Origin: Pseudonocardia oroxyli
GTDB taxonomy: Bacteria > Actinomycetota > Actinomycetes > Mycobacteriales > Pseudonocardiaceae
DNA: 64,000 bases
Assembly: GCF_900102195.1 (NCBI RefSeq)
Contig: NZ_FNBE01000001.1
Coordinates: 434,001-498,000, forward strand
Reading direction: 5' to 3'
How positions within the stretch are numbered: the first letter of the stretch is position 1; every line of letters starts with the position of its first letter. Positions 1 to 64,000 of this stretch are shown here, piece after piece. A model generated the notes under the pieces. The model was given only the letters and a program-made list of their open reading frames with translations. It did no database searches and had not been told where the DNA came from. Position numbers and translations under genes: made by a program.

Positions 1-17
1 GCGAGGCGGGGCGGGCA

Positions 18-422
18 CTACCGGTCGATCAGCAGCTCCCGCACGATGCCGACGAACTGCTCGGCCTGGCGCAGCAGATCGTCCGCCTCGCGCCGGCCGA
101 CCAGCCGCGAGATGCCGGCCTCGGCCGCCGCCCGGGTGTCCGAGCAGGCCGCGAAGAACGCCGCCCACTCCCCCAGCTCGGGTGCCACCTCGGCCAGCAC
201 CTGCCACACGCTGCGCGGCCTGCCGCGCCGCTGCTGCGGTACGGCGCGCACCGCCAGCACCGCCGCACCGGCGCGCAGGGCCGCCAGGTACGCGGCGGGG
301 TAGCGGAGGAGCGGCTCCGGGGACCGCTGTCCGTCCGCCAGGCACTCCGCGGCCTGCCGCAACAGGGCCAGGGCCGCCTTCGACACCGGGGCGCCGGGCG
401 CCCGTTCCATCGTGACCGTCAT
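18..422 (-). CDS. SAV_6107-family HEPN domain protein
   Basis: 134-residue, Ala/Leu-rich, mostly helical protein with the look of the actinobacterial SAV_6107 HEPN family. I infer the family from the overall pattern (N-terminal AALALLRQAAECL helix, central RGRPRSVWQVLAEVAPELGEWA, C-terminal FVGIVRELLIDR), not from a search. The ATG at 422 is preceded on the minus strand by a strong GGAGGAG ribosome site. The gene lies 37 bp downstream of the DUF6504 gene and is probably co-transcribed from the SOS-type promoter near 964-999. HEPN proteins are often RNA-binding or nuclease-like, but no catalytic RxxxxH motif is obvious here, so the biochemical role is unknown. The next gene of the operon lies off the left edge; a translesion polymerase would fit. 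Confidence 0.7.
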   Translation of the reverse strand: MTVTMERAPGAPVSKAALALLRQAAECLADGQRSPEPLLRYPAAYLAALRAGAAVLAVRAVPQQRRGRPRSVWQVLAEVAPELGEWAAFFAACSDTRAAAEAGISRLVGRREADDLLRQAEQFVGIVRELLIDR

Positions 423-459
423 CGCTGCTCCTCCATCCCACTCGTCTCGCTCGTCTCGT

Positions 460-783
460 TCACTCCGGGTCCGGCACCCGGACCAGGTCCCACACCCCGG
501 GGCCCGCGCGCATCCGCAGCACGAACTCCCGCGCGGGCTCCTGGGGCGACTCCGCCGACCGCGCCTCGACCCGCCAGCACCGCATCCGGTCGCCGCCCAC
601 CGGCATCGGCGACGGGAACGGCCACGGGGACTCCTCGATCCACCGCTCCCGGACGTCCGTGACCAGGAACCGCGAGCCGCGACGCGCCGGCCTGCGCTCG
701 AACTCCACCGGCTCGCCCGCCAGCCAGCGGACCGAGACCGCCGCCGGCTCCCGCGGCCCGAACAGCCGAGCGAACGTACTCAT
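460..783 (-). CDS. DUF6504-type small protein
   Basis: 107-residue protein starting MSTFARLFGPREPAAVSV. The frame is open upstream to about 999, but the ATG at 783 has a GAGGGGG ribosome site 8-13 nt before it and begins the conserved-looking part. Features include a VRWLAGEPVEFERRPARRG segment and a C-terminal REFVLRMRAGPGVWDLVRV segment that reads like a small beta-rich domain. I recall this family (DUF6504) lying beside Y-family polymerase or dnaE2 genes in actinobacteria. That fits the perfect LexA box in its promoter and the HEPN gene just downstream. A DNA-damage-linked accessory role is inferred; no catalytic residues are apparent. Confidence 0.7.
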   Translation of the reverse strand: MSTFARLFGPREPAAVSVRWLAGEPVEFERRPARRGSRFLVTDVRERWIEESPWPFPSPMPVGGDRMRCWRVEARSAESPQEPAREFVLRMRAGPGVWDLVRVPDPE

Positions 784-947
784 GGGACGACCCCCTCGAG
801 CCGGCCACGCCGGCTGGGATCCGGTGGGGCCGACAGGATCTGGGCACCGGACCCCGCCCGTGCGGGCGGGCGGGGACCGGTACGGACACCGCAGACCGAC
901 CCGGGGCTGGAGTGCTTCCCCCACTCCGTCCCCGGGGCCGACCTGGA
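784..947 (-). other. long 5' leader of the DUF6504 transcript
   Basis: The predicted start point near 964 leaves about 180 nt of untranslated leader before the ATG at 783. It contains a strong GC hairpin, with arms CCCCGCCCG and CGGGCGGGG at 852-875 and a 6-nt loop. No convincing small gene is visible in it. The rest of the 350-bp divergent gap up to the GNAT gene at 1134 shows only the promoter and LexA box. Confidence 0.4.
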
Positions 948-963
948 TCGAACATCTGTTCGA
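948..963. promoter_or_regulatory. LexA (SOS) box
   Basis: The sequence TCGAACATCTGTTCGA is a perfect match to the actinobacterial LexA consensus TCGAAC-N4-GTTCGA. It lies immediately downstream of the predicted -10 element at 971-976, where a bound repressor would block initiation leftwards. Confidence 0.85.
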
Positions 964-970
964 CCCGTCC

Positions 971-999
971 AGTACAGCGCGTTCGAACGCCGCCGTCAA
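971..999 (-). promoter_or_regulatory. SigA-type promoter of the SOS unit
   Basis: On the minus strand a TTGACG -35 (994-999) is separated by exactly 17 nt from a TGTACT -10 (971-976). The LexA box begins 7 nt downstream. A second GTTCGAAC half-palindrome lies inside the spacer. Confidence 0.7.
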
Positions 1000-1133
1000 G
1001 CCGAGGTGTCATGCACGGGGGTCTACCAGCGGGCACCGACAGAACGAGTGGCCCGCGCGCCCCGTCCCGACCGCGCACCGACGAAACGGCGGTCCCGACC
1101 GCGCCCGGCCCGCTTCCGTGGTGAGATGGCGCG

Positions 1134-1733
1134 ATGACCGCCGCACCCGCCCGTCCGCGCCTGGTGCCGCTGTCGTCGGTCGACCTGGCGGACCACCTCG
1201 CCGAGGCCCTGGACGTCTACGTGTCCGCCATGGGCTACCCCCCGGGCACCGCACGCCAGCGCCGCACCCTGTGGATGGAGCACTCGCGCAGGCCGGGCTG
1301 GCGCTGCACCGGCTGGCTCGATCCCGGCGGGCACGTGATCGGCATCGCCTACGGCTACTCGGGCGGGCCGGGCCAGTGGTGGTTCGAGGAGGTCCGGCGC
1401 GGGCTCGCCGCGCGCGGCATGTCCCGCGACCCCGGCCAGCCGGACTGGCTGCGGGACTACTTCGAGCTCACCGAGCTCCACGTGCGGCCGGACGCGCAGG
1501 GCTCCCGCCTCGGCGAGGGCATGCTGCGGGCGCTGCTCGACGGCGTCCGCCACGAGCGCGTCCTGCTCTCCACACCCGAGCACGCCCCCCGCCCACCCGG
1601 CCGCGCCTGGCGGCTCTACCGGCGGCTCGGCTTCGAGGACGTGCTCCGCGACCACCGCTTCACCGGCGACGGCCGCCCCTTCGCGGTCCTCGGCCGCACC
1701 CTGCCACTGGACCCGCCGCCGACCCGGAGCTGA
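1134..1733 (+). CDS. GNAT-family N-acetyltransferase
   Basis: 199-residue acetyltransferase-like protein. The core GNAT signature is visible as LTELHVRPDAQGSRLGEGML (about residues 119-138), with the acetyl-CoA-binding turn QGSRLG. A C-terminal WRLYRRLGFEDVLRD segment is the usual YxxxGF motif. The position before lppM and metF matches my memory of Rv2170 in M. tuberculosis, so it is probably the ortholog of that protein; its substrate here cannot be read from sequence. The ATG at 1134 lacks a clear Shine-Dalgarno. It diverges from the DUF6504 unit. Confidence 0.85.
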   Translation: MTAAPARPRLVPLSSVDLADHLAEALDVYVSAMGYPPGTARQRRTLWMEHSRRPGWRCTGWLDPGGHVIGIAYGYSGGPGQWWFEEVRRGLAARGMSRDPGQPDWLRDYFELTELHVRPDAQGSRLGEGMLRALLDGVRHERVLLSTPEHAPRPPGRAWRLYRRLGFEDVLRDHRFTGDGRPFAVLGRTLPLDPPPTRS

Positions 1734-1775
1734 CCCGGGGCCGACCCGGGGCCGACCCGGGGCCGACCCGGGCCT
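1732..1775. repeat. 11-bp tandem repeat, four copies
   Basis: GACCCGGGGCC is repeated head-to-tail four times (1732, 1743, 1754, 1765), the last copy degenerate at its end. It begins at the stop codon of the GNAT gene and lies upstream of lppM. Confidence 0.9.
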
Positions 1776-1795
1776 GACCGGACCCGGACGGGGCG

Positions 1796-1831
1796 AAGGA
1801 CGCCGACAAGGACGCCGACAAGGACGCCGAC
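1796..1831. repeat. 12-bp tandem repeat, three copies
   Basis: AAGGACGCCGAC occurs three times in a row at 1796, 1808 and 1820, in the GNAT-lppM gap. The 12-nt period would keep frame if translated, but no start or ribosome site serves it. Confidence 0.85.
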
Positions 1832-1869
1832 ACAGCCCCCACGTCCCCGACCCGCCCGCCCCCGCCTGG

Positions 1870-1875
1870 CACGAT
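1870..1875 (+). promoter_or_regulatory. leaderless -10 element of lppM
   Basis: CACGAT lies 6 nt before the GTG at 1882; the same hexamer at nearly the same distance precedes the thioesterase gene at 39640. It has the conserved second A and last T of an actinobacterial -10. Confidence 0.4.
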
Positions 1876-1881
1876 GAGCCC

Positions 1882-2523
1882 GTGCCTCGCTCGCCCTACC
1901 GCCGCGCCGTCGCGATCCTGCTGCTGATGGTCACGGCCGTCGTGGTGCTCGGCGGGTGCGCCCGGGTGCAGGCCGCGCTCGCCGTGCAGCCCGACGACAC
2001 CGTGGCCGGGGAGATCGTGGTCGCCCTGCCCGGCGACAAGGGCCCCGAGCTGACGATCCCGCCGTCCCTCGACGTGGACGTCTCGCAGTACGCGCAGGAC
2101 GGCTACACCGGCTCGGTCCTGCGCTTCAGCGGCTTGAGCTTCGCCCAGGTCTCCGAGCTCACCGGGGTCGTCGCCGGGGCAGGCGACCGGACGCACATCA
2201 CCCTGCGCCGGGCGGGCGACCGGATCGTGCTCGAGGGCGCCGCCGACCTGACCACCGTGCCGGTCGACCGGGCGGACTTCCAGCTGAAGGTCAGCTTCCC
2301 CGGCGAGGTCCTGGACACCAACGGGGACTCCGAGGCGGGCACCGTGAGCTGGACGTTCACCCCCGGCGAGGTCGGGGACGTCAACGCCGTGGTGGCCTAC
2401 GCCGACCCGCAGGCCCCGTCGGTCGCCGCCTGGACCGTGGGGCTGGCCGTGGTGGTCGCGCTGGCGGTCGTCGGCGTGGTCGTGCTGGCCCGCCGGACCC
2501 GGAACCCGCCGGTCAGGCGCTGA
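1882..2523 (+). CDS. lppM: LppM-like membrane-anchored lipoprotein
   Basis: 213-residue exported lipoprotein of the LppM (DUF3153) type. The N-terminus has a short basic stretch, a hydrophobic core and a lipobox VLGGC, with the acylated Cys at residue 26. A beta-rich extracytoplasmic domain follows (about 30-175), then a C-terminal transmembrane helix (about 180-205) and a basic tail. In M. tuberculosis the syntenic Rv2171/LppM has been linked to phosphatidylinositol mannoside handling and phagosome effects; that role is only suggested here by synteny. Start is GTG at 1882, apparently leaderless. The gene overlaps the 3' end of convergent metF by 11 bp. Confidence 0.8.
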   Translation: MPRSPYRRAVAILLLMVTAVVVLGGCARVQAALAVQPDDTVAGEIVVALPGDKGPELTIPPSLDVDVSQYAQDGYTGSVLRFSGLSFAQVSELTGVVAGAGDRTHITLRRAGDRIVLEGAADLTTVPVDRADFQLKVSFPGEVLDTNGDSEAGTVSWTFTPGEVGDVNAVVAYADPQAPSVAAWTVGLAVVVALAVVGVVVLARRTRNPPVRR

Positions 2524-3436
2524 CCGCGGTCCGCCCGAGACCCAGGCGCCCCACCAGGTCGGCCGTGGCCGGGGACCGGTTCATCGTGTAGAAGTGCAGC
2601 CCCCGCACGCCCTCGGCGAGCAGGGTCTGGCACAGCTCGGTGGTCAGGTCGAGCCCGGCGGCGCGGAACCCGGCGGGGTCGTCCGCGTAGGGCGCCATCC
2701 GCTCGGCCAGCCCCGCGGGCAGCGGGGCGCCGGAGAGCTCGGGTCCCTTCGCCATGGTCTTGGCCGACAGCAGCGGCATGATCCCGGGGATCAGCGGCGC
2801 GTCGCAGCCCGCGGCCGCGAGCCGGTCCCGCAGCCGCAGGAAGCCCGTCGGCTCCCAGAACAGCTGGCTGATCGCGAAGTCGGCGCCTGCCCGGATCTTG
2901 ACCAGCAGCCGGGCGAGGTCCGCGTCGAGGTCCGCCGAGCGCGGGTGCCCGTACGGGAACGCCGCCACGCCCACGCAGAACGATCCCGACTCGCGCACGA
3001 GCCGGACGAGCTCGTCGGCGTAGGTCAGGCCCTCGGGGTGCGCGGTCCACTCCCCGAGCGGGTCGCCGGGCGGGTCGCCCCGGACCGCCAGGACGTTGCT
3101 GATCCCCGCGGCGGCGTACGAGCCGATCACGTGCCGCAGCTCGGCGCGCGAATGGGAGACGGCCGTGAGGTGCGCCATCGGCACCAGCGTGGTGTCCGAC
3201 GCGATGCGGGCCGTGGTGCGGATCGTCCGGTCCCGGCTGGAGCCGCCCGCCCCGTAGGTGACCGACACGAACGCCGGGTCGAGGGGCTCGAGCCTGCGGA
3301 TCGCCCGCCACAGCTCGGCCTCGCCCCGGGCGTCCTTGGGCGGGAAGAACTCGACCGAGAAGACGGGGCCCGTGGACTCGCGGGCGCCGATCCGATCGAT
3401 CACGGAGGTGCGCGGCTGCGCGGTTCGCGTGGTCAC
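2513..3436 (-). CDS. metF: 5,10-methylenetetrahydrofolate reductase
   Basis: 307-residue TIM-barrel flavoprotein of the MTHFR family. It reduces 5,10-methylene-THF to 5-methyl-THF for methionine synthesis. The N-terminal FSVEFFPPKD motif holds the catalytic Glu, followed by FVSVTYGAGGS, HLTAVSHSRAELRHV, LAVRGDPPGDP and FAISQLFWEPTGF, all standard family blocks. It corresponds in position to Rv2172c, which I recall being assigned as the mycobacterial MTHFR. The GTG start at 3436 is leaderless: TACTCT lies 6 nt upstream. It is divergent from idsA2 with only 52 bp between the start codons, and convergent with lppM. Confidence 0.93.
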   Translation of the reverse strand: MTTRTAQPRTSVIDRIGARESTGPVFSVEFFPPKDARGEAELWRAIRRLEPLDPAFVSVTYGAGGSSRDRTIRTTARIASDTTLVPMAHLTAVSHSRAELRHVIGSYAAAGISNVLAVRGDPPGDPLGEWTAHPEGLTYADELVRLVRESGSFCVGVAAFPYGHPRSADLDADLARLLVKIRAGADFAISQLFWEPTGFLRLRDRLAAAGCDAPLIPGIMPLLSAKTMAKGPELSGAPLPAGLAERMAPYADDPAGFRAAGLDLTTELCQTLLAEGVRGLHFYTMNRSPATADLVGRLGLGRTAVSA

Positions 3437-3442
3437 ACGGAA

Positions 3443-3448
3443 AGAGTA
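3443..3448 (-). promoter_or_regulatory. leaderless -10 element of metF
   Basis: TACTCT on the minus strand, 6 nt before the GTG at 3436, fits an actinobacterial -10 for a leaderless mRNA. Confidence 0.55.
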
Positions 3449-3476
3449 GCGCCGAGCCGCATCCGGATCCCGCCGA

Positions 3477-3482
3477 TAGGCT
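3477..3482 (+). promoter_or_regulatory. leaderless -10 element of idsA2
   Basis: TAGGCT ends 6 nt before the GTG at 3489. With the metF element it forms a compact divergent promoter pair. Confidence 0.55.
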
Positions 3483-3488
3483 CGCGGT

Positions 3489-4595
3489 GTGGTTCATCCC
3501 CCGACGCACGTCCTGCCGGAGACCGAGCCGGAGGGTTCCGTCGAGCTGCGCGAGAGTGTCGAGCGCGAGCTCGCCCGCTACCTCGCCCACCGCCGGGAGG
3601 ACGCCGCGGCGATCGGCCCGGTGTTCGCCGACGCCGTCGACGCGCTGACCCGTTTCGTGCTCGGCGGGGGCAAGCGGCTGCGGCCCACCTTCGCCTGGTG
3701 GGGCTGGCGCGGCGCGGGTGGTGACCCCGAGGGCCCCGACGCGGACGGGGTGTTGCGCGCCCTCTCCGCCCTGGAGCTGATCCAGGCCTCGGCCCTCGTG
3801 CACGACGACCTGATCGACGCCTCCGCCACCCGGCGCGGCAAGCCGACCGTGCACGTCGAGTTCGCGGGCAGGCACGCGGACGGCGGCTGGTGCGGCCCGC
3901 CCGCCCGGTTCGGCGCCGCCGCCGCCATCCTGCTCGGCGACCTGGCCCTGACCTGGGCGGACGACCTGTACCGAGAGTCCGGCCTGCCCGCCGAGGTGCT
4001 CGACCGCGGCCACGAGGCCTGGCGCGGCATGCGCACCGACGTGCTCGGCGGCCAGTTCCTCGACGTGCACACCCAGGCGGTCGGGGACTCCTCCCCCGCC
4101 GCCGCGTTGCGCATCGACCGGTTCAAGACGGCGGCGTACACCGTGGAGCGGCCGCTGCAGCTCGGTGCCCTGCTGGCGGGCGCGGACGAGTCGATCGTCG
4201 CGGCCTACCGCCGCTTCGGGGCGGACATCGGCGTGGCGTTCCAGCTTCGGGACGACCTGCTCGGCGTCTACGGCGACCCCGCCGTCACCGGCAAACCCGC
4301 GGGGGACGACCTGCGCGAGGGTAAGCGGACCCTGCTCGTCGCGCTGGCGTTGGAGAAGGCGGGACCGGCCGCGACCGAGATCACCGACGCGCTCGGGGAC
4401 CCCGATCTGTCCCCCGAGCGGGTCGAGCGGCTGCGGGAGCTGTTCCTGCAGCTCGGCGCCGTGCAGGCCGTCGAGCAGCGGATCGCCGCGCTGACCGGGG
4501 CCGCGCTCGACGCGCTGACCACCGCCGAGATCGCCGAGCCCGCCGCGACGACCCTGCAGGAGCTCGCCGTCCGCGCCACCCGCCGCCACCGGTGA
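3489..4595 (+). CDS. idsA2: polyprenyl diphosphate synthase (GGPP type)
   Basis: 368-residue trans-isoprenyl diphosphate synthase that condenses IPP with allylic diphosphates. GKRLRP at residues 61-66 binds IPP. The first aspartate-rich motif DDLID is at 106-110 and the second, FQLRDDLLG, at about 250-257. The tail GKPAGDDLREGKRT is typical of the family. Position matches Rv2173 (idsA2). Its stop overlaps crtI by 4 bp (GTGA), so its product, probably geranylgeranyl diphosphate, can feed carotenoid synthesis. The same product could also serve as a precursor of the polyprenyl-phosphate used by the downstream mannosyltransferase. Chain length is inferred from context. Confidence 0.9.
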   Translation: MVHPPTHVLPETEPEGSVELRESVERELARYLAHRREDAAAIGPVFADAVDALTRFVLGGGKRLRPTFAWWGWRGAGGDPEGPDADGVLRALSALELIQASALVHDDLIDASATRRGKPTVHVEFAGRHADGGWCGPPARFGAAAAILLGDLALTWADDLYRESGLPAEVLDRGHEAWRGMRTDVLGGQFLDVHTQAVGDSSPAAALRIDRFKTAAYTVERPLQLGALLAGADESIVAAYRRFGADIGVAFQLRDDLLGVYGDPAVTGKPAGDDLREGKRTLLVALALEKAGPAATEITDALGDPDLSPERVERLRELFLQLGAVQAVEQRIAALTGAALDALTTAEIAEPAATTLQELAVRATRRHR

Positions 4596-6106
4596 GGACG
4601 GTCGAGGGACCGACCGACCACGTCGTCGTGGTGGGCGCGGGCCTGGCCGGGCTGACCGCGGCGCTGCACCTGCTCGGCGCGGGCCGTCGGGTGACGATCG
4701 TCGAACGCGAGGCCGACCCGGGCGGCCGGATGGGGCGCCTCGACCTGCCGGGCGGCTACCGGGTCGACACCGGCCCCACCGTGCTGACCATGCCGGAGCT
4801 GCTCGACGAGGCGTTCCGGGCGGTCGGTGACTCCCTCGCGGCGCGCCTGGACCTGGTCCGGCTCGACCCGGCGTACCGGGCGGCCTTCGCGGACGGCTCC
4901 ACGATCGACGTCCACGCCGACGCCGACTCGATGGAGGCCGAGGTCCGGAAGGTCTGCGGCCCCGAGGCCGCGGGCGGCTACCGCGACCTGCGCCGGTGGC
5001 TGACCGAGCTCTACCGCACCGAGATCGACACGTTCATCGGGGCGAACCTGGACTCGCCGCTCTCGCTGCTCGGGCCCGACCTGCTGCGGCTGGCCCGGCT
5101 CGGCGGGTTCGGCAGGCTCGGCCCGCGGATCGACCGGTTCCTGCCCGACGAGCGGCTCCGGCGGATCTTCTCGTTCCAGGCGCTGTACGCGGGCGTCTCG
5201 CCCGCGAAGGCGCTCGGCGCGTACGGCGTGATCGCCTACATGGACACCATCGCGGGGGTGTACTTCCCGCGCGGCGGCATGCGCGCGGTGCCGGACGCGC
5301 TCGCCGCGGCGGCCGTCGACGCGGGCGCCGAGTTCCTGCGCGGCCGCCGCGTCACCGGCCTGACCTGGTCGAACGGTCGTGTCGACGGGGTCCGGCACAC
5401 GGCGGCCGACCAGGGCGGCTCCGACGACCGCCGCACGACCGAGGTCCAACCCTGCGACGCGGTCGTCCTCACCACCGACCTCCCCGAGGCCTACCGGCTG
5501 CTCGGCGGCGCACCCCGGCGGCCGGTGCCGCTGCGGTGGGCGCCGAGCGCGGTCGTCGCGCACCTCGCCGTGCGGGGTCCGGTGCGGTTCGAGGGGGCGG
5601 ACCTCGCGCACCACACGATCTCGTTCGGGGCGGCGTGGGAGCGGACCTTCGCCGAGATCATCGACGGGGGCAGGCTGATGAGCGACCCGTCGCTGCTGCT
5701 CACCCGGCCGACGGCGACCGACCCGTCCCTCGCCCCGCCCGGCCGCGACCTGCTGTTCCTGCTGGCCCCCTGCCCCAACCTCGACACCGGGCCGCTCGAC
5801 TGGCCGCGGCTGGGCCCGGCCTATCTCGACGAGCTGCTCGGCACGCTCGCCGCCCGCGGGATCGACGTCGAGCCGGAAGCGGTGGAGCTGGTCACGCCCG
5901 CGGACTGGGCGGCGCAGGGGCTGGCCGCGGGCACCCCCTTCTCGGCGGCGCACACGTTCGCCCAGACGGGGCCGTTCCGGCCGCGCAACCTGCCCCGCAG
6001 ACGGGCGAACGTGGTGCTCGCGGGCTGCGGGACCACACCGGGGGTCGGGATCCCGCCCGTCGTGCTGTCCGGACGGCTGGCGGCACAGCGCGTCACCGGA
6101 TCGTGA
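4592..6106 (+). CDS. crtI: phytoene desaturase
   Basis: 504-residue FAD-dependent CrtI-type desaturase/isomerase. The Rossmann dinucleotide motif GAGLAG is at residues 15-20, with a downstream Glu in VEREADPGGRMG. The central FSFQALYAGVSPAKALGAY block and the C-terminal AGCGTTPGVGIPPVVLSGR motif are typical of CrtI enzymes. It introduces double bonds into phytoene made by CrtB. The GTG start overlaps the idsA2 stop by 4 bp, indicating translational coupling. The number of desaturation steps cannot be told. It has no counterpart in the M. tuberculosis block as I recall it, so this is an insertion relative to that order. Confidence 0.9.
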   Translation: MRTVEGPTDHVVVVGAGLAGLTAALHLLGAGRRVTIVEREADPGGRMGRLDLPGGYRVDTGPTVLTMPELLDEAFRAVGDSLAARLDLVRLDPAYRAAFADGSTIDVHADADSMEAEVRKVCGPEAAGGYRDLRRWLTELYRTEIDTFIGANLDSPLSLLGPDLLRLARLGGFGRLGPRIDRFLPDERLRRIFSFQALYAGVSPAKALGAYGVIAYMDTIAGVYFPRGGMRAVPDALAAAAVDAGAEFLRGRRVTGLTWSNGRVDGVRHTAADQGGSDDRRTTEVQPCDAVVLTTDLPEAYRLLGGAPRRPVPLRWAPSAVVAHLAVRGPVRFEGADLAHHTISFGAAWERTFAEIIDGGRLMSDPSLLLTRPTATDPSLAPPGRDLLFLLAPCPNLDTGPLDWPRLGPAYLDELLGTLAARGIDVEPEAVELVTPADWAAQGLAAGTPFSAAHTFAQTGPFRPRNLPRRRANVVLAGCGTTPGVGIPPVVLSGRLAAQRVTGS

Positions 6107-6149
6107 CCGGTCGGGGCTGCGGGCGAGGCCGTCGGCCCCCCGTGGCACC

Positions 6150-7757
6150 ATGACCGGCGAGATGACCGCGCAGCCCACCCGCCCGGCAGCAGGGTCGGAG
6201 ACGACCCTCCCGGAGCCCGCAGACGCCCCCGTCCTCTCCGCTCCGGCGGATCCGACAACGGCAGGGCGACCCGGCCTGCGCGCCCGGCTCGGCAACCCGC
6301 CTCCCGGCCCGCTGTGGCTGGGCTTCGGGGCGAGCGTCCTGCTGCTGGTCGGCGGCACGGGCGGCGGCGGCACGCTCATCCACGACCCGATCCTCACGAA
6401 CTCCGCGCTGGGGTTCTGGCGGTACGGGCACGGCCGGGAGCTGGCCACCGCGCTGATGTACCTGGGCGTGGTGCTCATGGCGTGGGCCTGGGTGAAGCTG
6501 GGCCGCGAGGTGCTGGCCCGGCGGGTCGGCGGGCGGGCGGTGCTCAGCACGGCCGTGCTGTGGATGCTGCCGATGCTCGTCTCGCCGCCGCTTTTCACCC
6601 GGGACCCGTACAGCTACCTCGCCCAGGGCGCACTGCCGCTGTTCGGGTTCGACCCGTACGCGGTCGGCCCCGAGGCCATGCCGGGTGTGTTCACCGACAA
6701 CGTGCACTACTTCTGGCAGGACACCCCGGCGCCGTACGGCCCGCTGTTCATCCTGGTCGCCAAGGCGTGGGCGTGGGTCACCATCCAGCTGGGCTCGAAC
6801 ATGATCGTCGGGATCATCGGGACCCGCCTGATCATGTGCATCGGGCTGGCCCTGCTGATCTGGACCATGCCGGAGCTCACCCGCAGGCTGGGCGGGCGGC
6901 CGTCCGTCGCGCTGTGGGTGGTGATCGCCAACCCGGTCATGGTCATCCACCTGGTCGGCGGCGCGCACAACGACCTGCTGCTCGTCGGGCTGCTGTCGGT
7001 CGGCTGCCTGGCCGCTCTGAACCGCAGGCACGTCCTGGCGGTCGCGCTGGTCACGCTCGCGATGGCGACCAAGGCCTCCGCCGGTGTCGCGCTGCCGTTC
7101 ATCGTGCTGATCTGGGTCGGGCACCTCGAGGGGCCGTGGTTCAGACGGCTGGTGCGCGCCGGCTCGGCGGGCGTCGCCGTGTTCCTCGCGGTCTTCACCG
7201 CCTGCTCGCTGGCCGCCCAGGTCGGGCTGGGCTGGCTGCCGGCGCTGAGCGCGCCGTCGATGATCGTCAACTGGCTGTCGATCCCCACCGGGATCGCGCA
7301 GCTCCTGCACACCGCGCTGGCCGGCGTGGTCACGTCCTCTCCCCAGCCCTACATCAACGTGCTGCGGGTGATCGGCGGGATCGTGATGGTCGCGATCATC
7401 GCGTGGAACTGGTGGAAGGCCCGCGAGGGCGGTCCGGACGCGGTGCGCCGGGCCGGGATCGCGCTGCTCGCCGTCGCGCTGCTGTCCCCCGCCACGCTGC
7501 CCTGGTACCTGAGCTGGGGCCTGGCGATCCTGGCGATGGTCCCGTGGAGCGCCCGCGGCCTGCAGTGGCTGGTCTTCGGCTCGCTGTTCCTGATGGTCGC
7601 CTACTACCCGAGCGGCGAGACGGCCCTCTACAACTGGCCGTTCCTGATCGTCTGCGCCCTGCTCGCGGCGCTGGCCGCGCGCTCGCTGCTGCGGCCGGAC
7701 CCGCTCGGCCTCAGCCGCACCGCCCGGCGGAAACCGGTTCCGGCACGTGCCGCCTGA
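6150..7757 (+). CDS. mptA: polyprenol-phosphomannose alpha-1,6-mannosyltransferase (MptA/MptB)
   Basis: 535-residue integral membrane GT-C glycosyltransferase with about 12 hydrophobic segments after a Pro/Ala-rich N-terminus. The loop [20 protein letters not shown] holds the acidic residue expected in the GT-C active site, and [22 protein letters not shown] is a family block. It transfers mannose from polyprenyl-phosphomannose to the alpha-1,6 mannan backbone of lipomannan outside the membrane. Synteny with Rv2174 favours MptA over MptB. The ATG at 6150 is chosen; another in-frame ATG follows at 6162. It sits between crtI and crtB and overlaps crtB by 11 bp. Confidence 0.85.
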
Positions 7758-8664
7758 GCTCGTCGCGGCCGGGATCACCGATCCCGCGCTGCAGCGGGCC
7801 TACCGGGCCTGTCGCGACCTCAACGCCGCCCACGGGCGCACGTACTTCCTCGCCACCCGGCTGCTCACCCCCGACCGCAGACCCGCGATCCACGCGTTGT
7901 ACGGCTTCGCGCGGTACGCGGACGACATCGTGGACACCCTCGGCGCCGTCGATCCGGCCGCGGGGCTCGACGAGCTGGGGCTGGCGCTGGTGGCGGCGTT
8001 CGAGGGCGGCCCGTCGGAGGTCCCGGTGATCACCGCGGTCGCCGACACGGTGTCCCGCTACGGGATCGACCGGCGGCTGTTCGCGCCGTTCCTCACCTCG
8101 ATGCGGCAGGACACCCACGTCACCTCCTACGCCACGATGGCCGAGCTCGACGAGTACATGTTCGGCTCGGCCGCGGTGATCGGGCTGCAGGTGCTGCCGG
8201 TGCTGGGCACGGTCTCGCCGGAGGCCGCCGAGCCCGCCGCCGCGCTCGGCCGGGCGTTCCAGCTCACCAACTTCCTCCGGGATGTCGGCGAGGACCTCGA
8301 CCGCGGCCGGGTCTATCTGCCGCAGGACGAGCTGGGCGCCTTCGGCGTGGACCGGGACCTGCTGGTGTGGTGCCGCACCCGCCGCAGGGTCGATCCCCGC
8401 GTCCGCCGGGCGCTGGCCCACCTCGTGGCGCGCACCCGGGCGATCTACCGTCGGGCGGCGCCCGGGATCCCGATGCTGGCCCCCGAGTCCCGGGACTGCG
8501 TGCGCACCGCCTTCACCCTCTACGGCGGCATCCTGGACGAGATCGTCGCCGCGGACTACGACGTCCTGTACCGCCGGGTGCGCGTCGGCACCGGGCGCCG
8601 CGCGGCGGTCGCCCTCCCCGGCCTGGCCCGCGCCGTCGCCGTTCGGCGCCTTCGGCGCTCGTGA
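7747..8664 (+). CDS. crtB: phytoene synthase
   Basis: 305-residue squalene/phytoene synthase that joins two GGPP molecules head to head. The first aspartate motif YADDIVD is at residues 58-63 and the second, [18 protein letters not shown], at about 175-192. [10 protein letters not shown] near residue 31 is also typical. The GTG start at 7747 lies inside the end of mptA. It is the last gene of the idsA2-crtI-mptA-crtB operon, and a 42-bp palindrome begins at its stop codon. No lycopene cyclase or later carotenoid gene is nearby. Confidence 0.9.
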
Positions 8665-8701
8665 GTGGTAAGTGGTGCTGGAGCACCACTTACCACGCAC
8701 G
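8660..8701. terminator. 42-bp palindrome, bidirectional terminator candidate
   Basis: Two 19-nt arms with one mismatch (left CGTGAGTGGTAAGTGGTGC) flank a TGGA loop. The inner 14 bp pair perfectly. It covers the crtB stop codon and faces the end of the convergent Rv2175c-like gene. There is no T-tract, which is usual for actinobacterial hairpin terminators. It shares the 19+4+19 layout and the CGTGAG start with the dispersed family at 37-60 kb. Confidence 0.7.
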
Positions 8702-8718
8702 GGCGCCGGAGGCGCAGA

Positions 8719-9072
8719 TCAGAAGGCCATGGCCTGCGCGCGGCGCTTGATCTCGCGGTGGCGGCCCGCGCGGATGGCCGCGATCGGGGTTCCGGGCAGG
8801 CTCTCGTCGTCCGTGAACAGCCAGCGCAGGATGTCCTCGTCCGGGTAGCCGCCGTCTCGCAGCAGCGAGATCGTGCCGGGCAGGCCCTTCACCACGGCGT
8901 TCCCGTCCAGGAAGTCGGCGGGGATGCAGGTGGTGTCGTTGCGCCGCAGGCCCAGCAGCTGACCGTCCTTGATCAGCTGGTGGACCCGGGTTCGGGGGAT
9001 CGACAGGATGACGGCGACCTCGGTCGCGGGCAGGACGGCCACGTCGTCGGACAGGGCGGGCACCTCACTCAC
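8719..9072 (-). CDS. Rv2175c-like winged-helix DNA-binding protein
   Basis: About 117-126 residues; an HTH of the excisionase/MerR type is visible in LPATEVAVILSIPRTRVHQL, and the C-terminus REIKRRAQAMAF closely resembles what I remember of Rv2175c. In M. tuberculosis that protein binds DNA and is phosphorylated by PknL, encoded next door, which matches the divergent pknL gene here. Three in-frame GTG starts exist (9099, 9081, 9072). None has a good ribosome site; 9072 has CATCGT 7 nt upstream and is the tentative leaderless choice. Convergent with crtB across a palindrome. Confidence 0.85.
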   Translation of the reverse strand: MSEVPALSDDVAVLPATEVAVILSIPRTRVHQLIKDGQLLGLRRNDTTCIPADFLDGNAVVKGLPGTISLLRDGGYPDEDILRWLFTDDESLPGTPIAAIRAGRHREIKRRAQAMAF

Positions 9073-9124
9073 GTGCGTCACGATGCCACAGACGGGCACG
9101 AGCGGGGAGCCGCCGGGCGGGCGG

Positions 9125-9130
9125 TACCGT
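9125..9130 (+). promoter_or_regulatory. leaderless -10 element of pknL
   Basis: TACCGT ends 6 nt before the GTG at 9137, supporting this start over longer versions of the open frame. Confidence 0.55.
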
Positions 9131-9136
9131 CGAAGG

Positions 9137-10915
9137 GTGAACGCCCCCGCCGACTTCGCCGCGCTGCTGGACGCGCGCTACCGGGTGGGACCGGTCCTCG
9201 CACGTGGGGGGATGTCCACCGTGCACCGCGGGATGGACACCCGGCTCGACCGCCCCGTCGCGATCAAGATCATGGACCCGCGGATGGCGGCGGACCCCAC
9301 GTTCCGGGCCCGCTTCGAGCGCGAGGCGCGCTCCGCGGCGCGGATCGACCACCCGAACGTCGTCGACGTGCACGACCAGGGCCGGGTCCGGGACACCCTG
9401 TTCCTGGTCATGGAGCTGGTCGAGGGCGGCACGCTGCGGGAGGTGCTGCGCCATCGCGGCGCGCTCGGGGTGCCGGTGGCCTTCGCGGTGATGGAGCCGG
9501 TGCTGGCCGGGCTCGCGCAGGCGCACGCGCTGGGCATGGTCCACCGGGACGTCAAGCCGGAGAACGTGCTGCTCGGCGCCGACGGTGCCGTCAAGGTCGC
9601 CGACTTCGGGCTGGTCACGGCCGCGGCGGAGGCCGGGGTCTCGCACGCCGGGATGATCCTCGGGACCATGGCGTACCTCTCCCCGGAGCAGGTCGCCACC
9701 GGCCAGGCGGACGCCCGCAGTGACGTCTACGCGGCGGGCATCCTGTTCTCCGAGCTGCTCACCGGCGCCCCGCCCTACACCGGGGACAACGCGCTGTCCG
9801 TGGCCTACCGCCACGTGAACGACGACGTGCCCGCCCCGTCCCGGATCGCGGGCGACGTGCCGCCCAAGCTCGACGACCTGATCCTGCGCGCCACCTCCCG
9901 CGACCCCGCCCGGCGCCCCGCGGACGCCGCCGCCTTCCGCGCCGAGCTCGTCCGGCTGCGCGCGGAGCTCGGCGTGCCGCGCGTCGCCGTCCCGCTGCCG
10001 CCCGCGCGGCCGGTCGAGGAGCAGGAGACCGAACCCGCCCCGCTGCCCGCTGCCGGTCCGCGGGGCACCCGCGCGTTGACCCGCGGTGAGCTGCCGGAGG
10101 AGGAGACCGCGCGGCTCAGCCCCGTCGTCGACGACCGCCCGGACCGCACCCGTGGGCGGCACGGCACCGCCGCGGCCGCCCGCCCGGAGGCGCTGCCCGA
10201 CCACCGGATCGCCCGCCGTCGCAGCCGCCGGACCTTCGCGATCTGGATCGCCGTGGTGCTGGTGCTGGGTCTGCTGGTGGGCGGGGCGGCGTGGTGGCTC
10301 GGCTCGGGCCGCTGGACGGCGGTGCCGTCGGTGGTGGGCCTGGACCGGGCCGCCGCCGAGCGCCTGCTCGCGGACGCCGACCTGGCCGCCACGGTCACCG
10401 AGGAGCTGCACGACGACGTCGCGGCGGACGTCGTGGCGGGCACCGACCCGGTGGCGCAGGCCCGGCTGCTGCGCGGCGCCGCCGTGACCCTGCGGGTCTC
10501 GACGGGCAGGCCGGTCGTGCCCGCGATCGGGCCGGGCACGTCCGTCGCGGACGCGGAACAGGCCGTCCGGGCCGCCCACCTCACCCCGGCGACGGGCGGC
10601 GGGGAGTTCAGCGACACCGTGCCGTCGGGCGCCGTGGTGCGCACCGACCCGGCCGCGGGGACCGCGCTGCCGGTGAACGGCACCGTCACGCTGGTGGTGA
10701 GCAAGGGTCAGGCCCCGCCGCCGCAGGTGCGCATCCCGTTCCTGATCGGCGAGAGCCGCGACCAGGCGGTGCGGGAGCTGCGCGGCCTCGGCCTGGACGT
10801 CGAGGTGACGGAGGGTCTCCCCTTCACCCGGCCCAACGCCCGGGTGGTCGGCGTGTCCCCCGGCGCCGGCGAGACGGTGGAACGCGGCACCACGGTGACG
10901 ATCACCGTCCTCTAG
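9137..10915 (+). CDS. pknL: Ser/Thr protein kinase PknL with PASTA repeats
   Basis: 592-residue membrane kinase. The kinase domain is at about 15-275: a Gly-rich loop ARGGMSTV, ATP-binding Lys44 (VAIK), catalytic HRDVKPEN with Asp138, and DFG at 156-158. A Pro/Glu-rich linker is followed by a single transmembrane helix (FAIWIAVVLVLGLLVGGAAW, about 375-395). Three extracellular PASTA-like repeats follow (near 400, 465 and 535), each opening with a V/IP-x-hydrophobic-G type motif. As I recall, M. tuberculosis PknL is about 399 residues and lacks PASTA repeats, so this version is longer and PknB-like outside. The divergent Rv2175c-like gene is its probable substrate. Confidence 0.92.
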   Translation: MNAPADFAALLDARYRVGPVLARGGMSTVHRGMDTRLDRPVAIKIMDPRMAADPTFRARFEREARSAARIDHPNVVDVHDQGRVRDTLFLVMELVEGGTLREVLRHRGALGVPVAFAVMEPVLAGLAQAHALGMVHRDVKPENVLLGADGAVKVADFGLVTAAAEAGVSHAGMILGTMAYLSPEQVATGQADARSDVYAAGILFSELLTGAPPYTGDNALSVAYRHVNDDVPAPSRIAGDVPPKLDDLILRATSRDPARRPADAAAFRAELVRLRAELGVPRVAVPLPPARPVEEQETEPAPLPAAGPRGTRALTRGELPEEETARLSPVVDDRPDRTRGRHGTAAAARPEALPDHRIARRRSRRTFAIWIAVVLVLGLLVGGAAWWLGSGRWTAVPSVVGLDRAAAERLLADADLAATVTEELHDDVAADVVAGTDPVAQARLLRGAAVTLRVSTGRPVVPAIGPGTSVADAEQAVRAAHLTPATGGGEFSDTVPSGAVVRTDPAAGTALPVNGTVTLVVSKGQAPPPQVRIPFLIGESRDQAVRELRGLGLDVEVTEGLPFTRPNARVVGVSPGAGETVERGTTVTITVL

Positions 10916-10920
10916 CCCCG

Positions 10921-10980
10921 CGTCGTGGAGCCACGACTGTCGTGTCAGGGCCTCGACACGACAGTTGTGGCTCCACGACG
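10921..10980. terminator. 60-bp palindrome between convergent pknL and aroG
   Basis: 26-nt arms (10921-10946 and 10955-10980) pair with a single mismatch around an 8-nt loop. Each arm contains a smaller palindrome (TCGTGGAGCCACGA, offset centre). It lies 5 bp after the pknL stop and 7 bp from the aroG stop, so it can serve both genes. Related in core sequence to the palindrome at 22157-22221. Confidence 0.7.
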
Positions 10981-10987
10981 CCCGGGG

Positions 10988-12950
<1,963 letters not shown>

Positions 12951-13070
12951 GCCCACCCTTTCTCAGCACGCGACTCTACGTCGAGGGGCCGGGCGACCGC
13001 GCGTCGGGCGAAACGTTCGGGGGCCGGCGAGCGAACCAGTGGGCGACGCCCACTCCCGCGAGGATCTCCC

Positions 13071-14372
13071 ATGCCCCGCCGCGCCCTGCTGCTCTCCCTC
13101 CTCCTCACGGTCCTGCTGGCCGCGTGCTCCGCGCCCGGGGAGACCCCGGTCACCACCGTCACGCTGCGGTTGTGGGACGACCAGGTCGCCAAGGCCTACG
13201 GGACGTCCTTCGCCGAGTTCGAGCGGCAGAACCCGGACATCCGGGTGGACCTGGACGTCGTCCCCTACGCCGACTACTTCGTCAGCCTCCCGGCGCAGCT
13301 CGAGCGCGGCCAGGGCGACGACATCTTCTGGCTCAACTCCGCCTACCTGGGCACCCTCGCGGACTCGGGCGCGCTGCTCGACATCGAGCGGGTGCTGCCG
13401 GGCCGGGCGGAGCGCTGGGTGCCCGCGGCGGTCGACCAGTACACCCGGGACGGCGGCCTGTGGGGCGTCCCGGCGCTGACCGACGGCCGGATCGTCACCT
13501 ACTACAACACGGCCCTGCTGGCCCAGGCCGGCGTCGACCCCACGGCCCTGACCTGGAACCCCGACCCGGCCAAGGACACCCTGCTCCCGGCGCTGCGCCG
13601 GCTGACGGTCGACACGGCCGGGCGGCGCGCGGACGAGCCCGGGTTCGACCCGACGAGCGTGGCGACCTACGGGTTCAACGCGGGCCGAGACCTGCAGGCG
13701 GTCTACTACGAGTTCATCGGCTCCAACGGCGGCCGGTTCCAGGCCGCGGACGGCACGTTCGCGTTCGCGGAGCCCCGGTCCGTCGAGGCCTTCCAGTACC
13801 TGGTGGACCTGATCAACGTCCAGCACGTCGCGCCGCCCGCGGACGACACCAACGACAACGCCGACTACGCGCGGGACGCCTTCCTCGCCGGCCGGCTCGC
13901 GATCTTCCAGTCCGGCACCTACAACCTGCGCAACGTCGCGGACGGCGCCACCTTCGACTGGGCCATCGCGCCGATGGTCGCCGGGCCCGCGGGCCGGGTG
14001 TCGGTGGTGAACAGCGTGGTCGCGGCGGGCAACGCGAAGACCCCGCACCCCGAGGCCGTCGCCCGGGTGCTGGACTGGATCGGCTCCGAGCCCGGCGCGG
14101 ACCCGGTCGGCGGCCGCGGCGCGGCGCTGCCCGCGGTCACCGGGTCGCAGCAGAAGTTCTTCGACTACTGGCGCGAACGGGGCGTGGAGACCGGGTACTT
14201 CGGCGCCCTCGGCGGCACCGCCACGATCGACCCGCCCACGGGCCCGCGCTTCGGCACCGGCTCCCGGGTGTTCTCCCCCATCCTGGGCGAGATCTTCGCG
14301 GGGCGGCTGCCGGTGGCCGAGGGGCTGCAACAGGCGCAGGACTCCGCGAACGCCGCGATCCGCGCCGGTTGA
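13071..14372 (+). CDS. ABC transporter sugar-type substrate-binding lipoprotein
   Basis: 433-residue secreted solute-binding protein, family 1 (UgpB/MalE-like). The signal peptide ends in lipobox LLAAC with the acylated Cys at residue 19. The mature part starts VTLRLWDDQVAKAYG and includes FEKQN-type FERQNPDIRVDLDVVPYADY, GLWGVPALTDGRIVTYYNTALL and GTYNLRNVADG, typical of sugar binders. AGGA lies 7 nt before the ATG. No permease or ATPase gene is adjacent on either side, so it is an orphan that must partner with distant transporter genes. It sits where I recall Rv2180c-Rv2181 in M. tuberculosis. Ligand unknown; an oligosaccharide is likely. Confidence 0.88.
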   Translation: MPRRALLLSLLLTVLLAACSAPGETPVTTVTLRLWDDQVAKAYGTSFAEFERQNPDIRVDLDVVPYADYFVSLPAQLERGQGDDIFWLNSAYLGTLADSGALLDIERVLPGRAERWVPAAVDQYTRDGGLWGVPALTDGRIVTYYNTALLAQAGVDPTALTWNPDPAKDTLLPALRRLTVDTAGRRADEPGFDPTSVATYGFNAGRDLQAVYYEFIGSNGGRFQAADGTFAFAEPRSVEAFQYLVDLINVQHVAPPADDTNDNADYARDAFLAGRLAIFQSGTYNLRNVADGATFDWAIAPMVAGPAGRVSVVNSVVAAGNAKTPHPEAVARVLDWIGSEPGADPVGGRGAALPAVTGSQQKFFDYWRERGVETGYFGALGGTATIDPPTGPRFGTGSRVFSPILGEIFAGRLPVAEGLQQAQDSANAAIRAG

Positions 14373-14420
14373 GGGGGCGCGGGCTGACGCAGGGCACCTG
14401 CTGACGCTTGGGCGGCTGCT

Positions 14421-14692
14421 GACGCTTGGGACGCCCAAGCACCACTCACCGACGCTTGGGCGTCCCAAGCGTCACCGGACCCCGTCACCCAACGATGCTT
14501 GGGCGTCCCAAGCACCACCCAACGACGCTTGGGCGTCCCAAGCGTCACCGGACCCCGTCAACCAGCGACGCTTGGGCGTCCCAAGCACCACCCAGCGACA
14601 CTTGGGCGTCCCAAGCGTCAACCGGCGCCATCACCCAGCGACGCTTGGGCGGCCCAAGCACCACCCCGCGACGCTTGGGCGTCCCAAGCGTC
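14421..14692. repeat. 73-bp tandem array carrying eight palindromes
   Basis: About 3.7 copies of a 73-bp unit fill the convergent gap between the lipoprotein and plsC genes. Each unit has two palindromes built on GCTTGGG-nnn-CCCAAGC, at 14424, 14454, 14497, 14527, 14570, 14600, 14643 and 14673. Every second palindrome starts exactly 73 bp after its equivalent. Half-palindromes continue to about 14756. Open frames run through on both strands, but 73 is not a multiple of three and there are no start signals, so the array is judged non-coding. This accounts for the whole 396-bp gap. Confidence 0.92.
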
Positions 14693-14768
14693 ACCGGGCC
14701 AAGCGTCACCGTCCCAAGCGGCACCGTCCCAAGCGGCACCGGGCCGAGCGGCACCGGGCGGGCGTCTC

Positions 14769-15464
14769 CTACGCGGCCTTGCGCGCCTGCTCCGCCCGCT
14801 CCTTGACGCTCGCGGCGTACAGGTCCACGTAGGTCTGCCCCGACAGCTCCATCAGCGAGTACATGATCTCGTCGGTCATCGAGCGCTCGATGAACCGGTC
14901 CCCCGCCATGCCCTCGTAGCGCGAGAAGTCCAGCGGCTCACCGATCTTCACGTGCACGTGCCCGGGGCGCCACAGCGTGGAGCCGATGGGGTTGACCTTG
15001 TCCGTGCCGATCATGGCGACCGGGATGACCGGGACGTTCGCCTCCAGGGCCATTCGGGCCACCCCCGTCTTGCCCTTGTAGAGCCGCCCGTCGGGGCTGC
15101 GGGTGCCCTCCGGGTAGATCCCGAGGAGCTTGCCCTCCTTCAGCAGCCGGACGGCCGTGTCCATCGCCGCCTGTGCCGCGTTGCCCCCGGACCGGTCGAT
15201 GGGCACCTGCCCGACGCCGGAGAAGAACTGCTTCTTGAGGAACCCCTTGAACCCGGGCTCGGTGAAGTACTCGCTCTTCGCCAGGAAGGTCACGCGCCGC
15301 TTGAGCTGCAGGGGCAGCAGGAACGAGTCCGCGACGGCCAGATGGTTGCTGGCGAGAATGGCACCCCCGTGCTCGGGAACGTGCTCGATGCCCTCGATGG
15401 AGGGGCGGCAGTACATCCGGAGCAACGGGCCGATCAGGACGAACTTCGACCACCAGTACAGCAC
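14769..15464 (-). CDS. 1-acyl-sn-glycerol-3-phosphate acyltransferase (PlsC family)
   Basis: 231-residue membrane-associated acyltransferase. The catalytic NHxxxxD box is NHLAVADSF, followed by AKSEYF, a GQVPIDRSGG segment and the phosphate-binding YPEGTRSPDG. PVIPVAMIGTDKV is the fourth block. It transfers an acyl group to lysophosphatidic acid or a related acceptor. It matches Rv2182c in order as I recall. The GTG at 15464 has GAGGAGG 8 nt upstream. Its end faces the 73-bp repeat array. Confidence 0.9.
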   Translation of the reverse strand: MLYWWSKFVLIGPLLRMYCRPSIEGIEHVPEHGGAILASNHLAVADSFLLPLQLKRRVTFLAKSEYFTEPGFKGFLKKQFFSGVGQVPIDRSGGNAAQAAMDTAVRLLKEGKLLGIYPEGTRSPDGRLYKGKTGVARMALEANVPVIPVAMIGTDKVNPIGSTLWRPGHVHVKIGEPLDFSRYEGMAGDRFIERSMTDEIMYSLMELSGQTYVDLYAASVKERAEQARKAA

Positions 15465-15586
15465 CCGTCGGGCCTCCTCACCGCGTGGGACGCCAGCCTA
15501 CGGAGCCGCTCCGGGGCACGACAACAAGGGCCGACCGTGTCAGGATGGCGGTCTACGCGAGCCCCGGCGAGGAAAGGTGCGCGTGC

Positions 15587-16039
15587 ATGGGCGACGAGCA
15601 GGATCGAGACGACCGCGCCGTCGGCTCGTTCGACGACATCGTCGCCTCCTGGAAGGCGGACGGCACCGTCCCCGAATGGCCGGACGAGCCGCCCGTGGCG
15701 CCCGCGGCGACCGAGACGATCGAGCCGCCCGCCCCACCGGTCCGGCCCGCCCCGCCGGTCCGGCCGGGCCCGGCGGTGGACCCGCTGTCGGACCGGGACG
15801 ACCACTACATCCCGCCGGAGCCCCCGCCGCTGCCCAAGCTGGGCGTCGCCGCGGCCGTCGGGCTGGTGCTGGTGGCGCTGGGGATCATCCTGATCGCCGC
15901 GCCGCAGTGGATCGGCATGTCGGGCGTGTACGGCCTGCCGCTGGGCCTGGTCGCGATCGCGGGCGGCCTCACCTGGCTGCTGATGCGCCTGTGGCAGCCG
16001 ACCGCCGAGGACCCGCGGGACGACGAGGGGACCGTCTGA
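15587..16039 (+). CDS. small two-helix membrane protein
   Basis: 150 residues starting MGDEQDRDDRAVGSFDDIV. The acidic, Pro-rich cytoplasmic half (to about 85) has a WPDEPP motif and [16 protein letters not shown] repeats. Two transmembrane helices follow, PKLGVAAAVGLVLVALGIIL and VYGLPLGLVAIAGGLTWLLM, then a short acidic tail. AGGAAAGG lies about 10 nt before the ATG at 15587; the open frame extends upstream but without a better start. Function unknown; conserved hypothetical proteins of this build are common in actinobacteria. It ends 3 bp before the convergent ROK gene. Confidence 0.7.
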   Translation: MGDEQDRDDRAVGSFDDIVASWKADGTVPEWPDEPPVAPAATETIEPPAPPVRPAPPVRPGPAVDPLSDRDDHYIPPEPPPLPKLGVAAAVGLVLVALGIILIAAPQWIGMSGVYGLPLGLVAIAGGLTWLLMRLWQPTAEDPRDDEGTV

Positions 16040-16042
16040 GCG

Positions 16043-17059
16043 CTACGCCCGGGTGGTGACGTGTTCGCGGGCCAGCTCGGCGGCCCCGACCACCGCGGCG
16101 CCGGGGCCGAGCTGGGCCGGGCGGATGCGGGCCAGCGGACGGTCGCCCGCACCGGTGAGGATCGTCGAGTAGTGCTCGCGGGCCTCGTCCAGGAACAGGG
16201 GCGCCGAGCCTGCCACCCCGCCGCCGATGACGACCAGCGGGGGATCGAAGACGTCGGCGATCAGCGAGAGCCCCTCGCCGAGCCACCGACCCAGCTCCGC
16301 CACCGCGCGGCGGGCCAGCGGGTCGCCCTCCCGCGCGGCGCCCGCGACCCGCTGCCCGGTGATCCGTCCGGGGTCCCGCGCGGCCTCGCGGTGCAGCACC
16401 GACGGCCCCTGGTCGGGGTCCCCGAGCAGCTCCAGCGCCGTCGTGGCCAGCGCGGTGCCGCTGCAGTACCGCTCCCAGCAGCCGCGCTTGCCGCAGGCGC
16501 AGGGCCGCCCGTCCGGCACCACGCGCAGGTGCCCGAACTCGGGGGCCACGCCGTACGCGCCGCGGTACAGCGCGCCGTCGAGCAGCAGCGCGCCGCCGAT
16601 CCCGGTGCCGATCGCCACGAACACCACGGTCGACGCGCCCGCGGCGGCCCCGTAGCGGCGCTCGGCGAGGGCGGCCGCGTTGGCGTCGTGCTCGACGACC
16701 GTCGGCAGGGCCGTGCGCTCGGCCATCCGGGCCGCGACGGGCGCGTCCCGCCAGGGCAGGTGCGGCGCGAACCGGACGAGCCCGCGGTCGGCGTCGATGA
16801 ACCCGGCCACCGCGAGCCCGACCGCGGAGACCTCGTGTCGTGCGGCCAGCTCGGCGACGCAGCCGCCGATGGCCGCCTCGAGCGCGTCGGCGCTCTGCGG
16901 GGTGGCCGCGGCCGCGCTGTCGATGATCTCGCCGTGGGCGTCGACGACGCCGGCGCGGATGTTCGTCCCGCCGACGTCCACCCCGACCGTGAGCACGTCA
17001 GACCCGGGTGACGGGGATCCGCTGGACCCGCCTTCGGCCTGCTCCGTGCGTGCCGCCAT
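16043..17059 (-). CDS. ROK-family sugar kinase (glucokinase type)
   Basis: 338-residue ROK kinase. The ATP-binding phosphate loop is VGVDVGGTNIRAG. The catalytic Asp lies in VVEHDANAAALAE, and AIGTGIGGALLLDG follows. The zinc-binding ROK motif is CACGKRGCWERYCSG, preceded by PEFGHLRV with the conserved His. It probably phosphorylates glucose or a related hexose. The ATG at 17059 has GGGAGGGG upstream but lies 62 bp inside the preceding gene. A GTG at 16996 just after that gene's stop is an alternative (317 residues) that starts nearer the domain. Confidence 0.88.
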   Translation of the reverse strand: MAARTEQAEGGSSGSPSPGSDVLTVGVDVGGTNIRAGVVDAHGEIIDSAAAATPQSADALEAAIGGCVAELAARHEVSAVGLAVAGFIDADRGLVRFAPHLPWRDAPVAARMAERTALPTVVEHDANAAALAERRYGAAAGASTVVFVAIGTGIGGALLLDGALYRGAYGVAPEFGHLRVVPDGRPCACGKRGCWERYCSGTALATTALELLGDPDQGPSVLHREAARDPGRITGQRVAGAAREGDPLARRAVAELGRWLGEGLSLIADVFDPPLVVIGGGVAGSAPLFLDEAREHYSTILTGAGDRPLARIRPAQLGPGAAVVGAAELAREHVTTRA

Positions 17060-17354
17060 CGCCGTTCGTCCCCTCCCGCGCCGGACCCTCCGGGTACCCG
17101 TCCAGCACCGTCCGCAATGCCCCGAGCACTCCCGCCGCGTGGTGCGCGAGGGTCACCGCCAGCTCGGGGCGCTCGCCGCGCAGGAGCGCCAGCACCGCGC
17201 ACACGGGGCAGTTCGCGCAGCTCGCCGGGGTCGCATCCGCATCGAGCAAGGGGTCGAGCAGCGGGGTGATCCGCTCCAACAGCGTGTCCGCCAACGCGCG
17301 GAACTCCCCGGCGAGGGTGTCCGAGTGCGGACAGCGCCCCGCACGCTCGCTCAC
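16998..17354 (-). CDS. Rv2183c-like small cysteine-containing protein
   Basis: 118-residue protein starting with a GTG that overlaps the stop of the ArsA-like gene by 4 bp. A helical region (LAGEFRALADTLLERITPLL) leads to a Cys cluster CANCPVC near residues 47-52, then another helix and a Gly/Arg-rich tail. A further Cys is in GRCPHS near the N-terminus. The position between an ArsA-like ATPase and the acyltransferase fits Rv2183c as I recall it. The Cys arrangement suggests metal or Fe-S binding, but this is untested. Function unknown. Confidence 0.7.
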   Translation of the reverse strand: MSERAGRCPHSDTLAGEFRALADTLLERITPLLDPLLDADATPASCANCPVCAVLALLRGERPELAVTLAHHAAGVLGALRTVLDGYPEGPAREGTNGDGGTHGAGRRRVQRIPVTRV

Positions 17355-18556
17355 CGGCTCATCCAGACGGCCGGGTCGGGGACGAAGGTCACCACGAGAT
17401 CCTCCCCCTGCAGGCGCGCGGCCGTGACCTCGCACCGCCGCAGGACGGCGGGCAGGCTGAGCCGCCGCCGCGTGCCCCCCACCGTGACGACGAGCTCGTC
17501 CCCGACCCGGGTCAGGTCCAGCGGCCCGCTCGCGGCGCCGGGCAGCCGCAGCGCGAGCTCGAACTCCGAGTCCGGGTCCGTGCCGTCGCCCCGGGTCCGC
17601 TGCATCCGCAGCGCGGGCGGCGCGTCCGGCCCGACGGCCACGGGATCGGCCGCCCCGTACAGCGACTCGGCGAGCGCCGCGAGGGCCTCCACGCCCACGG
17701 GCTCGGCCGCGGTGTAGGGCACGGTCTGCGCGGGTCCCGACGAGCCCGTGAGCTCGGCGAGCACGGTCTGCTGCTCGGTCCAGCGCTCGCGCAGCCAGCG
17801 CGCGGTCGGCCCGCGCAGGGACGGCGGCGGGGCCGGGACCAGCCGGTTCACCACCAGGCCGTCGACCCGCAGGTCGTGCAGGGCGAGCGCGGTGACCGTC
17901 CGCGCGGTCTCGGCGGCGACCACCCGCTCCGGGGTCAGCACGAGCCGGATCGAGGTGTGCTCCCGGTCGCCGAGCATCGCGCGCAGGCCCTCGAGCTGCG
18001 CGGCGAGCCCGTCGAGCGCGTCCACCGTGCGCTCCCAGCCCTCGCGGTCCGCGCCCGCGAGCCCCGCGAGCACGCGGCGGTGCTTGGGGAAGAGGCGGTC
18101 CAGGTATCCCGAGAGCGCCTCGGGGAGCCCGAGCAGCCGCAGGGTCTCCGCCGTGGGGCCGCAGTCGACCACGACGACGTCCCACAGCCCGGATGCCGCG
18201 AGCCGGTGCACCTCGGCCAGCGCCAGCAGGTCCTCGACGCCGGGCAGCACGGTCAGCTCGTCCGCGACCAGGTCGTCCACGCCGATGCCGGCGAGCAGGG
18301 TCCGCAGGTGGTCCTGCAGGTCGGCCCACGCGCCGTCGAGCAGGACGCGGGTGTCGACGTGGCCCGCGAACAGCCCGTGCTCCAGTTCGCGCGGGTCGGC
18401 GTCGAGCGCGGTGTCCAGCGCGTCGCCGAGGGAGTGGGCGGGGTCGGTGGAGACCACGAGCGTCTTGCGCCCGGACCGGGCCAGGCGCACGGCGGTGGCC
18501 GCCGCCAGCGTCGTCTTCCCGACGCCCCCCTTGCCGGTGAACAGCACGACCCGCAC
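17351..18556 (-). CDS. ArsA/GET3-like ATPase
   Basis: 401-residue deviant Walker-A ATPase. The P-loop is GKGGVGKTT at the extreme N-terminus, with STDPAHSLGDAL as the switch I-like block and VVVVDCGPTAETLRLLGLPE as Walker B/switch II. The C-terminal domain (DEFVVTV-type beta segment) resembles the small HSP-like domain of bacterial ArsA homologs. It matches Rv2184c in order. There are no ars genes, so arsenite efflux is unlikely; targeting of a membrane protein is possible. The GTG at 18556 is leaderless-like, with TACCCT 7 nt upstream. Confidence 0.85.
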   Translation of the reverse strand: MRVVLFTGKGGVGKTTLAAATAVRLARSGRKTLVVSTDPAHSLGDALDTALDADPRELEHGLFAGHVDTRVLLDGAWADLQDHLRTLLAGIGVDDLVADELTVLPGVEDLLALAEVHRLAASGLWDVVVVDCGPTAETLRLLGLPEALSGYLDRLFPKHRRVLAGLAGADREGWERTVDALDGLAAQLEGLRAMLGDREHTSIRLVLTPERVVAAETARTVTALALHDLRVDGLVVNRLVPAPPPSLRGPTARWLRERWTEQQTVLAELTGSSGPAQTVPYTAAEPVGVEALAALAESLYGAADPVAVGPDAPPALRMQRTRGDGTDPDSEFELALRLPGAASGPLDLTRVGDELVVTVGGTRRRLSLPAVLRRCEVTAARLQGEDLVVTFVPDPAVWMSR

Positions 18557-18563
18557 GAGGCCG

Positions 18564-18569
18564 AGGGTA
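18564..18569 (-). promoter_or_regulatory. leaderless -10 element of the ArsA-like gene
   Basis: TACCCT on the minus strand, 7 nt before the GTG at 18556. Confidence 0.5.
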
Positions 18570-18603
18570 TCGGCCGCGGGGAACGCGCCTCGAACCGGAG
18601 CGA

Positions 18604-19038
18604 TCAGCGGCCCTCGACTCGGCGCTTGAGGCCCTTCAGCGCCGTATCGATGATCACTTTCTCGGCCTTGCGCCGCAGCATGCCGATCATCGGGATGTTC
18701 AGGTCGACGGCCAGGCTGTAGGTCACGGTGGTCCCCGCGCCCGTGGACTCGAGGGTGTACGAGCCGGTCTGCGCCTTCTGCATCTGGCCCTTGACCAGCA
18801 CCCACGACACCGACCGGCCGTCTCCCGCCCAGTCGTAGTCCAGGGTGTAGGTGTCCTTGATCGGGCCCGCGTCCATGGAGAAGCGGACCTGGTCGGCGCG
18901 GTCGCCGTCCTTCGCGAGGATCTCCACGGTCTTGACCTGGTCGGCCCACTCGGGATAAGCCTCGAAGTCCGCGATGACTGCCATCACCGTGTCCGGGTCG
19001 GCGTCGATGGTGATCGAGGAGGTCGTCGCGTCGGCCAT
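18604..19038 (-). CDS. SRPBCC (START-like) lipid-binding protein, Rv2185c type
   Basis: 144-residue helix-grip protein of the polyketide cyclase/dehydrase family. Blocks visible are ADPDTVMAVIADFEAYPEW at the N-terminus, a central VSWVLVKGQMQKAQTGSYTL, and a long C-terminal helix KVIIDTALKGLKRRVEGR. Such proteins bind a hydrophobic ligand in a deep cavity. Start ATG at 19038 is leaderless, with TAACGT 7 nt upstream. It matches Rv2185c in order, downstream of a metallophosphoesterase gene and upstream of the ArsA-like gene. Ligand unknown. Confidence 0.85.
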   Translation of the reverse strand: MADATTSSITIDADPDTVMAVIADFEAYPEWADQVKTVEILAKDGDRADQVRFSMDAGPIKDTYTLDYDWAGDGRSVSWVLVKGQMQKAQTGSYTLESTGAGTTVTYSLAVDLNIPMIGMLRRKAEKVIIDTALKGLKRRVEGR

Positions 19039-19045
19039 GACGCGC

Positions 19046-19051
19046 ACGTTA
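19046..19051 (-). promoter_or_regulatory. leaderless -10 element of the SRPBCC gene
   Basis: TAACGT lies 7 nt before the ATG at 19038; the identical hexamer and spacing occur before the VOC gene at 49899. Confidence 0.55.
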
Positions 19052-19055
19052 CCGC

Positions 19056-19841
19056 TCACCAGCGCAGGACGTACGCCTGACCGGTCCGCCGGAAGTGTCC
19101 GACGTTCACGCACTCCGTGGCCCCCACCCGCGCCCGCTGCGCGAGCGGCTGGTGGACGTGTCCGAACAGCGCCGTCCGCGGCCGCTCGCGGGCGATCAGG
19201 GCACGCAGGCCCAGCCCGGGCAGCTCGCGGCGCCCGGTCACGCGGTCGTAGTGCAGCAGCGGCACCTCCGGCGGCGCGTGCGTGCAGAGCACGTCGATGT
19301 CGGTGATCGCGTCCACGGCGGCGCAGTACTCCTGCGCGGGGAGCAGGTGCGGGCGCCACGGGCCGCCCGGCGGGCGCGGCGGGAACCCGTCGGGCAGCGG
19401 GACGCCGCCGACGAACCCGACGCGCAGGCCGCCGATCTCGATCACCTTCCCGTCCGGCACGGTGACCCGCGGGACGCTCGGCCACCGGTCGGGCACGTCG
19501 ACGTTGCCGGGGATGGCGTAGGTGTTCTCGGGCAGGACGGCGAAGAGCCGGGCGTACTGCTCGTCCACCGCCTCGGCGATCACCGCGGCCGGGTCCGGGA
19601 TCGCCGCCCACGCCCGCTCGGCGAAGGCGCGCAGCTCCCCCGGCCCACCGGAGCGCCGGACCCGTCCGAACTCCCGGCTGACATCCGCGCCGAGCACCCG
19701 ACCGAGGATCCCGGCGGTCGGATCGGCGTAGTCCACGAAGTCGATCAGGTCGCCGAGGACGAACACCGCGTCCGCGCCCTCGACCGCGCGGGCCAGCCCC
19801 TCGACGTTGCCGTGGACGTCGGACACGACATGGACCCGCAT
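19056..19841 (-). CDS. calcineurin-like metallophosphoesterase
   Basis: 261-residue metallophosphatase with all five family motifs: DxH in SDVHGNV, GDLID, GNVD, THAPPE and GHVH. These bind a dinuclear metal centre. The length and compact form resemble YfcE/MPP-type phosphodiesterases. The ATG at 19841 is leaderless, with TAATGT 6 nt upstream, and that hexamer overlaps the stop codon of the upstream gene. The substrate is unknown; the neighbours on both sides are START-like proteins. I do not recall a counterpart in the M. tuberculosis block. Confidence 0.88.
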   Translation of the reverse strand: MRVHVVSDVHGNVEGLARAVEGADAVFVLGDLIDFVDYADPTAGILGRVLGADVSREFGRVRRSGGPGELRAFAERAWAAIPDPAAVIAEAVDEQYARLFAVLPENTYAIPGNVDVPDRWPSVPRVTVPDGKVIEIGGLRVGFVGGVPLPDGFPPRPPGGPWRPHLLPAQEYCAAVDAITDIDVLCTHAPPEVPLLHYDRVTGRRELPGLGLRALIARERPRTALFGHVHQPLAQRARVGATECVNVGHFRRTGQAYVLRW

Positions 19842-19847
19842 GGACTC

Positions 19848-19853
19848 ACATTA
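19848..19853 (-). promoter_or_regulatory. leaderless -10 element of the metallophosphoesterase gene
   Basis: TAATGT is 6 nt before the ATG at 19841 and shares its TAA with the stop of the upstream gene. Confidence 0.5.
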
Positions 19854-20237
19854 AGGGGCCTCGCCGGGCGCGCGACCGCGCTCCAGATGTGACTTGAGGG
19901 CGAAGGCGATGCGCTTGGCGTGCCGCTGGCGGCGCCGGACCTCCGCGACCGCCCGGCGTCCGCGCAGCGGCGCCGGCCCGTCGGGCCCCAGCGGGTCGGC
20001 GCGGAGGAAGTAGTGGACGCAGGTGCCGTCGAGCATCGGCTCCAGCCACACCTCCATGCTCCCCGTCAGGGCGCCGCCCACGGTCCAGCGCATCCCCTCG
20101 AGACCGCGGTCGGCGAGGACCTCGCAGGTCAGGTCCGGCCAGAAGCGCGCCCAGGCGGCCGGGTCGGCGAAGATCGGCGCGACGCGCGCGGGCGGCACGG
20201 CCAGGAACGTCTCGTCCACCACGTCGACGCTCGGCAT
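19851..20237 (-). CDS. second SRPBCC-like protein, Rv2186c type
   Basis: 128-residue protein with a START-like N-terminus (VDETFLAVPPARVAPIFADPAAWARFWPDL), a central MRWTVGGALTGSMEVWLEP and an Arg/His-rich C-terminal helix. The last part is more basic than in usual SRPBCC proteins. The ATG at 20237 has GGGAGG 7 nt upstream. It diverges from fadD15 with 119 bp between them. Order suggests it corresponds to Rv2186c. A lipid-binding role is inferred from the fold family only. Confidence 0.72.
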   Translation of the reverse strand: MPSVDVVDETFLAVPPARVAPIFADPAAWARFWPDLTCEVLADRGLEGMRWTVGGALTGSMEVWLEPMLDGTCVHYFLRADPLGPDGPAPLRGRRAVAEVRRRQRHAKRIAFALKSHLERGRAPGEAP

Positions 20238-20307
20238 CGCGGCCTCCCACGGGACGTATCAGTCGTTTCCGGACGAACAGGACCTCGCTCGCACCGATCC
20301 GACGCGG

Positions 20308-20313
20308 TATCTT
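20308..20313 (+). promoter_or_regulatory. -10 element of fadD15
   Basis: TATCTT lies about 44 nt before the GTG at 20357. Unlike most neighbours this gene has a 5' leader with a strong AGGAGGT ribosome site. No good -35 is seen. Confidence 0.4.
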
Positions 20314-20356
20314 TCCTCACCGGTAACCTGCCAACGCCGGCCAGGAGGTCAGCATC

Positions 20357-22153
20357 GTGCGTGAGTACAGCGTCCCCGCCACCGTCGTGATCGGAGCGGA
20401 GGAGAATCTCCTCGACGCGGTGTTCGCGCACGAGGCGGAGAACCCGGGCGACACGCTGCTGAAGGTGCAGCGCACGCCGGGTGAGTGGACCCCCGTCACC
20501 GTCGCCGAGTTCACCGCGCAGGTGGTCTCGGTGGCGAAGGGGCTGATCGCGGCCGGGGTCGGGCCGGGCGACCGCGTCGCGCTGCTCTCGCGCACGCGCT
20601 ACGAGTGGACGCTCCTCGACTACGCGATCCTCGCCGTGGGCGGGGTGACCGTGCCGATCTACGAGACCTCGTCGGCGTCGCAGATCGCGTGGATCCTGGA
20701 GGACTCCGGGGCCGCCGGGATCGTCGTGGAGACCACGGCGCACGCCGCCCTCGTCGAGGGCGCGGGCTTCGTGAAGATCATCGAGGACGGCGCGGTGGCC
20801 GGCCTCGTCGAGGAGGGCGCGGGCGTCGACGAGGCGGAGGTGCACGCGCGCCGTCGGGCCGTGCGGGCGGACGACCTCGCCACGCTCATCTACACCTCCG
20901 GCACCACCGGGCGTCCCAAGGGCTGCGAGCTGACCCACCGCAACCTGCTGACCGAGATCGCGGCCACCCGCGAGGTGCTGCACCAGCTGCTCTCGGCGGA
21001 CGGCTCGGTGCTGTTGTTCCTGCCCCTCGCGCACGTGTTCGGCAAGGTCATCCAGTGCGGTGCGATCGCCTCCCGCACGGTCATCGGGCACACCCCGGAC
21101 ACGAAGAACCTGGTCGCGGACCTGGGCACCTTCCGGCCGACGTTCCTGCTCGCCGCGCCGCGGGTGTTCGAGAAGGTCTACAACTCGGCCCGCCAGAAGG
21201 CGCACGACGGCGGCAAGGGCGGCATCTTCGACGCCGCCGCGGACACCGCCATCGCCTGGTCGCGGGCGCAGGACACCGGCGGGGCCGGGCTGGCGCTCAA
21301 GCTCAAGCACGCGCTGTTCGACAAGCTCGTCTACGGCAAGCTGCGCGCGGTCACCGGCGACAACGTCGTCGCGGCCGTCTCCGGCTCGGCGCCGCTGGGT
21401 GACCGGCTGGGCCACTTCTTCCGCGGCGTCGGCATCCCGATCCTGGAGGGCTACGGGCTCACCGAGACCACCGCGGGCATCACGGTGAACGCGATGGGCG
21501 CGCAGCGGATCGGGTCCGTCGGACGTCCGGTGCCCGGGCACTCCGTCCGGATCGCGGACGACGGCGAGATCATGCTCGCCGGGGACATCGTGTTCCGCGG
21601 GTACTGGCGCAACCCCGAGGCCACGGCGGCGGCGCTCGAGGACGGCTGGTTCCACAGCGGGGACATCGGCGAGCTGGACGACGCGGGCTTCCTGTCCATC
21701 ACCGGGCGCAAGAAGGAGATCCTGGTGACGGCGGGCGGCAAGAACGTCGCACCCGCGGTGCTCGAGGACCGGCTGCGGGCGAACGCGCTGGTGGGGCAGT
21801 GCATGGTCGTCGGCGACGGCCAGCCGTTCATCGCGGCGCTGATCACCATCGACCCGGAGGCCCTGCCGGGCTGGCGGGAGCGCAACGGCAAGACCACCGA
21901 CGGCGACCCGTCGTCCGCCGCCGACCTGGTCGACGACCCGGAGCTGCGCGGGGAGATCGCCGCGGCGGTCGAGGAGGCCAACCAGGCCGTCTCGCGGGCG
22001 GAGCAGATCCGCAAGTTCCGGATCCTCCCGGTGGACTTCACCGAGGCGGGCGGGGAGATCACCCCGACGTTGAAGGTCAAGCGGAACGTGGTGAGCGAGA
22101 AGTACGCCGACGAGGTCGCGGCCCTCTACGCGGACACCAAGCAGCCCGCCTAA
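20357..22153 (+). CDS. fadD15: long-chain fatty acyl-CoA/acyl-AMP ligase (FadD15 type)
   Basis: 598-residue adenylate-forming enzyme. The AMP-binding signature LIYTSGTTGRPKGCELTHRN is at about residues 177-196. GYGLTETTAG is the A5 block, DGWFHSGDIGELDDAGFLSITGRKKEI spans A7-A8, and TLKVKRNVV carries the C-terminal catalytic Lys. It activates long-chain fatty acids with ATP and CoA. GTG start with AGGAGGT 7 nt upstream. It matches Rv2187 in order. It ends 3 bp before a palindrome shared with the convergent glycosyltransferase. Confidence 0.93.
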   Translation: MREYSVPATVVIGAEENLLDAVFAHEAENPGDTLLKVQRTPGEWTPVTVAEFTAQVVSVAKGLIAAGVGPGDRVALLSRTRYEWTLLDYAILAVGGVTVPIYETSSASQIAWILEDSGAAGIVVETTAHAALVEGAGFVKIIEDGAVAGLVEEGAGVDEAEVHARRRAVRADDLATLIYTSGTTGRPKGCELTHRNLLTEIAATREVLHQLLSADGSVLLFLPLAHVFGKVIQCGAIASRTVIGHTPDTKNLVADLGTFRPTFLLAAPRVFEKVYNSARQKAHDGGKGGIFDAAADTAIAWSRAQDTGGAGLALKLKHALFDKLVYGKLRAVTGDNVVAAVSGSAPLGDRLGHFFRGVGIPILEGYGLTETTAGITVNAMGAQRIGSVGRPVPGHSVRIADDGEIMLAGDIVFRGYWRNPEATAAALEDGWFHSGDIGELDDAGFLSITGRKKEILVTAGGKNVAPAVLEDRLRANALVGQCMVVGDGQPFIAALITIDPEALPGWRERNGKTTDGDPSSAADLVDDPELRGEIAAAVEEANQAVSRAEQIRKFRILPVDFTEAGGEITPTLKVKRNVVSEKYADEVAALYADTKQPA

Positions 22154-22156
22154 CCC

Positions 22157-22221
22157 GCGCATTATGGAACCATAACTGCTGAATTCGCCCGCGAATCGGC
22201 CGTCATGGTTCCATAATGCGC
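22157..22221. terminator. palindrome between convergent fadD15 and the PimB-like gene
   Basis: Perfect 17-bp arms (22157-22173 and 22205-22221) enclose a 31-nt loop that has its own short ATTCG/CGAAT hairpin. The left arm contains the nested palindrome TTATGGAACCATAA. Its core TGGARCCA is shared with the 10921-10980 palindrome. Confidence 0.68.
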
Positions 22222-23334
22222 TCAGGTGAGGAGGGCACGGAGGCGGTTCACCTGGGTCGGCCAGGTCCAGGACTCCTGCATCCAGGTGCGGCCCGCGTCG
22301 CCCATCTTCCGTGCGCGGTCGGGGTCGGTGAGCAGGTCCGCCAGGGCGTCGACGAGCGCGCCGACGTCCCGGCCGTTCACGACGTGCCCGGTCTCCCCCG
22401 GCCGCACGGTCTCCGGCGCGCCGCCGCTGTCCCCCGCGACCACGGGCACGCCGCAGGCCTGGGCCTCCAGCAGCACGATGCCGAGCCCCTCGACGTCGAG
22501 CCCCCCGCCGCGCGTGCGGCAGGGCAGGGCGAACGCGTCCCCCACCGCCTGGTGGGCCGCCAGCTCCGCGGCCGGCACCGCACCGGTGAACACCACCCCG
22601 TCGACCCCCCGGGCCAGCCTCCGCAGCCGGGCGCGGTCCGGCCCGTCCCCGACGATCAGCAGCCGGGCCCCGGGGACCCGCGCGCGGAGCGGGCCGAGGG
22701 CCCTGATCAGCACGTCCTGCCCCTTCCGCGCGACCAGCCGGGACAGACACGTGACGACGGGCGCCTCCCCCAGCCCGTACCGCGCGCGCAGCTCCGCGCG
22801 GGCCTGTGGGTCGGGTCGGAACACCGTCGGGTCGATCGCGGGCGGCACGTGCTCCAGGGCGGCGAGCGGGCCGAAGGCGGAGGCGAAGCGGCCCCGCGTG
22901 TAGCGGGAGACCACGGTGACAGCGTCGGCGTCGTCGCCGATCCGGCGCAGCGCCCGGCGTCCGACCGGCACCATCGACCAGCCCACCTCGTGCCCGTGGG
23001 TGCTCGCCACCACCCGCTCGACGCCCGCCTTCCGCAGGGACGGCCCGAGCAGCGCCAGCGGCGCAGCCGCACCGAACCAGACGGTGGTGGCGCCGTGCTC
23101 GCGGACCAGCGCCGCCGCCGTGCGGGCCACCGTCGGGACCGGCAGCATCAGGGACGTCGGGTGGCGGTGGACGGGGTAGCGCAGCGTCGCGTCGAACGCC
23201 GCGGCGCCCTCCCAGGCGGGGGCGTAGACGGCGAGCTCGCCGGGCGGGAGCCGGTCGGCGAGGGCCTGCAGGTAGTTCTGGATCCCCCCGCGCCGCGGCG
23301 GGAAGTCGTTCGTGACGAGGAGGGTGCGGGCCAC
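22222..23334 (-). CDS. pimB: GT4 mannosyltransferase, PimB-like
   Basis: 370-residue GT-B glycosyltransferase, family GT4. The N-terminus LLVTNDFPPRRGGIQNYL is typical of the PimB group. The C-terminal half has LSRLVARKGQDVLIRAL, VGDGPDRARL and the E-x7-E motif in EGLGIVLLEAQACGVPVV. It probably adds the second mannose to phosphatidylinositol monomannoside from GDP-mannose. The position matches Rv2188c (PimB'). The GTG start is leaderless, with TACGGT 6 nt upstream. Biochemical step inferred from synteny. Confidence 0.87.
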   Translation of the reverse strand: MARTLLVTNDFPPRRGGIQNYLQALADRLPPGELAVYAPAWEGAAAFDATLRYPVHRHPTSLMLPVPTVARTAAALVREHGATTVWFGAAAPLALLGPSLRKAGVERVVASTHGHEVGWSMVPVGRRALRRIGDDADAVTVVSRYTRGRFASAFGPLAALEHVPPAIDPTVFRPDPQARAELRARYGLGEAPVVTCLSRLVARKGQDVLIRALGPLRARVPGARLLIVGDGPDRARLRRLARGVDGVVFTGAVPAAELAAHQAVGDAFALPCRTRGGGLDVEGLGIVLLEAQACGVPVVAGDSGGAPETVRPGETGHVVNGRDVGALVDALADLLTDPDRARKMGDAGRTWMQESWTWPTQVNRLRALLT

Positions 23335-23340
23335 CGCGCG

Positions 23341-23346
23341 ACCGTA
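23341..23346 (-). promoter_or_regulatory. leaderless -10 element of the PimB-like gene
   Basis: TACGGT is 6 nt before the GTG at 23334. Confidence 0.5.
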
Positions 23347-23357
23347 CCGGCGGCCGG

Positions 23358-24614
23358 TCAGCCCACGCGGCGGGCGCCGCTGAACACGCTCCGGTTGACC
23401 TTCTGGTACTTGACGACGTCCCCGCTCTGCGGCGCATTGATCATCTTCCCGTCGCCGGCGTAGATGCCGACATGGCTGACGGGCGAGTAGTAGAAGACCA
23501 GGTCACCGGGCTGCAGCTCGTCCCACGAGACCGACCGGCCCACGCCCGCCTGTGCGCTCGACGACCGCGGCAGGGTGATCCCGGCCTGCCGATAAGCCCA
23601 GGAGGTGAGCCCCGAGCAGTCGAAGCGGTTCGGCCCGCTCGCGCCCCACGAGTAGGGCTTGCCCAGCTTGGTGGCCGCCGCGCGCAGGGCCTCGGCGCCC
23701 ACCCCGGTGCCCCAGTCCGCGTCCGGGGCGTCCTCCTCGGGGCCGTTCAGCTCGCGGAGCTCGCGCGGGCTCAGCCGGCGCAGCAGGTCCTCGGCCTCGT
23801 CGATCCGGGTGTCGGCCTCGGCCTTGCGGGCGGCGATGTCGTCCGCGGCGCGGTGGGCCGCGTCCGCCGCGGTCTGGGCCTGCGTGGTCGCCTCGTCCGC
23901 CTGCACCTGGGTCTGGGCGGCGTGCTCCACCTTGTCGTGCAGCTCCCGCAGCACGACGAGCCGGTCCGCGGACAGGGTCTCCAACGCGGACATCTGGTCG
24001 AGGTAGGCCTGGGGGTCCGTGCTGGTCAGCAGCGCGGAGAACTGGTCGAGGCGGCCGTCGTCGGCGAAGGCGAGGGTGATGTCCTCCAGCGAGCGCCGGT
24101 AGGTCTCCTCGTCCGCCCGGGCGCGGTCGGCCTCGGCGCGCAGCGGGTCGACGGCCGCGCGCAGCCGGTCCGCCTCCTCCTGCTTGGCGGTGAAGTCGTC
24201 CGTGGCGGCGTGCCACTGCTCGGTGAGCGCCTCGGCGTCGTGCTGGACGGCGCGCAGCCGGTCCCGCGCCTCGTCCGCGGTGCGCGGCGGCGGGGGCTCG
24301 GCGGGCGGGTCCGCCGGGACCCCGGCGACCTCCGGCGCCACCGTTCCGGGTGGCACGGGCGCGTCCGGCGCCACGGGAGCGGGGTTCGCCGTGGGGAACG
24401 GGGGCAGCGGGACGCCGGGCAGGACGGGGCCGGGCTGGGCGGGATCGCCGGGCTGGGCGAGCGCCACTCCTCCGCTGAGCACGAGGCCCGCAGCGAGCAG
24501 CACCGGCAGGATCGCGGTGCGGACGGCACGCCTGCGCGCGGCGGGCCGAGGGGTGCACGCAGGCCGGTGCGCACCGGCCGGTGCCTGCCTCGTCGACGGG
24601 TCTCGGGGTACCAC
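23358..24614 (-). CDS. secreted NlpC/P60 peptidoglycan hydrolase (RipC-like)
   Basis: 418-residue exported D,L-endopeptidase. After a long basic N-region the signal sequence is AILPVLLAAGLVLSGGVALA (about 34-53). A Pro-rich stretch follows, then a coiled coil (about 110-290) like the regulatory helices of RipC/CwlO proteins. The C-terminal NlpC/P60 domain has catalytic Cys333 in FDCSGL and His381 in SHVGIYAGDG. It cleaves the stem peptide of peptidoglycan during growth or division. The position matches Rv2190c. The GTG at 24614 has GGAGGGAG about 11 nt upstream, at the end of a roughly 125-nt leader. Confidence 0.9.
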   Translation of the reverse strand: MVPRDPSTRQAPAGAHRPACTPRPAARRRAVRTAILPVLLAAGLVLSGGVALAQPGDPAQPGPVLPGVPLPPFPTANPAPVAPDAPVPPGTVAPEVAGVPADPPAEPPPPRTADEARDRLRAVQHDAEALTEQWHAATDDFTAKQEEADRLRAAVDPLRAEADRARADEETYRRSLEDITLAFADDGRLDQFSALLTSTDPQAYLDQMSALETLSADRLVVLRELHDKVEHAAQTQVQADEATTQAQTAADAAHRAADDIAARKAEADTRIDEAEDLLRRLSPRELRELNGPEEDAPDADWGTGVGAEALRAAATKLGKPYSWGASGPNRFDCSGLTSWAYRQAGITLPRSSSAQAGVGRSVSWDELQPGDLVFYYSPVSHVGIYAGDGKMINAPQSGDVVKYQKVNRSVFSGARRVG

Positions 24615-24746
24615 GCCGGCTCGACTCCCTCCTCGGCCCGCCGCGACCGGACGGGGAGATCCGGGCCGGTGCCGGGGACGGGCACCGACGGCGAGAACCT
24701 GCGCGACCGCCCTGGGGAGACGGCCTGTGACGCGAGGTCGAGGGAG

Positions 24747-24775
24747 AGATTACGAACGTGTCATTCACCCGTCCA
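24747..24775 (-). promoter_or_regulatory. SigA-type promoter of the NlpC/P60 gene
   Basis: TGGACG (-35, 24770-24775) and TAATCT (-10, 24747-24752) are separated by 17 nt on the minus strand. The transcript would carry about 125 nt of leader before 24614. That leader includes a hairpin with arms GGTGCC and GGCACC. Confidence 0.55.
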
Positions 24776-24852
24776 GCACTCGCCCGGACGGGGCCGGGAC
24801 GAACGGTCTCCCCCACACGACGTCGCCGAGGGTGACGCGATCGCCCGTTTCG

Positions 24853-25146
24853 CTACCCAGCGTTGCGCCTTTCGGTCTCGGCGCCCCCGTTGTCGGTGAC
24901 CGGGGCCGCCTGGGTGGGCACGACCCGCAACCGCGGGATCAGTCCCTGGTCCGCCAACACGTCCAACGCGCGCCGTTCGGCGGCGGCGAGCTGTACCTGC
25001 GGCGCGCCCGACGGCACGTCGACCGCACCGGAGACGGCCCCGGCACCACCCGCCCCCGGCACCTCCGGGACGCCCAACAGGACGCCGATCACGCACTCCC
25101 CGCAGGCCGCCCCGCGGACCTCGCAGCTGTCGCAGTCGACGATCAT
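24853..25146 (-). CDS. small CxxC-type conserved protein
   Basis: 97-residue protein whose N-terminus MIVDCDSCEVRGAACGECV carries four Cys in a compact, possibly metal-binding arrangement. A Gly/Ala/Val-rich middle is followed by a C-terminal helix AAERRALDVLADQGLIPRL and a divergent tail. The ATG at 25146 has GAGGAG 7 nt upstream, so the longer upstream frame is not used. The gene precedes the NlpC/P60 gene on the same strand. I recall similar small proteins in this place in other actinobacteria, but no function. Confidence 0.75.
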   Translation of the reverse strand: MIVDCDSCEVRGAACGECVIGVLLGVPEVPGAGGAGAVSGAVDVPSGAPQVQLAAAERRALDVLADQGLIPRLRVVPTQAAPVTDNGGAETERRNAG

Positions 25147-25251
25147 GGTCGCACTCCTCGCGATCGGAAAACTCGGCCGAGCTGATCTGCGGCGCACGCT
25201 ACGACGACCCACCGACAATTCCGGGCCACCCGCGACCGGGGGCGGCGGGGC

Positions 25252-26571
25252 TCAGGCGCGGAGGCGGCCGAGCAGCACCGAGGAGGGCACGGAGTGCGCC
25301 CCGCGGCGACGGACGGACTCGGCGACCGCCTTGTCCGACGAGGCGACGAGCAGCGGCCTGCCCTGCGGCTCCGCGGCGACGAGATCGCGGATCACGTCGT
25401 CCGCGATCACCCCCGCGTCGCTGAACAGCACCCGCACCCCGCGGGCGCCGCGGGGTCGGGCGGCGATGACGGCGGCCCCGTCGAACACCACGGTGACCTC
25501 GACCCCGGTGCGCGCCGCGAGCGCCCCGAGCTGCGTGACCAGCCGGGTCCGCTGGTCGGCCAGCGGGAGCTCGGGGTAGCCGGTCTTGCTGACGTTGTAC
25601 CCGTCGACGATCAGGTGGGCCGCGGGCAGCGCGAGCACCGCGTCCAGCGCGGACGGGTTCACCACGGCCTCGCCGCGCACGCCGCCGGACCCGGCCACGA
25701 CGTCCGCCGGTCGCGGACCCCCGCCGCCGAGCGACAGCTCGCGGCGCAGCCCGGACACGGCGCCGCCCAGGGTCTCCAGCAGCAGCGCGAGCCGGACCTC
25801 GTCGCCCTGCCGGGCCTCCTTGGCCGCCTGCCGGGCGGACGCGACCTCCGCGGCGGCCCGCCGGGCGGCGGCCCGCTCGGCCTCGGCCCGCTCGCGTTCG
25901 CGGTCCCGCTCGGCCAACGCGGCCTCCAGCCGCGCGTCCGCCCCGGCGCGCAGCCGGGCCACCTCGGCCTCGAGCGCGGCCATCCCGTCCCGGGCGAAGC
26001 GCAGCTCGGTGCCCTGCTCGGAGACCTTGCGCCGCAGCCGTCCGAACTCGTGCTCGCGCTCGGCCGCGGCGCCGCGCGCCTGGTCGCGGGCCTCGGCGAG
26101 CTCGGCCCGCAGCCGCTCGACCTCGATCTGCAGCTTGTCCGCCCTGGCCAGGGCCTCGTCCCGCTCGGCGCGGGCCTCGCTCGCGTCTCCCCGCCGGGCC
26201 ACCGACGCGACGGCGGCGCGGGCCTCGGGCGCGCCGGTCAGCACCGCGGCGGCGGCCGCGGTGATCGGCTCGTCCGGCCCCGCGGCCAGCTCACCGGGCC
26301 GGTGCTCCTCCCACCACGCGACGACGGCGGTCCGGAACGCACCGTCCTCGCGCAGCTCGCGGACCAGGACGGTCCCCCCGAGCCGGGCGCGCTTGGCGGG
26401 GGCGAACCGGGCGAACGGTCGCAGCGACGTCGGCACCTCCGGTGTCGGCATCTCCCCGACGGCGGTGGCCGCGACCTCGGCGAGCCGGTGGCGCACGGGG
26501 TCCGGCAGCAGGTTCCAGTCGACCCCGGGGGACGACGACGCATCCGGCGTCGGGGCGTCCTGCGGGTACAT
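25252..26571 (-). CDS. NYN-domain ribonuclease-like protein
   Basis: 439-residue protein in three parts: an N-terminal helical domain (to about 120), a long Arg/Glu/Ala coiled coil (about 125-270), and a C-terminal NYN/PIN-like domain (about 310-439). The NYN core is LIVDGYNVSKTGYPELPLADQR, with VTVVFDGAAV and a distal VLFSDAGVIADDVIRDLV supplying the other acidic residues. The fold is that of YacP-like RNases, so RNA cleavage or binding is likely. The ATG is leaderless, with TAACCT 6 nt upstream. It diverges from the DEDDh nuclease gene. Confidence 0.85.
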   Translation of the reverse strand: MYPQDAPTPDASSSPGVDWNLLPDPVRHRLAEVAATAVGEMPTPEVPTSLRPFARFAPAKRARLGGTVLVRELREDGAFRTAVVAWWEEHRPGELAAGPDEPITAAAAAVLTGAPEARAAVASVARRGDASEARAERDEALARADKLQIEVERLRAELAEARDQARGAAAEREHEFGRLRRKVSEQGTELRFARDGMAALEAEVARLRAGADARLEAALAERDRERERAEAERAAARRAAAEVASARQAAKEARQGDEVRLALLLETLGGAVSGLRRELSLGGGGPRPADVVAGSGGVRGEAVVNPSALDAVLALPAAHLIVDGYNVSKTGYPELPLADQRTRLVTQLGALAARTGVEVTVVFDGAAVIAARPRGARGVRVLFSDAGVIADDVIRDLVAAEPQGRPLLVASSDKAVAESVRRRGAHSVPSSVLLGRLRA

Positions 26572-26577
26572 CGGACA

Positions 26578-26583
26578 AGGTTA
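26578..26583 (-). promoter_or_regulatory. leaderless -10 element of the NYN gene
   Basis: TAACCT is 6 nt before the ATG at 26571. Confidence 0.5.
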
Positions 26584-26667
26584 TCCCCGATCGGGCCCGG
26601 CAGCCACGCATTCGCCCGCTCGCGACACGCTCGAACGGACGTGCGAGGAATCGTCGGTGGCTCGAAC

Positions 26668-26673
26668 TAGTGT
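26668..26673 (+). promoter_or_regulatory. leaderless -10 element of the DEDDh nuclease gene
   Basis: TAGTGT is 7 nt before the GTG at 26681; the same hexamer and spacing precede the leader peptide at 36916. Confidence 0.55.
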
Positions 26674-26680
26674 TCGGCCC

Positions 26681-28411
26681 GTGATCGCTCCCCAGCTCTC
26701 GTTCGACGAGCTCGGCACTCCCCTGCCCGAGGTCACGTTCGTGGTGGTGGACCTGGAGACCACCGGCGGCTCCCACGAGCGGGACGGCATCACCGAGGTC
26801 GGAGCGGTGAAGGTGCGCGGCGGCGAGCGGCTGGGCGAGCTGGGCACGCTCGTGGACCCGGGGCGGGGCGTCCCGCCGAACGTGGTCGCGCTCACCGGCA
26901 TCACCACCGCGATGGTCTCCCGGGCACCCCGCCTGGAGTCGGTGCTGCCGTCGGTCCTGGAGTTCCTGTCCGGCGCGGTGTTCGTGGCGCACAACGCCCC
27001 GTTCGACGCCGGCTTCCTCCGCTCGGCCTGCGAGCGCCACGGCATGGTCTGGCCGCGCCCGCCCGTGCTCTGCACCGCGCGCCTGGCCAGGGCGGCGCTG
27101 ACCAGGGACGAGCTGCGCAGCGTGTCCCTGGGGTCGCTGTCGCGGTACTTCGGCACCCGCACCCAGCCGAACCACCGGGCGCTGTCGGACGCGCGGGCCA
27201 CCGTCGAGGTCCTCCACCACCTGCTCGAACGCATCGGCAACCTGGGCGTGCAGAGTCTCGAGGAGCTGCTGGCCCTCACCCGGGAGGCGTCCGCGCACCG
27301 GCCGACCCAGCGGCAGCGCCGGCAGCGCCACCTCGCCGAGTCGGTCCCGTCCGCGCCGGGGGTCTACCTCTTCCGTGGCCCCCGGGAAGAGGTGTTGTAC
27401 GTCGGGACCAGCGGGGACCTGCGCCGGCGGGTGCGCAACTACTTCACCGCGGGCGAGAAGCGGCGGCGCATCCGGGACATGGTCGCGCTCGCCGAGCGGG
27501 TGGACACGGTCGTGTGCGCCCACGCGCTGGAGGCGGGGGTGCGCGAGCTGCGGCTGCTCGCGGCGCACAAGCCCAAGTACAACCGGCGCTCCCGCAATCC
27601 CGGCCGGGTCTGGTGGGTCGCGGCGACGGAGGAGGCCTTCCCCCGCCTGTCCGTCGTCGCCGCGCCGAAGGAGGGGGCACTCGGCCCCTTCCCCTCGCAG
27701 AAGGCGGCGACGGCGGCGGTGGACACCCTGCTGGACGCCGTGCCGCTGCGCCGGTGCACGCAGCGGATCCCGGCCCGGTCGCCGTCCGGCACCCCGTGCA
27801 TGGTGTCCGAGCTGGGGCGGTGCGGGGCACCCTGTGCGGGGTTCCAGAGCCGGGAGGAGTACGCGCCGCTCGTCGGGCGGTGGCGGGACCTGGTGGCCGG
27901 TCGGCGGGACCACGAGCTGTCGTCGCTGGTGTCGGCGGTCGACGAGCTCGCCGCGCGGGAGCGGTTCGAGGAGGCCGCCGGCGACCGGGACCGGCTCGTC
28001 GGGCTGATCGGCGCCCTCGAGCGCCGGCAGACCCTCGCCGAGCTGGCCGCCCAGCCCGAGGTGGTCGGTGCCCGGCCGGACGGGCGCGGGGGCTGGGAGC
28101 TCGCCGTGATCCGGTACGGGCGGCTCGCCGCGGCGGACGTCGCGCGGCGCGGGGTGCGGCCGATGCCGGTGGTGGAGGCGATGCGGGCCTCCGCCCAGAC
28201 CGTCCTGCCCGGCGACGGACCGCTGGCCGGGGCGCCGCCGGAGGAGGTGCGGCTGCTCTACCGCTGGTTGACCACGGGTGGGACCCGGCTCGTGTACTGC
28301 GACTCCTGGGCGGAACCGGCCTTCGGCGCCGCCCGCTGGGCAGGCTGGGCGGCCCGGGCGCGGGAGGGCACCGCGGCGGGCCGGGCGGCGCTCGAGGCCT
28401 TGGTGCGGTGA
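26681..28411 (+). CDS. DEDDh exonuclease fused to UvrC-like GIY-YIG domain
   Basis: 576-residue fusion. The N-terminal DnaQ-like domain (about 15-185) has FVVVDLETTGGSHERDGITE, FVAHNAPFDAGFLRS and HRALSDARATVEVLHHLL, so all DEDDh residues are present. From about 215 a GIY-YIG endonuclease domain follows (PGVYLFRGPREEVLYVGTSGDLRRRVRNYF). A UvrC-like middle region comes next, with LGRCGAPCAGF and a UvrB-interaction-like helix. The UvrC C-terminal RNase H and helix-hairpin-helix domains are missing. It matches Rv2191 in order. A repair or replication-associated role is inferred. Confidence 0.9.
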   Translation: MIAPQLSFDELGTPLPEVTFVVVDLETTGGSHERDGITEVGAVKVRGGERLGELGTLVDPGRGVPPNVVALTGITTAMVSRAPRLESVLPSVLEFLSGAVFVAHNAPFDAGFLRSACERHGMVWPRPPVLCTARLARAALTRDELRSVSLGSLSRYFGTRTQPNHRALSDARATVEVLHHLLERIGNLGVQSLEELLALTREASAHRPTQRQRRQRHLAESVPSAPGVYLFRGPREEVLYVGTSGDLRRRVRNYFTAGEKRRRIRDMVALAERVDTVVCAHALEAGVRELRLLAAHKPKYNRRSRNPGRVWWVAATEEAFPRLSVVAAPKEGALGPFPSQKAATAAVDTLLDAVPLRRCTQRIPARSPSGTPCMVSELGRCGAPCAGFQSREEYAPLVGRWRDLVAGRRDHELSSLVSAVDELAARERFEEAAGDRDRLVGLIGALERRQTLAELAAQPEVVGARPDGRGGWELAVIRYGRLAAADVARRGVRPMPVVEAMRASAQTVLPGDGPLAGAPPEEVRLLYRWLTTGGTRLVYCDSWAEPAFGAARWAGWAARAREGTAAGRAALEALVR

Positions 28412-28438
28412 CTCGCGGTGGCCCGCATGCAATAGCCT
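28409..28438 (+). promoter_or_regulatory. promoter of the Lrp-like gene
   Basis: TGACTC (28409-28414) and TAGCCT (28433-28438) with an 18-nt spacer, overlapping the stop codon of the nuclease gene; the start point would be near 28445. Confidence 0.45.
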
Positions 28439-28482
28439 CGCCTCACGCGCTGCCGCCCGCCGCCGTGGAAGAAGGAGAGCCC

Positions 28483-28758
28483 GTGATCACCGCGATCGTC
28501 CTGGTGCACACCGACGCCGACCGCATCCCCGAGACCGCGCAGGAGATCGCGGACCTCGACGGGGTCGCGGAGGTCTACTCCTGCGCCGGGGACGTCGATC
28601 TGATCGCGATCGTGAAGGTCAAGGAGCACGAGCAGCTCGCCGACGTGATCGCCGGGAAGCTGTCCAAGGTCGAGGGCGTGCAGCACACGGACACCCACAT
28701 CGCCTTCCGCTCGTACTCCAGCGCGGACACCGAGGCGGCCTTCGCCGTCGGCGACTGA
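28483..28758 (+). CDS. stand-alone Lrp/AsnC ligand-binding (RAM) domain protein
   Basis: 91-residue protein consisting only of the alpha-beta effector domain of Lrp/AsnC regulators, with no HTH. Visible blocks are ITAIVLVHTDADRIPETAQEI, VAEVYSCAGDVDLIAIVKVK and VEGVQHTDTHIAFRSYS. Such stand-alone RAM domains form octamers and bind amino acids, but the partner is usually unknown. The GTG at 28483 has GAAGGAG 7 nt before it. A strong hairpin follows its stop. Confidence 0.87.
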   Translation: MITAIVLVHTDADRIPETAQEIADLDGVAEVYSCAGDVDLIAIVKVKEHEQLADVIAGKLSKVEGVQHTDTHIAFRSYSSADTEAAFAVGD

Positions 28759-28770
28759 GCCTGCTCCACG

Positions 28771-28805
28771 CGTCAGGCCCCCGACCGGCGGTCGGGGGCC
28801 TGACG
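28771..28805. terminator. bidirectional hairpin terminator
   Basis: Perfect 16-bp stem with left arm CGTCAGGCCCCCGACC and a GGC loop, lying between the convergent Lrp-like and GH16 genes. Confidence 0.8.
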
Positions 28806-28838
28806 TGCACCTCACCACTGCGGCGGCTCGGCGGCCGG

Positions 28839-30416
28839 TCAGCCGGCCGGTGTCGCCTCCGACCTGCCACCCGTGCTCGACGCGCCCGTCGCCGGCGGTT
28901 CCGCGGGCGCGGTGTCCGAGGCGGGGGTCGATCCGCTCGGTGAGTCCCCGGCGGGCTCGGCCGCGGCGGGCTCGGCCGCGGCGGGCTGGGTCGCGGCGGG
29001 TGCGTCGTTCGCTGTCGCCGTGTCGGCCGGTGTGGTGTCGGACGGTGCGGTGGCGGACGGTGCGGTGGCGGACGGTGCGGTGGCGGACGGTGCGGTGGCG
29101 GACGGTGCGGTGGCGGACGGTGCGGTGGCGGACGGTGCGGTGGCGGACGGTGCGGTGGCGGACGGTGCGGTGGCGGACGGTGCGGTCGCGTCGGGGGCGG
29201 TCGTGACGGACGGGGCGGTGGTGTCGTCGCCCGCGCTCGCCCCACCCGGGCCCGCGGTGGCACCCGGGGTGGAGGCCCCGCCGGGTCCGGCCTTCGCATC
29301 GCCGGCGATCGCCTGGGGCTCGAGGGTGTACATGCGGACCCAGTCGATCTCGTAGCTGGCCTCGCGCATGCCGCCGCCGTAGAAGTTGTCGAACTGGATG
29401 GTCAGCTTCCCGGACGGCATGCCCTGGATGTTCGCCCGGCCACCGGGGCCCGCCCCGTCCTTGAGGGTGTACCACTCCTTGCCGTCGATGTAGCCGCGCA
29501 CGTGGTCGGGCGTCCACTCGAAGGCGATGTTGTGCCACTCGGACAGCGGTGCCCCACAGTCGTCCTCCTCGAGGAACTCCTGCTGCACCGGCATGTTCGG
29601 GTGCGGGTAGTGGATGAAGGCGTTGGCGCAGTCCTCGCCGGGGGCCTGGTTCTCGAGGAAGTCGTACTCGCCGTCGTTGGGCCAGCTGTCCGAGGACGGC
29701 CACACGATCAGCAGCGGGTGGTACTCGTTGCCGGAGTCCCCGTCGTTGAAGGAGCGGACGCGCGCCTCCCAGCGGCCGTACTGCTGGTCGAGCTTCGAGG
29801 CGAGCCACCCGGTGTCGCCGTTGGGCAGGCCCTTCTGGATCAGCTTCTCGCCGTCGACCGTGCTGTTGGCGCCGCAGCGCTTCCCGTTGCCGTCGTGGCC
29901 CGACCAGCAGCCGTCGATGTTCACCCACTTCGACGGGTCGGGCTGTCCGGTGTAGTTGAACTCGTCGGACTGCGGGAGCGGCGCACCCCAGCCGTGGATC
30001 TCCGCCGCGGTGTCCGGCTCGGGCGCCGGAGCGGGGGCGGCGGGCGCGGCCGGAGCGGCGGCCGCGGGGCCGGCGGCGTCGGTCGGCTCCTGGGCGGGCT
30101 GCTCGGCGGCCGCGGGCTCGGCAGCAGGCTGCTCGGCAGCTGCGGGCTCTGCAGCCGGCTCGGCCGCAGCGGGCTCGGCCGCAGCCGGCTCGGTTGCGGC
30201 GGGCTCGGCCGCAGCGGGCTCGGTTGCGGGCTGCTCGGCGGCGGGAGGCTCGGCCGCGTCGGTCGTCTCCTGGGCCAGCAGGCCGGTCGCCGGGGCGGTG
30301 ACGCCGGTGGTCGGCTGCGACCCGACCCCGGACGCGAGAGCGACGCCGGGCCCGAGCAGGGCCAGCGCGCCCACCGCCGCGACGACGGTCAGGTGCTTAC
30401 GGGCTCGATGCTTCAT
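28839..30416 (-). CDS. secreted GH16 beta-glucanase with repetitive tails
   Basis: 525-residue exported glycoside hydrolase of family 16 (laminarinase/lichenase-like). A signal peptide (about 1-29) is followed by a linker of Ala-Glu-Pro-Ala repeats (about 52-135). The catalytic domain is at about 148-370, with active-site motif EYDFLE at residues 250-255 (nucleophile Glu250, acid/base Glu255) and WPSSDSWPNDG just before. The C-terminal tail (about 395-525) is a Thr/Ala/Pro/Ser repeat ending in an Ala/Glu-Pro region, with no sorting motif or carbohydrate module. ATG at 30416. It probably cleaves beta-1,3 or beta-1,3/1,4 glucan. Confidence 0.9.
   Translation of the reverse strand: MKHRARKHLTVVAAVGALALLGPGVALASGVGSQPTTGVTAPATGLLAQETTDAAEPPAAEQPATEPAAAEPAATEPAAAEPAAAEPAAEPAAAEQPAAEPAAAEQPAQEPTDAAGPAAAAPAAPAAPAPAPEPDTAAEIHGWGAPLPQSDEFNYTGQPDPSKWVNIDGCWSGHDGNGKRCGANSTVDGEKLIQKGLPNGDTGWLASKLDQQYGRWEARVRSFNDGDSGNEYHPLLIVWPSSDSWPNDGEYDFLENQAPGEDCANAFIHYPHPNMPVQQEFLEEDDCGAPLSEWHNIAFEWTPDHVRGYIDGKEWYTLKDGAGPGGRANIQGMPSGKLTIQFDNFYGGGMREASYEIDWVRMYTLEPQAIAGDAKAGPGGASTPGATAGPGGASAGDDTTAPSVTTAPDATAPSATAPSATAPSATAPSATAPSATAPSATAPSATAPSATAPSATAPSDTTPADTATANDAPAATQPAAAEPAAAEPAGDSPSGSTPASDTAPAEPPATGASSTGGRSEATPAG
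29041..29190. repeat. 15-bp coding minisatellite in the GH16 tail
   Basis: Ten head-to-tail copies of GACGGTGCGGTGGCG. The first nine (29041-29175) are identical and the tenth has one substitution. On the coding (minus) strand each encodes the pentapeptide ATAPS in the C-terminal linker. Length variation would keep the frame. Confidence 0.95.
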
Positions 30417-30875
30417 CGGTCAGTCGCCTTTCGCATGCACCACCCCGTCGCCCTGGTGGGTGACGAGACCCGGTCGAACCGCGACCCTCCGCGAGCGGGG
30501 AGTCACTGCCCAGCCGAACCAGTGGTGTCAGTGAGGTAGGTGGTGCTGACGTGAATGATGGTGCTGATGTCCGCTTTCCGTCACCAGCTACAGCCCGAAG
30601 CCGCCCGATCGCGTGACGTGGTCACCGGTCGAGCGTCACCCTGTGCAGTGACCGGGGCGGACGGGTCGCGCACGTGTCACCACCCGTCCGAGCAGGCACT
30701 CTCACGAGATGTCACGGCGACCTCACCATCGGTGACCGCCCCGGCCCGCGCGCCGGCATGATCGCGATTTCCGTGCCGACACCGTCGCCCCCACCACCCT
30801 GAGCGCACACAACCGGCGATCACGCAGCACTGGGAGCACGAAACGTGCACCCCCCGCCGCAGGACGCCCACACAC
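30417..30875. other. gene-free region upstream of GH16
   Basis: About 460 bp without a convincing gene. It is lower in GC than its surroundings and rich in GTGAC/GTCAC words, including the inverted repeat GTGAC-GTG-GTCAC at 30613-30625. It probably holds the GH16 promoter and regulatory sites. A short open frame at 30555-30761 lacks a ribosome site and family features. Confidence 0.4.
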
Positions 30876-30915
30876 GACGAAGCCCGCCGCACCGGTCGGT
30901 GCGACGGGCTTCGTC
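30876..30915 (-). terminator. trpD terminator hairpin
   Basis: 19-bp stem with one mismatch and a 2-nt loop, left arm GACGAAGCCCGCCGCACCG. It lies 15 bp beyond the trpD stop codon, and the flanking minus-strand sequence is T/G rich. Confidence 0.75.
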
Positions 30916-30930
30916 GACGGAGAGGGGTGG

Positions 30931-31971
30931 CTAGCTCTTCAACCCCGTGGACACCGACGCCCACCGCGCCAGCAGCGCCTCCGCGGCGCCGGAGTCGATC
31001 GCCTCGGCCGCACGGGTGAGGCCCGCCCCCAGCGCGCCCACCAGGTCCAGGACCGGGCCGTCGAAGGCCGCGATGGCGCCGGCGGCGTTGAGCAGCACGG
31101 CGTCCCGCACCGGCCCGGCCTTGCCGGCGAGGAGGTCGCGGGCCACCTGGGCGTTGTGCGCGGCGTCCCCGCCCCGCAGGTCCTCGCGGGTGCCGAGCGG
31201 GATCCCGACCGACGCCGGGTCGAACGTCGACGACCTGACCGCGCCCCCGCCCGCGACCCAGACGGTGCTGGTGGTGGTCGTGGTGAGCTCGTCCAGCCCG
31301 TCGTCCCCGCGGACGACCAGCGCGGACGCCCCGCGCCCGGCCAGCACCTCGGCGATCACCGGGGCCAGCCGCGGGTCCGCGCAGCCCACGAGCCCCGCCG
31401 AGGGCTGGGCGGGGTTGGTGAGCGGGCCGAGGATGTTCATCGCCGTGGGCACCCCGAGCTCGCGGCGCACCGGCCCGGCGTAGCGCATCGACGGGTGGAA
31501 GACGGGCGCGAAGCAGAAGGCGATCCCGGCCTCCGCCACGCACGAGACCACGGCGGCGGGCGGCAGGTCGATCGCCACCCCGAGGGCTTCCAGGACGTCC
31601 GCCGCGCCCGACGCCGAGGACGCCGCGCGGTTCCCGTGCTTCACCACCGGCACCCCGGCCGCGGCGACCACCACGGCGGCCATGGTGGAGATGTTGACCG
31701 TGTTGGCCTGGTCCCCGCCGGTGCCGACGACGTCCACGGAGCGGGCGGCGACGGTGATCCGGTGGGCGTGGTCGAGCATCGCCGCGGCCAGCCCGGTGAT
31801 CTCCGACGCCGTCTCGCCCTTGGCGCGCAGCGCGACGAGGAAGCCCGCCAGCTGCGCGGGCGTCGCGTCCCCGGAGAGCACCTGGTCCATCACCCAGGCC
31901 GACTCGTCCGCGCCCAGGTCGGTCCCGCCGATGAGCCTGCCGAGCACCCCCGGCCAGGTCGTCCCCGCCAT
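30931..31971 (-). CDS. trpD: anthranilate phosphoribosyltransferase
   Basis: 346-residue TrpD, which transfers phosphoribosyl from PRPP to anthranilate in tryptophan synthesis. The PRPP-binding motif is [18 protein letters not shown], followed by [45 protein letters not shown] and [13 protein letters not shown], all signature blocks. The ATG at 31971 overlaps the stop of the upstream receiver-like gene by one base (TGATG), so translation is coupled. It matches Rv2192c in order. No other trp genes are in the window. Confidence 0.95.
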
Positions 31972-32375
31972 CAGCGGGTGGCGAGCGCCGAACGCAGCAC
32001 GTCCGCCACCGTCTCCGCCGCGGTGATCGGGTCGAGCGGATGGACCAGCACCGCCTCCGCCTTCGACCAGGTGGCGAGCCACTGGTCGTCCGCCCGCCGG
32101 ACGGCGACCACGATCGGGGGACAGTCGGTGATCTCGTCCTTGAGCTGCCGGGCGAGCCCGAGCCCGCCGGTCGGCTGCGCCTCGCCGTCGAGGATCGCGA
32201 GATCGACCTCGCCCGCGTCGCACGCCGCGAGGACCTCCGCGACACCGCCGACCTCCTGGTAGCGGATGCGCCCGACATCCGGGGCCGGACGGCGCCCGAC
32301 GGCGTTGATCAGGGCCTCCCTCACCTCCGGGCGGTGGCTGAAGACCAGCACGTTCTGGGTCGGTGCGTCGCTCAC
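31971..32375 (-). CDS. degenerate receiver-domain-like protein
   Basis: 134-residue protein with the alternating beta-alpha pattern of a response-regulator receiver: [52 protein letters not shown] and [16 protein letters not shown]. The phosphoacceptor-like Asp is present in LAILDG, but the usual N-terminal acidic pair reads SH and the Lys before the cis-Pro is replaced by His. It is therefore probably not a normal phospho-receiver. GTG at 32375, leaderless, with TAGTAT 7 nt upstream. It is the first gene of an operon with trpD and diverges from ctaE. Confidence 0.75.
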
Positions 32376-32382
32376 CCGCCGG

Positions 32383-32388
32383 ATACTA
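32383..32388 (-). promoter_or_regulatory. leaderless -10 element of the receiver-like/trpD operon
   Basis: TAGTAT is 7 nt before the GTG at 32375. Confidence 0.55.
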
Positions 32389-32466
32389 GCCGGGAACCCG
32401 GACCGCTCCGCGCACGTTCATCGCAAAAGAACCCGGGTTGACCGACACGCTGTAGAAGATGTGGGT

Positions 32467-32472
32467 CATAAT
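32467..32472 (+). promoter_or_regulatory. leaderless -10 element of ctaE-qcrCAB
   Basis: CATAAT is 6 nt before the GTG at 32479; it defines that start over the longer upstream frame. Confidence 0.5.
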
Positions 32473-32478
32473 GCCCGC

Positions 32479-33081
32479 GTGACGACAGCGGCTCCCAACA
32501 TCAGCGCGCGGATCCACTCGCTGAACCGACCGAACCTGGTCTCCATCGGCACCATCGTCTGGCTCTCCAGCGAGCTGATGTTCTTCGCCGGCCTGTTCGC
32601 GATCTACTTCACCGCGCGCGCCCAGAACGTCGGCGAGTGGCCCCCGCCGCCGACCCACCTCGACGTCCCGTACGCGCTGGTGGTGACGATCGTCCTCGTG
32701 GCGTCGTCGTTCACGTGCCAGTTCGGCGTGTTCGCGGCGGAGCGGGGCGACGTGTTCGGCCTGCGGCGCTGGTACCTGCTGACCCTGGCCATGGGCACGT
32801 TCTTCGTGATCGGCCAGGTCAACGAGTACCACACCCTGGTCACCGAGCACGCCACCACGATCTCGTCGAGCGCCTACGGCACCGTCTTCTACATGGCGAC
32901 GGGCTTCCACGGTCTGCACGTGACGGGCGGCCTGGTCGCGTTCGTGTACCTGCTCATCCGCACGAAGCTCTCCAAGTTCACCCCGGCGCAGGCCACCGCC
33001 GCGATCGTCGTGTCGTACTACTGGCACTTCGTCGACGTCGTGTGGATCGGCCTGTTCGCCGTCATCTACTTCATCCGGTAG
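32479..33081 (+). CDS. ctaE: cytochrome c oxidase subunit III
   Basis: 200-residue heme-copper oxidase subunit III of the aa3 oxidase, with five transmembrane helices. Typical blocks are [24 protein letters not shown], a central [29 protein letters not shown] and the C-terminal [21 protein letters not shown]. It forms part of the bcc-aa3 supercomplex with QcrCAB encoded immediately downstream. Start GTG at 32479 is leaderless. The order ctaE-qcrC-qcrA-qcrB is the standard actinobacterial arrangement (Rv2193-Rv2196). Confidence 0.95.
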
Positions 33082-33151
33082 CGGGGCCCCCGCGCCACCT
33101 GCACCAGCCCCGAACCGACAGCACGACCACCGTGAGGGTGAGACGCCGACG

Positions 33152-34003
33152 ATGACCACCGAGACCACCACACGTACCCCACGAAAGAGGTGGGGTCACG
33201 GCAAGCTGAAGCGGCGGCTCGCCGCCGCGGCCGCGTTGAGCGTCGCGCTCGTGGCCACCGGCGGCCTCGCCCTGTTCGTGAGCGAGCAGACCGACAACAA
33301 CGTGGCGACCGCCCAGACCGACCAGGCGCTCGTCGCCAAGGGCGAGGAGCTCTACAACGCGGCCTGCATCACCTGCCACGGCTCGAACCTGCAGGGTGTC
33401 GAGTCGCGCGGTCCGAGCCTGATCGGCGTCGGCGACGCGGCGGTCTACTTCCAGGTCTCCTCCGGCCGCATGCCCGCGGCCCGGCAGGAGGCGCAGATCA
33501 TGCGCAAGCCCCCGCTCCCCCAGTTCGACCCGGACACCGAGGTGGGCCGCGAGAACCTCGACGCGCTGGGCGCCTTCGTCCAGGCGAACGGCGGCGGTCC
33601 CGAGACCCCCGCGCAGACCGGTGCCGCCCTGCGCGGCGGCGACCCGGCCCGCGGCGGTCAGCTGTTCCGGCTCAACTGCGCCAGCTGCCACAACTTCACC
33701 GGCGTCGGCGGCGCGCTGTCCTCCGGCAAGTACGCCCCGGCGCTCGCCGAGCCGACCGAGGAGCAGATCTACACGGCGATGCTCACCGGCCCGCAGAACA
33801 TGCCGAAGTTCGGTGACCGGCAGCTCACGCCGGAGGAGAAGCGGGACATCATCGCCTACGTCAAGTCGGTGACGAACGGCAACAACCAGGTCGGCGGTCT
33901 GGACCTGGGCGGCGTCGGCCCGACGACGGAGGGCGTGGTCGTCTTCATCGTCGGCCTCGCCTCGATCATCGGATTCGCGATGTGGTTGGGAGCGAAGAAT
34001 TGA
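33152..34003 (+). CDS. qcrC: diheme cytochrome c subunit of bcc complex
   Basis: 283-residue membrane-anchored diheme cytochrome c. An N-terminal helix (about 22-43) is followed by two class I cytochrome c domains, each with a CxxCH heme site: CITCH at 72-76 and CASCH at 176-180. The probable axial Met residues are in the RMPAA and NMPKF segments. A C-terminal transmembrane helix ([17 protein letters not shown]) anchors it. It passes electrons from the bc complex to the oxidase without a soluble cytochrome. ATG at 33152, 70 bp after ctaE; its stop overlaps qcrA. Confidence 0.95.
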
Positions 34004-35127
34004 GCGCCACCGACACCCCGGGAGCGGCGCAGCCCACGCCTGAGGAGCTCGAGCGGATGTCGCCGGAGGAGCTCGAGCGGCTCGCCGGCACCCTCGACGG
34101 CGTCGAGGTCGTGCACAACGCGCCCCGGTTCCCGGTCAAGGGCACCCGCGCCGAGAAGCGCGCCGAGCGCTCCGTCGCCACCTGGTTCATCCTCTCCGCG
34201 CTGTCCGCACTGGGCTTCATCGTCGCGTTCATCGCGTGGCCGCACGAGTACGTCGCCCCCGGTCAGGACGGCTACGGCTGGTACCACCTCTACACCCCGG
34301 TCGTCGGGTTCCTGTTCGGGTTCGCGGTGCTGGCGCTGGGCATCGGCGTCATCTCCTACGTGCGGAAGTTCTTCCCCGAGGAGGTGTCGGTCCAGCAGCG
34401 CCACGACGGCCGCTCCCCCGAGGTCGACCGCAAGACGATCCTGGCGCAGCTCGCGGGCGCGGGCCGCTCCACCGACATCGCGCGGCGCAAGCTGATCACC
34501 CGCTCCGCCGGGGCGGCCGCGGGCATCTTCGGCGTCGGGATCGGCATCGCCGCGCTCGGTCCGCTGATCCGCAACCCGTGGAAGGGCGGCGACGAGGCGG
34601 CCCTGTGGGTCACCCCGTGGCGCGGCGAGAACGGCGAGACCGTCTACCTGCGCCGGGACACCGGCATCCTCGGCGAGATCTCCCGGGTCCGCCCCGAGGA
34701 CATGGAGCCGGGCTCCATGGAGACCGTGTTCCCGTACATCGAGTCCCAGCGCGGTGACGACGAGGCCCTGCTGCACGCGCAGCGCGCCTCCGACGCGCCC
34801 GTCATGCTCATCCGGCTCCGGCCGGACACCCCCACCGTCAAGCGGCAGGGGCAGGAGAACTTCAACTACGGCGACTTCTACGCCTTCTCGAAGGTGTGCA
34901 CCCACCTGGGCTGCCCGACGTCGCTGTACCAGGCACAGGACAACCGGATCCTGTGCCCGTGCCACCAGTCGCAGTTCCTGGCGACCGAGTACGCGCGGCC
35001 CGTCTTCGGTCCCGCGACGCGCGCACTCCCCCAGTTGCCCATTACCGTGGACAGCGAGGGTTACTTCGTGGCACGGAGCGACTTCATCGAGGCTGTCGGA
35101 CCGGCATTCTGGGAGCGGAGGCCATGA
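34000..35127 (+). CDS. qcrA: Rieske iron-sulfur subunit of bcc complex
   Basis: About 375 residues with three N-terminal transmembrane helices (near 60-80, 100-120 and 165-185) and a C-terminal Rieske domain. The [2Fe-2S] ligands are in [16 protein letters not shown] and CPCHQSQF. A twin-Arg-like [11 protein letters not shown] precedes the third helix, as in other actinobacterial QcrA proteins. A TTG at 34000 overlapping the qcrC stop (TTGA) is the likeliest start; a GTG at 33982 inside qcrC is the alternative. The acidic N-terminus has an [13 protein letters not shown] repeat. Its stop overlaps qcrB. Confidence 0.93.
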
Positions 35128-36812
35128 GCGCCATCACCACACCCACCACGACCTCGGCGAGCAGACTCGCGGGGGCGTTGGACGAGGCCGACCAGCGGTA
35201 CCACCCGGCGGCCGGGCTGCGGAAGCAGTTCAACAAGGTCTTCCCGACCCACTGGTCCTTCATGTTGGGCGAGGTCGCCCTCTACAGCTTCATCATCCTG
35301 CTGCTGTCGGGCATCTACCTCGCGCTGTTCTTCGACCCGTCGATGGTCGAGGTGGTCTACAACGGGCCGTTCGACAACATGCGCGGCATCCACATGTCGC
35401 GGGCCTACGAGAGCGCGCTCGAGATCTCCCTGGAGGTCCGGGGCGGGCTGTTCGTCCGGCAGGTCCACCACTGGGCCGCGCTGCTGTTCGTCGCCTCGAT
35501 GATCGCCCACATGTTCCGGGTGTTCTTCACCGGCGCGTTCCGCAAGCCGCGCGAGGCGAACTGGATCATCGGGCTCGTCCTGATCCTGCTGGGCATGCTC
35601 GAGGGCTTCACCGGCTACTCGCTGCCGGACGACCTGCTCTCCGGCGTCGGCCTGCGCATCGCCTCGGGCTTCATCATGTCGATCCCGGTGATCGGCACCT
35701 GGGCGCACTGGCTGCTCTTCGGCGGCGAGTTCCCGGGCACGGAGATCATCCCGCGGCTCTACATCGTCCACGTCCTGATCTTCCCGGGCATCCTGCTCGC
35801 GCTGATCGGCGTGCACCTGGGCCTGGTCTGGTACCAGAAGCACACCCAGTTCCCCGGCCCGGGCCGCAAGGAGACCAACGTCGTCGGCGTCCGGATCCTC
35901 CCGGTCTTCGCGGCGAAGGGCGGCGCGTTCTTCGCCGTCGTCACCGGCGTCATCGGCATCATGGCGGGCATCTTCCAGATCAACCCGATCTGGAACCTCG
36001 GCCCGTACGACGCCTCGCACATCTCGGCCGGTTCGCAGCCGGACTGGTACATGCTCTTCTCCGAGGGCATGGCGCGCATCTTCCCGCCGTGGGAGATCTA
36101 CCTGTTCGGGACGTACACGATCCCGGCGGCCTTCTGGGCCACGGTGGCGTTCCTGCCGGTGCTGTTCGTGGTGGCGGGCATCTACCCCGCCGTCGAGCGG
36201 CGGATGACGGGGGACAACGCCCTGCACAACCTGCTGCAGCGCCCCCGGGACGTCCCGGTCCGCACGGCGCTCGGCGCGATGGGCATCTCGTTCTACGTCT
36301 GGCTCGTCCTCTGCGGCGTCAACGACTGGATCGCCTACTTCTTCCACGTCTCGCTCAACGCGACGACGTGGGCGGGCCGCATCGGCCTGCTGGTGGTCCC
36401 GCCGATCGTCTACTGGGTGACCTACCGGCTCTGTGTGGGCCTGCAGCGCGGCGACCGCGCGGTGCTGGAGCACGGCATCGAGACCGGCATCATCCGGCGC
36501 CTGCCGCACGGTGAGTTCATCGAGATCCACCAGCCCCTCGCGGGCGTGGACGGCCACGGGCACGCGATCCCGCTGGACTACCAGGGCGCCCCGGTGCCCA
36601 AGCGGATGAACCAGCTGGGCTCGGCGGGCGACCCGGTCGCGGGCTCGCTGCTCTCCCCGGACCCGGTCGACGAGACCGCGGCCCTGGAGCGGGCGCGCGC
36701 CGACCTGCACCACCAGGAGCTGGAGGCCAGCGAGGAGCGGGCCCGCACCGCGGAGCAGCTCGAGCTGGCGGGTCGTCCGGACGCCGGGCGGCCGAAGGAC
36801 CAGACGGACTGA
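35124..36812 (+). CDS. qcrB: cytochrome b subunit of bcc complex
   Basis: 562-residue cytochrome b. N-terminal helices carry the heme-ligand His pairs ([22 protein letters not shown] and, further on, [29 protein letters not shown]), with [16 protein letters not shown] as the Qo-site region. Several further helices extend to about residue 440, then a hydrophilic actinobacterial C-terminal extension rich in Glu/Arg. ATG overlaps the qcrA stop by 4 bp. Last gene of the operon; a classic hairpin with a T-tract follows. Confidence 0.96.
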
Positions 36813-36824
36813 GCTCGTCTCGAG

Positions 36825-36857
36825 AAGGCCCCCTGACCGCATGGTCAGGGGGCTTTT
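36825..36857 (+). terminator. intrinsic terminator of the qcr operon
   Basis: 11-bp perfect stem (arms GCCCCCTGACC and GGTCAGGGGGC), 4-nt loop, flanked by AA before and TTTT after. It is the most canonical Rho-independent terminator in the window. Confidence 0.85.
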
Positions 36858-36902
36858 CCGTGCTCCGGGTCCCGCCCGGTGTCGTGTGGATCACCTCCGT
36901 GG

Positions 36903-36908
36903 TAGTGT
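36903..36908 (+). promoter_or_regulatory. leaderless -10 element of the leader peptide
   Basis: TAGTGT is 7 nt before the GTG at 36916, placing the transcript start at or next to the first codon. Confidence 0.5.
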
Positions 36909-36915
36909 CCTCGAC

Positions 36916-36984
36916 GTGCGAATCGCCGCGAGCCTTCTTCTCGCCGCGCGCCTCGGGCTCGTAGTAGCCCGGCGCGTCGGCTGA
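36916..36984 (+). CDS. putative branched-chain attenuator leader peptide
   Basis: A 22-codon open frame with GTG start and TGA stop. It contains five Leu (CTT CTT CTC near the start), three Val (GTA GTA together) and one Ile, and ends ARRVG. CTT and GTA are rare in this genome. The composition and the VVARR ending recall the leaderless ilvB leader peptide of Corynebacterium. It has no ribosome site but sits exactly where a leaderless transcript would begin. The 113 nt between its stop and the next gene contain short GC stems, for example GCGGG with CCCGC. An attenuation role is inferred. Confidence 0.5.
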   Translation: MRIAASLLLAARLGLVVARRVG

Positions 36985-37097
36985 CCCAGGCCGCCGTCGC
37001 GCTCTGCGGGCTCTCGCCCCGCTCCCCCAAGTCGAGGACCCTGCCAGACCTGGCTCGCGTTCCCGTACGTCTCCCGAACGCATCCCGGAGCACTCCC

Positions 37098-37370
37098 ATG
37101 AGCATCACGATCGACCGCCCCGCCTTCACCGGTTCCCGGATCCTGCGCAAGCACACGATCATCACCACGCACGGCATGGACGGCGTCCTGCTCGTCGCCG
37201 CGGAGCTGCGCGCCTGCGGTCCGCTGGTCAAGGAGATGGCCGTGGACGTCCGCGAGGGCGTCGGGTGCAGCGCGCTCACCTGCTCGGTCAGCATGACGGC
37301 GGACGAGGCCGAGGCCTTCCAGACCCGCCTGCGCGCCATCCCGACCGTCGAGTCCGTCGACCCCTACTGA
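37098..37370 (+). CDS. small ACT-like protein
   Basis: 90-residue protein, not recognised by name. The predicted order beta (KHTIITTH), helix (GMDGVLLVAAELRACG), beta-beta (LVKEMAVDVREGVGCSALTCSVSM), helix (DEAEAFQTRLRAIP), beta (VESVDPY) is that of an ACT-type ligand-binding domain. There are three Cys, two of them in GCSALTC. The ATG has GGAG 8 nt upstream. It follows a branched-chain-type leader peptide, so it may respond to or sense Leu/Val/Ile. Fold and role are inferences. Confidence 0.6.
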   Translation: MSITIDRPAFTGSRILRKHTIITTHGMDGVLLVAAELRACGPLVKEMAVDVREGVGCSALTCSVSMTADEAEAFQTRLRAIPTVESVDPY

Positions 37371-37375
37371 CCGCC

Positions 37376-37417
37376 CGTGAGCGGCGATGGTCGCTCCGGC
37401 GACCATCGCCGCTCACG
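37376..37417. terminator. 42-bp palindrome, copy 1
   Basis: Perfect 19-bp arms (CGTGAGCGGCGATGGTCGC and its complement) around TCCG, between the ACT-like gene and convergent fprA. A truncated half copy (CGCCGCTCACG) follows and supplies the fprA stop codon at 37426-37428. Confidence 0.8.
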
Positions 37418-37425
37418 ACCGCCGC

Positions 37426-38757
37426 TCACGACACGCGGGACCGGCCCCGGGCCGCGGCCAGCATGTCCTGCAGGTCGGCGACCTTGACCCGCTCCGCGTC
37501 CCTGGCTCCCCCGCGGCGGACCTCCTCGGCGTCGAGGCGTTCCCAGTCGGTCCACGTCACGGGTTCGACGCCGTAGGCCTCCAGCACCGCGATCACCGAG
37601 TCGGGGTCCGGGTGCGGCGGAGCGGGCAGGGTGTGCAGGTCGTCCAGCAGGCTCGCGACGGTCTCGACGGCGTCCCCCTTGTTGGTCCCGATCACCCCGG
37701 TGGGGCCGCGCTTGATCCACCCCGTCACGTAGGTGCCCGGCTCGACCCGGCCCGCCGTGTTCGGGACGATCCCGCCGTCGTACGGCAGGCCCGGGATGGG
37801 CTCGCCGAGGTAGCCGATCGCCCGCACGACCAGGCCCGCGTCGAGCGTCTCCTCGGCCCCGCCGCCGGTGGGCTCGACGACCATCCCGGTGACCCGGCCC
37901 TCCCCCAGCAGCCGCACCGGCGTGCGGTGGAAGTGCAGGTGGATGCGCCGCGGCCGGGCGGGTCCCGGGTCGGCGGCCCACTCGGCCAGCATCGCCAGGT
38001 TCTGCTTCTGTCGCCGCTCGGCGGGCTCCTCCGCGGGCTCGGTGTAGCCGTGCACGAGGACCTGCACGCCCGCGAGCTCCCCGATCTGGCGCAGCTCGGC
38101 GGGCGTGAACCTCACGTGCTCGGGCCCGCGCCGGATCACGACGTGCACGTCCTCGACCCCGCTGCCCCGCAGCGCGTCCAGCACCCGGTCCGGCACGTCC
38201 GTCGCCGCCATCTCGACGTGCCCGCGGGCCAGCACCCGCGCGACGTCCAGCGCCACGTTGCCCGCCCCCACCACCACGACGCCCGCGTGGTCCAGCACCG
38301 GGTCGAGGTCGACGTGGTCCGGGTGCCCGCAGTACCAGCTCACGAACGCGCCGGAGCCGTAGCTGCCGGGGAGCTCCTCACCGGGGATCCCCAGGGCGCG
38401 GTCCACGGAGCTGCCGGAGGCGTGGATCACCGCGTGGTAGTGCTCCTTGAGGACGTCCAGCGGGATGCCGCCCTCCCCCACCCGCACGTTGCCCAGGAAC
38501 CGGACCCGCGAGCCGTCGGAGAAGGGTCGCTGCAGCACCCGGATGACGGACTTCATCTTCACGTGGTCGGGGGCGACGCCGTAGCGGACCAGGCCGTACG
38601 GGGCGGGGAGCCGGTCGATCACGTCGACGTCCACGGGGGACTCGGAGGCGAGCAGGGCGGCGGCCGCATAGAGCCCGGACGGGCCCGCGCCGATCACCGC
38701 GATTCGGGTCTGGGGGACGGCGCCCCCCGAAGCGGGCGGGGTGGGTGAGGCCGGCAT
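37426..38757 (-). CDS. fprA: ferredoxin/NADP reductase (FprA type)
   Basis: 443-residue adrenodoxin-reductase-like flavoenzyme that moves electrons between NADPH and ferredoxin. The FAD motif IGAGPSGLYAAAALL is near residue 22, followed by VDVIDRLPAPYGLVRYGVAPDH, a hallmark of this family. The NADP motif VVVGAGNVALDVARVLARG is near 160, and the C-terminal TGWIKRGPTGVIGTNKGDA is also diagnostic. ATG at 38757 with GAGGAG upstream. Such reductases feed P450s or Fe-S enzymes; no dedicated ferredoxin is adjacent. Confidence 0.93.
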   Translation of the reverse strand: MPASPTPPASGGAVPQTRIAVIGAGPSGLYAAAALLASESPVDVDVIDRLPAPYGLVRYGVAPDHVKMKSVIRVLQRPFSDGSRVRFLGNVRVGEGGIPLDVLKEHYHAVIHASGSSVDRALGIPGEELPGSYGSGAFVSWYCGHPDHVDLDPVLDHAGVVVVGAGNVALDVARVLARGHVEMAATDVPDRVLDALRGSGVEDVHVVIRRGPEHVRFTPAELRQIGELAGVQVLVHGYTEPAEEPAERRQKQNLAMLAEWAADPGPARPRRIHLHFHRTPVRLLGEGRVTGMVVEPTGGGAEETLDAGLVVRAIGYLGEPIPGLPYDGGIVPNTAGRVEPGTYVTGWIKRGPTGVIGTNKGDAVETVASLLDDLHTLPAPPHPDPDSVIAVLEAYGVEPVTWTDWERLDAEEVRRGGARDAERVKVADLQDMLAAARGRSRVS

Positions 38758-38791
38758 TGTCGCGCTCCTCGGTGTGGTGGTGATCCGAGTA

Positions 38792-39640
38792 TCACCCCGA
38801 TGCCGTGGCGGAGCGCACGACGGCGGCGATCTTTCCGTCCGGCAGGACCAGCTCCGTGCGGTCGGTACGGAACCGCCGCCCGACCCGTTCCGGGACGATC
38901 CGGCAGGTCAGGGTGCCTGTGAGGGGCACGGGACGCAGGTACTCGACGGCCGTGTCCAGGGTTCGGCCCGACACCCCGGTGACGCGCTGCGCGGCGAGTC
39001 GCCCGACGGCGAGCACGAGCCCGCCGTGCATGCTCCCCCGCAGGTTGCCCAGCCACGGGCCGAGCGGGAACGCCAGGGTGTCGTCCGCGACAGCTGCGGT
39101 GGCGAGGGTGCGGACGAGCCGCGAGACGTCCAGCTGCGGCCCGTCCGCCGCCCCGGAGCGGCGGCCGGGGGTGCGCGGGGTGAACGGCTCGACCACCATC
39201 GTGGCGATCCCGTGGGCGACCGTGCGCCCGGTGTCGTCGGTGACCAGCGCCCGCGCGGCGCCTGCGCGGTCGTCCGCGGTCGGGGTGCCCAGCACCTCCG
39301 CGACGATCTCGAGGCTGCGGGCGCCCGGCGCGGGGTCCGCGATCGCGTCCAGGCGCAGGTCCAGCGTGGGCCCGGACGTCGGGGTGGGGGTCGCGGAGTG
39401 CACGGCGATGCCGATCGCCGTGTCCGTGGCGACCGCGAGGGCGACCAGGTGCGGGGTCCCGACCCGCAGCGGCGCCGTCAGCAGCAGGCGCTCGGGCTGC
39501 GGGTCGCGCCGGTCGGCGATCGCCAGGACCCGCACCCCGAGGCCGCCCTCGACCGGTGCGGAGGCGAATCGGCCGCTGACCGTCTTCGGCCCGGGGAAGT
39601 GTTTCTCGACGAGCGGGGCGGCGATCGGGCTCGCGTCCAT
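38792..39640 (-). CDS. double-hotdog thioesterase-like protein
   Basis: 282-residue protein with two hotdog-like halves. The second half carries GNLRGSMHGGLVLAVGRLAAQ followed by GRTLDTAVEYLRPVPLTGTLTCR, typical of PaaI/acyl-CoA thioesterases. The first half (VEGGLGVRVLAIADRRDPQPERL) lacks an obvious catalytic residue. It may hydrolyse acyl-CoA or bind it. The open frame extends to 39703, but the ATG at 39640 has CACGAT 6 nt upstream in the leaderless arrangement. It lies tail-to-head with fprA, 34 bp from that gene's start. Confidence 0.78.
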   Translation of the reverse strand: MDASPIAAPLVEKHFPGPKTVSGRFASAPVEGGLGVRVLAIADRRDPQPERLLLTAPLRVGTPHLVALAVATDTAIGIAVHSATPTPTSGPTLDLRLDAIADPAPGARSLEIVAEVLGTPTADDRAGAARALVTDDTGRTVAHGIATMVVEPFTPRTPGRRSGAADGPQLDVSRLVRTLATAAVADDTLAFPLGPWLGNLRGSMHGGLVLAVGRLAAQRVTGVSGRTLDTAVEYLRPVPLTGTLTCRIVPERVGRRFRTDRTELVLPDGKIAAVVRSATASG

Positions 39641-39646
39641 TCGGAC

Positions 39647-39652
39647 ATCGTG
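39647..39652 (-). promoter_or_regulatory. leaderless -10 element of the thioesterase gene
   Basis: CACGAT is 6 nt before the ATG at 39640, identical to the element before lppM. Confidence 0.4.
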
Positions 39653-39712
39653 CCTACTGAGCGAACGTTCAGGTAGTGGGGGTGGGTCACACCCCGCCGT
39701 CACACCCCGCCG

Positions 39713-40660
39713 TCACACCCGATGGAACGACCGCCGGTAGTCCGCGGGAGACACGCCCACGACCTGCTTGAAGTGGTGGCGCAGCAGCGTCGCCGAGCCG
39801 AACCCGCACCGGCTCGCGACGGCGTCCACGGACAGGTCCGTGTCCTCCAGGAGCCTGCGCGCGTGCAGCACCCGCTGCCGGGTCAGCCAGCGCAGCGGGC
39901 TGGTGCCGGTCTCCGCGGCGAACCGTCGGGCGAAGGTGCGTTCGGACATCGCCGCCCGCTTGGCGAGGTCGGCGACCGAGTGCTCGACGTCGAGGTTCCC
40001 CAGCAGCCAGTCCAGCACCGGGCCGAGGGAGTCCGCGGAGCACTCCGGCACCGGGCGGTCGATGAACTGGCGCTGGCCGCCCTCGCGCTGCGGCGGCACC
40101 ACCATGCGGCGCGCGATCCCGTTGACCACGGCGCTGCCGAGCTCGCGGCGGACGAGGTGCAGACACGCGTCGATGCCGGCGGCGGTGCCCGCGCTGGTGA
40201 TCAGGTTGCCCTCGTCGACGAACAGGACGTCCTGGTCCACCTCGACGTCCGGGTGGCGGGCCCGCAACTCGTCCGCGCTGTGCCAGTGGGTCGCCACCCG
40301 GCGCCCGCTCAGCAACCCGGCTGCGGCCAGCACGAACACCCCCGAGCAGACGCTCAGCAGGGTCGCGCCCGCCGCCTCCGCGTCGCGCAGGGCCTGCAGC
40401 GCCTCCTCGGGGTACTCCCGCAGGCCGGTGGCCGGGACGGCGACCAGGTCGGCCCCGGCGAGCCCGTCCAGCCCGTGCGCGGGGATCACCTGCACGCCGC
40501 CGGAGGTGCTGACCGGCGTGCCCGCCTCGACGCCGCAGACCCGGTAGTCCAGCACGGGCAGCCCGTCGTCGGAGCGGTCGAGCCCGAAGACCTCACAGAG
40601 CACGCCGAACTCGAACACGGCGAGCCGGTCCAGGACGAGGACGGCGACACTGCGGAGCAT
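39713..40660 (-). CDS. GlxA-type AraC-family regulator with DJ-1/PfpI domain
   Basis: 315-residue regulator. The N-terminal DJ-1/PfpI-like domain (about 1-180) has the nucleophile-elbow sequence LLSVCSGVFVLAAAGLLSGRRVATHW. The C-terminal AraC double HTH (about 210-310) includes LAKRAAMSERTFARRFAAETG and VASRCGFGSATLLRHHFKQVVGVSPADYRR. The ATG is leaderless with a perfect TATACT 6 nt upstream. It diverges from a 71-residue membrane protein that may be its target. The effector is unknown. Confidence 0.92.
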   Translation of the reverse strand: MLRSVAVLVLDRLAVFEFGVLCEVFGLDRSDDGLPVLDYRVCGVEAGTPVSTSGGVQVIPAHGLDGLAGADLVAVPATGLREYPEEALQALRDAEAAGATLLSVCSGVFVLAAAGLLSGRRVATHWHSADELRARHPDVEVDQDVLFVDEGNLITSAGTAAGIDACLHLVRRELGSAVVNGIARRMVVPPQREGGQRQFIDRPVPECSADSLGPVLDWLLGNLDVEHSVADLAKRAAMSERTFARRFAAETGTSPLRWLTRQRVLHARRLLEDTDLSVDAVASRCGFGSATLLRHHFKQVVGVSPADYRRSFHRV

Positions 40661-40666
40661 GACGGC

Positions 40667-40672
40667 AGTATA
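40667..40672 (-). promoter_or_regulatory. leaderless -10 element of the GlxA-type gene
   Basis: TATACT is 6 nt before the ATG at 40660, the strongest -10 match in the window. Two TTCTGGC direct repeats lie just upstream (near 40689-40705). Confidence 0.6.
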
Positions 40673-40734
40673 TTTACGACCTGTGGCGTTCTGGCCACTT
40701 CTGGCGGGAACTCACAGAGCGCACACTTCCTGCC

Positions 40735-40950
40735 ATGACTTCCACCGTGCTCACCGTCATCGCCGTCATCGCCCTGCTGGCCTGGATCGTCGCCTGGACG
40801 CCGGTCCGGCGCCGCCGCGCGCTGCACCCGGTGATCGGCTCCGCGATCCCCTTCCACGGTTACCGCGACGCGGACCGGGCCCGCCTGGTCGCCGAGCTCA
40901 GGGCCCTCCCGGACGCCCCGGCCGACGTGGAGGCGAGGCTGCGGATCTAG
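40735..40950 (+). CDS. 71-residue single-helix membrane protein
   Basis: Starts with one transmembrane helix (VLTVIAVIALLAWIVAWTPV), followed by a basic stop-transfer RRRR and a soluble tail with RADRARLVAELRALPDAP. No clear ribosome site before the ATG at 40735. It diverges from the GlxA-type regulator, and its stop overlaps the stop of the convergent IclR gene within CTAG. Function unknown. Confidence 0.6.
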   Translation: MTSTVLTVIAVIALLAWIVAWTPVRRRRALHPVIGSAIPFHGYRDADRARLVAELRALPDAPADVEARLRI

Positions 40951-41756
40951 GCCCCCCGGGCCCCGCGGAGGTCCTGCTGGATGCCGAGCGCGCAGGCGCG
41001 CAGGTGCAGCAGGGCCTCGTCGCGGAGCCAGGCCCGGGTGCCGCGGCTGGTGTGGGTGCTGACGTTCGCGGCCGCGATGACCCGGCCCGTGTTGTCCCGG
41101 ATCGGCACCGCGATCGACCGCAGGCCCTCCTCCAGCTCCTGGTCCACCAGGCAGTAGCCCGCCGCCCGGACGTCTCCGAGCACGTCCCGCAGGGCGGCCG
41201 GGTCCGCGATCGTGCGCTCGGTGAGCCTGCGCGGGTCACCGAGCCGCTGGTCCAGCTCGGCGGGGGACAACGCGGCGAGCAGGACCCGGCCCATCGACGT
41301 CGCGTAGGCCGGGAAGCGGGTCCCGATCGTGATGGACACGGTCATGATCCGGCTGGTCGCGACGCGCGCGACGTACACGACGTCCGAGCCGTCGAGCACC
41401 GCGACCGAGGCCGACTCGTGGACGAGCTGCACCAGCTCCTCCAGGTGCGGCTCGGCGACCTCGGGCAGCGACAGCGCCGACAGGTACGAGTAGCCCAGCT
41501 CCAGCACCCGCGGGGTCAGGGTGAACAGCCGCCCGTCGGTCCGGACGTAGCCGAGCTCGGCGAGGGTGAGCAGGAACCGGCGGGCGGCGGCGCGGGTCAG
41601 CCCGGTCGCCCGGGCGACGTCCGACAGCGTCTGGGCGGGCCGGTCGCCGTTGAACGCCTTGATCACCGCCAGGCCGCGGGCCAGCGACTGCACGTGCTCC
41701 TGCCGCGGCACGACCTCGGTGAGGCGCTCCGCCGCGTTCGGCCCGTCCGCGCTCAT
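40947..41756 (-). CDS. IclR-family regulator (PcaR-like)
   Basis: 269-residue regulator. The N-terminal winged HTH (about 20-85) has SLARGLAVIKAFNGDRPAQTLSDVARATGLTRAAARRFLLTL. The C-terminal effector domain includes AYATSMGRVLLAALSP and GYCLVDQELEEGLRSIAVPIRD, the PcaR/PcaU/PobR-type signature. ATG overlaps the pcaB stop by 4 bp, so it is the second gene of a pcaB operon. The 17-bp palindrome at 43548-43564 before the CoA-transferase genes is a likely target. Effector probably a protocatechuate-pathway intermediate. Confidence 0.9.
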   Translation of the reverse strand: MSADGPNAAERLTEVVPRQEHVQSLARGLAVIKAFNGDRPAQTLSDVARATGLTRAAARRFLLTLAELGYVRTDGRLFTLTPRVLELGYSYLSALSLPEVAEPHLEELVQLVHESASVAVLDGSDVVYVARVATSRIMTVSITIGTRFPAYATSMGRVLLAALSPAELDQRLGDPRRLTERTIADPAALRDVLGDVRAAGYCLVDQELEEGLRSIAVPIRDNTGRVIAAANVSTHTSRGTRAWLRDEALLHLRACALGIQQDLRGARGA

Positions 41757-42853
41757 CGCGCCTCCAGGACCCGGTCGACCAGCGTGCCCGCGTGGCCGGT
41801 GTCCGGCCCGGTCAGCTTCTCCCGCATGGCGTCGGGATGGACCCCGAGCCCGGTCAGGGAGGTCCGCAGCCGGGCCGCGGCGCCGCCGGTCGTCCCGAGC
41901 AGCTCGGTCAGGGTGCCCCATTCGGCGTGCCAGGGGCCCGCGCCGCGCTGGAGCTCGTGGTCCATGGCGGCGAGCAGCGTCGCGACCAGGCCGGGCGCCC
42001 GCCGCGCGGACGCCCGCGCGGTCACCGCCGCGATCGGGTTGCGTTTGTGCGGCATCGAGGACGAGTCCCCCGGCGCCCCCTCCGAGACCTCCGCCAGCTC
42101 GGTCTGCGCCAGCAGCACGACGTCCGTCGCGACCCTGCCGCAGGCCCCCGCGGCCACGCCCAGGGCCCCGGCGAGCGCACCGATCCGGGTCCGCTCGGTG
42201 TGCCACGGGACCTGCTGCCGGGGCAGGTCGAGCAGGTCGGCGAGGGTGTCGGCGACGGCCGGGTCGGAGCCGGCGAGCGTGCCCGCCGCGCCCCCGAACT
42301 GCACCGGCAGCGCGTCGACCCGGGCGGCGAGATCGCGGGCGGCGGCGTCGAGTCCGGCCGCCCAGCCCGCCGCGACCAGGCCGAACGTGGTCGGTAGGGC
42401 GGCCTGCAGGAGCGTGCGCGCCATCATCGGGGTGTCCCGGTGGGTCGCGGCGAGCGCGGCGGCGGCGTCCGCGGCCCCCCGGAGGTCGGCCAGCAGCGGC
42501 TCGGCCGCGCGGCGCACCAGCAGCACGACCGCCGTGTCCATGACGTCCTGACTGGTCGCGCCCGGGTGCACCGCGGACGCCGCGTCCCCCACCGCGGCCC
42601 GCATGAGCCGGACCAGCGGGATCACCGGGTTGCCGCCCTCGACCGACGCGGCGGCGAGCTCGGCGGGGTCCACGGCGAAGGCGGTGTCCGCGATACGCTT
42701 CGCGTGCTCGACCGGCACGAACCCGTGCTCGGCCGCGGCGCGGGACAGGGCCCGCTCGACGTCGAGCAGGGCGCGGACCCACTCGTCGTCGGTCAGCCGC
42801 GCCGCCACGGCACCCGCTCCGTACAGCGGTGTGAGCAGCCCCGCGTTCGTCAT
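41753..42853 (-). CDS. pcaB: 3-carboxy-cis,cis-muconate cycloisomerase
   Basis: 366-residue member of the fumarase/aspartase superfamily. Blocks are SAVHPGATSQDVMDTAVVLLVR, FGGAAGTLAG and the superfamily signature GDSSSMPHKRNPIAAV, all matching the PcaB branch. It lactonises 3-carboxymuconate in the beta-ketoadipate pathway. At 366 residues it is shorter than typical PcaB (about 450), lacking most of the C-terminal domain. ATG at 42853 is leaderless, with TACGGT 7 nt upstream. It diverges from the HAD phosphatase gene, 48 bp away, and is followed by the IclR gene. Confidence 0.88.
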   Translation of the reverse strand: MTNAGLLTPLYGAGAVAARLTDDEWVRALLDVERALSRAAAEHGFVPVEHAKRIADTAFAVDPAELAAASVEGGNPVIPLVRLMRAAVGDAASAVHPGATSQDVMDTAVVLLVRRAAEPLLADLRGAADAAAALAATHRDTPMMARTLLQAALPTTFGLVAAGWAAGLDAAARDLAARVDALPVQFGGAAGTLAGSDPAVADTLADLLDLPRQQVPWHTERTRIGALAGALGVAAGACGRVATDVVLLAQTELAEVSEGAPGDSSSMPHKRNPIAAVTARASARRAPGLVATLLAAMDHELQRGAGPWHAEWGTLTELLGTTGGAAARLRTSLTGLGVHPDAMREKLTGPDTGHAGTLVDRVLEAR

Positions 42854-42860
42854 GCGGACA

Positions 42861-42866
42861 ACCGTA
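42861..42866 (-). promoter_or_regulatory. leaderless -10 element of pcaB
   Basis: TACGGT is 7 nt before the ATG at 42853. Confidence 0.45.
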
Positions 42867-42901
42867 CGTCATGCGTCCACCTCGTCGGGGATGATGGCGG
42901 G

Positions 42902-43651
42902 GTGACTCGCACCGTCCTCCTCGACCTCGACGGCACCCTCGTCGACTCCGCCCCCGGCATCCTCGGCACCCTGCGCACGGCCTTCGACCAGGTCGGCGTG
43001 CCGTGGGACGACACCGTCATCGGCAGACACCTGCTCGGACCCCCGCTCTACGAGTCCCTGCCGCCGATCGTCGGGGCCGAGGCCGCGGCCGCCGTGCTGG
43101 CCCGCTACCGCCCGCTCTACCAGGAGAGCGGGCTGCTCAAGTCCACGCCGTACCCCGGCATCGAGCCGCTGCTGCGGGCCCTGGTCGCCGCGGACGTGCA
43201 GCTCGGGCTCGCGACGAGCAAGAACGAGCCCGCGGCCCGCGAGATCATCGCCAACCAGGGCTGGACCGAGCTGTTCACCGCGATCACCGGGGACACCGTG
43301 GACGCCCGTCGGCCGTCCAAGGCGGCCGTCGTCGAGGAGGCGCTGCGCAGGCTGGGCTCCCCCGCGCCCGCGGACTGCGTGATGGTCGGCGACCGCCTGC
43401 ACGACGTCGTCGGCTCGGCCGCGCACGGCGTCTCCTGCCTGGGTGCGGGCTGGGGCTACGCCGAGCCGGGCGAGCTCGCCGCGGCGGGAGCGGCCGCGAT
43501 CTACGCGACGGCCGACGAGCTCCGCGCCGCGCTCCTGGGCCTAGTTCTGTTCGCGATACGAACACTTGTGCGACATGCGAACCTGCCGTACCGTGCCGGG
43601 CATGGACAAGGTGGTGGCCTCGGCGTCGGAGGCGGTGGCCGACATCGGTGA
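42902..43651 (+). CDS. HAD-family phosphatase
   Basis: 249-residue haloacid dehalogenase hydrolase of the phosphoglycolate phosphatase (Gph) type. Motif I is LLDLDGTLVDSAPG at the N-terminus, motif II GLATSKNEPA, motif III Lys in RPSKAAVVEEAL, and motif IV VMVGDRLHDVVGSAAHG. The family domain ends near residue 215 (ADELRAALLG). The remaining 35 residues, ending in a Gly/Arg-rich tail, run through the operator, promoter and first 50 bp of the CoA-transferase gene and look like read-through. GTG start at 42902. Confidence 0.85.
   Translation: MTRTVLLDLDGTLVDSAPGILGTLRTAFDQVGVPWDDTVIGRHLLGPPLYESLPPIVGAEAAAAVLARYRPLYQESGLLKSTPYPGIEPLLRALVAADVQLGLATSKNEPAAREIIANQGWTELFTAITGDTVDARRPSKAAVVEEALRRLGSPAPADCVMVGDRLHDVVGSAAHGVSCLGAGWGYAEPGELAAAGAAAIYATADELRAALLGLVLFAIRTLVRHANLPYRAGHGQGGGLGVGGGGRHR
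43548..43564. promoter_or_regulatory. IclR-type operator
   Basis: TGTTCG-CGATA-CGAACA, a perfect 6-bp inverted repeat with 5-bp spacer, immediately upstream of the -35 of the CoA-transferase promoter. It resembles sites bound by IclR/PcaR-group regulators, one of which is encoded 1.8 kb away. Confidence 0.65.
43566..43594 (+). promoter_or_regulatory. promoter of the CoA-transferase operon
   Basis: TTGTGC (-35, 43566-43571) and TACCGT (-10, 43589-43594) with a 17-nt spacer; the -10 lies 7 nt before the ATG at 43602, so the transcript is probably leaderless. Confidence 0.7.
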
Positions 43652-44348
43652 CGGGTCGTCGCTGGCGGTCGGCGGGTTCGGCATGTCCGGCGTGCCGACC
43701 GTGCTGATCGCGGCCCTGCTCGAGCAGGGCGCGACGGACCTGGAGACGATCAGCAACAACCTGGGGATCGACGGGTTCGGCCTCGGCACCCTGCTCGCGG
43801 CGGGCCGCATCCGCCGCACGATCGGCTCCTACGTCGGCAACAACAAGGAGTTCGCCCGCCAGTACCTCGCGGGCGAGCTGGAGCTGGAGCTGACCCCGCA
43901 GGGCACGCTGGCCGAGCGGCTGCGGGCGGGCGGCGCGGGGATCCCGGCGTTCTTCACCCCCGCCGGGGTCGGCACGCTCGTCGCGGACGGCGGGCTGCCC
44001 TGGCGCTACGCGCCGGACGGCTCGGTCGCGGTGCGGTCGCCGGAGAAGGAGGTCCGCGAGTTCGACGGCACGCGCTACGTGCTCGAACGCGCCCTCACCC
44101 CGGACTTCGCGCTGGTCCACGCCTGGAAGGGCGACCGGCACGGCAACCTCGTCTACCGGCGCAGCTCACGCAACTTCAACCCGGACTGCGCCGCCGCGGG
44201 CCGGATCACGATCGCGCAGGTCGAGCACCTCGTCGAGCCCGGCGAGATCGACCCGGACGCGGTGCACACCCACGGCATCCACGTCCAGCGCGTGGTCCAC
44301 GTGCCGGACGTCGAGAAGCCGGTCGAGTTCAGGACGGTGCGGAAGTGA
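43602..44348 (+). CDS. 3-oxoacid CoA-transferase subunit A (PcaI/ScoA type)
   Basis: 248-residue family I CoA-transferase alpha subunit. The oxyanion motif [21 protein letters not shown] is near the N-terminus, followed by [31 protein letters not shown] and [15 protein letters not shown]. It pairs with the B subunit whose GTG overlaps this stop by 4 bp. With pcaB and an IclR regulator next door, beta-ketoadipate:succinyl-CoA transfer (PcaIJ) is the most likely reaction; general succinyl-CoA:acetoacetate transfer is the alternative. Confidence 0.9.
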
Positions 44349-44968
44349 GTCTCACCAGGGACCAGCTCGCGAAGCGGGTGGCGGACGAGCTGTGGGACGG
44401 CGCGTACGTCAACCTCGGCATCGGCATGCCCACCCTGGTCCCGGACCACGTGCCCGCGGACCGGACCGTGGTGCTGCACAGCGAGAACGGCATCCTCGGC
44501 GTCGGCCCCTACCCCACCGACGACGAGGTGGACGCCGACCTGATCAACGCGGGCAAGGAGACCGTCACGGTCCTGCCCGGCGCCGGCTTCTTCGGCTCCT
44601 CGGACAGCTTCGGCATGATCCGCGGCGGGCACGTGGACGTCGCCGTGCTGGGCGCGATGCAGGTCAGCGCCACGGGTGACCTCGCGAACTGGGCCATCCC
44701 CGGCAAGATGATCAAAGGCATGGGCGGCGCGATGGATCTCGTCCACGGCGCCCGGCGGGTCATCGTGATGATGGACCACGTCTCCAAGGACGGCTCCCCC
44801 AAGATCCTGCAGGAATGCACCCTCCCCCTGACCGGGGTGGCCTGCGTGAACCGGATCGTCACCGACCTCGCGGTGATCGACGTGACCCCCGAGGGCCTCC
44901 AGCTCGTCGAGACCTTCGGCGTGAGCGAGGACGAGGTCCGCGAGAAGACCGCCGCCCCCCTGCACTGA
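44345..44968 (+). CDS. 3-oxoacid CoA-transferase subunit B (PcaJ/ScoB type)
   Basis: 207-residue beta subunit. The catalytic Glu lies in [16 protein letters not shown], preceded by [17 protein letters not shown]. The remaining blocks [23 protein letters not shown] and [26 protein letters not shown] are family hallmarks. GTG start coupled to the A subunit. A 42-bp palindrome follows the stop. Substrate as for subunit A; the thiolase and protocatechuate dioxygenase genes needed for a full pathway are not in the window. Confidence 0.92.
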
Positions 44969-44985
44969 CCCGCACTGCCTCTCCC

Positions 44986-45027
44986 CGTGAGCGGCGATGG
45001 TCGCCAGAGCGACTATCGCCGCTCACG
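44986..45027. terminator. 42-bp palindrome, copy 2
   Basis: 19-bp arms with one mismatch (left CGTGAGCGGCGATGGTCGC), loop CAGA, extended by three further GC pairs outside (44983-45030). It lies between convergent scoB-like and MFS genes and covers the MFS stop codon (TAG, 45013-45015). Confidence 0.8.
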
Positions 45028-46356
45028 GGGGGTCGGCTCGGGCGCGGGCCGCCTCGCCAGGAGGACGGCGGGCACGAGGGCGACGGCGGCCAGACCCGCG
45101 AGGAGCCAGAACACCGCGGTGAAGGCGGCGGCGGGTCCCGCGGGCAACAGGGTCGCGAGCACCGTCGCCACGAGCGCGCCGCCGATCGCCCCTCCCACCC
45201 GTTGCAGGGCGTTGAGCTGCGTGGTGGCGTCCGGGAGGCTCTCGGGGCGCACCGCCGCGTACGCCGCGACGGTCGGGGGGATGGCGGCGAAGCCGATCGC
45301 CACGCCGCGCAGCACCAGCAGGACCTGCAGCAGCACGGGCCCCGGGGTCCACAGCGCGAACGGGATCGCGGTGAGCATCAGCCCCACGCAGCCTGCGACC
45401 GCGACCCGGCCGCCACCCATCCGGTCGGTGAGCCGCCCGGCCAGGGGTGTGGAGGCCGCCGTCGCGAGGCCGTAGGAGAGCAGGGACAGCCCGGTGCCGA
45501 CCGGGCCCGTGCCGCGCGCGAGCTGCAGGAGCAGCGGGAACACCAGCACCGTGCCGAAGAGCGAGGCGCCGGTCAGAGTGCTGCAGAGGGTCGCGAGGGC
45601 GTACCGGCGCTCGGCGAACAGCCGCAGGTCGGTGAGCGGAGACGGGCGGCGCCGGGTCCGGACCACGAACAGCACCAGCAGGACCGCGCCTGCCACCATC
45701 GGCAGCGGGGCGCGCACCGTCAGGCCGTAGACCAGCACGGACAGGCCGATCCCGGCGAGGAGGAGGCCCGGGACGTCGAGCGGGCCGGGGCGGGCGGGCG
45801 TGCCGCGCGGGAGCACGCGCAGGCCCGCCACCATCCCCACGACGCCCAGTGGCAGGTTGATCAGGAACAGCCACGGCCACGACGCGACCTCGAGCAGCAC
45901 ACCCCCGACGACCGGCCCCAGCGCGGGCCCGAGGCTGACCACCGCACCCAGCAGCGCCATCACCCGGCCCAGCCGCTCCGGCCCGACGGCCTGCCCCAGC
46001 AGCGCCTGCCCGCTCGGCACCAGGAACCCGGCCGCCACCCCCTGCAGCGCCCGCGCCGCGACCAGCAGCCCGAGGGTCGGCGCGGCCGCACACAGGACCG
46101 AGGCGAGCGTGAACCCGGCCAGCGCGACCAGCCACAGCCGCCCCGTCCCGACCCGTCTGCCCAGCCAGCCGCACGCGGGCAGGGCCACGGCGAGGGCCAG
46201 CAGGTAGGAGTGGGCGATCCACTGGGCCGCGGCGAGGTCCACACCCAGGTCGCGGGCCATCGTCTCCAGTCCGACGGCGACCACCGTCGCGTCGAGCATG
46301 GACAGCAGCGCGCCCAGCACCACGACCGCGGCGATCCGCCGCACCGCCGGGGTCAC
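45013..46356 (-). CDS. MFS drug-efflux transporter (DHA2-like)
   Basis: 447-residue transporter with about 14 hydrophobic segments. Motif C-type sequences GALLSMLDATVVAVGLETM at the N-terminus and LGPALGPVVGGVLLEVASWPWLFLINLPLG in helix 5 mark the EmrB/QacA group, and CGWLGRRVGTGRLW is motif A. It probably exports a hydrophobic toxic compound by proton antiport. GTG at 46356 overlaps the FMN reductase stop (GTGA). The pair is repressed, by inference, by the divergent TetR protein at 47002. Confidence 0.88.
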   Translation of the reverse strand: MTPAVRRIAAVVVLGALLSMLDATVVAVGLETMARDLGVDLAAAQWIAHSYLLALAVALPACGWLGRRVGTGRLWLVALAGFTLASVLCAAAPTLGLLVAARALQGVAAGFLVPSGQALLGQAVGPERLGRVMALLGAVVSLGPALGPVVGGVLLEVASWPWLFLINLPLGVVGMVAGLRVLPRGTPARPGPLDVPGLLLAGIGLSVLVYGLTVRAPLPMVAGAVLLVLFVVRTRRRPSPLTDLRLFAERRYALATLCSTLTGASLFGTVLVFPLLLQLARGTGPVGTGLSLLSYGLATAASTPLAGRLTDRMGGGRVAVAGCVGLMLTAIPFALWTPGPVLLQVLLVLRGVAIGFAAIPPTVAAYAAVRPESLPDATTQLNALQRVGGAIGGALVATVLATLLPAGPAAAFTAVFWLLAGLAAVALVPAVLLARRPAPEPTPRERR

Positions 46357-46937
46357 GTCGGCACCCGCAACCCGCGCAGCGCACCGGCCCACGCCACCAC
46401 CTCGTCGACCATCCGCCCGAGGGTCTCCTCCTGGTACGGCGCGGGATGCAGGGTCCCGACGTCCGTCGGTCCGGAGAGCGCGAAGTCCGTCATGAGGGTG
46501 AGGCACACCTGCGTCCGGACGTGCGCGATCTTCACCTCGGACAGCACCGGCCGCAGCGCCTCGATCCCCCGCACCCCGGCCTGCACCCCGTACCCGACCA
46601 GCCCGGCCGCCTTGTCGTTCCACTCGGCGAACAGGTAGTCGATCGCGTTCTTCAGCGCGGCGGGGAACGAGTGGTTGTACTCCGGGACCACGAAGACGAA
46701 CGCGTCGCACCGGTCGACGGCCGCGGCCCACGCCCGGGTGTGCGGGTTCGCGTACGCGCCGTGGATGGCCGGGTCGGGCTCGTCGAGCATCGGGAGGGCC
46801 CACTCCGCCAGGTCCAGCAGCTCCGGGACGAGCCCGCGCGACTCGATCCCCCGTCGCACCCAGTCCGCCACCACGCCGCCCCGACGGTTCGGGCGCGTGC
46901 TCCCGACGACGATCCCGATCCGGATCTCACTGCTCAT
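46353..46937 (-). CDS. NADPH-dependent FMN reductase
   Basis: 194-residue flavodoxin-like reductase. The FMN phosphate loop is IGIVVGSTRPNRRGGVVADWV, and VFVVPEYNHSFPAALKNAIDYL is the diagnostic second motif of the YLR011w/ChrR-type azo- and quinone reductases. It can reduce quinones, azo compounds or chromate. The ATG at 46937 is leaderless, with TACTTT 7 nt upstream and TTGTCA at -35. It leads a two-gene operon with the MFS exporter, which suggests detoxification of a redox-active compound. Confidence 0.9.
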   Translation of the reverse strand: MSSEIRIGIVVGSTRPNRRGGVVADWVRRGIESRGLVPELLDLAEWALPMLDEPDPAIHGAYANPHTRAWAAAVDRCDAFVFVVPEYNHSFPAALKNAIDYLFAEWNDKAAGLVGYGVQAGVRGIEALRPVLSEVKIAHVRTQVCLTLMTDFALSGPTDVGTLHPAPYQEETLGRMVDEVVAWAGALRGLRVPT

Positions 46938-46944
46938 GACAGGT

Positions 46945-46973
46945 AAAGTACAACGTGCATTGTAAGGTGACAA
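46945..46973 (-). promoter_or_regulatory. promoter of the FMN reductase/MFS operon
   Basis: TTGTCA (-35, 46968-46973) and TACTTT (-10, 46945-46950) with a 17-nt spacer. The spacer is filled by one TetR-type palindrome, and the -35 overlaps a second. Confidence 0.7.
46949..46964. promoter_or_regulatory. TetR-type operator 1
   Basis: TACAACGTGCATTGTA: arms TACAA and TTGTA with an imperfect centre, between the -10 and -35 of the reductase promoter. Confidence 0.6.
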
Positions 46974-46983
46974 CGGTCGTTGT
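46970..46983. promoter_or_regulatory. TetR-type operator 2
   Basis: ACAACGGTCGTTGT, a perfect 6-bp inverted repeat around GT. It overlaps the -35 of the leftward promoter and the spacer of a rightward TTGTAA (46960) - 17 nt - TACCTG (46983) promoter for the tetR gene. Confidence 0.65.
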
Positions 46984-47001
46984 ACCTGGAAGGATCCACG
47001 C

Positions 47002-47619
47002 GTGCCCAGGCTCCCCGACAAGCGGCGCGCGATCCTGCGCGGTGCGTTGACCGTGTTCGCCCGCGAGGGCTACACCCGCGCGAGCATCGACCAGATCGCG
47101 CGCGAGGCCGGGGTGTCCACGCGGACGATCTACAACCACGTGGCCGACAAGGCCGCGCTGTTCGGCGCCGTGATCGACGAGAGCGCGACCCGGGTCGCCG
47201 AGAGCCAGATCGAGGCCATGGAGAAGCACCTGGGCGGGGAGGTCACGGACCTGCGGGAGGCACTCGTCGGGTTCGCGCAGGAGCACGCCGTGCCGGGTGA
47301 CCGCGAGCACTTCGCGCTGGTCCGGCAGATCGCCGCCGAGGTGGGGCACATCCCCGCCGAGGCCGTGGAGTCCTGGCAGGACACCGGTCCCCGGCGGGTG
47401 CAGCAGGCCTTGGAGGCCCACCTCGCCCGGTTCATGGCCGAGGGCAGGCTGCGCGCGGCGAACCCGTCCCGGGCCGCCCGGCACCTCGTCCTGCTCTCGG
47501 CGGGCGAGGTGACCAGCCGCTCCTTCCACGGCGCGATCCCGCTCCCGGCCGCGGAGGTCGAACAGATCGCCCGGGACGGCGTGGACGTGTTCCTGCGCGC
47601 CTACGCCCCGCCCCACTGA
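47002..47619 (+). CDS. TetR-family repressor
   Basis: 205-residue regulator. The N-terminal HTH (about 5-55) reads RAILRGALTVFAREGYTRASIDQIAREAGVSTRTIYNHVADKAALF; the ligand-binding C-terminal part contains LREALVGFAQEHAVPGDREHF. GTG at 47002 with GGAAGGA about 8 nt upstream. It diverges from the FMN reductase/MFS operon over 64 bp containing two operator palindromes, so it is the likely repressor of that operon and of itself. The inducer is presumably the exported compound. Confidence 0.9.
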   Translation: MPRLPDKRRAILRGALTVFAREGYTRASIDQIAREAGVSTRTIYNHVADKAALFGAVIDESATRVAESQIEAMEKHLGGEVTDLREALVGFAQEHAVPGDREHFALVRQIAAEVGHIPAEAVESWQDTGPRRVQQALEAHLARFMAEGRLRAANPSRAARHLVLLSAGEVTSRSFHGAIPLPAAEVEQIARDGVDVFLRAYAPPH

Positions 47620-47620
47620 C

Positions 47621-47673
47621 CCGGCGACCAGCGCGTTCGCGCACGAGGTCTGAACGAACGCGCCGGTCGCCGG
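47621..47673. terminator. bidirectional hairpin
   Basis: 19-bp arms with one mismatch (left CCGGCGACCAGCGCGTTCG) around a 15-nt loop. It starts 2 bp after the tetR stop and ends directly before the convergent hydrolase stop at 47674. Confidence 0.75.
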
Positions 47674-48915
47674 TCAGGGCGGCGGGGACAGGGGGTGGCG
47701 CTTCTCGAGCCAGGTCGCGATCTCGGCGGCGGCCAGCTCGTTGCCGGTGGGCTCGCCCGGGGCGAGGGCGGCGCCGAAGTGCAGGCCGCGGACCTTCGCC
47801 GTGGTCAGGTCGCCGCCGGGGATCGGCGCCGTGCCGAGCGCGGCGATCATGCGGGCCGAGTCCGCGGGGAAGGCGGCCTGGTCCCCGGTGAGCTCCAGGA
47901 ACAGCGTCGGGACCGTGACGCTCGGGGCGCACCGCACGAAGTCCGCGTTGCTCGACAGGCCGGACCAGGTGGAGAGCCAGGCCTCCGGGGTGGCGAGCCT
48001 GCCGAAGCCGACCTGGCCGTAGTCGATCAGGTCCGGGCGCGTGCCGAACAGCGAGCCGTACGGCCGCTCGCTCGGGTCCAGCGAGAGGTCGACGTTCCGC
48101 GGGTCGGCGTCCGTGCGGAACACCGTCATGATCGTGGGGGCGAGGGCGCGGCGCCGGTCCACGGCGGCGCCGGTGACCTTGTGCGCCTTCCGCGCCGCCG
48201 CGGTCGCGGCGAGGGACTCGCGCGCGAACGCGTCGAGCCGCTCGACCCGGGCGCGTTGCGCCGCGCGGTACTCGGCCAGGAAGTCCGCGCTGTACGAGGA
48301 GCTCGCGGGCGGCTCCGCGAACCCGTTGGCGGGGTTCCACGGGTCCAGTCCCGGGATCACCGACATCGGGTCCGCCTCGTCCGCGACCGAGGGGTCGATG
48401 CAGGCCAGCAGCAGCATGCCCTGGCCGGGGTGCGGGGCGAGGAAGATCGCGCCGTCCGCGACGGGCAGCTCGGCGCCCGCGAGGTCGACGGGCCGTCCGC
48501 CGGGGGTCGTGCCGATCCGGTCGGTCGACGCGGCCTGTTCCAGGTAGTAGGCGAACAGGGTGCCACCGCCGGAGTGCCCGAGCACCACGATGTCCTCGAA
48601 CCGCTCGCGCAGGAACACCTGCCCTGCCCCGACGTCGAGCAGGGCCTGTTCGTGCACCAGGTTCAGGTCGTTGTTCGGCGAGCGCGAGCCCTGGGTCCAC
48701 ACCGCCACCCCGGCCTGCAGCAACAGCGGCACGAGCGCGTGGTGCGTGACGTCCTGGCGCGGGTGCATCAGGCAGACCACGGTCCGGGCGCCGGGCACGG
48801 TGGCCAGCACGCCGCGGACCGTCGCGCCGTCCGCCGTGGTCAGCTCGTGGACGCTGGTGACGGTCGCGCCGGGTCGCTCGCCCGCCGCCAGGTAGCGCCC
48901 CTCCCCCAGCCTCAC
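47674..48915 (-). CDS. alpha/beta-hydrolase of catabolic cluster
   Basis: 413-residue hydrolase. The nucleophile elbow is VVLGHSGGGTLFAYYLEQA (Ser in GHSGG), preceded by VVCLMHPRQDVTHHALVPLLLQAGVAVWTQ. The probable acid and His are in LFLELTGDQAAFPAD and KVRGLHFGAALAPGEPTGNEL. An extended cap (about 180-310) binds the substrate. GTG at 48915 overlaps the stop of the 82-residue gene (GTGA). As last gene of the operon it may hydrolyse the ring-opened product, an amide or a thioester. Family substrate unknown. Confidence 0.8.
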   Translation of the reverse strand: MRLGEGRYLAAGERPGATVTSVHELTTADGATVRGVLATVPGARTVVCLMHPRQDVTHHALVPLLLQAGVAVWTQGSRSPNNDLNLVHEQALLDVGAGQVFLRERFEDIVVLGHSGGGTLFAYYLEQAASTDRIGTTPGGRPVDLAGAELPVADGAIFLAPHPGQGMLLLACIDPSVADEADPMSVIPGLDPWNPANGFAEPPASSSYSADFLAEYRAAQRARVERLDAFARESLAATAAARKAHKVTGAAVDRRRALAPTIMTVFRTDADPRNVDLSLDPSERPYGSLFGTRPDLIDYGQVGFGRLATPEAWLSTWSGLSSNADFVRCAPSVTVPTLFLELTGDQAAFPADSARMIAALGTAPIPGGDLTTAKVRGLHFGAALAPGEPTGNELAAAEIATWLEKRHPLSPPP

Positions 48916-49160
48916 GCGGACTCCACGCGCAGCGCGTCCTTGTCGTGCTGGGTGATCACGTCTCCCGGCGCGACGCCCGCGACGCAGGAGTACCAGACCG
49001 CGTGCCGGCACCCGGTCGCCCGCCGGTCGACGACGAGGGGCCCGTCCGCCCGGATCTCGAAGTACGGACCGATCTTGTCCACGACCACGGTGGGATCCTC
49101 GGCGGCGATCGTCGCGACGGCGGTGTTCTCCGGGATGTCGAGCACGTAGAGCGTGCTCAT
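48912..49160 (-). CDS. 82-residue protein of unknown function
   Basis: Starts MSTLYVLDIPENTAVATIAA and contains KIGPYFEIRADGPLVVDRRATGCRHAVWYSCVAGV with two Cys, then a C-terminal DVITQHDKDALRVESA. The ATG at 49160 has GGGGGAGAG just upstream; the frame is open further upstream without a better start. Its stop overlaps the hydrolase start, so it is translated with the catabolic genes. It may be a small subunit or accessory of the dioxygenase or hydrolase. I do not recognise the family. Confidence 0.65.
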   Translation of the reverse strand: MSTLYVLDIPENTAVATIAAEDPTVVVDKIGPYFEIRADGPLVVDRRATGCRHAVWYSCVAGVAPGDVITQHDKDALRVESA

Positions 49161-49230
49161 CGCTCTCCCCCGCTGCGCGGGCTCGGCGCTTCGCGCAGGC
49201 GCTGAGTCCATGATTCGCTCGCACGCTCGC

Positions 49231-49899
49231 TCATCGAACCACCGTCTCCCAGCCCGCCGTGCCTGCCGGCTCCGCCGGCTGCCATCCCGCGGCCCGGTCG
49301 ACGATCAGCTCGGCCTTGCGGGCCAACAGCTTGCCGAAGGTCGGCTCCGGCCGGTCCAGCACGTCGAGCAGGGCGTCGATGGTGAGGGTCGCGTCCAGGT
49401 CCTCCTGCGGCGTGACCGGCCGCATGGCCCGGGTGATCTCGAAGAAGTAGCCGTTCGGGTCGTGGGTGTAGATCGACTCGATCGTCTCGTGCTGGATCTG
49501 CATCTCGACGGGCCAGTCGCTCGCGTCCAGCCGGCGGCGGTACTCCAGCAGGTCCTCCTCGTTCTCCACGTGGATCGCGAGGTGCCGGGAGCGGACGAAG
49601 TACTCGGGGACGTCCGCGGCGAACTTCGCGTACGCGTCCCCCTTGTCCCCGCGGGTCGGGTTCTCCGTGCCGAAGTAGTAGAAGAACGCGATCCGGTCGT
49701 CGTTGCCGATGTCGAAGAAGAAGTGGATGAAGTCCGGGTGGTGCTCGGGACCCCAGCCCGCCGCGCAGATCGAGTGCACCACCGGGAAGCCGAGGACGTC
49801 CCGGTAGAAGCGCACCGTGGCCGCGGGGTCGAAGGTCGGGAAGGCGACGTGGTCCACGCCCCTCACCCGGTGCTCCAGCCCGCCTGTCGACTCTGTCAT
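49231..49899 (-). CDS. VOC-family (type I extradiol-like) dioxygenase
   Basis: 222-residue vicinal-oxygen-chelate protein with two beta-alpha-beta-beta-beta modules. Metal ligands can be assigned as His17 (GVDHVAFPT), a His in SRHLAIHVENEEDL and Glu in GYFFEITRAM, the 2-His-1-carboxylate set. HFFFDIGNDDRIAFFYYFG is the first module's end. It probably cleaves or oxygenates a ring intermediate. A C-terminal helical extension (about 170-222) is unusual. ATG at 49899 is leaderless with its own promoter between it and the upstream tetR. Confidence 0.8.
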   Translation of the reverse strand: MTESTGGLEHRVRGVDHVAFPTFDPAATVRFYRDVLGFPVVHSICAAGWGPEHHPDFIHFFFDIGNDDRIAFFYYFGTENPTRGDKGDAYAKFAADVPEYFVRSRHLAIHVENEEDLLEYRRRLDASDWPVEMQIQHETIESIYTHDPNGYFFEITRAMRPVTPQEDLDATLTIDALLDVLDRPEPTFGKLLARKAELIVDRAAGWQPAEPAGTAGWETVVR

Positions 49900-49906
49900 G
49901 ACACCG

Positions 49907-49936
49907 ACGTTACGCCGGTGTCGACGAATGAGTCAA
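49907..49936 (-). promoter_or_regulatory. promoter of the VOC-led genes
   Basis: TTGACT (-35, 49931-49936) and TAACGT (-10, 49907-49912) with an 18-nt spacer; the -10 is 7 nt before the ATG at 49899. The -35 overlaps the inverted repeat GTCAA-CAGT-TTGAC at 49932-49945. A 20-bp imperfect direct repeat (49921, 49941) spans it, suggesting regulator binding. Confidence 0.65.
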
Positions 49937-49953
49937 CAGTTTGACGAGTGAGT

Positions 49954-50646
49954 TCACAGATCGAGGATGCGCTCGAGATGGTCCAGGTCCTGGCGCAGCA
50001 GCTTCAACGCCGCGGCGGGCCCCTCGGCCTCCGGTGCCTGGTGGTCGGGGCGGACCAGCGCGGCGACGGCCATGTCCGCCAGCTGCGCCGTGACCCCCTC
50101 GGCCGTGTCGCGGCCGCCGGGGTGGAACCACCAGGCGACCCAGTTGCACATGCCGAGCACGCCGAGGGCGGCGACCCGCGCGTCGACGGGCCGGAACCGC
50201 CCGGCCCGGACGCCCTGCTCGATCACGCCGGCGATCGCCTTCAGCACGGCGCGCCTGCTGTCGTCGTACGCCGCGGTCAGCTCCTCGGGGAGCTCGGCCT
50301 CGGAGCGGATCAGCAGCCGGAACCGCTCGGGCTGGGTCACCCGCCGCCCGACGATCACCTCGACGATCCCGCGCAGCCGCCGGACGGGGTCCTCGTCCAC
50401 CTCGAACAGCGCGACGATCTCGTCCAGCGGGCCGTTCGTGACCTCGGTGACCAGCTTGGCGAGCAGCTCGTCCTTGCTCTTGACGTAGTAGTAGAGCGCG
50501 GGCCGGGTGATGCCCAGCGCGTCCGCGATGTCCTGCAGGCTGGTGCCCGCGAACCCGCGCTCCGCGAACAGCCGGGTGGCGTGCTCGTACAGCTCGTTCT
50601 CGACGAGCTCGCGCCGAGCGGTCCCCCTGCGTCCCGGTTCGCTCAT
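49954..50646 (-). CDS. TetR-family regulator of the catabolic cluster
   Basis: 230-residue regulator. The HTH (about 12-60) reads LYEHATRLFAERGFAGTSLQDIADALGITRPALYYYVKSKDELLAKLV. The C-terminal domain has the TetR_C pattern with VLGMCNWVAWWFHPGGRDTAEGV, as in KstR2/aromatic-degradation repressors. ATG overlaps the maleate isomerase stop by 4 bp, so it is co-expressed with the enzymes. Likely targets are the repeats at 49921-49960 and the twin 14-bp operators at 54462-54532. The inducer may be a CoA thioester. Confidence 0.9.
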   Translation of the reverse strand: MSEPGRRGTARRELVENELYEHATRLFAERGFAGTSLQDIADALGITRPALYYYVKSKDELLAKLVTEVTNGPLDEIVALFEVDEDPVRRLRGIVEVIVGRRVTQPERFRLLIRSEAELPEELTAAYDDSRRAVLKAIAGVIEQGVRAGRFRPVDARVAALGVLGMCNWVAWWFHPGGRDTAEGVTAQLADMAVAALVRPDHQAPEAEGPAAALKLLRQDLDHLERILDL

Positions 50647-51401
50647 GCGGGGATCGTAGGAGGTGGAGCCTGCGGAACCGACCCGCGGGCGCCGGTTCCG
50701 GACAGGAGCCGTCCCGCGCCGGGAAGCACCGGGTCCAGGCCGAGCCCGCGCAGCAGCGAGTAGGCACCGGCCGTGGCCGCGGAGAGTACGGGCAGCCCGA
50801 ACTCCTCCTCCGCGGGCGCGACCAGGTCCAGCGAGGGCATCTGGACGCAGGCGGAGATGACCAGCGCGTCGACCGCCAGGTCGAGGCCGCGGGCGGCCTC
50901 CAGCACGCGCGTGCCGGGGATGCAGCCGACCTCGGCGTTGTCCCCCACCTCCAGCGCGGCCCAGTCGACGACGTCGAACCCCTCCGCCCCGAGGTAGGCC
51001 ACCACCTGCTCGGCGAGCGGCCGCAGGTACGGGGTGACGAGCGCGATCCGCCGCGCGCCCAGCGCACGCAGCCCCTCCACGAGGGCCCCGGCGCTCGACC
51101 GGACCACCCCGGGGTACTGCTCCGCCACCGCCTTCTCGACCCGCTGGTGCTCCCCCGGGCCCTGCGCCATCAGGGCCACGAGGCAGGCGTAGAGCAGGGC
51201 GTCCACGCCGGCGTCCGCCAGCTCGTCGACGCAGCGCTCGCGCTGGCCGTTCATCGCCGCCAGCTCCTCCGGTGTCACGGAGTGCATCCGCATCCGGCTG
51301 GAGTGGAAGGAGAACGCCTCGGGGTGCCGAGCGAGCAGCGCCGGGATCTCCGTCTCGACGGTCACGTTCGAGCTGGGGACGACGAGTCCGATCCGCTTCA
51401 C
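50643..51401 (-). CDS. maleate cis-trans isomerase
   Basis: 252-residue Asp/Glu racemase-fold enzyme. The N-terminus RIGLVVPSSNVTVETEIPALL and SFHSSRMRMHSVTPEEL closely match bacterial maleate isomerases (NicE-like). The two catalytic Cys are Cys73 (LLYACLVALM) and Cys185 (VISACVQMPSLD). It converts maleate to fumarate for the TCA cycle. Its presence implies the pathway ends in maleate, as in nicotinate/2,5-dihydroxypyridine or some gentisate routes. GTG overlaps the AMP-ligase stop. Confidence 0.88.
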   Translation of the reverse strand: MKRIGLVVPSSNVTVETEIPALLARHPEAFSFHSSRMRMHSVTPEELAAMNGQRERCVDELADAGVDALLYACLVALMAQGPGEHQRVEKAVAEQYPGVVRSSAGALVEGLRALGARRIALVTPYLRPLAEQVVAYLGAEGFDVVDWAALEVGDNAEVGCIPGTRVLEAARGLDLAVDALVISACVQMPSLDLVAPAEEEFGLPVLSAATAGAYSLLRGLGLDPVLPGAGRLLSGTGARGSVPQAPPPTIPA

Positions 51402-52945
51402 GTCGCTACCTTCCGTGCGATGTCGGCCGCCAGGGCCTTCTTGTCGGTCTTGCCCACGAGCGTCCGCGGGATCTCGGGCAGGTGCTCGATCCGCTCGGGC
51501 CACTTGAACTTCGCGACGTCGAGCGCGGCGAAGTGCCGCTGCACCTCGTCCAGGGTCAGCTCGGCGCCGTCGACCACCACGTAGGCGCAGGTCCGCTCGC
51601 CCAGCCGCGGGTCCGGCATCGCGACGACGGCCACGGCGGTCACGCGCGGGTGGCGCAGCAGGAGCAGCTCCACCTCCTCGGCGTTGATCTTCTCGCCGCC
51701 GCGGTTGATGAGGTCCTTGATGCGGCCCTCGATGGAGACGAACCGCTCGCCGTCGATCTCGCGCCACGCGGCCAGGTCGCCGGTGCGGTAGAAGCCGTCG
51801 CCGGTGAAGGCGCGGGCGTTGTGCTCCGGGGCGTCGTAGTAGCCGGGCAGCGTGTACGGACCGCGACAGCACAGCTCGCCGACGCCGTCGGCGGGCTCCT
51901 CCGAGCCGGGTTCGAGGATCCGCACCTCGTCCCACCGGGACAACGGGGTCCCCACGGTCTCCAGCCGCGCCGCGCGCGGGGCGCCGGGGCGGGTCGTGAG
52001 GAACAGTCCCTCCCCCATCCCGAACAGCTGTCCGGACCAGATCCCGCGGGACTCGAGGGCGTCGAAGAGCCGGGGCGGGACCTTGGCGCCGGAGAGGATC
52101 ACCTGGGTCAGCGTCTTCGCGGCGGCGTCGAACTCCGGGTGGTCCAGGGCCCGGTAGTGCCCGTGCCCGAGCAGGACGTGGGTGGCGGCCTCGCGCGCCA
52201 GCAGCGGCAGCGACTCGTCGAGGTCGGGGGTGCCCAGGACCAGGCACGCGCCGACGCTGTGCGGCGCGTGCACGGCGCACACGACCCCGGCGTTGTGGAT
52301 GATCGGGATCAGGTGCGCCACCCGGGTGTCGGCGGTCCAGCCCCAGGACCGCGCGTACTCGGCGGCGTTGTACCAGTACTCGGCGTGCCGCCGCGGGATC
52401 ACCTTCGGGACGCCCGTGGTGCCGCCGGAGAGCTGGTAGACCCCGACGGCCCCCGGGTCGGCCTCGGGCAACGGCCCGGGGTCCGCCTCGGGCAGCTCGC
52501 CGAGGACCAGCAGCCTGCCGACCGCCTGCTCGCGGGCGAACGCGACGAGGTCGAACGTCAGCCCGGGCTCCACGAGGTGCGCCACCGCCCCGACCCGACG
52601 GCTGATCTCGCCGATCTCGTGCCCGCGGTGCGCGGCGAGCGTCGCGACGGGGACCAGCCCCGCCTTGAGCACCGCGTACCAGGCGACCACCGCCTCCAGC
52701 CGGTTCGTGACCTGGAACAACACCGGCCCGCCCGGCTCCAGCCCCAGCGCGAGCAGCCCGGCCGCGACCCGGTCGGAGCGCGCGTCGAGCTCGGCGTAGG
52801 TCAGCCGCCCGTCGAGGGCGACGACGGCGTCCCGGTCCGGGTGGCGCGCCGCGACCGCGCGGAACTCGGCCGGGATGGACCGGCTGCCCCACACCGCGCG
52901 GTAGCGCGCGACGGCGTCCGCGGGGTACTCGACGAGCGGGTTCAC
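51398..52945 (-). CDS. aryl acyl-AMP/CoA ligase (EntE/salicylyl-AMP ligase-like)
   Basis: 515-residue adenylate-forming ligase. Core motifs are VYQLSGGTTGVPKVIPRRH (A3), a LFGMGEGLF motif in place of the usual Y-G-x-x-E, GELCCRGPYTLPGYY, GFYRTGDLAAW (A7), GRIKDLINRGGEKINAEEVE (A8) and PRTLVGKTDKKAL with the terminal catalytic Lys. The closest type from memory is 2,3-dihydroxybenzoate- or salicylate-AMP ligase, so the substrate is likely an aromatic or heteroaromatic carboxylic acid. GTG overlaps the monooxygenase stop. It probably acts first, making the thioester hydroxylated by the FAD enzyme. Confidence 0.88.
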   Translation of the reverse strand: MNPLVEYPADAVARYRAVWGSRSIPAEFRAVAARHPDRDAVVALDGRLTYAELDARSDRVAAGLLALGLEPGGPVLFQVTNRLEAVVAWYAVLKAGLVPVATLAAHRGHEIGEISRRVGAVAHLVEPGLTFDLVAFAREQAVGRLLVLGELPEADPGPLPEADPGAVGVYQLSGGTTGVPKVIPRRHAEYWYNAAEYARSWGWTADTRVAHLIPIIHNAGVVCAVHAPHSVGACLVLGTPDLDESLPLLAREAATHVLLGHGHYRALDHPEFDAAAKTLTQVILSGAKVPPRLFDALESRGIWSGQLFGMGEGLFLTTRPGAPRAARLETVGTPLSRWDEVRILEPGSEEPADGVGELCCRGPYTLPGYYDAPEHNARAFTGDGFYRTGDLAAWREIDGERFVSIEGRIKDLINRGGEKINAEEVELLLLRHPRVTAVAVVAMPDPRLGERTCAYVVVDGAELTLDEVQRHFAALDVAKFKWPERIEHLPEIPRTLVGKTDKKALAADIARKVAT

Positions 52946-54438
52946 GCGATCACCACCAGGTCACACCGGCCGCTGAGCAGCCCGGCCGCCAGATCCTCCC
53001 GCAGCGCGGCGGGTCCCTCCACCGCGGTGAGCACCCCGCGTTCGAGCCGGATGCGCTCGGCCAGGTCGAGCCGGGTCAGCAGGGCGGGCCGGTCGGACGG
53101 ACCGGTGAGCAGCACGTCCCCGGTCACCGCGGCGACCACCGCGTCCCCCTCGGCCGACCACGGGTCGGCCAGGTCGGACGCGAGCGGGGGCAGCGCCGGC
53201 ACGTCGGTCCGACTCGCGAACACCCGCCCCCGGTGCTCCCCCGGCTGCGCGAGCACCCGGTCCACGATCCCGGGCTCGGACGCGGCCGGGACGGGCGAGG
53301 CCCCCGCGTACTGCGCGAACGCCGCCTCCACGACGTCCGGGGCGGTCTGGGCGAAGCGCTCCAGCGGCACGTTCCCCGCCCTCGACATGTAGGACACCAT
53401 GAGCCGCGCCGCGGGGAGCCCGAGCCGGCCGGGGAAGGACTCCCACCACAGCTGCGAGCGCCGGGCGAGCTCCTGCAACCGCGCGACGGCGGGGCGGCGG
53501 ACCGCCTCGTACCTCCCGAACGCCTCCGTCACCGACGACGCCTCCTGCAGCTCCGCGACCAGCGCGATCGCGTCCTCCATCGCCAGCTTGGTGCCGGACC
53601 CGACGGAGAAGTGCGCCGTGTGCGCGGCGTCGCCGAGCAGCACGGTGTTCCCGTCCGACCACCGCCCGCAGGAGACGGTGCGAAAGCGCAGCCAGCGCGT
53701 GCGGTTGCCGAGCAGCGGCTGCCCCCGCAGCTGCCCGGCGAAGGCCTGCTCCAGGAAGCGGAGCGAGACCTCGTCCGACCCGCCCTCGGCCACCTCGGCG
53801 CGGTCGAAGCCCGCACGCCGCCAGGTCTGCTCGTCGGTCTCGATGAGGAAGGTGGACCGGCCGCCGGAGTACGGGTAGGCGTGCGTGACGAACGTGCCGA
53901 ACTCCGTGGCGACCGGGGCGAACACCGCGTCGGGCAGGGGGAACTCCGTGCCGCACCACAGGTACAGACCCTTGCCGACCTCCACCGACTCGGCGAAGTC
54001 CCCGAGGGAGCGGGTCGCGCTGGACACGCCGTCCGCGGCGATCACCACGTCCGCGTCGAGCTCGCCCGCGGACCGGCGGCTCCCGAAGTCGAGCACGACC
54101 CCGGCCTTCTCCGCGTGCCGCTGCAAGATGGCGAGCAGCTCGGTGCGGGCCACGCCGATCAGGCGGTCGTTGCGCACGCGCACGACGTCCCCGCCCACGT
54201 CGAGCGTCATGTCGTGGCGCAGGCCGGCCGCAACCAGGTCCCGCAGGGTGTCCGGGTCCGCGGCCGCCAGCTTGCGCTGGGTGCCCGCGGCCAACCCGAC
54301 CCCGAACCCAAACGTGGTGTCCGGGTCCCCCTGCTCGTGGACGCGGACCTCGCAGGCGGGGTACGCGAGCTTCAGCAACCGGGCGGCGTAGAGCCCGCCC
54401 GGTCCTCCGCCCAGCACCGCGACGCGTCGTGGCTGCAT
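52942..54438 (-). CDS. FAD-dependent aromatic-CoA monooxygenase-like enzyme
   Basis: 498-residue flavoprotein hydroxylase. The FAD motif is GGGPGGLYAARLLKLAYP, followed by DPDTTFGFGVGLAAGTQRKL, which resembles salicylyl-CoA 5-hydroxylase and 2-aminobenzoyl-CoA monooxygenase N-domains. DVVIAADGVSSATR is the DG motif and NTVLLGDAAHTAHFSVGSGTKLAMEDA the second FAD motif. The C-terminal oxidoreductase half of the bifunctional relatives is absent. The ATG at 54438 has GGGAGGT 7 nt upstream. First gene of the cluster operon, reading away from hyuA. Confidence 0.85.
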   Translation of the reverse strand: MQPRRVAVLGGGPGGLYAARLLKLAYPACEVRVHEQGDPDTTFGFGVGLAAGTQRKLAAADPDTLRDLVAAGLRHDMTLDVGGDVVRVRNDRLIGVARTELLAILQRHAEKAGVVLDFGSRRSAGELDADVVIAADGVSSATRSLGDFAESVEVGKGLYLWCGTEFPLPDAVFAPVATEFGTFVTHAYPYSGGRSTFLIETDEQTWRRAGFDRAEVAEGGSDEVSLRFLEQAFAGQLRGQPLLGNRTRWLRFRTVSCGRWSDGNTVLLGDAAHTAHFSVGSGTKLAMEDAIALVAELQEASSVTEAFGRYEAVRRPAVARLQELARRSQLWWESFPGRLGLPAARLMVSYMSRAGNVPLERFAQTAPDVVEAAFAQYAGASPVPAASEPGIVDRVLAQPGEHRGRVFASRTDVPALPPLASDLADPWSAEGDAVVAAVTGDVLLTGPSDRPALLTRLDLAERIRLERGVLTAVEGPAALREDLAAGLLSGRCDLVVIA

Positions 54439-54461
54439 CGCCAACCTCCCTTTACGGTTAC

Positions 54462-54475
54462 GTCGACTATTCGAC
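54462..54475. promoter_or_regulatory. operator copy 1 of catabolic cluster
   Basis: GTCGACTATTCGAC: arms GTCGA/TCGAC around CTAT, 24 bp before the monooxygenase start codon. It is repeated in inverse orientation at 54519. Confidence 0.65.
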
Positions 54476-54518
54476 GTCACGGCAACCCAGGAAGTCAAGC
54501 TAGACATTCAGCTAGACT

Positions 54519-54532
54519 GTCGAATAGTCTAC
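54519..54532. promoter_or_regulatory. operator copy 2 of catabolic cluster
   Basis: GTCGAATAGTCTAC matches the complement of copy 1 at 13 of 14 positions. It overlaps a possible rightward -10 TAGTCT (54525-54530), which has TAGACA 18 nt upstream (54501-54506). Confidence 0.65.
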
Positions 54533-54571
54533 TCAACCGTCAGCCACCCACCGCGAAGGAGCGTGTGAGAC

Positions 54572-56680
54572 ATGGCCTATGTCATCGGAGTGGACGTGGG
54601 CGGCACGTTCACCGATGCCGTGCTGGACGACGGAACGGGCGACGCGGCCGGGACGGTGCTCGCCGCGAAGTCCCCGTCGACGCCCCCGGACTACTCCCGG
54701 GGTGTGCTCGACGTGCTGGGCCTGCTGGCCGAGCAGCTCGGTCGTCCTCTGCCGGAGATGCTCGCGGACACCCACCACATCGCGCACGGCACCACCTCCT
54801 CGCTGAACGCGCTGGTCATGGGGAACGTGCCCCCGGTCGGGTTCCTCACCACCAAGGGACACCGGGACTCGATCTTCATCATGAACGTCGAGGGCAGGTA
54901 CCTCGGCCGGTCCCCGCACGAGCTGCAGCACGTCCTCGGGCAGACCAAGGACCACGCGCTGCTGCCGAAGCGGCACGCGCTCGAGGTCACCGAGCGGATC
55001 GACCGGGACGGCACCGTCGTCGTCGGGCTGGACGAGGAGGAGGCCCGCGCGGCGATCCGCTCCCTGGTCGCGGACGGGGTCAGCGCCATCGCCGTGTCGC
55101 TGCTGTGGTCCTTCCGCAACCCGGTGCACGAGCGCCGGCTCCGCGAGCTGATCGCCGAGGAGGCCCCGGACCTGTTCGTGGCGCTGTCGTCCGAGGTCAG
55201 CCCCCGGATCCGGGAGTTCGCCCGCAACGCCACCACGATCATGTCGACCCAGATCGGGCCGGGTCTGCGGGACTACCTGGGCACCCTGGAGAGCGCGCTG
55301 CGCGAGAAGGGACTGACCGGGCCGCTGCTCGTCATGCAGTCCAACGGCGGCGCCGTCGCGGCGAAGGAGGCCCCTGCGGCCGCGATCAGCACGGTCGGGT
55401 CGGTCCTGACCGGCGGCGTCGTCGGGTCCGTGGCGCTGGGCCGCCAGCTCGGCCACCGCAACATCATCTCCACCGACGTCGGCGGCACGACGTTCCTGGC
55501 GGGCCTGGTCGTCGACGGCGAGCCGGTCCGGGACACCACCACGGTGATCAACCACCACCCGATCAACGTCCCGACCCTGCGGGTGGACGCGATCGGCTCC
55601 GGCGGCGGCGCCATCGCCTGGCTCGACGCGGGCGGCAACCTCCGCATCGGCCCGCGCAGCGCCCAGGCCGTGCCCGGCCCCGCCTGCTACGGGGCGGGCG
55701 GCACCGAGCCGACCAACACCGACGCGAACCTGGTGCTGGGCATCCTGCCGGAGAAGGGTCTGCTCGGCGGGCGCAAGCCGCTGTCGCTGGAGCTCGCGCG
55801 CCAGGCCATCGACACCCAGATCGCGAAGCCGCTGGGGCTGTCGGTCGAGGAGGCCGCGGCCGCCATCCACACGGTGCAGAACGCCCAGACCGGTGACCTG
55901 CTGCGCAAGACCGTCGTGGAGTCCGGCCACGATCCGCGCAACTTCGTGCTCTACGCCTTCGGCGGCGCAGGCCCCGCGCACTGCGCCGGCTACGCCGCGG
56001 AGGTCGGGTGCGAGACCGTCGTGGTCCCGCTCGGGCCCGTGGCCAGCGCGTTCTCCGCGTTCGGGCTCGCGTCCAGCGACATCGTGCTGGCCGCCGAGCT
56101 CTCCGACCCGACCGTCGTCCCCTTCGACCCGCAGCGGGCCGAGCGCAACTTCGCGGAGCTGGAGCAGCAGGTCCGCGCGGGGCTGGAGCGCCAGGGCCTC
56201 GCCTTCGAGAAGGTCGAGCTGCACCGCGAGATCGACATGCGGTACTCGATGCAGCTCGCCGAGGTCACCGCGCCCGTCGCGGGCGGCCCGCTGGGCATGC
56301 CGGAGATCGAGGAGGCGGCCGCCGCCTTCGAGAAGCGCTACGCCGAGCTGTACGGCAAGGACGCCGGGTTCCGCGAGGCCGGCATCCAGGCCATCACCTT
56401 CCGGGTCCGGGCCGTCGGCGTGCTGCCGTTCCGCCCCGAGCTCCCCGAGATGCCCGCCGCCACCGGGGAGGCGACCCCGTTCACCACCCGCCCGGTCTGC
56501 CTGGACGCCGCCACCGGCTACGTCGACACCCCGGTCTACGACTACCGCGAGCTGCGGGCGGGCCACGTGCTGGCGGGGCCCGCGATCGTCGAGGTGCCGA
56601 CCACCACCGTCGTCGTCCCCGGCGGGACCACGGGCACCGTCGACCACCTGGGCAACCTCACGATCAGGAGGACCGCATGA
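54572..56680 (+). CDS. hydantoinase/oxoprolinase subunit A family protein
   Basis: 702-residue ATP-dependent HyuA/acetone-carboxylase-beta-like subunit. The ASKHA phosphate loop is IGVDVGGTFTDAVLDDG at the N-terminus, with a second phosphate motif ISTDVGGTTFLAGLV and NFVLYAFGGAGPAHCAGYAAEVG further on. It phosphorylates a substrate carbonyl for hydrolysis or carboxylation together with subunit B. AAGGAG lies 11 nt before the ATG. It diverges from the monooxygenase gene over 133 bp with paired operators. The substrate could be a cyclic amide or a ketone. Confidence 0.92.
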   Translation: MAYVIGVDVGGTFTDAVLDDGTGDAAGTVLAAKSPSTPPDYSRGVLDVLGLLAEQLGRPLPEMLADTHHIAHGTTSSLNALVMGNVPPVGFLTTKGHRDSIFIMNVEGRYLGRSPHELQHVLGQTKDHALLPKRHALEVTERIDRDGTVVVGLDEEEARAAIRSLVADGVSAIAVSLLWSFRNPVHERRLRELIAEEAPDLFVALSSEVSPRIREFARNATTIMSTQIGPGLRDYLGTLESALREKGLTGPLLVMQSNGGAVAAKEAPAAAISTVGSVLTGGVVGSVALGRQLGHRNIISTDVGGTTFLAGLVVDGEPVRDTTTVINHHPINVPTLRVDAIGSGGGAIAWLDAGGNLRIGPRSAQAVPGPACYGAGGTEPTNTDANLVLGILPEKGLLGGRKPLSLELARQAIDTQIAKPLGLSVEEAAAAIHTVQNAQTGDLLRKTVVESGHDPRNFVLYAFGGAGPAHCAGYAAEVGCETVVVPLGPVASAFSAFGLASSDIVLAAELSDPTVVPFDPQRAERNFAELEQQVRAGLERQGLAFEKVELHREIDMRYSMQLAEVTAPVAGGPLGMPEIEEAAAAFEKRYAELYGKDAGFREAGIQAITFRVRAVGVLPFRPELPEMPAATGEATPFTTRPVCLDAATGYVDTPVYDYRELRAGHVLAGPAIVEVPTTTVVVPGGTTGTVDHLGNLTIRRTA

Positions 56681-58977
56681 CCATGCCGATCCCCGGCTCG
56701 GAGGCCTTCTCCAGCCGTCCCGTCGACCCCGACGAGCTGGCCCGCAGCCTGCCGTCGAGCCTCAAGGTCCACACGGTCACCCAGGAGCAGGTCGACGCGC
56801 TGGACCCGCTCACCTACGAGGTGATCCGGCACCGGCTCTGGTCGGTCACCGACGAGATGGGCGAGGCGCTCAAGCGCATGTCCGGCTCGCCGATCGTCAC
56901 GGACGCGAACGACTTCGACTTCGCCATCTCCGACGAGCTCGGCCAGGAGGTGCAGGTCGGCCTCTACAACACCATGCTCGTCGGCGCCGTGGACCTGGCG
57001 ATCTACTGGACGCTCCGCCACCGGGCGGAGAACCCCGGCATCGAGGCCGGCGACATGTTCCTCACCAACGACCCGTGGGTCGGCGGCGGACTGCACCAGA
57101 ACGACGTCATGGTCTACCAGCCCGTCTTCCACGAGGGGAGGCTGTTCGCCTGGACCAGTGCCATCGCGCACCAGCCGGACCTCGGCGGGGTGGGGCTGGG
57201 CTCCTTCTCCCCCGCCGCGCAGGACGTCTTCTCCGAGTCCCTGCCCACCCCGCCGGTCAAGGTCGTCCGCGGCGGACAGCTGCAGCGCGACGTCGCGGAC
57301 CTCTGGGTGCGCCGGTCCCGCGTCCCGATGCTGATCGGGCTGGACCTGCGCGCCAAGATCGGCGCCAACAACGTCGGCGGCGAGCGGCTGCACGCGCTCA
57401 TCGCGCAGTACGGCGCGGACACGGTGAAGGCCGTGATGAAGCGGATGATGTCGGACGCCGAACACCGCCTGCGCGGCAAGCTCGTGGGCATCCCCGACGG
57501 CAGCTGGACCGCCACCGGCTACCAGGACCAGTCCCACGAGGGCGACCGCGGCCTGCACAAGATCACCGTCACCACCACGAAGACCGGGGACCACCTGACC
57601 TTCGACTTCACCGGCACCGACCCGCAGGCCGGCGTCATCAACTGCACCTACGCGGGCATGCGCGGCGGGGTCATGCTGGCGCTGCTGCCGATCCTGGCCA
57701 ACGACATCCCCTGGTCCGCGGGCGGGCTCATGCGCTGCTTCGACCTGGTGACCGAGGAGGGGACGCTCAACAACGCGACCTTCCCCGCCGCCGTCGGGCG
57801 TGGGCCGATCGGCCCAGCCTGGCTGACCGGCAGCCTCATCGCGGAGTGTCTGTCCCAGATGCTCGACCGCGACCTGGAGCTGGGCCGCAACGTCCAGGCC
57901 ACCTGCTGCGGCACGTGGGACACCGCCGTCATCGCGGGGCTGGACGAACGCGGCGAGCAGCCCGCCCCCTTCCTGTCGATCATGATGGAGCCGATGGCGG
58001 GCGGCTACGGCGCCCGCCCGCACGCGGACGGCATGGACACCGGCGGGCTGTTCTGCATCCCGATGGGCCGGGTGCCGGACGTCGAGATGACCGAGTTCCT
58101 CTACCCGCTGCTCACCCTGTGGCGGCGCGAGGAGCCGGACTCCGGCGGCCCCGGGCGACAGCGCGGCGGGCTCGGCGCGTCCATCGCGTTCACCCCGCAC
58201 GGCACGTCGATCCCGATGGGCCTGGTCCTGGCGAGCGCGGGCAAGGCGGTGGCGCAGAACGCGGGCCTGTCCGGCGGGCACCCGGGCAACTCGGGCCTCG
58301 ACGTCGTCGCGCGGCAGAGCCGGGTCGCCGAGATCCTCGCGTCGGGGAGGCTGCCGTCCTCACTCGCCGAGGTCTCGGACACCCTCGAACCCGGTCAGAA
58401 CTACGCGTCCAGCCACCTGGCGCCCGGCGAGGTCTTCTCGATGACCTGGCAGGGCGGCGGCGGGTACGGCGACCCGCTCGCCCGCGACCCCGAGGCGGTT
58501 GCCGGGGACGTCCGTGAGGAGAAGATCACCCGCGCCGCCGCGAAGGACGTCTACGGCGTGGTGCTCGGCGAGGCCGGGATCGACCCCGGGGCCACGGCGG
58601 CGGCTCGCGCGCAGGCCAAGGCGGCCAGGCGGGACCGCTCGCGGGTGACCGGCGAGACCCGCGGCAAGGCGGACGGCGGCACCCGCCGCATCGACGACAA
58701 CCTCGTCGAGGTGAACGGCGCCATCGCCTGCGCCCACTGCCGGGAGGTGCTCGGCGACTCCGCCGAGCCCGGGGCACTGGCCCTCGGCGTGTACGATGGC
58801 CCACCCACGGACGCGGGCCCGCAGATCACCGCGACCGCGGCGGACTACGTGGACGCGGACGTGGTGTTCCGCCAGTACAGCTGCCCGAGCTGCTGGACCG
58901 CCCTCTCGTCCGCGGTCGTCCCGGCCGACCACCCGGACCTCGGCACCACCCTCGGCCGCCTCACCGTCACCCCCTGA
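56677..58977 (+). CDS. hydantoinase/oxoprolinase subunit B fused to a four-Cys domain
   Basis: 766-residue HyuB-like subunit. Family blocks include FDFAISDELGQEVQVGLYNTM, GDMFLTNDPWVGGGLHQNDV, VGGERLHALI and GQRGGLG-type GRQRGGLGASIAF. After the usual end of HyuB (about 600) a linker with many Ala/Arg leads to a C-terminal domain holding CAHC (Cys685, Cys688) and CPSC (Cys736, Cys739). This probable zinc site resembles the small gamma subunit of acetone carboxylase. That hints at carboxylation rather than simple hydrolysis. ATG overlaps the hyuA stop by 4 bp. Confidence 0.88.
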   Translation: MTMPIPGSEAFSSRPVDPDELARSLPSSLKVHTVTQEQVDALDPLTYEVIRHRLWSVTDEMGEALKRMSGSPIVTDANDFDFAISDELGQEVQVGLYNTMLVGAVDLAIYWTLRHRAENPGIEAGDMFLTNDPWVGGGLHQNDVMVYQPVFHEGRLFAWTSAIAHQPDLGGVGLGSFSPAAQDVFSESLPTPPVKVVRGGQLQRDVADLWVRRSRVPMLIGLDLRAKIGANNVGGERLHALIAQYGADTVKAVMKRMMSDAEHRLRGKLVGIPDGSWTATGYQDQSHEGDRGLHKITVTTTKTGDHLTFDFTGTDPQAGVINCTYAGMRGGVMLALLPILANDIPWSAGGLMRCFDLVTEEGTLNNATFPAAVGRGPIGPAWLTGSLIAECLSQMLDRDLELGRNVQATCCGTWDTAVIAGLDERGEQPAPFLSIMMEPMAGGYGARPHADGMDTGGLFCIPMGRVPDVEMTEFLYPLLTLWRREEPDSGGPGRQRGGLGASIAFTPHGTSIPMGLVLASAGKAVAQNAGLSGGHPGNSGLDVVARQSRVAEILASGRLPSSLAEVSDTLEPGQNYASSHLAPGEVFSMTWQGGGGYGDPLARDPEAVAGDVREEKITRAAAKDVYGVVLGEAGIDPGATAAARAQAKAARRDRSRVTGETRGKADGGTRRIDDNLVEVNGAIACAHCREVLGDSAEPGALALGVYDGPPTDAGPQITATAADYVDADVVFRQYSCPSCWTALSSAVVPADHPDLGTTLGRLTVTP

Positions 58978-58980
58978 TCC

Positions 58981-59022
58981 CGTGAGCGGCGATAGTCGCC
59001 ATGGCGACTATCGCCGCTCACG
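58981..59022. terminator. 42-bp palindrome, copy 3 (perfect)
   Basis: A fully self-complementary 42-mer centred on CCATGG, with arms beginning CGTGAGCGGCGATAGTCGC. It begins 3 bp after the hyuB stop and supplies the TGA stop (59018-59020) of the convergent AbiEi-like gene. Confidence 0.85.
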
Positions 59023-59980
59023 AGCACCGCGGGCAGGGGACGAGGTGGCCCGCCCATCCCTCGCGACGCAGGACCGAGGCGACCTCGCGCGCGGCGGCGC
59101 ACGGATCGGCGTCGAGGTCCCGCCAGCCGTAGACCAGCCGGGCGCGGCCCGCCAGCTCGCCGGCGTTGTCCCGACGCCGGTCGCGGAAGGCGGTCCCGTC
59201 CACGAGATGGGTGCGGCCGTCGAGGCGGACCGTCAACGGCACGCCGATCCCGTCGTACACGACGTCCTCGTACAGCTCGGTGCCGTCCACGACGAACGGG
59301 CTCTGTCGCCGACCCGGCGGGATCTCGTGGGCGCGCTCGACGTCGACGGCGTAGCGCTCCTCCAGCGCGGACTGGACCCCGTCCCGGACGAGGGCGATCC
59401 CGGCCCGGATCGCCTTCCGGTGGCGCATCGGCGGCCGCTCGGTCATCCGCTTCTCGACGGTGCCCGGCGCGACCCGGCCGGAGGTCAACGCCGCCACCAG
59501 CATGCGCCTCGCCGCATCGCCGTCCGGCTCGGCGACGGCGAGGTCCAGGGCGGTGTCCGCGCGGCTCGTGCGCGGCGGGTCGGTCGCCACCCGGATGTGG
59601 CGGTGCGCCCGGGACCGGTGCACCACCACGAGCTCCTGCGACACCGCCGAGGCGCCGTAGGGCACGGTGATGTGCACGGGCCCGGCCTCCGGGCGCAGCA
59701 TCCCCCAGATCTCGGCGGCCGTCCGATGGCTGAGGATCGCCGAGGGGCCGCCGTAGAGCAGCGCCGCGACGATCCGGGCCGCTGCCGGGAGCGGGCCGGT
59801 GAACACGGCGTAGACGCGCGGCAGGACCCGCTGCCAGCGCGCCGCCGCCACCTGGGCGACGACGGCACTCCAGCTGTATCCGAGCGTGCGGGCCTGGGCG
59901 AGGCTCACGATCCCGTGCTGTCGGGCGAGCAGGCGGGCGGGGTCCGACGACACGTCGCCGGTTCCGATCACGGCTGTCAT
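59018..59980 (-). CDS. AbiEi-like/DUF559-type protein
   Basis: About 320 residues. The N-terminal part (DPARLLARQHGIVSLAQARTLGYSWSAV) is the winged-helix AbiEi antitoxin-type domain. The middle has VYAVFTGPLP and ILSHRTAAEIWGM. The C-terminal part carries DGTELYEDVVYDGIGVPLTVRLDGR and a RRRDNAGELAGRARL segment, like a Vsr/DUF559 nuclease fold. Such solitary proteins are abundant in actinobacteria; no AbiEii toxin gene is adjacent, so this is not a complete toxin-antitoxin pair. ATG at 59980 is preferred; 60007 is an alternative. Confidence 0.75.
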   Translation of the reverse strand: MTAVIGTGDVSSDPARLLARQHGIVSLAQARTLGYSWSAVVAQVAAARWQRVLPRVYAVFTGPLPAAARIVAALLYGGPSAILSHRTAAEIWGMLRPEAGPVHITVPYGASAVSQELVVVHRSRAHRHIRVATDPPRTSRADTALDLAVAEPDGDAARRMLVAALTSGRVAPGTVEKRMTERPPMRHRKAIRAGIALVRDGVQSALEERYAVDVERAHEIPPGRRQSPFVVDGTELYEDVVYDGIGVPLTVRLDGRTHLVDGTAFRDRRRDNAGELAGRARLVYGWRDLDADPCAAAREVASVLRREGWAGHLVPCPRCS

Positions 59981-60071
59981 GCGCGCAGCGTGACCCGGGC
60001 CGACCATGATCGGCCCGGGTCCGCGCGATCTGTGGATCCGCGATGCCCGGTGTGGACAACCCGGCCACCGT

Positions 60072-60113
60072 CGTGAGCGGCGATAGTCGCTCTAGCGACT
60101 ATCGCCGCTCACG
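60072..60113. terminator. 42-bp palindrome, copy 4
   Basis: 20-bp perfect arms (left CGTGAGCGGCGATAGTCGCT) around a 2-nt centre. It overlaps the last codons and stop (TGA, 60109-60111) of the LLM gene and lies upstream of the AbiEi-like gene. Confidence 0.8.
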
Positions 60114-61200
60114 GGAGGTGGAGGCCCTTCGCCCTCCCGGGGTCGTCGGGGCCCCAGAGCGTGGTGGTGGTCTCCCGCTGGACCAGCGGGATCACCTCCT
60201 CGGCGAAGCGCTGCAGCACCTCCTGCTGGCGCTCGTAGGGAAGGTTGGGGTTGATCGAGACCGACTGGACGTCGTGCCGGTAGGACTTGTGGTAGTCGAC
60301 GATCTTCTCCGCCACCCGCTCCGGGGTGCCGACGAGGGCGGGGCCGTGGGCGACGGCCTCCTCGATCGTCGTGAAGGACATCGTCTTGCCCTTGCGGGTG
60401 TCCCCGGCGTGCGCGGCGGCGAGCTTGGCGGCCATGAACTCGTAGAGGGGCCGGTACTCCGCGACCGCCTCCTCGTCGGTGTCCGCCAGGAACAGCCCGC
60501 CCGAGCCGGAGCCGACGTAGCCCGGTTCGTGCCCGTGCACCGCGCACTGCTCCCGGTACCGGTCGATCAGCACCAGGTAGTTCTCGCGGGGCTGCAGGGC
60601 GTTCGCGGTGAAGAGGGGGTCGCCCCACTTCGCGGCGAGGTCCACCGCGGTCGTCGAGGTGGCCGAGCCGTGCCAGATGCGGAAGGGGCCGTCGAAGGGC
60701 CGCGGGTGGGTGACCACGCCGTCGAGGTCCGGGCGGTGCGTGCCGGTCCAGGACACGGGCCCGTCCCGCAGCAGCAGGCGGAGGAGCTCGTAGTTCTCGG
60801 TGAGGTACTCGTACTGCCTGGCCGGCTCCAGGCCGAACATCGGGAAGTGCTTGTCCTCGTTGCCCTTCCCGATCACGATCTCGAGCCTGCCGCCGGACAG
60901 CTGGTCGATGGTCGCGTAGTCTTCCGCGACGCGGACCGGGTCCAGCAGCGACAACACGGTGACGCCCGTGCTGAGCAGGATCCGGGAGGTGGCCTGGGCG
61001 AGCGCGCCGAGCAGCACCGTCGGGGCGGACGACACGAACTCGCCCGCGTGCCGCTCCCCCACCGCGTACGAGTCGAACCCGAGCGCCTCCGCCCGCACCG
61101 CGGTCTCGACGACCCGGGTGAGCCGCTCGTGCACCGAGATCAGCTCGCCGGTGACCGGGTGCGGGCCGTGCGGCAGGATGTCGAGCACCTGGAACCTCAT
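60109..61200 (-). CDS. LLM-class flavin-dependent oxidoreductase
   Basis: 363-residue luciferase-like monooxygenase. The N-terminal [12 protein letters not shown] leads to ETAVRAEALGFDSYAVGERHAGEFVSSAPTVLLGALAQ, a hallmark, then LDPVRVAEDYATIDQLSGGRLEIVIGKGN. A C-terminal VGTPERVAEKIVDYH is typical. It uses reduced FMN, probably from a separate reductase, to oxidise a small molecule. ATG overlaps the ABC ATPase stop by 4 bp, so it acts on what the transporter imports. The stop lies in a 42-bp palindrome. Confidence 0.9.
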   Translation of the reverse strand: MRFQVLDILPHGPHPVTGELISVHERLTRVVETAVRAEALGFDSYAVGERHAGEFVSSAPTVLLGALAQATSRILLSTGVTVLSLLDPVRVAEDYATIDQLSGGRLEIVIGKGNEDKHFPMFGLEPARQYEYLTENYELLRLLLRDGPVSWTGTHRPDLDGVVTHPRPFDGPFRIWHGSATSTTAVDLAAKWGDPLFTANALQPRENYLVLIDRYREQCAVHGHEPGYVGSGSGGLFLADTDEEAVAEYRPLYEFMAAKLAAAHAGDTRKGKTMSFTTIEEAVAHGPALVGTPERVAEKIVDYHKSYRHDVQSVSINPNLPYERQQEVLQRFAEEVIPLVQRETTTTLWGPDDPGRAKGLHLP

Positions 61201-62789
61201 GACGCTCCCGTCCGGGCGCCGGCGATCGCCGCCAGCAGCTCCCTGGTGTAGTCGTGGTGCGGGTCGGTGAACAGCTCCTCGGTGGGGCGCAGCTCCAGCA
61301 GCCTGCCCTGCCGCATCACCCCGACCCGGTGCGCGATGCGCCGGACCACGGCGAGGTCGTGCGAGATGAACAGGTACGCGAGCCCCTGCTCGGTCTGCAA
61401 CTCCTCCAGCAGCTCCAGGACCTGGGCCTGCACCGAGACGTCCAGCGCCGAGACCGGCTCGTCGCACACGACGAGATCCGGGGAGAGGGCCAGTGCGCGG
61501 GCGATCGCGATCCGCTGCCGCTGCCCGCCGGACAGCTCGACGGGCCGCCGCGCCAGCATCGCCTCGGGCAGCGCCACCCGCCCGACGAGCTCCGCGGCGC
61601 GCTGCCGCTGCGTGGCGCGCGTGCCGATCCCGAAGGCGCGCAACGGCTCGGTGACCACCTCCTCGACGGTGAACCGCGGGTCGAGGGAGGCGTAGGGGTT
61701 CTGGTAGATCAGCTGGGCCCGCCTGCGCAGCTCCCGCCAGGCGGCGCCGCGGACCCGGGTGATGTCGGTGCCGTCGAAGCGGACCTCGCCCGCGGTCGGG
61801 TCGTCCAGCCGCAGCACCAGCCGCGCCGTCGTCGACTTGCCGGAGCCGGACTCGCCGACCAGGCCGAGCGTCTCGCCGCGCGCGATGGTGAAGGAGACGT
61901 CGTCGACCGCGCGCAGGGTCGCCTTGCGGCCGAGGCGGAACTCCCGGGTCAGGCCCCGCACCTCGACCAGCGGCTTCTCCGCGGGCACGGGCGGGCGGGC
62001 CCGGGCGACGGTCAGTCCGGGCGCTGCGGCGAGCAGCGTGCGCGTGTAGGGCTGCTGCGGGTCCGCGAGCACCTGCGCGGTCGGCCCGGACTCCACGATC
62101 CGCCCGCCGGACATGACGACGAGCCGGTCCGCCCGGTCCGCCGCCACCCCCAGGTCGTGGGTCACCAACAGCAGCGCGGTGCCGGCGTCTCGCAGCGTGT
62201 CCAGGTGGTCGAGGATGCGCCGCTGGACCGTGGCGTCCAACGCGCTCGTCGGCTCGTCGGCGATGATCAGCGACGGGTTCGCCGCCGTGGCGATCGCGAT
62301 GAGCACCCGCTGTCGCATCCCGCCGGACAGCTCGTGCGGGTACTGCCGGGCCCGCAGCTCCGGCTCGGGCAGCCCGGCCCTGGCCAGCAGGGCCACGGCC
62401 TCGATCCGGGCGGTGCGCCGGTCCGCCAGCCCGTGCACCCGCAGCGTCTCCGCGACCTGGGGCCCGATGCGTTGCACGGGGTTCAGCGACACCGTCGGGT
62501 CCTGCGGGACGAGCCCGATCCGGCGCCCGCGCACCGCGCGGAAGGCCTTCGCCGACAGCCCGGTCAGCTCCTCGCCGCCCAGCGCGATCCGCCCGCCCTC
62601 GACGGCGCCGTTGTCCGGGAGCAGCCCGATCACGGCCTGGGCCAGCGTGGACTTGCCCGACCCGGACTCCCCCACGATCGCGACCGTCTCGCCCGCGTCG
62701 ACGGTCAGCGACACCCCGCGCACGGCGGGGATGTGCCCGCCCGCGATGCGGTAGCCGACGTCCAGGTCCTCGATCTCCAGCAGGGTCAT
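61197..62789 (-). CDS. fused double ATPase of Dpp/Opp-type ABC importer
   Basis: 530-residue protein with two complete ABC domains joined in one chain, equivalent to DppD plus DppF. Walker [10 protein letters not shown] occurs twice (about residues 39 and 307). The signature sequences are LSGGMRQR and LSGGQRQR, with Walker B LIIADEP and LVVCDEP. It powers uptake of peptides, nickel chelates or other small solutes through the two permeases encoded upstream. ATG overlaps the permease stop by 4 bp. The binding protein is not in the window. Confidence 0.93.
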
Positions 62790-63679
62790 CGCTTCCACTC
62801 CCCGTCCAGCGCCCGGGAGATCCGGTTCACCGACAGCACGGTCGCGGCGATCGTGAGGCCGGGCAGGGCGCACAGCCACCACGACGTCGCCAGGTAGTTG
62901 CGACCCTCGCTGATCAGCGAGCCCCACTCCGGGGCGGGCGGCGGGGCGCCGTAGCCGAGGAAGGACAGCGAGGAGATCGCGAGGATGGCCAGCCCGAACT
63001 CCAGGACGGCGAGGACCAGCACCGGGCCCGCGGCGTTCGGCAGCACGTGGCGCCACAGCGACACGTACCACCGGGTCCCGACGGACCGGGCGGCCTCGAC
63101 GTAGGTGGACCGGCGGATGCGCATCGTCTCGGCCCGCATGACCCGGGCGAAGCTCGCCACGCTCGCGATGCCGACGGCGATGGCGACCTTCACCGTGCCG
63201 TAGCCCAGCGCCGTGATCAGCGCCAGCGACAGCAGGATCGCCGGGATCGACAGCAGCACGTCGACGACGCGCATCAGGGCCTCGTCGACCCAGCGGCCGA
63301 CGAAGCCGGCGAGCAGGCCGATCAACCCGCCCGCCACCAGCGCCACCGCCACGGCGATCACGGTGGCCTGCAACGACAGCGAGGCGCCGTGCACGACCCG
63401 GGTGTAGACGTCCCGGCCCAGGTAGTCGGTGCCGAACAGGTGCGCCGCGCTGGGCGCCTGCAGCTTGTCCGCCACCACGCCGAGGTTCGGGTCGCCGGGC
63501 GCGAGCACGCTCGGCGCGAACGCCGCGATCAGCACGAGCAGCACCATCAGCACCGACGCGACCAGCCCCGGCCTGCGCAGCAGGAACCGGCCCAGCCGCG
63601 CCCGCCGCTCCCGCGGCGTGCTCGCGCGGGCGAGAACGACGGAGGAGGACCCCTCCTCCCTCAGCAACAGCTCGGTCAT
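62786..63679 (-). CDS. DppC-type ABC permease
   Basis: 297-residue inner-membrane permease with six transmembrane helices. HLFGTDYLGRDVYTRVVHGASLSL is the canonical DppC/OppC N-terminal block, and YVEAARSVGTRWYVSLWRHVLPN is the EAA loop that docks with the ATPase. A hydrophilic N-tail (about 30 residues) precedes the first helix. GGAGG lies 7 nt before the ATG. It is 34 bp downstream of the DppB-type gene. Confidence 0.92.
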   Translation of the reverse strand: MTELLLREEGSSSVVLARASTPRERRARLGRFLLRRPGLVASVLMVLLVLIAAFAPSVLAPGDPNLGVVADKLQAPSAAHLFGTDYLGRDVYTRVVHGASLSLQATVIAVAVALVAGGLIGLLAGFVGRWVDEALMRVVDVLLSIPAILLSLALITALGYGTVKVAIAVGIASVASFARVMRAETMRIRRSTYVEAARSVGTRWYVSLWRHVLPNAAGPVLVLAVLEFGLAILAISSLSFLGYGAPPPAPEWGSLISEGRNYLATSWWLCALPGLTIAATVLSVNRISRALDGEWKR

Positions 63680-63713
63680 GATGTCGCCTCCGCGGGAGGG
63701 AGCACGTCGGCGG

Positions 63714-64000
63714 TCACGCCGGCACCCCCGTCGCGATCCTCGGGTCGAGGACCGGGTAGATCAGGTCGACGAGCAGGTTCACGCCGACGAACACGAGCGA
63801 CGCGAAGATCACGATCCCCTGCACGAGCGGGATGTCCTGCACCCCGACCGCCTGCACCGTGAGCCTGCCCAGGCCGGGCCGGGTGAACACCGTCTCGACG
63901 ACGACGGTGCCCGCGAGCAGGTTGCCCGCCACGTACCCGAGCACCGTCAGCGCCGGGATGGCCGCGTTGCGCAGGGCGTGCCGCAGGTGGACGTCCCGCT
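63714..64000 (-). CDS. DppB-type ABC permease (partial, cut by window edge)
   Basis: Only the C-terminal part is visible. The frame is open to the right edge and reads RDVHLRHALRNAAIPALTVL, which is the EAA-loop region of a DppB permease. It continues with the terminal helices VAGNLLAGTVVVETVFTRPGLGRL and FASLVFVGVNLLVDLIYPVLDPR. The GTG at 63944 is internal and is not the start. It belongs to the same operon as the DppC, ATPase and LLM genes. Confidence 0.9.
   Translation of the reverse strand, partial: RDVHLRHALRNAAIPALTVLGYVAGNLLAGTVVVETVFTRPGLGRLTVQAVGVQDIPLVQGIVIFASLVFVGVNLLVDLIYPVLDPRIATGVPA

Follow-up and report, generated by a model that had tools for sequence, protein, structure and literature searches.

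The results showed that nine genes in a 64,000-nt stretch of Pseudonocardia oroxyli contig NZ_FNBE01000001.1 (the window; studied region, 47674-58977) may form a TetR-controlled catabolic regulon, in which a benzenoid 2-hydroxyaryl (salicylate-type) acid would be converted to maleate and then fumarate via ring cleavage by a VOC dioxygenase acting with an MmoB-like protein. We give this reading a probability of about 0.5. As shown in Table 1, hyuA and hyuB diverge from a seven-gene arm on the minus strand. An earlier note on this DNA had listed a ligase, an aryl-CoA-type FAD hydroxylase, a VOC protein, an alpha/beta hydrolase, an 82-residue protein, a maleate isomerase and a TetR regulator divergent from HyuA/HyuB, and each was recovered at the position and in the family given there. 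Overlaps of 4 bp occur at each FAD-ligase-isomerase-TetR junction and between the 82-aa gene and the hydrolase gene, the GTG start of the latter overlapping the stop of the former. The FAD hydroxylase probably starts at the internal ATG at 54438, not at 54507. A 516-aa ORF at 47674-49224 was rejected as a single protein: its first 100 residues are the 82-aa gene read frame-shifted, and its start lies too far upstream.

Table 1 Predicted features of the studied region (window coordinates).
Feature	Position	Strand	Remarks
413-aa alpha/beta hydrolase	47674..48915	-	GTG start; alignment of 30 homologues
82-aa MmoB/DmpM-like protein (predicted fold)	48912..49160	-	AlphaFold2 and Foldseek
One-domain type I extradiol-type (VOC) dioxygenase (predicted)	49231..49899	-	Glyoxalase/dioxygenase Pfam 1e-15
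TetR-family regulator	49954..50646	-	TetR_N and TetR_C_24
Maleate cis-trans isomerase	50643..51401	-	GTG start; 2xec match
Aryl-acid adenylating ligase (acyl-AMP / CoA), salicylate type	51398..52945	-	PDB matches and HN motif
FAD-dependent aryl-CoA hydroxylase	52942..54438	-	First gene of operon; closest to salicylyl-CoA 5-hydroxylase
Operator-like palindrome ACGTCGACTATTCGACGT, 18 bp	54460..54477		Between the two arms
Second palindrome TAGACTGTCGAATAGTCTA	54513..54531		Holds a degenerate copy of the operator-like site
hyuA	54572..56680	+	Hydantoinase_A 2.5e-73; putative ATP-binding subunit of an ATP-dependent carboxylase/hydrolase
hyuB	56677..58977	+	Hydantoinase_B 3e-132; predicted C-terminal zinc domain ~58621-58977

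Searches of other genomes, as the earlier note had proposed, showed that all nine genes recur together in many actinobacterial genera and dozens of species, in several arrangements; the carriers are soil and clinical actinobacteria, including Rhodococcus, Nocardia, Gordonia, Amycolatopsis and Pseudonocardia. Of 80 loci, 79 show a 4-bp overlap of the VOC and 82-aa genes; such an overlap joins the 82-aa and hydrolase genes in 72 of 79. Because the set recurs in dozens of species with these conserved overlaps, it is not a chance association. Phylum-wide sampling yielded only remote homologues of the VOC protein, and its close family is therefore patchy among actinobacteria. Proteobacteria carry a reduced core lacking HyuAB, with a thioesterase added beside the hydroxylase; this thioesterase was not found in the actinobacterial clusters, some of which also lack HyuAB. 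In line with the earlier note, no description of this gene set was found in the open-access literature searched (themes: the gene set, salicylyl-CoA, maleate isomerase, MmoB with extradiol enzymes, and acetophenone carboxylase).

The earlier note had set a lack of co-regulation between the two arms as the point at which its pathway should be given up; sequence comparison found a shared operator-like site. ACGTCGACTATTCGACGT is the sole match in the window when up to 3 mismatches are allowed, and is itself exact (chance expectation 0.21). This 18-bp palindrome matches sites before hyuA, FAD and maleate isomerase genes in other genomes, with an enrichment of about 1300-fold. Since the site is shared by these genes, the two arms look co-regulated, and the TetR protein presumably binds it. 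The idea of thioester chemistry combined with a maleate end product in a conserved, apparently co-regulated pathway was supported. Another palindrome, TAGACT-N7-AGTCTA, was discarded, as it is present only in the window, the conserved palindrome being CGTCGANTANTCGACG. Two other exact matches in the genome (C6, C21) were unconvincing as regulon members, one lying inside a transketolase-like gene and the other having no recognisable catabolic gene nearby. L178, a site with one mismatch close to genes for an aldo-keto reductase and an MFS protein, is a candidate only.

From gene identities, predicted folds, catalytic residues, conservation and the shared operator-like site, we infer the reactions, their order and the substrate as follows. 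The ligase would convert a 2-hydroxyaryl acid to its acyl-AMP/CoA ester. Its best PDB match was the salicylate-AMP ligase 5wm2 (E=4e-94), with PchD at 8e-87 and EntE/DhbE at 2e-75. It carries the motif HNAGVVC, and both an AMP-binding fold and the HN pocket motif (HNAG[IV]xC or HNLNMGC) were found, the latter being what we take to be the aryl-acid pocket motif of DhbE/EntE. Cys occupies the salicylate position in ligases of the HyuAB-type clade and in L131/L134. The FAD enzyme would then hydroxylate the ring para to the 2-hydroxyl group, giving a gentisyl (2,5-dihydroxybenzoyl)-type hydroquinone, and in Proteobacteria the hot-dog thioesterase would free the acid; that the actinobacterial clusters lack this enzyme counts against the preferred reading. 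The hydroxylase matched NF006101 (salicylyl-CoA 5-hydroxylase/oxidoreductase) over residues 28-407 with E=5e-89, and its 299 bits fall below the equivalog cut-off of 1078. The match is confined to the N-terminal FAD domain, leaving the C-terminal oxidoreductase domain unmatched; the 130-aa C-terminal part of our protein has no family assignment, which counts against the preferred reading. Against PDB, the hydroxylase matched VioD at 3e-36.

HyuAB would be an ATP-dependent, carboxylase-like enzyme that works without biotin, akin to acetophenone and acetone carboxylases; its most likely role would be to provide the aryl acid, with a phenol or ketone as precursor. HyuA carries the ATP motifs DVGGTFTD, DVGGT and PGP, and HyuB the D-H-D-H metal-site motifs DANDFD, HQND and AHQPDLGG. 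For the HyuB C-terminus, the top five Foldseek PDB matches were ApcB and acetone carboxylase gamma (probability 0.91-1.00, E no better than 0.011, TM about 0.5). Sequence matches were weak, with ApcB at E=0.035 in a PDB profile search and Acetone_carb_G in 3 of 16 members (best 0.0037). The pair appears carboxylase-like because HyuB seems to carry this ApcB/acetone carboxylase-type zinc domain. Of the two HyuAB roles suggested earlier, carboxylation is consequently the more likely, and the cyclic-amide step the less likely. ApcABCD and AcxABC share HyuA/HyuB-type subunits, and may share an ApcB/AcxC-type zinc domain, with this locus, whereas here the domain would be fused to the HyuB C-terminus and only two genes are present. 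Against the Apc equivalog models, HyuA and HyuB stay well short of the cut-offs. The nearest NCBIfam model to HyuA is caprolactamase, which it matches with a higher score than acetophenone carboxylase; however, the scores were 506 bits against the CapA cut-off of 1000 and 219 against the CapB cut-off of 1000, and the predicted zinc domain is extra.

This caprolactamase likeness is a point in favour of the heteroaromatic or N-containing ring substrate proposed in the earlier note. An anthranilate-type (2-amino) acid or 3-hydroxypicolinate, the latter a salicylate analogue, could yield maleamoylpyruvate or N-oxalylmaleamate, the hydrolase or HyuAB opening the amide or lactam before maleate is turned into fumarate. 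Also in its favour, 2-aminobenzoyl-CoA monooxygenase probably belongs to the hydroxylase family, and HyuAB goes with a single ligase clade, which would suit a link to one class of substrates. We consider this route unlikely: the conserved gene set contains no amidase, deformylase or decarboxylase, clusters lacking HyuAB exist in both phyla, and the predicted HyuB zinc domain is of the carboxylase type. Salicylate-AMP and 2,3-dihydroxybenzoate-AMP ligases are the nearest matches of the ligase, which keeps the HN...C motif; the hydroxylase is closest to salicylyl-CoA 5-hydroxylase, and the neighbours are genes of benzenoid catabolism (aromatic-acid-type MFS transporters, with AAHS-type MFS genes at 16 loci, P450s and, at one locus, a gentisate-type operon). 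Growth on 2-aminobenzoate is also lacking in Rhodococcus ruber Chol-4 (PMC6498646). An acid with a benzene ring is a better fit than an N-heterocycle. A possible point against the salicylate-type reading is that neither R. ruber Chol-4 nor R. opacus M213 grows on salicylate (PMC6498646, PMC4988695); the full cluster was seen in strains of these two species names other than Chol-4 and M213 (L104, L124).

A 2-hydroxyaryl ketone as the starting compound seems distinctly unlikely. HyuAB would carboxylate a 2-hydroxyacetophenone-type ketone, the ligase would activate the resulting beta-keto acid, and a thiolase from elsewhere would give salicylyl-CoA for hydroxylation and ring cleavage. The resemblance of the HyuB zinc domain to ApcB would agree with this, as would the 29 loci in which HyuAB, ligase and hydroxylase form one predicted operon. 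Thiolase genes do lie near a few loci, but they are not conserved; moreover, the HN motif marks the ligase as a direct aryl-acid type, and Proteobacteria have the ligase and hydroxylase without HyuAB.

For the salicylate-type acid route, the VOC dioxygenase with the MmoB/DmpM-like coupling subunit would cut the ring beside the carboxyl group, giving a maleylpyruvate-type diketo acid. The VOC protein has a predicted complete type I extradiol residue set, with equivalence assigned by spacing: the metal triad H17, H106 and E154, together with H59, H137 and Y144, all six invariant in 27 sequences from two phyla. Its signature QHETIESIYTHDPNGYFFE fits the type I extradiol pattern, H-x(5,7)-[LIVMF]-Y-x2-D-P-x-G-x(2,3)-E. 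No cupin gentisate 1,2-dioxygenase was found in the cluster and TIGR02272 had no match in the genome, so that the VOC protein would be the ring opener.

The 82-aa protein, earlier regarded as unknown, is predicted to have an MmoB/DmpM effector fold. Its AlphaFold2 model (pLDDT 94.7) gave leading Foldseek PDB matches that were all MmoB/T4moD/phenol hydroxylase regulatory proteins (probability 1.00, TM up to 0.75). Against Pfam PF02406 it scores 17.1 bits, below the cut-off of 25, and 29 of 47 homologues match. Bacterial multicomponent (diiron) monooxygenases with MmoB/DmpM/T4moD effectors would share this fold; unlike them, the clustered genes include no diiron hydroxylase, and the partner is presumably the VOC enzyme, to which the 82-aa protein is fused in three beta-proteobacteria of three genera (L131-L133), Caballeronia and Cupriavidus among them. 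To our knowledge, members of this family have until now been linked to diiron enzymes. It is very doubtful that the protein works with a diiron monooxygenase encoded at another locus and is only co-transcribed here, which that link and the two ordinary MmoB_DmpM proteins found elsewhere in the genome might suggest, given the VOC fusions, the near-universal VOC overlap, the unbroken VOC/82-aa pair in the M. avium cluster, which is otherwise rearranged, and the lack of a diiron hydroxylase gene.

The alpha/beta hydrolase presumably acts on the ring-fission product, and would split the maleylpyruvate-type compound into maleate and pyruvate (or a CoA ester or analogue), after which maleate isomerase would form fumarate. 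In an alignment of 30 homologues, S110 of the nucleophile motif G-[HN]-S110-G-G, H374, H46 and the RTDAD motif were invariant; the hydrolase profile gave only weak, generic alpha/beta hydrolase matches in PDB. Some remote homologues adjoin ring-cleavage dioxygenases, including a homogentisate dioxygenase; one lies beside a cupin protein, and others adjoin VOC genes in clusters with LeuCD, a CaiB-type CoA transferase and HMG-CoA lyase, a context that would suit a maleate-type product. The isomerase matched 2xec, which we take to be the Nocardia farcinica enzyme, with E=1.8e-103 and 4fq7 with 9.8e-63; it shows the Asp/Glu racemase fold, and its motifs YACLVA and SACVQMPS keep both catalytic Cys. 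Gentisate-type cleavage is suggested by analogy, because no characterised homologue of the VOC/hydrolase pair was found, which counts against the preferred reading.

The CoA-dependent sdg salicylate pathway of Streptomyces sp. WA46 comprises salicylyl-AMP ligase, salicylyl-CoA 5-hydroxylase and gentisate 1,2-dioxygenase. Both routes would use an adenylating ligase and an FAD salicylyl-CoA-type hydroxylase to reach a gentisate-type hydroquinone, but our cluster lacks the cupin enzyme and adds HyuAB; the VOC protein with its MmoB-like subunit, the alpha/beta hydrolase and maleate isomerase would replace gentisate dioxygenase, maleylpyruvate isomerase and fumarylpyruvate hydrolase. In gentisate pathways with maleylpyruvate hydrolysis an FAH-type hydrolase is known, and hydration usually takes the maleate on to malate; the step from maleylpyruvate to maleate and pyruvate would be shared, whereas an alpha/beta hydrolase and a cis-trans isomerase occur here. 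The nic/pic/hpd 2,5-dihydroxypyridine pathways end, like this one, with an alpha/beta hydrolase and maleate isomerase, but their 2,5-dihydroxypyridine dioxygenase and maleamate amidohydrolase are absent here, and ligase/CoA chemistry is added. The sdg-type salicylyl-CoA hydroxylase step is also found in PMC13215587.

The predicted VOC extradiol residue set, the predicted MmoB/DmpM fold and the VOC fusions of the 82-aa protein and the putative HyuB zinc domain are newly recognised here. A bolder reading, which we hold tentatively and as more probably wrong than right, is that a ring-cleaving VOC dioxygenase with mononuclear iron has the MmoB/DmpM-type protein as a true effector/coupling subunit. 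The effector fold would then be used outside diiron monooxygenases for the first time, as the core of a new aerobic route that takes 2-hydroxyaryl acids through CoA-dependent steps to maleate/fumarate and that, in actinobacteria, receives its substrate from HyuAB acting as an ATP-dependent carboxylase. The module would place 2xec, filed as maleate isomerase, in a pathway, provide a function for the 'unknown' gene and for a VOC family, pair the MmoB fold with a partner that is not a diiron enzyme, and suggest a new use of Hyu-type carboxylases.

Every gene that the earlier note had listed for the cluster was found in the window, within a 6.1-Mb, high-GC actinobacterial host genome. To see whether the same set occurs elsewhere, as the earlier note had proposed, the VOC protein was used as query against 84,980 species genomes and the best 80 loci were retained (Pseudonocardia, Amycolatopsis, Prauserella, Actinomycetospora, Klenkia, Geodermatophilus, Gordonia, Williamsia, Rhodococcus, Nocardia, Streptomyces and others). 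The whole set surrounded the VOC gene in most of them, with cluster proteins often 50-90% identical to those of the window. Among these 80 loci, 29 had TetR-FAD-ligase-hyuB-hyuA divergent from isomerase-VOC-82aa-hydrolase, 21 kept the gene order of the window, and 5 further loci had hyuA-hyuB ahead of the rest, on one strand; yet other orders occurred in Klenkia and in individual loci. HyuA lay within reach of VOC in 65 of the 80, and 8 of 13 HyuA-less loci checked were in genomes with HyuA elsewhere (75-87% identical), in one case within a second cluster copy. Since the linkage recurs despite rearrangement, these comparisons are strong evidence that the cluster genes serve one function. No published description was found in the open literature searched, though one may exist.

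Layout of the cluster and its operator-like site in the window
Feature	Position or strand	Remarks
FAD hydroxylase, ligase, maleate isomerase, TetR, VOC, 82-aa protein, alpha/beta hydrolase (seven genes)	minus strand	4-bp overlaps at most junctions
hyuA, hyuB	opposite direction to the seven-gene arm	start from the intergenic region common to both arms
CGTCGANTANTCGACG site, exact	54460-54477	between the two arms, 22 bp upstream of the probable start of the hydroxylase gene

In the VOC protein, H17, H59, H106, H137, Y144 and E154 were invariant in 27 sequences from two phyla; judged by spacing, they form the complete type I extradiol dioxygenase set. The 82-aa protein had a confident predicted fold (pLDDT 94.7) of the MmoB/DmpM/T4moD type, with top Foldseek matches all being effectors from methane, phenol and toluene monooxygenase systems, and 29 of 47 homologues weakly matched the MmoB/DmpM Pfam family. 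It and the VOC protein form a single polypeptide in Cupriavidus, Variovorax and Caballeronia, and their genes are adjacent in Pseudosulfitobacter and Tistrella. It is therefore read as a presumed dioxygenase subunit. The two genes overlap by 4 bp in 79 of the 80 loci, unlike the ~70-bp gap in the window (49161-49230), which has GATGAGC repeated at both ends and may have arisen by local duplication or insertion in the P. oroxyli genome only. On Mycobacterium avium plasmid pP7a (homologous loci L136, 14286-16283, and L151), the aryl-CoA-type hydroxylase is extended at its C-terminus and is annotated as heme-binding protein, and the VOC and MmoB-like pair stands alongside a P450 and a VanB-type reductase; L136 also carries an exact operator-like palindrome at 6594.

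The isomerase was close to maleate isomerases of solved structure, and the alpha/beta hydrolase belonged to a separate family of 400-residue proteins in which S110 and H374 are conserved. Among remote relatives of the hydrolase, the one in R. oxybenzonivorans adjoins a homogentisate dioxygenase and the one in R. opacus PD630 a cupin; those in Sphingobium adjoin VOC genes, in clusters that also hold LeuCD, a CoA transferase and HMG-CoA lyase, which together fit a maleate- or citraconate-type product. Gentisate-type ring cleavage followed by C-C hydrolysis would yield maleate directly, so that a step would be available for every core gene. A gentisate 1,2-dioxygenase model had no match in the P. 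oroxyli genome. These Sphingobium clusters, which are conserved and plasmid-borne (L147, L153), also include P450s next to the remote VOC and alpha/beta hydrolase genes and may encode ring cleavage with a citraconate-type acid as end product. In Streptomyces chartreusis (plasmid locus L138, 6119-8717), a gentisate-type operon (cupin, FAH hydrolase, mycothiol-dependent maleylpyruvate isomerase) lies immediately upstream of the isomerase-VOC-82aa-hydrolase genes.

The 16-bp palindrome CGTCGANTANTCGACG, allowing one mismatch, occurred 49 times in 57 kb of gene-start zones (360 bp where hyuA, FAD or isomerase genes begin) versus once in 1.49 Mb elsewhere; as these zones also served to derive the pattern, this ~1300-fold enrichment is descriptive, while the count elsewhere is a fair background. 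A site with up to two mismatches was present in 53 of 77 loci. In the Rhodococcus-type order it precedes hyuA and, separately, the isomerase operon, and in Variovorax the hydrolase gene has a similar palindrome ahead of it. We infer a putative operator of the TetR protein. P450 genes adjoin several cluster loci; in L069 (12208) and L082 (12213), the cluster is directly followed by a P450 gene with a two-mismatch copy in front of it, so that in some Pseudonocardia the regulon may include a P450.

HyuAB kept the ATP and metal-site motifs given in PMC8453981, and the last 118 residues of HyuB contain CxxC...CPxC. The five best PDB matches of this predicted C-terminal fold were acetophenone carboxylase beta and acetone carboxylase gamma subunits (probability 0.91-1.00, E-values no better than 0.011), the remainder being noise; HyuAB is taken as a candidate carboxylase-like pair. 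Because HyuAB co-occurs with one ligase clade (HNAG[IV]xC) and is absent from proteobacterial clusters, it would serve substrate supply or an actinobacteria-specific step.

The ligase was closest to salicylate- and 2,3-dihydroxybenzoate-AMP ligases, with the HN pocket motif kept, and the FAD hydroxylase to salicylyl-CoA 5-hydroxylase; proteobacterial versions add a hot-dog thioesterase. The C-terminal ~130 residues of the hydroxylase (52942-53330) matched no family; they may be what is left of an oxidoreductase domain like that in the bifunctional salicylyl-CoA hydroxylase. Two rhodococci fail to use salicylate for growth (PMC6498646, PMC4988695), and other strains of their species carry the cluster; thus the HyuAB-type cluster may act on something other than plain salicylate, possibly a 2-hydroxyaryl acid that is substituted or methoxylated.
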